28,297 nucleotides of DNA. Origin: a virus. Below are positions 1 through 28,297 of the stretch, one piece after another. Under the pieces are notes generated by a model. It had not been told where the DNA came from. It did no database searches and saw only the letters and a program-made list of their open reading frames with translations. Position 1 is the first letter of the stretch. Each line of letters begins with the position of its first letter. Position numbers and translations under genes: made by a program. Location: IMG/VR virus record IMGVR_UViG_3300037493_000610, positions 1 to 28,297 of that record; one strand, 5' to 3'.

Positions 1-530
1 AAACACACGGCCCAATCACCAACGTGAACATTGAGGATAAGTCTAAGAAGCGCGGTGAAGGCTCAGGAGAGGCACCAGTTAAGATGTGTGACCAATGCCA
101 TGAGATTCTGCACATCAGCGTTCCTGTGTGTCCAGCATGTTCTTATGAGTTCCCTAAAGAAGAAAAAGAACAATTGAAACTTCGTAATGATGACATTATG
201 GGAGTAGGGGGTACCGAGCTAGAAATCAGCACTTGGGAGTGGTCAAAGCATGTGAGCAAGACAAGTGGGATAGAGATGCTGAAAGTGACGTACTATGGTG
301 GTTTATCTGATAAGCCAGTGACAGAATACCTATGCGTAAAGCATGATGGATGGGCAGGTCAGAAGGCATTGCAATCGCTGGTTATACTTGCTAAGAAGTC
401 TGGTGCATACCTTATGCCACATAGCACCTTGCAGGATATATGTGATGCAATGAACGAATCCAATTGCCCACAGGCTATTGAGTTTAAGCAAGATGGTAAA
501 TACGCACGAGTAATTGACAGGAGATTTTAA
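1..530 (+). CDS. DEAD/DEAH-box helicase, C-terminal end (5' truncated by window)
   Basis: The reading frame is open from base 3, the window edge, through the GTG at 24. That GTG is therefore not the real start; the gene begins outside the window. The visible part carries a four-cysteine zinc-binding segment (MCDQCHEI, then VCPACSYEFP), preceded by an HGPI sequence and a charged linker. This arrangement is typical of the C-terminal end of phage SF2 DEAD/DEAH helicases used in replication or recombination. The rest is a mixed alpha/beta tail with no recognisable motif. The helicase motifs themselves would lie upstream, so the family call rests on the tail only. The stop overlaps the start of the nuclease gene by one base (TAATG), indicating co-translation. 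Confidence 0.75.
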   Translation, partial: THGPITNVNIEDKSKKRGEGSGEAPVKMCDQCHEILHISVPVCPACSYEFPKEEKEQLKLRNDDIMGVGGTELEISTWEWSKHVSKTSGIEMLKVTYYGGLSDKPVTEYLCVKHDGWAGQKALQSLVILAKKSGAYLMPHSTLQDICDAMNESNCPQAIEFKQDGKYARVIDRRF

Positions 531-880
531 TGGTAGCTGAAAAGGTTAAGTCCGAGCATTTAGAGCAGGTTGAATTTATACAATGGATGCGTAGGACTAT
601 TCCACAGCACCGAGTATTTGCAATTGGTAACGGTGGATTAAGAAATAAAGTAGTGGCCATGAACATGAAGGCAGAAGGTGTCACGGCTGGAGTTCCAGAC
701 CTTATGATACCTAGCCTTAATTGCTTTATTGAGATGAAGCGAGTTAAAGGTGGAACCATATCACCAGAGCAATTGGATTGGATAATCTACTTAAATAATG
801 CTGGTTATCACGCTAAGGTTTGCAAAGGTAAAGATGAAGCTATTGATTTTATCAAATATGTGTTGACAACTATAAAGTAA
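530..880 (+). CDS. VRR-NUC domain nuclease
   Basis: A 116-residue stand-alone VRR-NUC nuclease of the PD-(D/E)XK superfamily. Visible motifs are an N-terminal glutamate helix (E9, E12, E15), G-V-P-D-L with D57, F-I-E-M-K with E68 and K70, and Q81 after the core. This matches the D...ExK...Q metal-binding site of the family. Family members cut branched or flap DNA, and phage versions commonly sit next to a helicase, as here, where they probably resolve replication or recombination intermediates. The ATG overlaps the helicase stop by one base. Length is normal for the single-domain phage form. Confidence 0.9.
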   Translation: MVAEKVKSEHLEQVEFIQWMRRTIPQHRVFAIGNGGLRNKVVAMNMKAEGVTAGVPDLMIPSLNCFIEMKRVKGGTISPEQLDWIIYLNNAGYHAKVCKGKDEAIDFIKYVLTTIK

Positions 881-917
881 ATCATTTATATTTATAACTC
901 ATTAACAAGGAGTGAAT

Positions 918-1106
918 ATGAAACGTAACCAAAAAGAACTAATGGATGTAATGTACCACCACCGACTGAGTGCTACTAATGTGGCTGACTTGCTTTACTG
1001 CAAACCTAACACCGTTCGAGTGTGGCGATGTGAAACAGGCATGTCAATGCCAGATGCAAAACTTGAATTGCTTAAATTAAAACTAAAGGCTAATCAAAAT
1101 GGATGA
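918..1106 (+). CDS. Small helix-turn-helix protein (Cro/XRE-like)
   Basis: A 62-residue protein with a helix-turn-helix at about residues 17-38: LSATNVADLLYCKP, then TVRVWRCETG. This resembles small Cro- or XRE-type DNA-binding proteins. I chose the ATG at 918 because AAGGAG (907-912) sits five bases upstream; a GTG at 912 would overlap that ribosome-binding site. A role as a transcriptional regulator of the early genes is inferred from the fold only. It follows a 37-base gap after the nuclease and overlaps the next gene by eight bases. Confidence 0.7.
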   Translation: MKRNQKELMDVMYHHRLSATNVADLLYCKPNTVRVWRCETGMSMPDAKLELLKLKLKANQNG

Positions 1107-1449
1107 TGTCAATGTTTTTGGTTCCAATGCAGCTAAAATTAGATTTGAGTTATACACAGAGATACTTGAATCAGACAGAAGTGCAAAAAGTTTAATGGAG
1201 CAAGGCTTTTCTAGGTCTGATGTTAGATACAGCCTTAACATGTTAGTTAAAGAAGGTCTTATTTATAAGTATGGCAACAGCGTCAACACTTATTTTAGCG
1301 TCAACAAGTACGATGAAGATACTAAGCCAACTAAGTTAAACCCTATAAAGATACCAGAGCATTATGCAAATAACTTTAACCTGGCGTTATTGATGGGCTA
1401 CACAAATATACCTGCTGCTAAAGGCAGGATGGTTAAGGAGATTATATAA
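1099..1449 (+). CDS. Winged-helix-like hypothetical protein
   Basis: A 116-residue protein of unknown function. Residues about 12-65 look like a winged helix: a helix, then a recognition-like helix in GFSRSDVRYSLNMLVKEGLI, then a short beta wing (YKYGNSVNTYFSV). A lysine- and proline-rich linker leads to a short C-terminal tail. It may bind DNA and regulate early genes, but no known family is clearly recognised. It overlaps the HTH gene by eight bases, and its TAA overlaps the next ATG by one base, so it belongs to the same transcription unit. Confidence 0.6.
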   Translation: MDDVNVFGSNAAKIRFELYTEILESDRSAKSLMEQGFSRSDVRYSLNMLVKEGLIYKYGNSVNTYFSVNKYDEDTKPTKLNPIKIPEHYANNFNLALLMGYTNIPAAKGRMVKEII

Positions 1450-1637
1450 TGATGGTCAATATTTCTTTTGACGATGAAGATGTTGCTTACGTGCTTTTAG
1501 ATAATGTAGTTGCAGTACATCTAAAAAACACATTATTAAACCTAGACCGCAATATGGAAGATGGGGTTGAATTAGTTGCTGCACTTAAAACAGTGCTTGC
1601 TTATTTTAGTGTTGAGGAGAAAGATTATGACTTGTAA
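1449..1637 (+). CDS. Small hypothetical protein
   Basis: A 62-residue acidic protein with no recognised domain. The ATG at 1449 has AAGGAG at 1435-1440, eight bases upstream, and overlaps the previous stop codon (TAATG). The predicted structure is a short beta strand followed by one or two helices. It is coupled to neighbours on both sides; the next gene starts inside its end. No function is assigned. Confidence 0.55.
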   Translation: MMVNISFDDEDVAYVLLDNVVAVHLKNTLLNLDRNMEDGVELVAALKTVLAYFSVEEKDYDL

Positions 1638-1845
1638 AGGTGACTGCAACCAAGGCCGTGACTGTTCGTGCGGAAATAGTAAATCAAATAGAAGCACAGT
1701 CATTGTGACTTCATTATTGTTCGTTGCTATAGTTTCCATGGCATACGGGGTTTACACTCTTTTGCATGGAACGAAAGGGCAACAGTGTGAAATTACTTTG
1801 CAATTCAAAGACAGCAAAGCTACTTACGTTGGCAGGACTGTATGA
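1627..1845 (+). CDS. Small membrane protein with Cys-rich CNQGRxC N-terminus
   Basis: A 72-residue protein. Its cysteine-rich N-terminus (C3, C7, C13, C15 around CNQGRDCSC) is followed by one hydrophobic membrane segment at about residues 24-46 and a short polar tail with C54. The CNQGRDC-type N-terminus is a pattern I recognise from small proteins in many phages of beta- and gammaproteobacteria; its function is unknown. I chose ATG 1627 because GAGGAGA (1614-1620) lies six bases upstream; the longer frame from 1576 has no such signal. It overlaps the previous gene by 11 bases and the next by four (ATGA). Confidence 0.7.
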   Translation: MTCKGDCNQGRDCSCGNSKSNRSTVIVTSLLFVAIVSMAYGVYTLLHGTKGQQCEITLQFKDSKATYVGRTV

Positions 1846-1970
1846 CCTTGGCAGAATTAAATGAACTAAATGCAGCGTATGAACGAATAGAACAGTTGCA
1901 TAAGCAAATTGAATTTTTACAAAAAGAATTACATGAAATAAAAGAGGAAAATAAAAAACCCCACAAGTAA
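1842..1970 (+). CDS. 42-residue coiled-coil micro-protein
   Basis: A very short ORF whose ATG overlaps the previous stop codon as ATGA. It encodes 42 residues with a leucine/isoleucine heptad pattern (L3, L6, L9, I16, L19, I23, L26, L30, I33) and many Glu and Lys, so it should form an amphipathic helix or coiled coil. The overlap and the lack of proline in the helical part support translation. Its 3' end overlaps the leftward terminator of pqqA, which adds sequence constraint. The function is unknown. Confidence 0.5.
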   Translation: MTLAELNELNAAYERIEQLHKQIEFLQKELHEIKEENKKPHK

Positions 1971-1983
1971 TATCCGTGTGGGG
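1953..1983 (-). terminator. Rho-independent terminator for leftward transcription (after pqqA)
   Basis: Read on the minus strand, a 7-bp GC-rich stem (CCCCACA, the 1983-1977 arm, with TGTGGGG, the 1965-1959 arm) and an 11-base loop are followed at once by six T (1958-1953) and then ATTTT. Read rightward, the hairpin has no T tail, so the terminator faces left. It begins 22 bases after the pqqA stop codon and is the first leftward terminator seen to the left of the late gene block. Confidence 0.85.
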
Positions 1984-1985
1984 TG

Positions 1986-2005
1986 TGTATATACAATGTA
2001 TATAC
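1986..2005. repeat. Twin GTATATAC palindromes, 11 bp apart
   Basis: Two identical self-complementary octamers, GTATATAC at 1987-1994 and 1998-2005, are separated by AAT. Their period is 11 bp, close to one helical turn. The first extends to the 10-bp palindrome TGTATATACA (1986-1995). They lie between the pqqA stop and its terminator. They could bind a small dimeric regulator such as the HTH protein encoded at 918, or be chance AT-rich sequence. Confidence 0.35.
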
Positions 2006-2077
2006 TTATTTGTTCATTACGTACATTGTAACTTCAAAGCCAAAACGCATTTCTGTAGCTGCTGGTGATGTCCACAT
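2006..2077 (-). CDS. pqqA: PqqA, pyrroloquinoline quinone precursor peptide
   Basis: A 23-residue peptide matching PqqA along its whole length. It has the MWT-P N-terminus, the T-E-M-R-F centre and the diagnostic G-F-E-V-T-M-Y block, with Glu15 and Tyr19 at the exact positions that PqqE crosslinks during PQQ synthesis, then a short basic end. AAAGGA (2091-2086) lies eight bases before the ATG, and a strong leftward terminator follows the stop. Known biology: PqqA is the sole source of PQQ atoms; it is bound by PqqD and modified by PqqE, PqqF/G, PqqB and PqqC. None of those is present here, so host enzymes must be used. The ending resembles Methylophilaceae PqqA from memory. The gene is inverted within the early block and can easily be missed because of its size. 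Confidence 0.93.
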   Translation of the reverse strand: MWTSPAATEMRFGFEVTMYVMNK

Positions 2078-2098
2078 AATTATATTCCTTTAAAAATT

Positions 2099-2116
2099 GT
2101 ACACATCAGTGTGTAC
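2099..2116. promoter_or_regulatory. 18-bp palindrome upstream of pqqA (possible operator or 5' UTR hairpin)
   Basis: A perfect inverted repeat, GTACACA-TCAG-TGTGTAC, has 7-bp arms and a 4-base spacer. It is centred 30 bases upstream of the pqqA ATG and 12 bp from the Shine-Dalgarno sequence. It could be a repressor operator or a hairpin in the pqqA leader. In the leftward sense it is followed by AATTTTT, so weak attenuation is possible, though the stem is AT-rich. Confidence 0.45.
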
Positions 2117-2136
2117 GTGTTTACATTCTGCTCTTT

Positions 2137-2142
2137 TTTATA
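2137..2142 (-). promoter_or_regulatory. Candidate -10 element for pqqA
   Basis: TATAAA on the minus strand lies 59 bases upstream of the pqqA start, placing a putative transcript start near 2130, just before the palindrome. The hexamer 17 bp further upstream (ATGGTT) matches a sigma70 -35 poorly, so this is a weak call. It would give pqqA its own promoter independent of late readthrough. Confidence 0.25.
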
Positions 2143-2168
2143 CACGTTACAATACGGAAAACCATTAA

Positions 2169-2303
2169 ATGAAAAAGTTAAAAATTAAGATACTTCGCTA
2201 CTTTCGTACACCAAGCCGCGCTAAAGTTAGCCGTGACATCAGAAATTACAATAAAGATGGCATCTCAACAAATTGGATACATGAAGGGAATAAATTGGGA
2301 TGA
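2169..2303 (+). CDS. 44-residue basic hypothetical protein
   Basis: A short ORF rich in Lys and Arg (MKKLKIKILRYFRTPSR at the start), with GGAAAA (2156-2161) seven bases before the ATG. Its stop overlaps the next start as ATGA (2300-2303). That coupling, and its position at the head of the small-gene run to the right of pqqA, are the main evidence that it is real. No domain is recognised; the charge suggests nucleic-acid or membrane-surface binding. Confidence 0.45.
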   Translation: MKKLKIKILRYFRTPSRAKVSRDIRNYNKDGISTNWIHEGNKLG

Positions 2304-2419
2304 AAATAATTAGTAGGGTGAGGTCATGGTATTACTTCACTCTTTTTATTCGCTCTAAGAGCCTTGTACGAAGCCGATTTTATTACAATAAGTTTATAGA
2401 AATAAAGAAAAAGGGTTGA
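2300..2419 (+). CDS. 39-residue basic hypothetical protein
   Basis: This ORF starts within the stop codon of the previous one (ATGA) and ends one base before the next ATG at 2421. The product is 39 residues, strongly basic and aromatic-rich (RSWYYFTLFIRSK, then RSRFYYNKF). The tight head-to-tail packing supports translation. Function unknown; it and the preceding basic ORF could be small early effectors. Confidence 0.45.
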   Translation: MKIISRVRSWYYFTLFIRSKSLVRSRFYYNKFIEIKKKG

Positions 2420-2420
2420 T

Positions 2421-2645
2421 ATGGAAGAAGTAGAGAAATTTGCAGATGAATCAGATAGAGCGTCTGCAATTGAAGCGGCATCAATAGATTTGAGTATTAA
2501 GTTGGCTAGAAACAAGGCAAACCAAAAAGAATACGAGCCAACTGGCTTTTGTTTAAATTGCGGTGAGAAATTATCTAAATTAAAAAGATTCTGCAATAAA
2601 GATTGTGCAGATGACCATGAACGGAGAGTTAAGAATGTCAGATAG
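2421..2645 (+). CDS. Small zinc-finger protein
   Basis: A 74-residue protein: an acidic alanine-rich helix (residues about 1-35) followed by a four-cysteine zinc site, C44-x2-C47 and C58-x3-C62, in CLNCGEKL...RFCNKDCADDHE. This looks like the short DksA/TraR-like or DUF2116-like zinc proteins common in phage early regions. DksA-type proteins act on RNA polymerase, but the paired-acid tip of DksA cannot be confirmed here, so the role is uncertain. The gene overlaps the next by 11 bases. Confidence 0.7.
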   Translation: MEEVEKFADESDRASAIEAASIDLSIKLARNKANQKEYEPTGFCLNCGEKLSKLKRFCNKDCADDHERRVKNVR

Positions 2646-2865
2646 TGTGAACCATCCATCTCATTACACAAGCGGTGGAATTGAAACGATTGATTACATG
2701 GAAGCCAAAGCAACGCCAGAGGAGTTTCGTGGGCATCTTAGATTGACTGCATTGAAGTATCTATCACGAGCTGGCTTAAAGAATGACACGCTTGAGGATT
2801 TAAAGAAGGCAGCGTGGTATATACAATATTTAATTGACTTTATTGAAAGGACAGATGATGAGTGA
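2635..2865 (+). CDS. DUF3310 protein (SaV-like)
   Basis: A 76-residue protein with the family signature N-HPSHYTSGGIETIDY at the N-terminus, followed by LTALKYLSRAGLKN and DLKKAAWYIQYLI. DUF3310 proteins are widespread in phages and are sometimes called nucleotide-kinase-like; the biochemical role is not settled. I chose ATG 2635 because GGAGAG (2623-2628) sits six bases upstream; the longer frame from 2605 adds residues outside the family. It overlaps the following gene by eight bases. Confidence 0.88.
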   Translation: MSDSVNHPSHYTSGGIETIDYMEAKATPEEFRGHLRLTALKYLSRAGLKNDTLEDLKKAAWYIQYLIDFIERTDDE

Positions 2866-3082
2866 CGGTGGCAAAGGGTCTAAGCCAAGACCATTAAGTG
2901 TTGAGCAACAAACATTTGAATCTAACTTTGATGCTATCTTTCGTAATAAAGAACCACTATGCGATATTTGTGGAAAGGTTTTAGATTCAAGTAAAGAGTG
3001 TGCTTATATGGCATGCCCACTAGCATGGAACGAAGCTCGTATGGATATTATTGGGCAGAACGGCCCAATAGGATATGAGTGA
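2858..3082 (+). CDS. Small phage protein with GGKGSxxRP motif and zinc-finger tail
   Basis: A 74-residue protein starting MSDGGKGSKPRP, followed by a short helix containing F-E-S-N-F-D-A-I-F. This resembles a small family found in many proteobacterial phages (GKGS-x-RP, then N-W/F-D-x-I-F). A cysteine set, C35-x2-C38, C48 and C53, is added at the C-terminus and may bind zinc. ATG 2858 has GAAAGGA (2845-2851) six bases upstream; the TTG at 2834 is unlikely. The stop directly abuts the stop of the leftward gene at 3083, making it the last rightward gene in the window. Confidence 0.6.
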   Translation: MSDGGKGSKPRPLSVEQQTFESNFDAIFRNKEPLCDICGKVLDSSKECAYMACPLAWNEARMDIIGQNGPIGYE

Positions 3083-3262
3083 TTAGTTCATTAATGGTCT
3101 AGCAAGGTCATAACATTTCATGCTAAGGCCGTCACCGCTAAACTCTAAATCATTGTTGGCTAGTTCTATAGTAACGGTTTCTTGTTCGTAATCTATAACT
3201 ATTCCAACAATGGTTTGACCTATCAGCTTTTCAGCCATGTCTTTAGCTTCAACTTCTCTCAT
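3083..3262 (-). CDS. 59-residue hypothetical protein, last gene of the late block
   Basis: This ORF starts inside the stop codon of the metallophosphoesterase (ATGA, 3259-3262) and ends at 3083. It encodes a 59-residue acidic protein, probably a short helix followed by beta strands (IVGIVIDYEQETVTIEL). TAGGAA in the 3' end of the upstream gene could serve as ribosome-binding site. No family is recognised. The overlap and unbroken frame make it likely to be real. Confidence 0.6.
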   Translation of the reverse strand: MREVEAKDMAEKLIGQTIVGIVIDYEQETVTIELANNDLEFSGDGLSMKCYDLARPLMN

Positions 3263-4407
3263 ATCATTCCTATGTCACAAGTATGTCGTTCAATCTCACC
3301 GTATTCTTTATGTAATATGATGGCGCACATATCACGACCTGCTCGGTAGCCTTGACCTTGATGCCAAGCATCACGAGCTGCTAGTGTCCTGAAATACTCG
3401 ACCTGACCACCTTGATACTCTTTAACATCCCTATGGTGTACGTGACCTACATACCAGTAGCGATACCTAGAACGGCCCCATTCTTCAGGTATATCGGATG
3501 CCATGATAGACATCATATCTCTGCCTTTTATGGTATCTCCATGCGTAGAGCCTATCAATACCTTACCAAACGGATAGTACCAAGACACTGATGGTGATAG
3601 GTCAACTTCCATGCGCGGCTGATTGTGAAAGAAGCAACTAATCATCAGTGCTAGTGCGTAAGATGAATGGCCATCGTGGTTGCCTTTATTGATGCGGAAT
3701 ATAACTTTCTCATGCTTCTCAAGTAACCGTTGCAAGCAATAGATAATAGCTCGTAATCCGATTTGCTGCACCTTAGCCCAGCGACCATCTACATCAAGCT
3801 GGTGACCTGAATTAGTGACGTTTTTCTGATTGTCCGCGTGGAACATGTCACCGAGATTTAATAACAACGCTGTGTGAGTGTTAGGTGAGCTTGCTATGAG
3901 CCTATCTATAGCACCGCAAGTTAGCTTCTCGGCTATGTCTAAATCAAAGTCATCTCCTGCGTCTTTCGCCCAGGCATACAAACCAAAGTGAGGGTCACCC
4001 ATAGGGATAACTGTCAACGTGTCAGTTTCTTTTAACTTAGGTGGTGGAGATAATGGAGATAGACCTTTAATTTCTTCTGCTAGACTAAATACAAAATCTT
4101 TAATAATTTCTTCTAACTGAGAATTATCAAGAGTTGATTTAACCCACTGGCCACTAGGCTTTCCATCTTTATTATAGTAGGTGCTGACACCCTTGACTAG
4201 GTAGCCTTCTGGCACTGGCCTAACCATATCATTTTGGGGGGCGTAACCTTGCAATGCAGCCTTGCGCCTTACTGCCCTCATTGCCTTATCAACAACCGTT
4301 GGATTAACGTTAAAAAACTTAGCAGCTTGTCGATTGCTACCAAGTTCTATAACCTTGTCTATAAACTCTGCCTGACGTGGCGTGGCAAACTGCTTTAAAT
4401 CTTCCAT
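3259..4407 (-). CDS. Metallophosphoesterase with N-terminal HTH
   Basis: A 382-residue protein. The N-terminus (about 8-50, RQAEFIDKVIELGSNRQAAK onward) looks like a helix-turn-helix. A linker follows, and from about 130 there is a calcineurin-like metallophosphoesterase with all metal-binding motifs: GDPHFG (D138, H140), LGDMFHAD (D187), KGNHD (N243, H244), STHGD (H289) and GHVHH (H322, H324). The family includes Mre11/SbcD-type nucleases and phosphodiesterases. HTH-phosphoesterase proteins occur in other phages, but their substrate is unknown. It sits after the lysis genes, where a late role in DNA processing is possible. It abuts the upstream gene with a TAATG overlap at 4407. Confidence 0.85.
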   Translation of the reverse strand: MEDLKQFATPRQAEFIDKVIELGSNRQAAKFFNVNPTVVDKAMRAVRRKAALQGYAPQNDMVRPVPEGYLVKGVSTYYNKDGKPSGQWVKSTLDNSQLEEIIKDFVFSLAEEIKGLSPLSPPPKLKETDTLTVIPMGDPHFGLYAWAKDAGDDFDLDIAEKLTCGAIDRLIASSPNTHTALLLNLGDMFHADNQKNVTNSGHQLDVDGRWAKVQQIGLRAIIYCLQRLLEKHEKVIFRINKGNHDGHSSYALALMISCFFHNQPRMEVDLSPSVSWYYPFGKVLIGSTHGDTIKGRDMMSIMASDIPEEWGRSRYRYWYVGHVHHRDVKEYQGGQVEYFRTLAARDAWHQGQGYRAGRDMCAIILHKEYGEIERHTCDIGMI

Positions 4408-4655
4408 TATTTTTTAACTAATACCACAGCAGCTTCAATGGCTAAGTTTAAAAGGTTAGGAGCAGTCTTAATAAATTGCTCTTTTATATTACCTTCTAAC
4501 TGAGTTAAAGCTGATTTAACAACTGCTTTTTTAGCAGAGCCAGATAATTCATTATTCATTTGTGATTCAACCAATGATTTAATGATTTCAAATAACTGAG
4601 CATCAATCAAGCGATTTATTACGAAAGACAACAAACTTAATAGGAAACTAGACAT
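4407..4655 (-). CDS. Small hypothetical protein beside the lysis genes
   Basis: An 82-residue protein with a hydrophobic N-terminal helix (SSFLLSLLSFVINRLI), a central amphipathic, charged part and a hydrophobic C-terminus (LLNLAIEAAVVLVKK). AAGGAG lies nine bases before the ATG. It begins one base after the lipoprotein stop. The hydrophobic ends suggest membrane association, so it could be an accessory lysis protein, but no family is recognised. Confidence 0.6.
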   Translation of the reverse strand: MSSFLLSLLSFVINRLIDAQLFEIIKSLVESQMNNELSGSAKKAVVKSALTQLEGNIKEQFIKTAPNLLNLAIEAAVVLVKK

Positions 4656-4656
4656 A

Positions 4657-4860
4657 CTATTGCTCCTTACATTCTAATGTGAAATAGATAAGTTCTATCA
4701 AATACCAATCAGCCACCGATAATTCTTTTTGCGGATTCACTTCCACTTGGATGTTCGGTTGACATACCAATTTTTTTGCTGGATGCGATAGTGATAGCTG
4801 GATTGACGAACAAGCCGACAATGACAACAATAGAAGTGCCAATAGAAAGAATGTCTGCAT
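4657..4860 (-). CDS. Rz1-like outer-membrane lipoprotein (putative o-spanin), nested in the holin gene
   Basis: From ATG 4860 this frame encodes 67 residues with a clean lipoprotein signal: MQTFF, a leucine-rich core, then the lipobox LSAC with the lipidated cysteine at residue 17 and SS after it. The mature part is about 51 residues. Small lipoproteins of this kind next to holin and endolysin are usually Rz1-type o-spanins, which fuse inner and outer membranes at the end of lysis. The frame overlaps the 3' half of the holin gene (4709-4860) in another phase. The frame is open to 4974, but an earlier start would put non-signal sequence before the lipobox. The ribosome-binding site is weak, so translation may depend on holin translation. 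Confidence 0.65.
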   Translation of the reverse strand: MQTFFLLALLLLSLSACSSIQLSLSHPAKKLVCQPNIQVEVNPQKELSVADWYLIELIYFTLECKEQ

Positions 4861-5023
4861 CCGACAATGGTAGCTCATAGCCAAATGCTTTAGCCAATGC
4901 CACAATAGCAGCCAATAGCCCTGCAATGACTGAGCCAGTGATTTGGCCTTTCTTCCATGCTTCAGGATTAGCAACTTCTTGACCTTTGCGAAATACAGAA
5001 AATAAAGCTATTAATTTATTCAT
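4709..5023 (-). CDS. Putative holin
   Basis: A 104-residue protein with two predicted membrane segments at about residues 30-48 (TGSVIAGLLAAIVALAKAF) and 58-78 (ILSIGTSIVVIVGLFVNPA), a basic N-terminus and a polar C-terminus. The RKGQEVANPEAWKKGQIT lead-in is familiar from class II-type holins in phages of betaproteobacteria. Holins form the inner-membrane lesion that releases the endolysin. Its start overlaps the endopeptidase stop (ATGA), and its 3' half contains the nested lipoprotein frame. The class call is by topology and context. Confidence 0.75.
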   Translation of the reverse strand: MNKLIALFSVFRKGQEVANPEAWKKGQITGSVIAGLLAAIVALAKAFGYELPLSDADILSIGTSIVVIVGLFVNPAITIASSKKIGMSTEHPSGSESAKRIIGG

Positions 5024-5436
5024 AGTGTCTTTCCTTTTTGAAAATCAGCTAACGATAATCCGCCAGTATATTGCATGTGAGCGGTTTCTTTTATCTTTCC
5101 AGACCATCTGCCAGCCCACTCAAGACCTATTGATTCGCCTATCCTACCACACTTTGCGTAAATAACATCGTTATCCCACAATGGCTTACCGTGAAGCATA
5201 GGCACCCAATCAAAGGCAACTCTGTAATTATGAAAGGATTGACCGCCTCTTGCGTTAGTAACTATTCTACCTTTGGCGGTTCTGCCTTGAGCATAAATAA
5301 CGTCTTGAGCTTCATTATCTCGGTAAGTAGAATAAATAAGAATGTCAAACCCTGCGGCTAAACATTCTTTTTTAAATTGCTCTGCTAGTGCTTTAACTTT
5401 TGGGTGTAACTCATCAAGCGAACGGCTATTAATCAT
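5020..5436 (-). CDS. Endolysin: L-alanyl-D-glutamate peptidase (M15 family)
   Basis: A 138-residue endolysin of the peptidase M15C / phage T5 endolysin type, which cuts the peptide stem of peptidoglycan between L-Ala and D-Glu. The zinc ligands are visible: S-F-H69-N in SFHNYRVAFDW with D76, and H120 in ETAHMQY. The early S-T-Y-R-D-N-E-A-Q-D segment is also typical. No signal peptide is present, so export depends on the holin. It overlaps the upstream coiled-coil membrane protein and the downstream holin by ATGA. Confidence 0.93.
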   Translation of the reverse strand: MINSRSLDELHPKVKALAEQFKKECLAAGFDILIYSTYRDNEAQDVIYAQGRTAKGRIVTNARGGQSFHNYRVAFDWVPMLHGKPLWDNDVIYAKCGRIGESIGLEWAGRWSGKIKETAHMQYTGGLSLADFQKGKTL

Positions 5437-5666
5437 TTATCTGCCTTGTTATCTATTTTGTCAAATAACTTATTAAGCATTTCTTTAAGCTCTCTAATGT
5501 CCTGGCGATAATCGTCACGAGCCACATAATCCTTTGGCAACTCCTCACGAAGTTTAGCCAAGTCTGATTTTAACTCTTTTACTGCTGCCCACATCTCACG
5601 CAAAAACCAACCTAAAACAAGTGATGATGATGATAAAAGTATGTTTAAGATTGATTGATTGTCCAT
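5433..5666 (-). CDS. Small membrane coiled-coil protein (possible i-spanin or holin accessory)
   Basis: A 77-residue protein with one N-terminal membrane helix (about residues 6-28, ILNILLSSSSLVLGWFLREM) followed by a charged, heptad-patterned coiled coil to the end. That topology fits an inner-membrane spanin (Rz-like), though it is short for Rz. Similar small proteins beside phage endolysins are also annotated as XhlA-like or holin accessory. Since an o-spanin candidate lies 0.6 kb downstream, an i-spanin role is plausible but not shown. Confidence 0.65.
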   Translation of the reverse strand: MDNQSILNILLSSSSLVLGWFLREMWAAVKELKSDLAKLREELPKDYVARDDYRQDIRELKEMLNKLFDKIDNKADK

Positions 5667-5687
5667 GATGAAATACCTAGTAGATTG

Positions 5688-5909
5688 TTAGCAGGAAATG
5701 GCTTTTAACTCATCAAGAGTTTTTAATGAATCGACAGCTTTAGTAATATCACGCAACCTTTGCTTTTCCGCAATGATTTCGGATGTGTCATCACCAGACT
5801 CTAAAGCCCTTTGAAATGCCACATCTTGCGCCTGTAACAATGCCTCACGCTCTGTGCGTAATCGTGCCTTAGTAATCTCTTTAGCTTTGTCTATATTAAT
5901 TGTAATCAT
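5688..5909 (-). CDS. Tail-associated coiled-coil protein (fibre-region conserved protein)
   Basis: A 73-residue protein beginning MITINIDKAKEI and forming long helices (ARLRTEREALLQAQDVAFQR, then a second helix). Comparable small proteins often follow fibre genes in phages of proteobacteria and may act as fibre chaperones or tail components. I chose ATG 5909 because it overlaps the previous stop (ATGA); a start at 5921 adds residues that do not fit the family start. Its precise function is not known. Confidence 0.65.
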   Translation of the reverse strand: MITINIDKAKEITKARLRTEREALLQAQDVAFQRALESGDDTSEIIAEKQRLRDITKAVDSLKTLDELKAISC

Positions 5910-6097
5910 GCGAACTCCCATGCGTCACGAAATGTTCTGTCTGACGGAATATCAGATACATCCACAATCTTAAACTCTGCACCAGCTGGTACATCTTTCT
6001 CTGCTAGTTCCTCAATGGTATGTGATTCTAACCATTCGGCAGTAGGGATTAATACTGCTACTCCACCATTATCTGTTTTGTATATGATTCTTTGCAT
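5906..6097 (-). CDS. Conserved small fibre-region protein
   Basis: A 63-residue protein with the recognisable pattern R-I-I-Y-K-T-D-N-G-G-V-A-V at the start and D-V-P-A-G...IPSDRTFRDAWEF at the end. I recognise this from proteins encoded beside tail fibres in many phages, where it can be fused to or followed by the MITINIDKAKEI protein, as here. It may be part of the tail tip or of fibre assembly. Its start region (GGATAAATTATGC) resembles that of the three fibre genes before it. Confidence 0.65.
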   Translation of the reverse strand: MQRIIYKTDNGGVAVLIPTAEWLESHTIEELAEKDVPAGAEFKIVDVSDIPSDRTFRDAWEFA

Positions 6098-6106
6098 AAT
6101 TTATCC

Positions 6107-6457
6107 TTATCTTAGCTCTGCCCAATAATTAAGTGCTGAATTCACTAGCGTTAAAGTGTATGTAGCTCCTGCTGGAATAATTATACACATAGGAAATCTT
6201 GCTGGAGTAGTAGCCGCAACAAATTGCTCCCATTTAGCCGCAATTACCCCAGATACGGTAATATAGCCATTTCCAGTACCAGTTCCGTTTATTTGGCTAC
6301 AAGTTACAGATACTTGTATAGACCTACCAGTTGAATTTGTATAAGTTGTTCCAGCCGCTCTACTAGCAGTAACATCTTGCCAAGTTTGACCTACACCAAG
6401 TGCAAATGTAGATGTAGCCGTAACCGTATTTGCACTTCCGTCTATTGTAACTGCCAT
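6107..6457 (-). CDS. Small fibre-like tail protein
   Basis: A 116-residue, beta-rich protein. The G-V-G-Q-T-W-Q-D-V-T-A-S-R stretch followed by G-T-T-Y-T-N-S-T-G-R is common in the C-terminal head domains of phage fibres. Here it stands as its own gene, with a short N-terminal segment (MAVTIDGSANTVTATSTFA). It is likely a receptor-binding or fibre-tip component. It shares the GGATAAATC-ATG-GC start context with its neighbour upstream. Confidence 0.7.
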   Translation of the reverse strand: MAVTIDGSANTVTATSTFALGVGQTWQDVTASRAAGTTYTNSTGRSIQVSVTCSQINGTGTGNGYITVSGVIAAKWEQFVAATTPARFPMCIIIPAGATYTLTLVNSALNYWAELR

Positions 6458-6465
6458 GATTTATC

Positions 6466-7041
6466 CTATTCGTACATTATGTTGATTGAGCCAGCGTCAA
6501 ATGTATTTGTGCCACCTTGTGTTGTAATTCTAATGCCACTTAATACGCCAGCTAATGTAACACCACCAGCCATACTATATCCAGTTGAAGCGGCAGACAT
6601 TGATCCAGAACCTACCCATGTATTCCCATTAAGATTTGTAAATTGATAAAACCCATCTAAAGCATCTGCGGCTAAGTTATTATTAATAAAAAATCCTGTT
6701 GTTTCATTAGATTGCGCCATTGATGTAGTATTCATTCTGACACTAGTAGAGTTGTATCCAGTTGCCGTAACCGTACCGCCACTATGAATTAATTGTATTA
6801 GTTTAAAAGCTGTGCTACTTGTACTGACTCCACTAAACATTAGTGTTACTCGCTTTACCCAACTAGGGAGTCCTGTAAAATCAATTAAAGTGCCACTAGT
6901 AGAGGCTACGGCTGTACCACTCACCAATGGTGCTAATGTACCTGTTGCCGCCACCAATGTCTGTGTTGATGAACCTGCAACGGTTGGTGCGGATAATGTA
7001 ATCGAACCGCTTGTATCGCCACTAATAACTACTGAAGCCAT
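6466..7041 (-). CDS. Small fibre-like tail protein
   Basis: A 191-residue, Ser/Thr/Gly-rich beta protein. An N-terminal stretch rich in S-G-S-I-T-L is followed by IDFTGLPSWVKRVTLMFSGVS, then G-G-T-V-T-A-T-G-Y, and a C-terminal T-F-D-A-G-S-I-N-I-M-Y-E. The FTGLPSWVKR and FDAGSINI blocks are widespread in fibre-tip proteins of marine and freshwater phages. A role as a separate receptor-binding unit is inferred from the position between other fibre genes. Confidence 0.72.
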   Translation of the reverse strand: MASVVISGDTSGSITLSAPTVAGSSTQTLVAATGTLAPLVSGTAVASTSGTLIDFTGLPSWVKRVTLMFSGVSTSSTAFKLIQLIHSGGTVTATGYNSTSVRMNTTSMAQSNETTGFFINNNLAADALDGFYQFTNLNGNTWVGSGSMSAASTGYSMAGGVTLAGVLSGIRITTQGGTNTFDAGSINIMYE

Positions 7042-7050
7042 GATTTATCC

Positions 7051-7485
7051 TTATCTGAAAATTGATGCAGTGCAATATGCTGGATCAACGGATGAGCCAG
7101 CATCGGTTGAGGTAAATATAGGCTGTGTTGTAGTGGTATTTACAGCACCAGTACCACTTCTTAAATTGACCATCATGCCTGCACAGCCATGTCCAGAGCC
7201 TGCTGAAACAGTACCTACGCAAGCAAAATTTATATCTGGCATAGCATTTGTTATATTAATTACATAAGCACCAACACCACTATCTGTTATTGAACTTACA
7301 TTAAATGAAGCCCTTATTGCTACTGTGCCTGTACCATTAAAGTTTACCCAAGCACGACAAAATGTCCCAATCGCCACATTGTTTACATCTGAAATAGTAG
7401 GTGGAGTTAAAGCCACTCCATTTTTAATGTTTAACTGGCTTGTTGAAGCCGCTTGTACTACATCTGCTATAACCGTTCCTGCCAT
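7051..7485 (-). CDS. Small fibre-like tail protein
   Basis: A 144-residue protein. After a short N-terminal segment (MAGTVIADVVQAASTSQL), it contains F-N-G-T-G-T-V-A-I-R-A-S-F-N-V-S-S-I-T-D, then G-A-Y-V-I-N-I-T-N-A-M-P-D. This is a beta-rich fibre head-domain pattern seen at the ends of many phage tail fibres. Several cysteines (C-A-G-M-M region and C-T-A-S-I near the end) could stabilise the fold. It is probably a receptor-binding or fibre-tip component. Confidence 0.75.
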   Translation of the reverse strand: MAGTVIADVVQAASTSQLNIKNGVALTPPTISDVNNVAIGTFCRAWVNFNGTGTVAIRASFNVSSITDSGVGAYVINITNAMPDINFACVGTVSAGSGHGCAGMMVNLRSGTGAVNTTTTQPIFTSTDAGSSVDPAYCTASIFR

Positions 7486-7495
7486 GATTTAATCC

Positions 7496-8887
7496 TTATA
7501 AGACTACCCAGCGTGATCCGCTAGGAACTGTTACCGTTACGCCAGTATTAATTGTAATAGTACCGACAGATGATGCTGATTTACCAGCAGTAATTGTATA
7601 GTTAGCAGTAACCACTAAACTATTCTCAACAAATACATCGTCTGATCCAGCACCAGTAGCACCACCGCCAACTGATCCCCATGCAGTGCCATTATAGCCC
7701 TCAAATTTAGTAGTGGTGGTATTAAACCTAAAAAAGCCTGTTGCTGGAGTACCATCACGCTGTGCAGTAGTGCCTACTGGTATTTTCTCTGATCCAGTTA
7801 GCGATGTAATGACATTTAAATTAACTCTTGCCGCATCAGCAGTTGTAGCATTAGTACCACCGCTACCAATCGGTAATGTACCAGATACATGACCAGTTAA
7901 AGTAACTTTACCATAACTAGGCGCAACACCTACGCCACCAGACAGCAAGGCATTGCCAGTAGCAACATCAGCTAAATTCGCTAATGTGTTAGTAGCCCCA
8001 CCAACCAATAAATCACCGACAGCATAAGTTGTCTGACCAGTACCGCCACTTGTTGCTGGTAAAGTGCCAGATACATGAGTAGTTAATCCAATCTTACCGT
8101 AAGCAGGTGCAGTACCAACACCACCAGAGATAAGCGCATTACCAGTAGCGACATCGGCTAGTTTTGACAATGCAGTAGTGGTAGAGGCAAAAACTATATC
8201 GCCAATGGCATAAGATGCAAATCCAGTACCGCCAGCAGTGGCAGGCAGTGTACCAGTAGTTAAAACGGATGTAGATGTGGCATAGACAGCACCACCAGAG
8301 GTAAATGTTGTTAAGTTAGTACCACCATTACCAGTACCTAAAGTGCCAGATATGTGAGTAGTAAGACCAATCTTACCGTAGGCTGGGGCAACGCCAACTC
8401 CACCAGAGATTAATGCGTTACCTGTTGCAACATCAGCTAATTTAGATAGGGCTGTTGTAGTTGAGGCATAGACAATATCACCGACAGCATAGCTGGATTG
8501 ACCTGTACCGCCAGATGCGGCTGGAATTGCCACATTGAATGTAGGTGTAGCATTGACTGTTAATGTATCGCCAGAGGCATCACCAAGAGTAGTATTGCCA
8601 GTTGAACTTAGAGTAGTAAATGCGCCTGTATTTGGCGTAGTAGCACCGACAGTGCCATTGATATTAATATCGTATCGAGTAAAAGCAGTCCAAGTAACTG
8701 GTGAAATAGATGTTAATCTTTCATGCTTTAAAGTTGTACTATTCCAGCGTATAGAATTAAGTGGCAAATTGGTAGGCGTAGTAAATGCAGAATCTAGGTT
8801 TAATGCTAAATCATCAAACCTACCATCTATTTGAGTGGTGTAATTGACATACGTACTGGTATTGGTAGGTAAACTATGGTCTGCCAT
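7496..8887 (-). CDS. Tail fibre with internal repeats
   Basis: A 463-residue fibre protein. After an N-terminal region (about 1-120, likely tail-attachment), there are three copies of a Gly/Thr/Ala-rich repeat containing S-Y-A-V-G-D-I-V-Y-A-S, L-A-D-V-A-T-G-N-A-L and S-G-G-V-G, with G-G-T-G linkers. A region typical of fibre tips follows (F-R-F-N-T-T-T-T-K-F-E-G-Y-N-G-T-A-W), then a C-terminal repeat of Thr/Val beta strands ending V-T-V-P-S-G-S-R-W-V-V-L. That ending is familiar from phage tail fibres. It begins two bases after the NlpC-J fusion gene and is probably the receptor-contacting fibre or its main shaft. Confidence 0.82.
   Translation of the reverse strand: MADHSLPTNTSTYVNYTTQIDGRFDDLALNLDSAFTTPTNLPLNSIRWNSTTLKHERLTSISPVTWTAFTRYDININGTVGATTPNTGAFTTLSSTGNTTLGDASGDTLTVNATPTFNVAIPAASGGTGQSSYAVGDIVYASTTTALSKLADVATGNALISGGVGVAPAYGKIGLTTHISGTLGTGNGGTNLTTFTSGGAVYATSTSVLTTGTLPATAGGTGFASYAIGDIVFASTTTALSKLADVATGNALISGGVGTAPAYGKIGLTTHVSGTLPATSGGTGQTTYAVGDLLVGGATNTLANLADVATGNALLSGGVGVAPSYGKVTLTGHVSGTLPIGSGGTNATTADAARVNLNVITSLTGSEKIPVGTTAQRDGTPATGFFRFNTTTTKFEGYNGTAWGSVGGGATGAGSDDVFVENSLVVTANYTITAGKSASSVGTITINTGVTVTVPSGSRWVVL
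7921..8523 (-). repeat. Three imperfect repeats in the tail fibre gene
   Basis: Near-identical coding segments lie at about 8386-8523, 8102-8243 and 7921-8058, each about 140 bases and encoding the SYAVGDIVYAS / LADVATGNALISGGVG unit. The first two are the closest pair. The spacing (about 285 then 180 bases) is uneven, with one unit having an additional intervening segment. They could change copy number by recombination and so alter fibre length. Confidence 0.75.
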
Positions 8888-8889
8888 TT

Positions 8890-11800
8890 TTAATATCCTC
8901 TAACATTCCAAGATACTGAGCCGCTTGTACGGACACCAGCACTATTAAATAAGTATATCCTAAAACTTTCAGGATATGTTGATATATTACCACTTGTGTT
9001 AGCTGTTGTTAAATTAACAGTGTATTGGTTTGCATTAACTACTGATGCAATTGTATAAACGCCATTTGGTGCAGTTCCACTTGTAAATGTTAATCTCACT
9101 TTTTGACCTGAAATTAAACTATGAGCTGTAACATTGACTGTCATAACATTTGATGTGACAGAATATGTGCCAGTTAAAACGCTATCTTTAAAATCATATA
9201 CAGGTGTTAATAATGTTGAACCGTTTGGCGAAACGGTAATTGACATAATATCAACAAATTCTTTTGCAAAATTGACAATCGTACCGCTTGCATCAGTTGA
9301 TATTGCATTGACATTACCTGCATCACTGATTAATTTAGCATTTAGTAATACATTCATTGATTGCAATAGATATAAACCAGTTGTATTAGATGTTGTTACA
9401 TTTGCAGTAATTTTTACATACCTAAAGTTAGTAGCAAATATAGATTGTGCGCCAGTAGTAGTTGTATAAGTAATGCCATCTTGAGATATGCCAATATCAA
9501 ACGATATGGTTGCAGAAGAAGCAATTACTGAGCCTTGATAATTTAAAGTAATTTGACTACTACCTAATACGGTGCCGTAATCAAATACCTCAACATAAGA
9601 GCCAGTTTCTTTGTTTGGCTGAATAAATATAGGGAACCCTGCGGCTATTTGTGCAGTTGGGTCTGCCCATATTGCGGCTGGGGTTGTAGTTGCTATATAT
9701 GGTCTAACAGTTGAAATTGGCTCTAATTGTGCGCCCCAAAAATATGCACCATCACTTATAACAGATACCCCACCAGTAAATCCTGCATAAGTTAGTAAGG
9801 TATCACCATTAGATACCCCTGTTGTTACAGACATTACAATGCGCCACCATCCGTTTCCTGCATTGATAGAATAAGCACCTGTACCAATACTTTGCGAAAT
9901 AACCCCAGTATCATAATTAATAGTTAATGCTGATATATTTGTTGATGTAGTTCCATTCCTTAAAACAAACGAATTGCCAATTGTTGCACCAGTTAATTTT
10001 TTGGCATAAATACTATAAGTATTTCCAGTTGCAGACCCAATTCCAGTAATAGTTTGTACACATAATGTTGCCCCAGCCGCAGTAGCAGATAGTGTATCGG
10101 CAGTTAATGTACCATCTGGGGCAGTTATTGAATTTGCAACTGAAGTTAAATTAGTTTTTGACCATGCCGCATTACTAAAATCTTGTGAGTAAGTTAAAAG
10201 ATTCCTATTAAAATGCTCTGTCCATGTTTCAGTTGTACTAACTGGCAATAACACGCCACCTTGCTCATTGATAGCAGAAGTCTTTGTACCGCTAAATGTA
10301 CTGAAATATTGTGCATTAAATACAAAGTCTGGCGGTTGAGCCACTTGAGATGTAATGCTAACTGGAGTTGAAAAGTTATTATCTGTATCACGTACAGCAA
10401 TCCAATAAGTATAATTGCCAGCACTTAATTCTTGAATTGAAGTAAATGTACCATTTTTAAAACCAATTATTTCAGCAGTAGCATAAACAGGGCCTTTTCT
10501 GATTTGTACGTCTTGAATTGGCAAAGTTGTTTTTGCAGGTAATGACCAATATAGTAAAACATTATTATCAATAACTTGAGTTCTAACGCTTGCGCTAGGA
10601 ACTGGATTAGGCGCTGATTTTGGTACAGTAATAGTAAGCGCAGTTGATTCAGCTCCTAATAAATCAATAGTAGAAATGTTGTATATTCTGTCACCAAGCC
10701 AATCAGCAGGTAATGTAATTGTGCTTGATTTTGCATATATTACATCTGAACCATAAGTAATTTTATATTGATTTAAGCCAAATAAAGGGGTTATATCGTT
10801 CCAATCTAATGTCACTGTTGCATTGGTTAAACTTGTGTCAGCAAACGTATAAGATGGAATATGAACTGCTGGAGCAACAGGTATAACTCTTGTATAACTT
10901 ATTGCCAATGATGTTGCTGAGTATCTGTTATCGGTATCAAAAGAACGGACATACCATGTATTTGCACCTAATGCTGGGATAACAGAGAAACTTAAAGCAT
11001 CACCTTTAAACAAGAATCCATTTGTACCCCAACCAGTATCAGAAGTTCTCAATTCATATCCAGATATTGGCAATGTAGTTCTTACTGATGCTGCCCATGA
11101 TAATTGCAATATATTATTAACAATTGAAGTAGAACTTGATGGTGGTGGATTTGGTATTACTTTATTAACAACAACAGAAGTAGCTGTAGATTGTCTATTT
11201 TGAGTATCTACTGTAGTTACGGTAAATGTTCTTGAACCAACCCAATCAACAGGAACGGTTAATGTTGATGTTCTTGCTGTAACAGTGCTTGAGTTATAAG
11301 AAATAATGTAATGGCTAAGACCAAATTGAGGAGATACATCAGCCCAATCTAATACTAATGATGTTGTAGTTAATGATGTACTTAAAAAGCTAGTATTAAT
11401 TACAGATACAGCAGGAACAATAGATGGGGTAAATGTTACTGAAGTTGCATTTAGACAATATAAATCAATAACATCAACTGCTTTAACAAAGTAATCTTCT
11501 GTTACTCCTATTGCTCCAGGCGCAATTAAACATTCAGATGATGCACCACGGTATAAGTATCCAGCAGTTCCCCATCCAGCATTAGTTGCACGAACCTCAT
11601 AACCCCATAAATCTAACTCAGCATTATCATTCCAATCTAATTTAATTTTATCTCCACTCACTGTGGCTATTAGACCAGTTACATTTGCTGGAGGATTTGT
11701 CTTACCTGCAACTGTATGATTTGTTGCATAAGCCCATGGGCCAGCTCTACCATCATCAGTAACGTATCTAACTCTAATTCTATATTCTGCGCCTTCTTCT

Positions 11801-14800
11801 ACATCAGAAAAATATATACATGTATCTCTAATATCAACTGATTGAGAAGTTTGCCATATCAATGATGTATCGCCAGAAAAATCAATTTGACCTTCAATGT
11901 ATTTTGCAATAGAAGGTAAAGTTTCAGGATTGCTAAATGATAATTTAATTCGATAAAGAAATTGATTTGGGGCTGGTCGCAACATAACCGTTTCATCGCT
12001 AACTACAGTTGTAATAACTGGAGCAACAGTAATCTTGTCCTTCATCAATAATGGAGGCAATGATAGTTGACTATTAAATGGCGGTATTGGCTCTAAATCA
12101 CTATTATAAATAGCTGGGGAATAATCTACCAATGTCAAAAGAGCAGATAAGTTATTTGATGGCTCAATGCTTTGAACAATCAAATCAACTGAATCACTAC
12201 TTAATGAACCAAACATGAATAGATTGTTTACAGCTCCTTCAGTTGATGTAATTGGACTAGTTAATGTAATCGTATCGTAATATCCAGCAGAAGGCTTAGA
12301 TGCCACTGTACGTGTAATGCTAGACCCATTTTCTAAACGAATTCTAATGGTGTAATTAAAACCGACATCCATAGGCATTTTTTCATCAAGACGGATTGAT
12401 GTCGTTGATATAAATTGAGCTATTCGACCACTCCCCAATCCCCACATAGGAACGTCATGGCTAACTTTAACCAAGTCACCGCGAGTACATATTAAGTTCT
12501 CAATATCTGCGTTAAGCGTATAGGTTTCAGGGCGAAGTTTAATTTGTGCAAAATGGAAACGAGCATGCTTATGAATTGCTGTGCGTGATGTTACGCCAGG
12601 GAATTCCATTTGCTCAAACAATGTAGCATTGGTTTCATCGTAGCCATCGTTGTACACAATATATTCATCAGGCTGATACCCTTGCTCAGAATTTTTAAAT
12701 GGAATTCTAAATGCGTGAGGCAATTTAGGTAGTGCCTTAGTAGATTCAAAACCCCATGAGTTATGTGGCGTAAAATACTGAGCCGTAACTGTACGTGGCT
12801 TATCGGTAACAACTGTCCATTTGCCATCAACTAATGTTGGAGATGAGCGACCTGCTGCACAAATATCACGCAACACATCCAACAAACTTTGCTGGTCTGT
12901 AATAACTGAATCAAAAATAAATTCATTTGTTTGACAATACTGATGCCAAACTTCTATTGATGTTAAATCCAATTGCGAATCTGTCACAGCTTGAGCATTA
13001 GCAGGATGTTGCAATACATACCTAAACAATGAAGCAGGATTTCTAGTAGGTCTAAGAACCCATGTTGTAGTTGCAGAATCCCAATCCAAACAGATTGACA
13101 CTACTGTTGCTGAAATACCTTCTAAGGATTGATTAATTTGGTCAGTTGCTTTAATTTTTAAAGCAGTCATTGCCATTGGCTTAGGCGGATTAACTGGTCT
13201 TGATGCGCCATAAGCCGTTACTGAAGTTAAAATAGAAGAACTCATGCGCTGATATTTAATAGCGCTGGCAACGTATTCTTCAGTAGTAGTCGTATTTCTA
13301 CGAATACGCACTTCATACTTACCTTCTGGAACTATGAATGACACATTGTAACTAAACGCATCTTTACGTTTAACAAAGTCTGTACCAGTTACACCAATGT
13401 AAACTGTATTGGTTCGACCAGTTCTGCTTAAACTACCAACAGATATGGTTGCTGAAGTTTGTTTGACAGATGCTGATGGGTCATAAGCCATGCCATAATT
13501 TGTTGAAGATGATGCTGTCTTAGTAGTTAAATTTAAACCAGTGTATGTAGCTGGCATTAAACTGCGTCTATCCACTGTACTAAATACCTTAGAGCCATAC
13601 ATACATATTTCATATAACAATATTTCGTCAGATGGAATAGTTGGATATATGTTATATACAGTATTTAGATTTTTTGTAATTTTCTTTAATCTATCTAAAA
13701 AAGCGCCACTAGGATTGGCGTTTGATGTATTTGAATAACTACCATAACGAATAACCAATTTATTAAATATATCAAGACTTAAAAACGCCCATCTGTAGCA
13801 TGGGTCTGGACTTGATTGCATCCCTGTAGTAGTGGTACCAAAAAATGCACCATCAATAGTAACGGTTGCTTTTTTAAATAAACTTTCAACTTTACCAAAG
13901 GCCTCTAGTGGGGCTAATGTATTATTATCTAATTGACGAATTTGTACATCTGCACTAAACAATTCTTCTTTAATTTTACCTGCGCCATCGCCATCCATTT
14001 GCAATCTTCTCAATCCTCTTGGGAAATGAAGATTAACACTTACAGAAGTGCATAATTCATTGATTACTTTTTCATACCAAGGAGATACTACAGAAAAAGC
14101 AGTTCCAGTGGCTAATGACGCATTTGCAGCAGTCTGAGCATAGGTAAATGTAGTTGGAGTTGGTGTAGAGGCAATGGTAAAAGTACCATTAAACCCAGTA
14201 GCGCCTGATATGGTTACTGGGTTGTCAACAAGAAACGTGTGTGCAACTGATGTAGTAACCGTTACTACATTTGTAGCTCTTATAATAGATGTGATTGTTT
14301 TTGTAGTTTCTGTTGCTGCCATCTCAACATTGATAGGTAATTGCTCAACGTCATTTGGGTATATTGAATTAAAGTATGAATAATCTTCAACCAAATCTTT
14401 AAAGCCACTTATAGTGGATTGGTCTAATTCTTCAAGCGTATTAATATCTGCTGAACCAATACGCATGTCAGACACTTGCAATGGGCCATAACCCCACACA
14501 AGCAACATTCTTAGGTAAGATGTGTCTGTGTTTGATTCAGCATATATCTGTGCGCCCAACAATCCTGTAAAGCGCATTTGACCCAATACTACAGGGATGG
14601 CACCGTATTGAGATGCTTGATTGCTACCGCCTTGTAATAAATTCTGAGCAATAGCATTACCAGGCGCTTCTTGAGTTGGCATCCTAACAGGAAATATGGC
14701 ATTTAATAATAAATTACCAACTATCGTTAGACCTGCTTGAACAGCAGTGGCAGCAAATCCTTCAAGAGCAAGCATTTGAGGGCCAACAATATAAGCAGCA

Positions 14801-15483
14801 GCCACTACAATTGCAATGCTCAATATCATTTTTAATACGTTACCTTCAGCAACGGCACGATATTGAATAACATCACCTGGCAATGGAACAATATGCCATT
14901 CTTCTTGCGGAACTAATTTACCATTAACAAATATAACTGGATTAAAGTTATATTCTTGAGCAACAGGGTATTGCGTTTTAACAAACTCAATAATTTCTGC
15001 AATAGATGAGTTTGCAGGAACCTGACCATCAATGCGTTCAGTCTTTAACGGATGGGGTTTAATGGCAAGCGTTAAATCACCAACATTAACTTTTTCAACG
15101 TAACGATAAAATCCTTCAACACGATGCTTCCATATTCCAGTGTCAAAACGCTCAATGGTGGTATCTGTATGCTCACTGACGTGAATAAATTGATTGGGTG
15201 ATACTACGACCCCAACGTGCATAAATAAACCGTTTACACGAAGCAGGGCAACGTCACCAATGGTAGGAGTGTCAACTTTTTCCCAGCCTTCTTTACCCAA
15301 GGCAATAAGTTGTTCTATTTTTGTTTGCTGCTCTGCCTCGTATTCCTCAGCAAAAGATGGCAGCTCAATGTTGTATTGTTCTTTATAGATTAACTTAACC
15401 AAACCCCAACAATCAATGCCGTCTTTATCACGGCCTTTTTTTAGGTATTTAAGACTAATGTAATCATTCCACCATGTTTTCAT
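8890..15483 (-). CDS. Tail-tip fusion: NlpC/P60 peptidase, gpI-like and gpJ-like host-specificity protein
   Basis: One uninterrupted 2197-residue frame. Residues 1-130 form an NlpC/P60 peptidase like the gpK tail-tip enzyme: Cys25 in GIDCWGLVK, His89 in FMHVGVVVS, His101 in FIHV. Residues about 130-270 resemble gpI: a ubiquitin-like part, then a long hydrophobic stretch (about 216-262, LKMILSIAIVVAAAYIVG). From about 285 (SQYGAIPVVLGQMRFTGLL) it is a gpJ-type central tail-tip protein. Fibronectin-like modules lie at about 1260-1720, a jelly-roll-like module (NLLTYSQDFSNAAW) at about 1758-1930, and further beta domains to the end. In lambda these are three genes. The peptidase probably opens host peptidoglycan and the J part recognises the receptor. 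The ATG overlaps the previous stop (TAATG). Confidence 0.9.
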   Translation of the reverse strand: MKTWWNDYISLKYLKKGRDKDGIDCWGLVKLIYKEQYNIELPSFAEEYEAEQQTKIEQLIALGKEGWEKVDTPTIGDVALLRVNGLFMHVGVVVSPNQFIHVSEHTDTTIERFDTGIWKHRVEGFYRYVEKVNVGDLTLAIKPHPLKTERIDGQVPANSSIAEIIEFVKTQYPVAQEYNFNPVIFVNGKLVPQEEWHIVPLPGDVIQYRAVAEGNVLKMILSIAIVVAAAYIVGPQMLALEGFAATAVQAGLTIVGNLLLNAIFPVRMPTQEAPGNAIAQNLLQGGSNQASQYGAIPVVLGQMRFTGLLGAQIYAESNTDTSYLRMLLVWGYGPLQVSDMRIGSADINTLEELDQSTISGFKDLVEDYSYFNSIYPNDVEQLPINVEMAATETTKTITSIIRATNVVTVTTSVAHTFLVDNPVTISGATGFNGTFTIASTPTPTTFTYAQTAANASLATGTAFSVVSPWYEKVINELCTSVSVNLHFPRGLRRLQMDGDGAGKIKEELFSADVQIRQLDNNTLAPLEAFGKVESLFKKATVTIDGAFFGTTTTGMQSSPDPCYRWAFLSLDIFNKLVIRYGSYSNTSNANPSGAFLDRLKKITKNLNTVYNIYPTIPSDEILLYEICMYGSKVFSTVDRRSLMPATYTGLNLTTKTASSSTNYGMAYDPSASVKQTSATISVGSLSRTGRTNTVYIGVTGTDFVKRKDAFSYNVSFIVPEGKYEVRIRRNTTTTEEYVASAIKYQRMSSSILTSVTAYGASRPVNPPKPMAMTALKIKATDQINQSLEGISATVVSICLDWDSATTTWVLRPTRNPASLFRYVLQHPANAQAVTDSQLDLTSIEVWHQYCQTNEFIFDSVITDQQSLLDVLRDICAAGRSSPTLVDGKWTVVTDKPRTVTAQYFTPHNSWGFESTKALPKLPHAFRIPFKNSEQGYQPDEYIVYNDGYDETNATLFEQMEFPGVTSRTAIHKHARFHFAQIKLRPETYTLNADIENLICTRGDLVKVSHDVPMWGLGSGRIAQFISTTSIRLDEKMPMDVGFNYTIRIRLENGSSITRTVASKPSAGYYDTITLTSPITSTEGAVNNLFMFGSLSSDSVDLIVQSIEPSNNLSALLTLVDYSPAIYNSDLEPIPPFNSQLSLPPLLMKDKITVAPVITTVVSDETVMLRPAPNQFLYRIKLSFSNPETLPSIAKYIEGQIDFSGDTSLIWQTSQSVDIRDTCIYFSDVEEGAEYRIRVRYVTDDGRAGPWAYATNHTVAGKTNPPANVTGLIATVSGDKIKLDWNDNAELDLWGYEVRATNAGWGTAGYLYRGASSECLIAPGAIGVTEDYFVKAVDVIDLYCLNATSVTFTPSIVPAVSVINTSFLSTSLTTTSLVLDWADVSPQFGLSHYIISYNSSTVTARTSTLTVPVDWVGSRTFTVTTVDTQNRQSTATSVVVNKVIPNPPPSSSTSIVNNILQLSWAASVRTTLPISGYELRTSDTGWGTNGFLFKGDALSFSVIPALGANTWYVRSFDTDNRYSATSLAISYTRVIPVAPAVHIPSYTFADTSLTNATVTLDWNDITPLFGLNQYKITYGSDVIYAKSSTITLPADWLGDRIYNISTIDLLGAESTALTITVPKSAPNPVPSASVRTQVIDNNVLLYWSLPAKTTLPIQDVQIRKGPVYATAEIIGFKNGTFTSIQELSAGNYTYWIAVRDTDNNFSTPVSITSQVAQPPDFVFNAQYFSTFSGTKTSAINEQGGVLLPVSTTETWTEHFNRNLLTYSQDFSNAAWSKTNLTSVANSITAPDGTLTADTLSATAAGATLCVQTITGIGSATGNTYSIYAKKLTGATIGNSFVLRNGTTSTNISALTINYDTGVISQSIGTGAYSINAGNGWWRIVMSVTTGVSNGDTLLTYAGFTGGVSVISDGAYFWGAQLEPISTVRPYIATTTPAAIWADPTAQIAAGFPIFIQPNKETGSYVEVFDYGTVLGSSQITLNYQGSVIASSATISFDIGISQDGITYTTTTGAQSIFATNFRYVKITANVTTSNTTGLYLLQSMNVLLNAKLISDAGNVNAISTDASGTIVNFAKEFVDIMSITVSPNGSTLLTPVYDFKDSVLTGTYSVTSNVMTVNVTAHSLISGQKVRLTFTSGTAPNGVYTIASVVNANQYTVNLTTANTSGNISTYPESFRIYLFNSAGVRTSGSVSWNVRGY
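10330..11700 (-). repeat. Alternating fibronectin-like domain repeats in the gpJ-like part
   Basis: Within the fusion protein, two kinds of beta module alternate A-B-A-B-A. A modules (about 11700-11420, 11160-10890 and 10610-10330) carry Y-E-V-R-A-T-N-A-G-W-G or Y-E-L-R-T-S-D-T-G-W-G, with W at a core strand. B modules (about 11411-11160 and 10870-10620) carry D-W-x-D-x-(S/T)-P-x-F-G-L and a later D-W-x-G-x-R. The A/B pair has been duplicated as a unit. Borders are approximate. Confidence 0.65.
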
Positions 15484-15998
15484 TAATATAATCCTGGGAA
15501 ATAAGACGGTGTAAAAGTATGGGCAGGGAACGGTTCAATTGCTAAAGATTCTACATTCAAATCTGCCACTATGCTATTAGCATTATACGTTATTCCACTC
15601 ATTAAAAACCCTGGAAATGAAATTTCTAATACATTAGGAGTTCTAGTTAATACCAATTCAATGTTGACATTTAACGCAGTAGTAGCCAACCGTATTGTTG
15701 GAGTAAGGTACCTTGTTACATCGTTAATAGTAATTTGACATCGAGGCGCTGCGTCAGCTTCTTCAGATGGCAATGTAATTTGAAACGGTAAGAATACATA
15801 ATCATTGCCACGGCTTTTTATGCCATAAACAACATCATCATCTGTAATGGAAAGACGCTCTGTATAGTTATCAGCCAATCTAATTGGAGTAGTTATACCT
15901 TCGCCAGTGATAGTAAGTAATACAGCTAAAGTATCATCACCTTCAGGGCTAAACATAGCCTTTAATGCTGCTGGTGAAAATGAACTTAATCTACTCAT
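15483..15998 (-). CDS. Tail-tip protein, DUF1833 family (gpL-like role)
   Basis: A 171-residue protein of the DUF1833 family. It has an LSSFSPAALKAMFSPEGDDTL start, G-I-T-T-P-I-R-L-A-D-N-Y, L-P-S-E-E-A-D-A-A-P-R-C-Q-I-T-I-N and a final P-F-P-A-H-T-F-T-P-S-Y-F-P-G-L-Y. Members lie between the distal tail protein and the NlpC/J genes and take the place of lambda gpL as part of the tail tip. It overlaps the previous gene by ATGA and the next by one base. Confidence 0.82.
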   Translation of the reverse strand: MSRLSSFSPAALKAMFSPEGDDTLAVLLTITGEGITTPIRLADNYTERLSITDDDVVYGIKSRGNDYVFLPFQITLPSEEADAAPRCQITINDVTRYLTPTIRLATTALNVNIELVLTRTPNVLEISFPGFLMSGITYNANSIVADLNVESLAIEPFPAHTFTPSYFPGLY

Positions 15999-16360
15999 GG
16001 CATTTGCTCTAATGAAAGTGAAATTCTATATAGGTCAGGCGCAAAATAGGAAATACCAAAATATTTACCATCACTAGACGGAACTATCCGTACTTCAATA
16101 GTAGTCTGAGTTCTTGGATGTGTAAAGTCAAATCTAGCCGTTCCTCTTAGCGTAGTAGTAATAAATGTTTCTAATGTGGCAATTTGTGCATTGTCCATTA
16201 TAAAATCTACATTCATTGTCCTAGGTTTTTCACCTCTATAACGCATTTTAGCTGGCCCAGCATCCATTGGGCTTACTAGAACAAGAGCGCCTGACACCTC
16301 AGAATAACTCTGAGAATCAGCACTTGTCGGCAGTGTTGGAGGCCAGGTATATGTTGCCAT
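15995..16360 (-). CDS. Minor tail protein M-like (distal tail protein)
   Basis: A 121-residue protein just after the tape measure gene. Its beta-rich sequence (RTMNVDFIMDNAQIATLE, T-T-L-R-G-T-A-R-F-D-F-T-H-P, then Y-R-I-S-L-S-L-E-Q-M-P) fits the short M-type minor tail proteins that cap the end of the tail tube. The gene order (tape measure, M-like, DUF1833, NlpC/J) matches lambda-type tails. It overlaps the next gene by ATGA. Confidence 0.78.
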   Translation of the reverse strand: MATYTWPPTLPTSADSQSYSEVSGALVLVSPMDAGPAKMRYRGEKPRTMNVDFIMDNAQIATLETFITTTLRGTARFDFTHPRTQTTIEVRIVPSSDGKYFGISYFAPDLYRISLSLEQMP

Positions 16361-16362
16361 GA

Positions 16363-19119
16363 TTATCTTCCTACTAATGTTGGTCTTGCATTAAATGTAC
16401 TGCGAATAGCAGAGTTAGCGCCAGAGCCATTACGTCTGATTTCGCCAGCAACCATATCACCAATAGTAACCTCAATTTTACGGTTGCCACGGCTATCTAT
16501 TGTTTCATTGGCAGAGGCTTGTGATGAGCTGTTGTTATTGATTACAACTGACACGTTAGAACCCATTTTGTTGAACGGAACAATGCTACCTGTGGCCTGT
16601 GGAACAAACATCTCCGCACCACGCTCTCCAACTAAATAACTATGTTTTGGATTAACAGGGCCACCTGCGGCATCAGCACCACCGTAGTTTAAGTATGGAT
16701 TTTGGTCAATACTGTAAGCTCCAGCATTTGCACTAACTCCGCCATTTCCACCAAGCATATTAGTAAAGAAGTCACCAATACCTCCACTGCCACCTAACGC
16801 ATTACTTATAGAATTAAACAATGGCTCAGTGATGCTTTTTTGAATACTTAATCGCAACAAGTCTTTAAGAATTGAACTAACCATATCTGAGAAACTTGTT
16901 TTAGTGTTAGTAAAGAAGTCAGTCATGGCCTGTGCAGAGTTTCTAGCAAAGCCATCATAGATACGCTCAAGCTCTTTGACCATTGAGGCTTCTTCTTTTA
17001 GAGCATCTTTACTTTCTTTATCGGCTTCTTTCTTATCTCTATCTAACTGTTCTTTTTTAGCAGTAAGGTCAACCAACTGCATACGAGCAGCAATCTCAGC
17101 ATTTAAAGCATCAACATTTTCGCCTCTTGCTTCCATCAAGATTTTACGTTCTGTTAGGCGTGACAAGTTAGTCGCTTCAATGGCGGCTTCTGTTTTGCCG
17201 TAAGTATCAATCTCAATAACAAGTTTTGCTATTTTGTCATCAATACCTTTTTGAGTTTCAATCTGAACCTTGTTTACTTCATCCATTTTTTCTTTTAATA
17301 AGTCTTGGATGTTGGCAGAACGCTCTACCAATAAATCTTCAGCTCTTAACTCATCTTGCAATTCTTTTAATGTTTTAGCCTGGTCTTTCTTGGCTTTAGT
17401 GGCCTCTTTTATAGCGCCAGTGGCTTTGTCGTATTTTTCTTTTAGTATCTCTAACTTCGCAATAACTTCAGAATCAGGTAATCCAGCTTTTTTACCTTCA
17501 ACCATTATGGTTGTCATATCTCGGCTATATGCAAGAGCCAACTCTTTTTGAGTAACAAGTTTTTCGCTTAATTTTGTATATTCTTCTGATACTTTAACTA
17601 TGCCACCTTTTTCAATATCAGCAGCCTGAGCAATAGAGAATTTTAAATCGGCTATTCTTTTTTGACTAATAATTGCTTTTTGATTTAATTCTTCTAACTC
17701 TGCTTTGTTACTTGTAACACCGCCAAAGAATGTAGAAGAATAACCAGCTTTTTTTACTTGTTCTATTTTTTTGTTTAAAGTATCAAGTTGCTTTATTTCA
17801 TCAATTAATTTGCTTTTAGATGAAGATTGTTTGTCATCAATAGCAATACCTTGTGCTTTTAATTTATTTTGACGCTCATACTCATCATTTATTTCTTTCA
17901 TTATTGGAGTAAGGCCACGAGCTTTATCAATCCATTGAAGAATAGTATCGCCAAACAATAGGAACCCTGTGATTGCAATACCAATTGGGCCTCCTAAAGC
18001 TGCTACAGCAATTTTAAATCCTGTTAGAGCTTTTGCTGCCAATGTTGAGCTTGCTGCGACAGCATTGTTTAAAACAACCTGTTCACGCATAGCAACTGAG
18101 TTTGCTGCCGCCCAAGCGGTTGTTGCCCTAGCGTTATTAGCCAATGCCGCAGTTGAGGCTGCTTCAGCTAATGCTTTTTCTTTTAATAATAAATTTTCTT
18201 TAACAATTTCAATTTGACGAATTTGACTAGCGCGAATAGAAGCATTGATACCTATAACAAATTTACCTAATTGCGCTCCAACAGCCACCAATGCAGCATT
18301 AGCAAGTAAACTTAAGTTATCTGCTAATAATATTATTGTCTGACTAATTTTTTTGGAGATGCCATCAGCCTTATCTGCCTCACCAATAAACAATGTAAAG
18401 TTATTTTTAAGAACGGTAATTGCACTAGAGATAGTGCCAACAGATTTAACTTGCTCTTGCAATCCAGCAAGGTAAGCAGGGTCAGTCAATGCTTTAGCCA
18501 ATACTTCAGCAGTCAACTCACCTTGGGTTGACATGTTTTTCAGTTCACCGTAAGTAACATTCAATGACTTGGCTAACTGCCTCATTATCATTGGTGCGCC
18601 TTCTGATACGGCTAAGAACTCTTGGCCGTTTATTTTGCCAGAGCCAAATGATTGAGAAAGTTGCAACATAACAGAGTTGGTTTCTTGAACCGTTGCATTT
18701 GAAACACGTAAACTCAATGCAACAGATTCAGTAATCATCCCAATTTCTTTTTGAGATGTACCAAAGTCGCGCAGGTTATTTGTTAGACGTGCGTAGAGAA
18801 TACCAATAGAGCCAATGTCAGACTGAGATTCACGAGCTATTCTAACGACATCACGATAGGCTATATTGTATTTATCAAGGTTTTTTGTAGCTAATTGAAG
18901 TTGAGCATCAAACTTTTTATACTCATCGGCTGTTTTTAATATGGTAGCCACTCCGAAAGCACCAGCAAGTCCGCTAAATGCGTTTTTAGCCATTGTAACG
19001 GACTTGTCGATGTTCCGCATCGCGGTATCAACGCTTTTATTTGCCTTATTCATGTCTGCTTGCAGACGCGCTATATCAGCAAATAATTTAATCTCAATTG
19101 AACCAGCAGAAAGAGCCAT
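16363..19119 (-). CDS. Tape measure protein
   Basis: A 918-residue, mostly helical protein. The N-terminus (L-F-A-D-I-A-R-L-Q-A-D-M-N-K-A-N) and the conserved region with A-R-L-T-N-N-L, F-G-S-G-K-I-N-G-Q-E-F and S-E-G-A-P-M-I-M-R-Q-L-A-K-S-L are typical of lambda-type tape measure proteins. Hydrophobic stretches near residues 260-300 and 370-395 could insert in the host membrane during DNA entry. Long coiled coils fill the centre. The C-terminus has Y-L-V-G-E-R-G-A-E-M-F-V-P, a common tape-measure ending. Tape measure length sets tail length; at about 1.5 angstrom per residue this suggests a tail near 135 nm. It starts nine bases after the frameshifted chaperone. Confidence 0.92.
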   Translation of the reverse strand: MALSAGSIEIKLFADIARLQADMNKANKSVDTAMRNIDKSVTMAKNAFSGLAGAFGVATILKTADEYKKFDAQLQLATKNLDKYNIAYRDVVRIARESQSDIGSIGILYARLTNNLRDFGTSQKEIGMITESVALSLRVSNATVQETNSVMLQLSQSFGSGKINGQEFLAVSEGAPMIMRQLAKSLNVTYGELKNMSTQGELTAEVLAKALTDPAYLAGLQEQVKSVGTISSAITVLKNNFTLFIGEADKADGISKKISQTIILLADNLSLLANAALVAVGAQLGKFVIGINASIRASQIRQIEIVKENLLLKEKALAEAASTAALANNARATTAWAAANSVAMREQVVLNNAVAASSTLAAKALTGFKIAVAALGGPIGIAITGFLLFGDTILQWIDKARGLTPIMKEINDEYERQNKLKAQGIAIDDKQSSSKSKLIDEIKQLDTLNKKIEQVKKAGYSSTFFGGVTSNKAELEELNQKAIISQKRIADLKFSIAQAADIEKGGIVKVSEEYTKLSEKLVTQKELALAYSRDMTTIMVEGKKAGLPDSEVIAKLEILKEKYDKATGAIKEATKAKKDQAKTLKELQDELRAEDLLVERSANIQDLLKEKMDEVNKVQIETQKGIDDKIAKLVIEIDTYGKTEAAIEATNLSRLTERKILMEARGENVDALNAEIAARMQLVDLTAKKEQLDRDKKEADKESKDALKEEASMVKELERIYDGFARNSAQAMTDFFTNTKTSFSDMVSSILKDLLRLSIQKSITEPLFNSISNALGGSGGIGDFFTNMLGGNGGVSANAGAYSIDQNPYLNYGGADAAGGPVNPKHSYLVGERGAEMFVPQATGSIVPFNKMGSNVSVVINNNSSSQASANETIDSRGNRKIEVTIGDMVAGEIRRNGSGANSAIRSTFNARPTLVGR

Positions 19120-19128
19120 AATGAACCT

Positions 19129-19539
19129 CTAGCGTAAAATACCTTTAATATGTTGAGCCAACTTAGATTGGTCTTGCTCAACCACTTTGCCTGGGGGTGG
19201 GCAATCTATCTTGCTAGATAAATGCACTTGTTCAACATATACCGCAGAGGCTTTCCTTATTATACTTAATTCCCAAGGCTTTAGGGTAAATCCATTTTGC
19301 TCTTGCCACGATGCTAACTCTTGCCAACTAAATGGTGCTTGCCCCATCCCTGTGTTTATACAAGCACCAGCACTCATTAAGTAGTCAAATAAATACCTGC
19401 AAGTTAAGTCTGGCCATAATATTTCTGCTCCAGATTCTTCGTACTGCTCTATTCTACTTATTTCCTGCTTATCAGGTATCGTGTATAACCATACATAATA
19501 CCTAACAAATGTTAATATTTCGTTGGCAAGCTCGGCATA
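19129..19539 (-). CDS. Tail chaperone frameshift extension (gpT-like)
   Basis: This frame lies -1 relative to the chaperone gene and is open from the slip site at 19539 to 19129 (136 residues). It begins Y-A-E-L-A-N-E-I-L-T-F-V and contains W-P-D-L-T-C-R-Y-L-F-D-Y-L and F-S-W-Q-E-L-A-S-W. No independent start with a good ribosome-binding site is seen; an ATG at 19377 falls mid-domain. In lambda the chaperone gpG is extended to gpGT by a -1 frameshift, and the GT protein links the tape measure to tube subunits. Position just before the tape measure gene fits. The predicted fusion is 264 residues. Confidence 0.75.
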   Translation of the reverse strand, partial: YAELANEILTFVRYYVWLYTIPDKQEISRIEQYEESGAEILWPDLTCRYLFDYLMSAGACINTGMGQAPFSWQELASWQEQNGFTLKPWELSIIRKASAVYVEQVHLSSKIDCPPPGKVVEQDQSKLAQHIKGILR

Positions 19540-19922
19540 AAATTTTCAGTTTCATTCAGGAACTTTTCTACCTGCTCAGTTATGTAGTTAAGTTTTGGGT
19601 TGCTGTACAACGCAAATGCACCGCCATCAATAGGGAAATTATCAATTGATGCTGTAACTGCTGCATAAAACTCAGCTTGTAACTGACGTGTTTCTTCTGC
19701 TGCATTTTTAGATGCTTTACCACGCAACATAGCAATAGAGCGTGTTTGAACTGCATTATCTAATTTGTATTTAGCATTAACAAATTCTTTAGAGCCTGGG
19801 CCGTAAACATTAATCAATACTTTCTTACCATTAAATAACAAGTCCTCACCTTTGGGGTTGAGAACCGTTAAACTTGCCGTATCTATTGTTTCAAACTGCG
19901 ATAAATCAAAATCTTTAGACAT
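19512..19922 (-). CDS. Tail assembly chaperone (gpG-like)
   Basis: A 136-residue tail assembly chaperone, located between the tail tube and tape measure genes as in lambda. It has a beta-rich N-terminus (TASLTVLNPKGEDLLFNG, V-L-I-N-V-Y-G-P-G-S) and a helical C-terminal half. ACGGAG (19934-19929) is its ribosome-binding site, six bases from the ATG. Near its end, a slippery sequence (19545-19539) allows part of the ribosomes to enter the -1 frame. Chaperones of this family bind the tape measure and recruit tube subunits; they are absent from mature virions. Confidence 0.85.
   Translation of the reverse strand: MSKDFDLSQFETIDTASLTVLNPKGEDLLFNGKKVLINVYGPGSKEFVNAKYKLDNAVQTRSIAMLRGKASKNAAEETRQLQAEFYAAVTASIDNFPIDGGAFALYSNPKLNYITEQVEKFLNETENFMPSLPTKY
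19539..19545 (-). promoter_or_regulatory. Slippery heptamer for programmed -1 frameshift
   Basis: On the minus strand, the codons GAA AAT TTT ATG near the chaperone 3' end contain A.AAT.TTT, which fits the X.XXY.YYZ rule for -1 slippage. After the slip, reading continues TAT GCC GAG, an open frame of 136 codons. The zero frame stops 27 bases after the heptamer. No strong downstream pseudoknot was identified by eye. Confidence 0.7.
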
Positions 19923-19934
19923 AATACTCTCCGT

Positions 19935-19972
19935 AAAAAAAACTCCGTAAAAAGATGAGGCGCGTGACGGAG
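19935..19972 (-). terminator. Terminator-like hairpin that shares an arm with the chaperone RBS
   Basis: In the leftward sense, CTCCGT (19972-19967) pairs with ACGGAG (19948-19943) over an 18-base loop and is followed by eight T (19942-19935). A second ACGGAG (19934-19929), the ribosome-binding site of the chaperone gene, comes directly after. The stem is only 6 bp, so it is a weak terminator. Pairing of the first arm with the second ACGGAG instead would hide the ribosome-binding site. Confidence 0.45.
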
Positions 19973-20012
19973 GAACACGGTTTGTCAGCTAATGCTCTAG
20001 CCTCAAAACTTA

Positions 20013-20474
20013 TTAAGGTGCTAATACTTCAACAATGCCAACACCTGCTGAGTTTGTAGTAATAGACAAACTTACAGTTGCCATACGCATTGTGTCAACA
20101 CCACCAGTTGCTTTTTTCAATGACAATGTTTTAGCTTGGAAGTAATCAACATCCGCGTCTGGATAAGCTACTTTAAAGCTGAAATTGCTATCTGAAAGTA
20201 AAGCTGTTTTTAAAACAATCATACCTGCATCATCAGAATTATAGCCAATTGATAAGGTTTTAGTACCCTCATTGAATGAGGCTTTATATTTATCTGTGCC
20301 ACGAGTGTTGATTGGATTGAAAGTAACTTCTGCATATTCACGACCATGTTCACCACCATCATCAATATTACCAATTACTGTCCATGTTAAAGCAGCGTAG
20401 CCAGTTCCATCAAATGTTGCTGGGGCGGCTGCACTGATACTAACTACGGTTCCTGCTACGGTTCCAAGTGCCAT
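20013..20474 (-). CDS. Major tail (tube) protein
   Basis: A 153-residue beta-rich protein. The N-terminal G-T-V-A-G-T-V-V-S-I-S-A-A-A-P-A-T-F-D-G-T-G-Y and W-T-V-I-G-N-I-D-D-G-G region, together with D-Y-F-Q-A-K-T-L-S-L and C-terminal T-V-S-L-S-I-T-T-N-S, fit the lambda gpV-type tail tube subunit (without gpV's extra C-terminal Ig domain). It lies between the tail completion protein and the chaperone, the usual place. It probably polymerises into the tail tube and is made in large amounts. Confidence 0.85.
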   Translation of the reverse strand: MALGTVAGTVVSISAAAPATFDGTGYAALTWTVIGNIDDGGEHGREYAEVTFNPINTRGTDKYKASFNEGTKTLSIGYNSDDAGMIVLKTALLSDSNFSFKVAYPDADVDYFQAKTLSLKKATGGVDTMRMATVSLSITTNSAGVGIVEVLAP

Positions 20475-20497
20475 AATAATACTCCTTAAAAATTAAA

Positions 20498-20893
20498 TTA
20501 ATTGCTATGAACAATACGGAAATCAATGGTGGAGTAAAATATACCTACTTCATCATCTCTAAAATCCGCATTAACCACGTCTTTTATTACACTATCAGTT
20601 TTGACCCCATTAAACGTGCCTTGCTTATGGTTACAAGCTGCTACTACTAATGCAGCGATTTCCTTAACCTGAAGATAAGTTTTCGCTGCAATAGTAACTT
20701 GAACTCTGCTTCTATATATTTCAGAAGTTAAACCGATAGCAGTTTGTTCTGTGCTAGATACTAACATATATGCTATAGCTGGCAAAGTTGTTCCTAGTGG
20801 TATTAAACTAGGAAAAATTCTTACTTTAGGTACTTGCACTAATAATGGCGCGTTTGTAGAAAGTAAATTATATATGACTTTTTCTGCTGACAT
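20498..20893 (-). CDS. Tail completion protein, DUF3168 family
   Basis: A 131-residue protein. It has the family features S-A-E-K-V-I-Y-N-L-L at the start, I-F-P-S-L-I-P-L-G-T-T-L-P-A-I-A-Y, and a final beta stretch with S-T-I-D-F-R-I-V. DUF3168 (gp17-like) proteins lie at the head-tail joint or end of the tube and stop tail growth. ATG 20893 is preferred over TTG 20896: AAGGAAG lies upstream, and the A of the ATG overlaps the previous TGA. Confidence 0.85.
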   Translation of the reverse strand: MSAEKVIYNLLSTNAPLLVQVPKVRIFPSLIPLGTTLPAIAYMLVSSTEQTAIGLTSEIYRSRVQVTIAAKTYLQVKEIAALVVAACNHKQGTFNGVKTDSVIKDVVNADFRDDEVGIFYSTIDFRIVHSN

Positions 20894-21396
20894 CAATCAC
20901 TTCCTTCAGGTGCTACTGTGTTAATACCTTCTTGAGTTAATCTTTCACGAATTTTATTTGTTACTGCAATAACGGCATCTCCACCTTTTGTATCTAAAGC
21001 TGGGCGCATATATGGTTTTGCTACTGCGCCTGGGTGTGATACTTGTGGTGTTTGTATAGATTTACCATCTTTAGCCATAAATCTTAACATTCCACCATTT
21101 CTGCCTTTAATAATATGGGCAGCCGTTCCAAACTCAACAAAGCGGTAGTACCAAGCCTTTTTATCTCCAGCCTTGGCATAAGCCTCAACTCTGCCTTTTT
21201 TCGCGTTACTGCCTGTTCTTATGCTTCGTTTTAAGTCACCATCTTTAACGGCAACATTTTTCTTAGCTTCATTTGCAATAACTCTTGCGCCAGCCCTTAA
21301 AGCAGCTCGCATAATATTCTTTTCAATCTTTAATGGTAATGATTGAAGAAATTGGCCTAATTCCTTACCGCCACGAATATTAATTGTATCATCCAT
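20893..21396 (-). CDS. HK97 gp10-like head-tail / tail completion protein
   Basis: A 167-residue protein of the HK97 gp10 family. G-G-K-E-L-G-Q-F-L-Q-S-L-P-L-K-I-E-K-N-I near the N-terminus is followed by A-L-R-A-G-A-R-V-I-A-N-E-A-K-K-N-V, K-D-G-D-L-K-R-S-I, Y-Y-R-F-V-E-F-G-T-A-A-H, and P-Y-M-R-P-A-L-D near the end. These segments are diagnostic. It probably joins or completes the neck or tail. ATG 21396 keeps only an eight-base overlap with the previous gene; a start at 21444 would add sequence outside the family. Confidence 0.92.
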   Translation of the reverse strand: MDDTINIRGGKELGQFLQSLPLKIEKNIMRAALRAGARVIANEAKKNVAVKDGDLKRSIRTGSNAKKGRVEAYAKAGDKKAWYYRFVEFGTAAHIIKGRNGGMLRFMAKDGKSIQTPQVSHPGAVAKPYMRPALDTKGGDAVIAVTNKIRERLTQEGINTVAPEGSD

Positions 21397-21733
21397 TTTC
21401 AGAGTAATCCTCAGCAGTAAATTCCATTGCTTCTCTGCGACCAATCTCAGCAGGTTTACTTACAATCTGCAAAATCCTGTCATCTCTATCAAGCATTACT
21501 ATCCGCATCATTGCGGTAATACCATCATCGTACCTTACTAAAACTTTACACGGTCTTTTCAATAATCTCAAATCGCTGTTAGTTGATTCTTGCATACGAG
21601 AGGTAATATCCAATACTTGCGCCCAACATTCTTTATATGTTGTCCAAGCAATAACTTCTGAACCGTAATTGGCATCTTGCGTTACCGATTTTTGTTCAAT
21701 TCGTATGCGTCTATCTAGTTTACCAATTTGCAT
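21389..21733 (-). CDS. Head-tail adaptor (phage head-tail joining family)
   Basis: A 114-residue protein: M-Q-I-G-K-L-D-R-R-I-R-I-E, then S-E-V-I-A-W-T-T-Y-K-E-C-W-A-Q-V, R-M-Q-E-S-T, V-L-V-R-Y-D-D-G-I and Y-S-E-N at the end. This is the SPP1 gp16 / HK97-type head-closure family that binds below the connector ring and seals the packaged head. It overlaps the connector gene by one base (TAATG) and the gp10-like gene by eight bases. Confidence 0.93.
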   Translation of the reverse strand: MQIGKLDRRIRIEQKSVTQDANYGSEVIAWTTYKECWAQVLDITSRMQESTNSDLRLLKRPCKVLVRYDDGITAMMRIVMLDRDDRILQIVSKPAEIGRREAMEFTAEDYSENG

Positions 21734-22329
21734 TATACGCCCAATGCTAATCTATATGGTTGCAATAAATTATACACGCCCAAAGGCAATGAGTTGAAAG
21801 TAGCCCTTGAACTACTTTGCAAGTCCTCTTGGCGATTCTCATACAAGCTACCAATCAACAACAACATTGCAGATTTTATTGGTGATGGAATAGTAACAGA
21901 TGTGTTACCAACAACCATTCTTACCTTAATATTGTTTGTTACTTCTGAAGTAGATGGCCATTTTGAATTTAATGTCAAAGCCAATTTGTTTGGCTTAGAG
22001 TAGTCATCTAACAAATATGTTGTATTGCTTAATGTTTGAGTAGCATTAGCAGTATCACTGTATGTGACTGAAGTAATGCTATTTGTAGGAACTAATGGCA
22101 ACTCTATCTCATCAGGAAAAATATCCATAGCCATTTCAATAGTTTGAACAGCAAAGGCCATACTTGTGTACTGCTCACACCATTCTCTAGCAGACGTTAT
22201 CATCATGGTTATCTGAGCGTCATCAGGGTGGGCCAATGGACTACCAAATGCTTCAATACGCAAGTGGCTTCTAGCCTCTGCCAATGTGATAGGCTCTGTT
22301 GTCGCTGCTGTGATAATTTTATAGGCCAT
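21733..22329 (-). CDS. Head-tail connector (gp6-like / phiE125 gp8 family)
   Basis: A 198-residue protein. It begins with I-I-T-A-A-T-T-E-P-I-T-L-A-E-A-R-S-H-L-R-I, then D-A-Q-I-T-M-M-I-T-S-A-R-E-W-C-E-Q-Y-T, and ends P-L-G-V-Y-N-L-L-Q-P-Y-R-L. These are the markers of the phiE125 gp8-type connector family, which forms a ring beneath the portal. In the usual order, connector, head-closure and completion proteins follow, as seen here. Confidence 0.92.
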   Translation of the reverse strand: MAYKIITAATTEPITLAEARSHLRIEAFGSPLAHPDDAQITMMITSAREWCEQYTSMAFAVQTIEMAMDIFPDEIELPLVPTNSITSVTYSDTANATQTLSNTTYLLDDYSKPNKLALTLNSKWPSTSEVTNNIKVRMVVGNTSVTIPSPIKSAMLLLIGSLYENRQEDLQSSSRATFNSLPLGVYNLLQPYRLALGV

Positions 22330-22370
22330 GTTAATCTCGTTTACTCATTGTTATGCAACATTATATACAA

Positions 22371-22988
22371 TTAAGGTCTTTCTTCCCATCTTGCTCTAAA
22401 TATACCTGTAGCAGTAGCACCATCAATATTAATTAAATGAATGTAATATGTTCCAGCAGAAAATCCTTGAGGTTGCTCCTCTGAGGCGCTACTATCAACT
22501 GCCTTGTTTGGATTTGCGCCACTAAACAAATGTATTAAATCTACAGTAGTGCCACCAGTATGGGTTCCACCTGTTGTCATTGTAATCTGTGGCGTATAAG
22601 TTGATGAAGAACTCATTGTATTCGTTTTAAAGATAGGAAGCGATGTTGCAAATGTGCCACCTTCAGTTCCACCGTATCGAAGTTCAATTCTCATCTCAGC
22701 TAAATGCAACTCACCGCCAAAATTTTGAATAATCGTATTAATTGGGGCCACAACCTTAATTACTCGTGTTTGACCTGTTGGTACTGAGAACTCATAGAAT
22801 GTTCTAGCCTCACGGCCAGCAAAGAATCCTGTTTGCCCAACATCTACTCGCATACGAGCGTATGTACCATTTCCATCCGTCATAAGAACTTTAGGAGGAT
22901 AAGCCTCTACTCTTTCAGCATGAGTACCATCACCCATGTCTGTAAGTAGTTTTAAAAGCCCTTGCCAAAATGGAAATTTTACATTCAT
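22371..22988 (-). CDS. Conserved structural protein of unknown role (possible head decoration or fibre)
   Basis: A 205-residue, beta-rich protein. Its N-terminal half (D-G-T-H-A-E-R-V-E-A-Y-P-P-K-V-L, R-M-R-V-D-V-G-Q-T-G-F-F-A-G-R-E-A-R-T-F-Y-E-F) is familiar from uncharacterised proteins in the head gene clusters of other phages. The Thr/Gly/Ser-rich middle and I-H-L-I-N-I-D-G-A-T-A-T-G end suggest a jelly-roll-like surface domain. Its place between the capsid and connector genes suggests a virion decoration or fibre protein. Confidence 0.6.
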   Translation of the reverse strand: MNVKFPFWQGLLKLLTDMGDGTHAERVEAYPPKVLMTDGNGTYARMRVDVGQTGFFAGREARTFYEFSVPTGQTRVIKVVAPINTIIQNFGGELHLAEMRIELRYGGTEGGTFATSLPIFKTNTMSSSSTYTPQITMTTGGTHTGGTTVDLIHLFSGANPNKAVDSSASEEQPQGFSAGTYYIHLINIDGATATGIFRARWEERP

Positions 22989-22990
22989 AA

Positions 22991-23176
22991 TTATTTAGCT
23001 TTTGTTTCTTTTTTTACTTCTTCAACTTTAGGTTCAGCCACTTTAGTAGCATAAACTTCTACAGCTTTTTTCTCTAAGTACATATCAACTTGGTCTTTTG
23101 GCAAATCAATTTGCTGACCAATTTTTACTTTACCTAGACGGTCATGGTAAATTACTTTAAGTGTCTTAACTAACAT
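22991..23176 (-). CDS. Small hypothetical protein in the head cluster
   Basis: A 61-residue protein. Its N-terminal part (V-K-T-L-K-V-I-Y-H-D-R-L-G-K-V-K-I-G-Q-Q-I) looks like a small beta domain; a helix and a Lys/Glu-rich C-terminal tail follow. Small proteins of this sort often occur after the major capsid gene. No function is known. The terminator after the capsid gene lies just upstream, so its expression depends on readthrough. Confidence 0.6.
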   Translation of the reverse strand: MLVKTLKVIYHDRLGKVKIGQQIDLPKDQVDMYLEKKAVEVYATKVAEPKVEEVKKETKAK

Positions 23177-23184
23177 AATATCCC

Positions 23185-23225
23185 CTAAAAGATAAAAGGG
23201 GAGGCGGATTTCTCCAGCTCCCCTT
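23185..23225 (-). terminator. Terminator after the major capsid gene
   Basis: In the leftward sense, AAGGGGAG (23225-23218) pairs with CTCCCCTT (23203-23196), an 8-bp GC-rich stem with a 14-base loop, followed by a T-rich tract (TTTTATCTTTT, overlapping the stem end). It lies between the capsid stop and the next gene. It is probably a partial terminator that keeps capsid mRNA abundant relative to downstream genes. Confidence 0.75.
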
Positions 23226-23235
23226 AATTTAACTA

Positions 23236-24414
23236 CTAAGCAGCAGTGAAGTTACCGTACAAGATACCAGCAGGTGCATCTACGCCTAAGCCTAAACGCT
23301 CCTCAGCACGAATTGTCACTAAGTTTTTAGTAAAGTCATCGTTAATGTAACCCATTTCAACTGTAGAACCTTGGCGGTCATAAACAATAGCAGAGCCATT
23401 TAATTGACCAATCAAGAATTTACCAGCAGCCATGTTGTTTGACATCACGATTTGAACACCAAATGGATTCAAGCCAGCAGACATGCCAGGCATACCATAT
23501 AGATACTCACCTTTACCGCCTGTGTATGTTTCACGAGTACGCTCCATTGCACCCCAATCAGCAGGGTTTACAATAACTGTGTCTGGTGCGCGACCAATAG
23601 CCCACAATTGATATTTAGCGCGATTGATAGCATCAGTTAGCAAGTCACCAGATACAGCAGTGTAAGCAGTAAAGTTACCTGTGTCTGTTAAACCGCCTAA
23701 GTTAGGAGATGTACCGTCACCGTTCAATAATTGGCTGTCCACTTTTTGAGCTAGGCCATCACGTAAACGTGTGTTGATGTAAGCAGCAACAGCAGGAGCA
23801 TCCGCCAATAATTGGTTAGATACTTTAATCCAGTGAGCTACTGTTTCAATTGCTACATTGTATTGTTCAAATGTTGCATCTGATTCAGCTTTAGAACCAG
23901 CTTGAGCTACAGGAGCAGCATCGTTAGTCCATGAGGCTTCACGTAGGCTGTTTACCATGTTGCTAGTAACACCAATTGAAGGCAATACTTGGCGAATAGT
24001 AACAGGAGCAAAGTTACCAGCAATGATGCCTGGGCGATTTGTTGGGAATGAAGTTGTAGAACCAGAAGTTACAGTGTTTTTCACTTCCATGCGGATGATA
24101 GCGTTGCGGCTATTGGCGCTTAGGAATGATTTGAACTGTTCTGATTTAACAAATTCTTCACCAGCAGTAACGATAACTGATTCTTCTTTGGCTTTTACGC
24201 CATCAGCTAATTTTTGACCTAATGCTGAAATTTCTGCATTGATTTTAGAGTAATCTTCAGCAAGTTGTTTAACTTCTGATTTAACTTCATTATCAACTTT
24301 AGATTTTTCATCTAATTGGCCGTGGTATTGAGCCATTGATTTCTCAAGGGCAACTTGTTTTTCAGAAAGGGTTTTTAAACCGCTTTCCAACATTGATTTG
24401 ATTTCTTCAGACAT
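23236..24414 (-). CDS. Major capsid protein (HK97 family)
   Basis: A 392-residue HK97-fold capsid protein. Residues about 1-100 form a charged coiled coil, the delta/scaffold domain that the prohead protease normally removes. The mature region follows with typical segments: R-P-G-I-I, A-S-W-T-N-D-A-A-P-V-A-Q-A-G-S-K-A-E-S, Q-Y-N-V-A-I-E-T-V-A-H-W-I-K-V-S-N-Q-L-L-A-D, L-L-N-G-D-G, and P-G-I-L-Y-G-N-F at the end. It directly follows the protease gene, and a terminator follows its stop. This is the main building unit of the head. Confidence 0.95.
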   Translation of the reverse strand: MSEEIKSMLESGLKTLSEKQVALEKSMAQYHGQLDEKSKVDNEVKSEVKQLAEDYSKINAEISALGQKLADGVKAKEESVIVTAGEEFVKSEQFKSFLSANSRNAIIRMEVKNTVTSGSTTSFPTNRPGIIAGNFAPVTIRQVLPSIGVTSNMVNSLREASWTNDAAPVAQAGSKAESDATFEQYNVAIETVAHWIKVSNQLLADAPAVAAYINTRLRDGLAQKVDSQLLNGDGTSPNLGGLTDTGNFTAYTAVSGDLLTDAINRAKYQLWAIGRAPDTVIVNPADWGAMERTRETYTGGKGEYLYGMPGMSAGLNPFGVQIVMSNNMAAGKFLIGQLNGSAIVYDRQGSTVEMGYINDDFTKNLVTIRAEERLGLGVDAPAGILYGNFTAA

Positions 24415-24425
24415 GATAGTATCCT

Positions 24426-25073
24426 TTATTTGTTAGGCGTAATGCCAAATTTAAGTAATAAACTTGCAATATCTTGTTTTTGTTTTTCCGCCTCAGCTTC
24501 ACGCTGATTTAGGGAGTTGATTTTACTAACAAGATGCTTCGCATCAACCCTTGAGAAGCCGCCAACATCGCGCAGTAAGCCCTCGATTTCTTTTAGTGAA
24601 TTAGCCGCTTCTAATGCTGACTTAACTTCTGAAACACGAGCTGCTAAGTCGGCAGGTTCTTCAACTACACTAATTTCTACTAAATCAATTTCTTTAAGTA
24701 AGCGTCTGTCGTTGTCCATTTGATTAAACGCTTTTACGCGATAACCAATAGACAAACCATCAATTGCACCGTGTTTCAATGATGCAAATACGTCTGCCGC
24801 CTTAGTATGCCCAGGCGTTAATTCGCCTTCTACATATAGGCCCTTCTCATCCTCACGTATGCTAGTCCACTTGCCGATAATATCGCCATAGTGATTCCAA
24901 CGCATGCGAACTGGTCGGTCACGCCCTTCTAAAGTGTTCTTATAAGCGCCTGGTTCAATAGTATCGCCATAAGAATCTACACCGTTAAACATAGAAGCAT
25001 ATCCGCTAAAGGCAAAAGCATTGCCTACGAATTTTAGCTCCGTATTAGATAGTGATATTTGCTTGGTTTCCAT
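24426..25073 (-). CDS. Prohead protease (HK97 family, peptidase S78)
   Basis: From ATG 25073 the protein has 215 residues: F-A-F-S-G-Y-A-S-M-F-N, D-S-Y-G-D-T-I-E-P-G-A-Y, R-M-R-W-N-H-Y-G-D-I-I-G-K-W with His61 and D-G-L-S-I-G-Y-R with Ser108. These are the expected catalytic His and Ser of the herpesvirus-like prohead protease fold. It cleaves the capsid delta domain during maturation. ATG 25073 is chosen because a GGGGG ribosome-binding site lies just upstream; the gene overlaps the portal end by 29 bases. The C-terminal coiled coil may bind the scaffold. Confidence 0.93.
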   Translation of the reverse strand: METKQISLSNTELKFVGNAFAFSGYASMFNGVDSYGDTIEPGAYKNTLEGRDRPVRMRWNHYGDIIGKWTSIREDEKGLYVEGELTPGHTKAADVFASLKHGAIDGLSIGYRVKAFNQMDNDRRLLKEIDLVEISVVEEPADLAARVSEVKSALEAANSLKEIEGLLRDVGGFSRVDAKHLVSKINSLNQREAEAEKQKQDIASLLLKFGITPNK

Positions 25074-26280
25074 TTGTAGCCCCCAATGGGTTAGTTTCAA
25101 TGTCCGTTAATTTCATATTTGCACCCTGCATGTATAAGCTATCTCCACCTTCTTCATCAGGCATACCTTCTAACCTTCTTGCCTCATTAGGTGTCATAAA
25201 GCCACCGTAGATACCAACACGATACGAATCAAACCTTGTTTTTAAATCTGAACGAGTAAGTGCGTTAAAGTCAAATTCTACCTCATGGCGTTGCGCGTCA
25301 TTAGGATTCATCAAGTTAATTAATATAGATGCTTCAATTTTCTCCATTAATGGTCTTAATGTCAACTTATAGAAGCCTGATACTATCTGCTCAATACCTG
25401 AACCCCATACTGTAGAGCTTGATGTATCGTTAATCATAACTGAAGGCACACCATACCAACGGCATACCTCACTAATTTGAAATTGGCGAGAAGCCAATAA
25501 CTCAATGTCTTGCGGAGAAAGGCTAATTGCATCAAACTTCATGCCGCCCTCAAGAACCATCAAGCGTTCCTCTGCCCCTGCTGCCAAGTTATAAAACTTG
25601 TTACGAACCAAATCACGTTGCTCAGGCGTTAAGAATTTGTCCATTGACAATACGCCTGACGGTTTAGCACCGTTTTTATAAATGTTTGTAACGGCAGATT
25701 CGGCTGCTTGGGCAATTCCTAGTGTATTTCGTTGATATGCTAGTGGACTAAGGCCAATAACACCGTTACCCATCAATTTCAAATGCCAAATGTTCTTTTC
25801 AGAGTAAACATTCATGCCAGAATTGGTTTCATACTCATAAACTAGTGAGCCATCCTCTAAAAGCGTGGTTGTCATATCTGTTGACATTAATGGTAACAAA
25901 CCGACTATCCTATCGGTACCAATTCGTTGAATATAACAATAAGCGTTGCCAGAAGTGAGTAAATTGACTAAAAGTGTTTCAAAAAACTCAATTTTAGTCT
26001 GATAACGGTTGACTTTACCGTTAAAAAGTATAGATAGTGGGTGATTTGTGTCAACTTTACGACCAGTTGGGGTCATTTTATAGATGGTTAGAGGTAAACT
26101 AGATACTGTTTCTGAGATTAATTTAACGCAAGCCCACACTGAACTAAGTTGCATGGCACTGTCAAAGGTAACTGGCGAAGCTGACTGTTCAGCATAAGAG
26201 GTAGGGATGCCATACTGAACGCCCACAATGCGCCTAAGACCATCTTGCATCCAGCTACCAATTCTAGTAAAAAAGTTCAT
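25045..26280 (-). CDS. Portal protein (HK97 family)
   Basis: A 411-residue portal subunit. The family signatures are S-S-V-W-A-C-V-K-L-I-S-E-T-V-S-S-L-P-L, L-L-T-S-G-N-A-Y-C-Y-I, V-C-R-W-Y-G-V-P-S-V-M-I, and F-M-T-P-N-E-A-R. Twelve copies form the ring at one head vertex through which DNA is packed by terminase. The start overlaps the terminase stop (ATGA). The C-terminus is rich in Asn and Gly, as is common. Confidence 0.95.
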   Translation of the reverse strand: MNFFTRIGSWMQDGLRRIVGVQYGIPTSYAEQSASPVTFDSAMQLSSVWACVKLISETVSSLPLTIYKMTPTGRKVDTNHPLSILFNGKVNRYQTKIEFFETLLVNLLTSGNAYCYIQRIGTDRIVGLLPLMSTDMTTTLLEDGSLVYEYETNSGMNVYSEKNIWHLKLMGNGVIGLSPLAYQRNTLGIAQAAESAVTNIYKNGAKPSGVLSMDKFLTPEQRDLVRNKFYNLAAGAEERLMVLEGGMKFDAISLSPQDIELLASRQFQISEVCRWYGVPSVMINDTSSSTVWGSGIEQIVSGFYKLTLRPLMEKIEASILINLMNPNDAQRHEVEFDFNALTRSDLKTRFDSYRVGIYGGFMTPNEARRLEGMPDEEGGDSLYMQGANMKLTDIETNPLGATNGNQANITI

Positions 26281-27788
26281 AGTGAAATGGCGTTCCTTAA
26301 ATAATCATCAAAATCATCTTCTGCTTCTTGTGGCATCACACCAATTGCCTGAGCTAACGCTTGCATACCATCAATTCTTCCGTTAGACTTCTGTTTGGTA
26401 AATTTACGATTACCAGCAGGGTCATTTACAGTAATGGCGTTTGCTGCACACATTGTAAGCACAGGATGATTTCCATGCTTTAATTGTTTCTGTAGCAATT
26501 TAGATTCTAACTCACGGATTGCTGGTGACATAGAAATAAATCCCTGTCCAAATTCAACAAACCGTTCAAGTTCTTCTTCGCTAAACCCTGCCTTCTCAAG
26601 CCAAGGTCGCAAGAACTTCATGTTATATCGGTCAAATGCTAATTGTTTAATATTACATGTATTAAATATATCACGCAATTCATAAGCAATAAATTCGTAT
26701 TCTATAGAACGACCAGGTGTTGTTAGTAAAAACCCATCTTTAGCCCATAAATCATACGGAACCCTGTCAGACCTTGATTTTTCAGCTAAACCCTCCTCTG
26801 GCAACCAAAACCTACAATGCACATCTCCATTATCGCTTACAAGTACGAGCGCAGTCAAATCATTTACAGAAGAAAGGTCTAAACCTGCATAAAATGACAA
26901 TCCTTCCATTTCTGCTGGTAATTCACCGTTTTCTTGCCAAACTGTCCTATTTACGAACGGATTTGATGATTCCACGCGCTGATTCAAAATTAAGTTACGG
27001 TAAGAAGCCTCTGAACTCGGCATCCGCTTGGCATCAGACGCTTGTTTCATCACTTCTGTCTTATTCATCAGCTTGTAATGTGGGTTCGCCTTCTTAATCG
27101 TTTCTTCCGCAAATGGGTCATCTTCAAGCGGAGCCGTATAAAGAATAACTTTGATTGTAGGGTCTGCGCCAGTAAGAGCATCGTCAATAAGAATTGAAAG
27201 TAAATCACCGTCTGTCCTTGCTTGTGTACTAATTACAATGCTCAAGGGTTTGGCCTGAGCGCCAGCAGCCGTTTCCAAAGCCTCAAATAATTCTGACTTA
27301 GGCCCTTTAACCTGACCCAACTCATCGTGAATTATAAGTGACGGACTTAAACCGTACGCTGTAGAGGCATCCGCAGACAATGCTCTATACAATGTGCCAA
27401 GCTCAGTGCAGTAAAGCTGTTTAGCAGTATCACGTACGCCAACAAATTGTGACAGTGTTGGTGACAGTCTGACCATCTTAGCGCACAAGCTAAAAAGAAT
27501 GGCGGCTTGGTCACGAGATTGCGCGGCTGAAAATATCTGACCATTGTGTACATACTCAGGCCCAACTAAGTGAAGCAACGTAATGGCAGCCGAGAAAGTA
27601 GTCTTACCATTCTTACGGCCCATGCTGTCAATAAACATCCTAGTCGGAGAGCCGTAAATCAACTCCATCCATTCTTTCTGCTCACCTGTCAGCAAAAAAG
27701 GCTGACCAACCATTCTACCATCAGGAATATATAGGTTGGATTCAATCCACTTTATATTCCTAAGCGTTCTTGCTGATAATTTAGCCAT
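26277..27788 (-). CDS. terL: Terminase large subunit
   Basis: A 503-residue terminase large subunit of the Terminase_1 / HK97 type. Walker A is G-R-K-N-G-K-T-T (residues 57-64), Walker B is L-I-I-H-D-E (151-156), the coupling motif is S-T-Q-A (187-190), and the C-terminal RNase H-like nuclease begins G-L-D-L-S-S with Asp304. Further acidic residues follow in the nuclease (for example in L-A-F-D-R-Y-N). It cuts concatemers and powers DNA packaging through the portal. The gene begins two bases after the small-subunit gene. Confidence 0.95.
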   Translation of the reverse strand: MAKLSARTLRNIKWIESNLYIPDGRMVGQPFLLTGEQKEWMELIYGSPTRMFIDSMGRKNGKTTFSAAITLLHLVGPEYVHNGQIFSAAQSRDQAAILFSLCAKMVRLSPTLSQFVGVRDTAKQLYCTELGTLYRALSADASTAYGLSPSLIIHDELGQVKGPKSELFEALETAAGAQAKPLSIVISTQARTDGDLLSILIDDALTGADPTIKVILYTAPLEDDPFAEETIKKANPHYKLMNKTEVMKQASDAKRMPSSEASYRNLILNQRVESSNPFVNRTVWQENGELPAEMEGLSFYAGLDLSSVNDLTALVLVSDNGDVHCRFWLPEEGLAEKSRSDRVPYDLWAKDGFLLTTPGRSIEYEFIAYELRDIFNTCNIKQLAFDRYNMKFLRPWLEKAGFSEEELERFVEFGQGFISMSPAIRELESKLLQKQLKHGNHPVLTMCAANAITVNDPAGNRKFTKQKSNGRIDGMQALAQAIGVMPQEAEDDFDDYLRNAISL

Positions 27789-27790
27789 TG

Positions 27791-28243
27791 TTATTCGTTA
27801 TCTACCATCTCAGCCATTTCCCATGGCTTTTTAGATTTTACATGTCGAGTAACCGCGTTAGTGGCGGTTTCAGGGTGAAGGGCTTGTCTTGTGATACGCA
27901 TCCTAGTAGCCAATGAAGAAGCGGCTCGTGTTTCGCGCTCCGCCATGCCAAGCAATCGGTCATATCGTTTAAGGCCATCGTCATCAGCAAGCCAGCTTCG
28001 GTCAAAGTTGAGAATCTCATCGGCTAAGATACGACCTTGGACTATGTGCCGACAGTACATCTCAAGCAGTGGCGAATGGGTAGCCGTGAACGAAGTAGCT
28101 GGTTGGTCATTGACCACCTCAGTCCACACCGATATTTCAGCATCGGTGAGGTGAGCTGGAGCAGCCAACCTAGTGTTAGTGGTCAAAATCCGCGCTTGTG
28201 GCGAGATTATTGAGGCTTCTGATTTTCTTCCGCGTTTTATCAT
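27791..28243 (-). CDS. terS: Terminase small subunit
   Basis: A 150-residue protein with a basic N-terminus (IKRGRKSEAS), A-P-A-H-L-T-D-A-E-I-S-V-W-T-E-V-V, and helical S-P-L-L-E-M-Y-C-R-H-I-V, ending in a basic region (R-H-V-K-S-K-K-P-W). This order fits P27-type terminase small subunits that recognise the packaging site on phage DNA. The ATG at 28243 is preceded by an in-frame stop and has no clear Shine-Dalgarno sequence. It is the first late gene in the window; the 54 bases upstream are AT-rich without a clear promoter. Confidence 0.85.
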   Translation of the reverse strand: MIKRGRKSEASIISPQARILTTNTRLAAPAHLTDAEISVWTEVVNDQPATSFTATHSPLLEMYCRHIVQGRILADEILNFDRSWLADDDGLKRYDRLLGMAERETRAASSLATRMRITRQALHPETATNAVTRHVKSKKPWEMAEMVDNE

Positions 28244-28297
28244 TTTTTAATAATACATCATTTTTACAAAAAAAGTACGAATTTATGAACAAGAGGG

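Follow-up and report, generated by a model that had tools for sequence, protein, structure and literature searches.

A conserved lipoprotein gene overlapped by a holin-like gene encodes a probable o-spanin-like protein in a phage lysis cassette

The locus described in this study raised the question of whether a phage can disrupt the outer membrane without a classical i-spanin. Rz/Rz1 equivalents were reportedly treated by Summer in 2007. The embedded, overlapped and separated spanin architectures have all been defined between an i-spanin gene and an o-spanin gene, and the accessible parts of a 2018 survey state that about 13% of the surveyed phage genomes of Gram-negative hosts had no recognised spanin at that time and that 31 genomes contained a lipoprotein with no linked i-spanin candidate (Kongari 2018, PMC6139136). 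A conserved lipoprotein within the frame of a holin gene provides one location in which unrecognised genes for outer-membrane lysis can escape gene callers. In the present study, such a gene was located, its conservation was followed through its relatives, and the possible roles of its product were weighed.

The window, that is, the whole stretch of DNA analysed, was a virus record of 28,297 bases. Its lysis region, encoded on the minus strand, contained a 77-aa protein with a transmembrane (TM) segment and a coiled coil (positions 5433-5666; phrog_462, 1.1e-13), an endolysin of the VanY/M15 peptidase type (5020-5436; Pfam PF02557, 1.1e-8; phrog_2649 endolysin, 2.8e-27), a holin-like gene of 104 aa with two TM helices (4709-5023; predicted N-in/C-in), the o-spanin-like lipoprotein gene of 67 aa (4657-4860; mature part of 51 aa) and, directly 3' of the lipoprotein stop, an 82-aa gene (4407-4655), which was a conserved part of the module and encoded a predicted five-helix protein. 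The mutual adjacency of the endolysin, holin-like and lipoprotein genes placed the last of these in a lysis cassette, and endolysin-like genes were also present near the module in many relatives' loci. Moreover, the terminase of the window came nearest to those of phages infecting Gram-negative bacteria (PAJU2, 67.5%), and its host is therefore expected to have an outer membrane.

The original prediction held that a frame with an LSAC lipobox begins inside the holin gene, and this frame proved to be real. It corresponded to a minus-strand ORF at 4657-4974, which comprised 105 aa from its first start, TTG, and lay in the +1 frame relative to the holin-like ORF. The start of the gene was most likely the ATG at 4860, giving a product that begins MQTFFLLALLLLSLSAC..., and a second ATG at 4878 provided an alternative start. 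From the 4860 start the N-terminus read MQTFFLLALLLLSLSA/CSSIQ..., where the slash precedes the cysteine of the lipobox (Cys17, codon 4810-4812), and the signal peptide contained no basic residue. The gene had also been described as nested in the holin frame, which was accurate for its start and for 152 of its 204 nt and inaccurate for the remaining 52 nt, which lay past the holin stop; the lipoprotein gene is overlapped by the holin-like gene and is not fully nested in it. With the frames arranged in this way, stop codons can be introduced into the lipoprotein without altering the holin protein. For the nested start, the predicted Shine-Dalgarno pairing fell short of -4 kcal/mol in 37 of the 43 loci; at the holin start it was -4.1 kcal/mol or better in all 43.

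Relatives were collected with the holin protein as query, which yielded 9 loci, and by a holin alignment search, which yielded 60 viral loci and one locus in a Pseudomonadota MAG contig. Because the patterns of the alignment search all lay upstream of the overlap, these loci were not selected for the lipoprotein. Removal of identical genes left 50 distinct holin genes, including that of the window; L009, which was cut inside the holin gene, and duplicates of contigs already in the set were excluded. The lipoprotein frame and its lipobox, judged by motif and hydropathy, were found at the same place in 44 of these 50 genes, and the mature pattern recurred with them. The first scoring rule counted 43 of the 44 and missed L118 (Cys at -3), and the rule used for resampling likewise counted 43, with L118 included and L117 excluded because its start was too far upstream. 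Lipobox retention in close relatives, on which the original prediction depended, was observed in all six distinct ones (holin 92-95% identical), each of which carried LSAC or LSGC. Two of the 50, the distant relatives L124 and L128, had an open frame in which the lipobox cysteine was replaced by serine (around holin codon 71), and this replacement may represent a loss of lipidation or the use of another export route. L136, L143 and L146 were without the lipoprotein frame, and the sixth exception, L145, was cut by the end of its contig. The five untruncated exceptions were scattered on the holin tree and required five changes, on a tree with long branches and many weak forks.

Furthermore, the lipoprotein was retained beside endolysins of M15, M15_3-like, GH24-like and glucosaminidase-like types (assigned by eye except for the window's, among the loci listed), and the module was kept while the endolysin type varied. 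At the search sensitivity used, the cultured-phage collection gave no match to the lipoprotein, the 82-aa protein, the L141 relative of the 82-aa protein or five holin variants, so that on this basis no named phage in that collection carries the module.

The probability that such a frame would arise by chance was assessed by resampling the synonymous codons of each of the 50 distinct holin genes 2000 times according to the codon usage of the locus, a hit requiring a start, a hydrophobic stretch, a lipobox and an open frame. This procedure predicted 0.02 genes with a lipoprotein frame, compared with 43 of 50 observed; the 43 loci are related and hence non-independent, with holin identity to the window falling to about 30-40% across the lipoprotein-carrying family. 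No lipoprotein frame was present in the +2 frame of any of the 50 holin genes. Selection on the lipoprotein frame, the check proposed together with the original prediction, was then apparent among seven close relatives including the window (21 pairs). The tail past the holin stop had a pN/pS of 0.13, indicating purifying selection, and pS of the holin frame decreased from 0.184 before the overlap to 0.118 inside it, with a value of 0.247 for the endolysin. Inside the overlap the pN/pS of the lipoprotein frame was 0.86, which is in line with the expectation for DNA in which each frame restricts change in the other. These comparisons indicate that 4657-4860 is a genuine protein-coding gene and not a product of chance.

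The mature lipoprotein showed a regular pattern of cysteines. Their number was 0, 2 or 4 in all 43 mature parts, of which 34 had both the early and the late cysteine and 9 had neither. Because the frame of L116 continues further, this member was truncated at 60 residues before counting, and its late cysteine was entered manually as present. According to the available portion of the survey, 0, 2 and 4 are the commonest cysteine numbers of o-spanins besides 1 (PMC6139136, Table 9). In an alignment of 21 members, which misplaced the lipobox of L141, L144 and L149, five residues were invariant, including the lipobox cysteine and two further cysteines, and the conserved mature motif was present in divergent phages. 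The AlphaFold2 model of the window lipoprotein contained long strands at residues 31-41 and 55-66 (mean pLDDT 79.9, pTM 0.37). In the predicted hairpin, Cys33 would lie opposite Cys64, a pairing deduced from residue numbers and not from coordinates, and the even cysteine counts would fit a beta-hairpin closed by disulfides.

An aspartate after the lipid cysteine retains a lipoprotein in the inner membrane. The residue at this position was never Asp (0 of 43), which was consistent with sorting to the outer membrane. The mature part was about 43-85 residues long, and no C-terminal TM segment was seen in it by eye. A fold search of viral structure models with the lipoprotein returned nothing at E <= 0.001, and similarity to known o-spanin families was weak, the best match being phrog_16495 at 0.0089 for one of the 21 members. 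Moreover, in a six-frame scan of the window and of five fuller relatives, no lipoprotein candidate besides this one appeared in the window, G001, G002, G004 or G008, and a single, probably spurious, further candidate appeared in G006.

The overlapping gene has the features of a putative holin. Holin-like proteins of the family were predicted to be N-in/C-in in 48 of 49 cases by hydropathy and charge, with two TM helices, and they lay next to the endolysin; this topology leaves only a short periplasmic loop. Searches gave no Pfam match above the cut-off and no holin in NCBIfam, and the best PHROGs holin match of the family was phrog_9752 at 0.0013, obtained for 2 of 34 members. Topology and synteny would therefore place the protein with the class II holins, a placement that a match to a known family did not accompany.

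The inner-membrane partner of the lipoprotein was sought among its neighbours. The original prediction had named the 77-aa protein as the partner i-spanin, in which case the lipoprotein would be a conventional o-spanin. The two are indeed in the same cassette, and the 77-aa protein has a single N-terminal TM segment followed by a coiled coil, matches the Rz-like spanin phrog_739 weakly (0.042) and has counterparts in 5 of the 6 records scanned, with none seen in G004. Homologues of the phrog_462 type were found in seven phage records, two of which were KL1, and six were examined. In Burkholderia KL1, Limnohabitans DC33, cta1H496 and zth2-2 they adjoined a complete pair, in which the gene of a canonical Rz is overlapped by that of an Rz1-like lipoprotein, and the 77-aa protein was rejected as the likely i-spanin on account of these four phages. 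No Rz/Rz1 pair was near the homologue in MW202711 or in Roseobacter CRP-810, and in CRP-810 a different lipoprotein frame adjoined it. In addition, the segment before the TM helix was neutral or negative in all 22 proteins of this type and the segment after it ranged from -2 to +2, small charge differences that give a weak indication of an N-out/C-in topology with a cytoplasmic coiled coil. A partnership with this protein is consequently very improbable. The phrog_462 protein (window 5433-5666; KL1, L152 1-267) is labelled a lipoprotein in PHROGs and in KL1, and no lipobox was found in it.

The 82-aa-type gene, located 3' of the module in most loci, had a good Shine-Dalgarno sequence and a weak match to the holin phrog_6918 (1.3e-4). 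Its product scored 16 bits (E 0.016) against Holin_LLH (PF09682), below the gathering score of 24.9 bits, was modelled as a compact five-helix bundle (pLDDT 91.7, pTM 0.81) and matched no fold in the PDB at E <= 0.001. As the model is compact and helical rather than a TM segment with an extended domain, the protein was rejected as a type-II i-spanin and retained as a possible partner only. An alignment search with it returned 18 loci, three of which were on contigs new to the set (L176, L177 and L178); L177 and L178 had both the holin-like gene and the lipoprotein that overlaps it, and L176 was cut by its contig end. Furthermore, PF03245 (Rz) was found in 0 of 20 records, hydropathy revealed no convincing conventional i-spanin in five fuller relatives, and no type-II single-TM coiled-coil protein judged to be a partner was found near the module, where the overlapped gene has two TM helices. 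There may be a distant or unusual i-spanin, or an unlinked one encoded beyond the sequenced portion of the genome to which the window belongs. The candidates for an inner-membrane partner at the locus are the holin-like protein itself and the 82-aa product.

Taken together, the lipoprotein encoded at 4657-4860 is probably an outer-membrane protein that acts in an o-spanin-like manner in host lysis. The gene, its conservation, its lipobox, the selection on it and its place in the cassette are evident from the sequences. The product would be read in the +1 frame from the holin-like mRNA by internal initiation and exported by the Sec system; it would receive its lipid at Cys17 and then be directed to the outer membrane, with a periplasmic part of roughly 50 residues predicted to form a disulfide-closed beta-hairpin. 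Once the holin had released the endolysin and the cell wall had been cut, the lipoprotein would help to disrupt the outer membrane. Several observations speak against this reading, namely the weak Shine-Dalgarno pairing at most nested starts, the serine of L124 and L128, the absence of the frame from L136, L143 and L146, the low similarity to known o-spanins, the signal peptide devoid of basic residues, the additional lipoproteins of some relatives and the failure to find a type-II coiled-coil partner. It is termed o-spanin-like by its anatomy and is not classed as a proven two-component o-spanin, because the i-spanin neighbour that defines that class was sought and not found. As a tentative possibility, the locus may represent a spanin system without a conventional i-spanin, in which assembled holin, alone or together with the 82-aa product, provides the inner-membrane anchor that enables the lipoprotein to fuse or tear the outer membrane. 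If this were true, one gene with two frames would yield both an inner-membrane holin and an outer-membrane lipoprotein; a fourth would thereby be added to the known genetic architectures, and the outer membrane might be disrupted in a new way.

Other roles were also considered. The lipoprotein could be a lysis regulator, such as an antiholin or timing factor that is exported and contacts the periplasmic loop of the holin, rather than a disruptor of the outer membrane. Such a regulator is at odds with the lack of an inner-membrane-retaining Asp in all 43 loci, with cysteine numbers that are those commonest among tabulated o-spanins apart from 1, and with its standing as the sole lipoprotein candidate in most records examined. 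On the other side, the gene is shared with the holin-like protein, no i-spanin was found in the records examined, and it is common for an antiholin to be encoded within a holin gene, as stated in the accessible part of PMC9025707. A regulatory role was judged unlikely on balance. The product might also serve superinfection exclusion or lysogenic conversion and have no part in lysis, since Llp of T5, Cor and Bor are small phage outer-membrane lipoproteins of such a kind; this reading is quite improbable for a gene that stays locked to the holin gene while the endolysin type and the neighbours change. That the frame is open merely by chance and untranslated, for which the weak Shine-Dalgarno pairing at most starts could be cited, is extremely improbable in view of the resampling, the constrained tail and the mature motif kept in divergent phages.

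Viewed as an o-spanin-like protein, the lipoprotein resembles several known systems in part. Like Rz/Rz1 of lambda and LysB/LysC of P2, as presented in the accessible parts of PMC6139136, it involves a small lipobox protein that shares its DNA with a different lysis gene, read in a second frame, within a lysis cassette, and its cysteine pattern resembles that of the separated spanin genes PseT.3/PseT.2 of T4. Unlike in two-component spanins, the overlapped gene encodes a two-TM holin-like protein and not a type-II i-spanin, and an i-spanin was not found. It is also comparable to antiholins in being a second product of a holin gene. However, the antiholins named in the covered parts of the sources, PMC9025707 among them, arise from dual starts or lie wholly within the holin gene and are not described there as lipoproteins, whereas the present protein is read in another frame, has a lipobox and extends past the holin stop. 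It shares an N-terminal lipobox with unimolecular spanins such as T1 gp11; unlike the lipoproteins studied here, these are described in the source portions available as having a C-terminal TM segment. Searches of the PMC open-licence literature, a collection outside which most subscription papers lie, yielded no description of an o-spanin gene that is embedded in a holin gene or overlaps one, and the accessible parts of PMC9144972, PMC9025707, PMC7692668 and PMC12596118 mention no o-spanin gene overlapping a holin gene. Within the same partial coverage, a small lipoprotein in the second frame, found here in a holin-like gene, has so far been described only inside another lysis gene.

Several further arrangements were observed. 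Another small lipoprotein, unrelated to the first and with two cysteines conserved, lay just upstream of the holin gene in L119, L120, L123, L126, L130, L132, L133, L137 and L138, which are exactly the nine loci whose overlapping lipoprotein has no mature cysteines; three of the other 34 loci carried some other lipoprotein candidate. In the inspected members of these nine, in which roles may have shifted, no 82-aa-type gene was seen to follow the module. In L016, L051, L055 and L059, the arrangement downstream of the endolysin was different: a lipoprotein frame overlapped the gene of a small protein that has a hydrophobic helix at its N-terminus, and the two are possibly another unusual spanin pair. 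Elsewhere in the window, the minus strand at 8890-15483 carried a 2197-aa ORF that, by eye, starts like an NlpC/P60 peptidase and continues in the same frame as an apparent central tail-tip protein, and the ORF at 7496-8887 was fibre-like and contained repeats around SGGTG...YAVGDIVYAST...LADVATGNAL.
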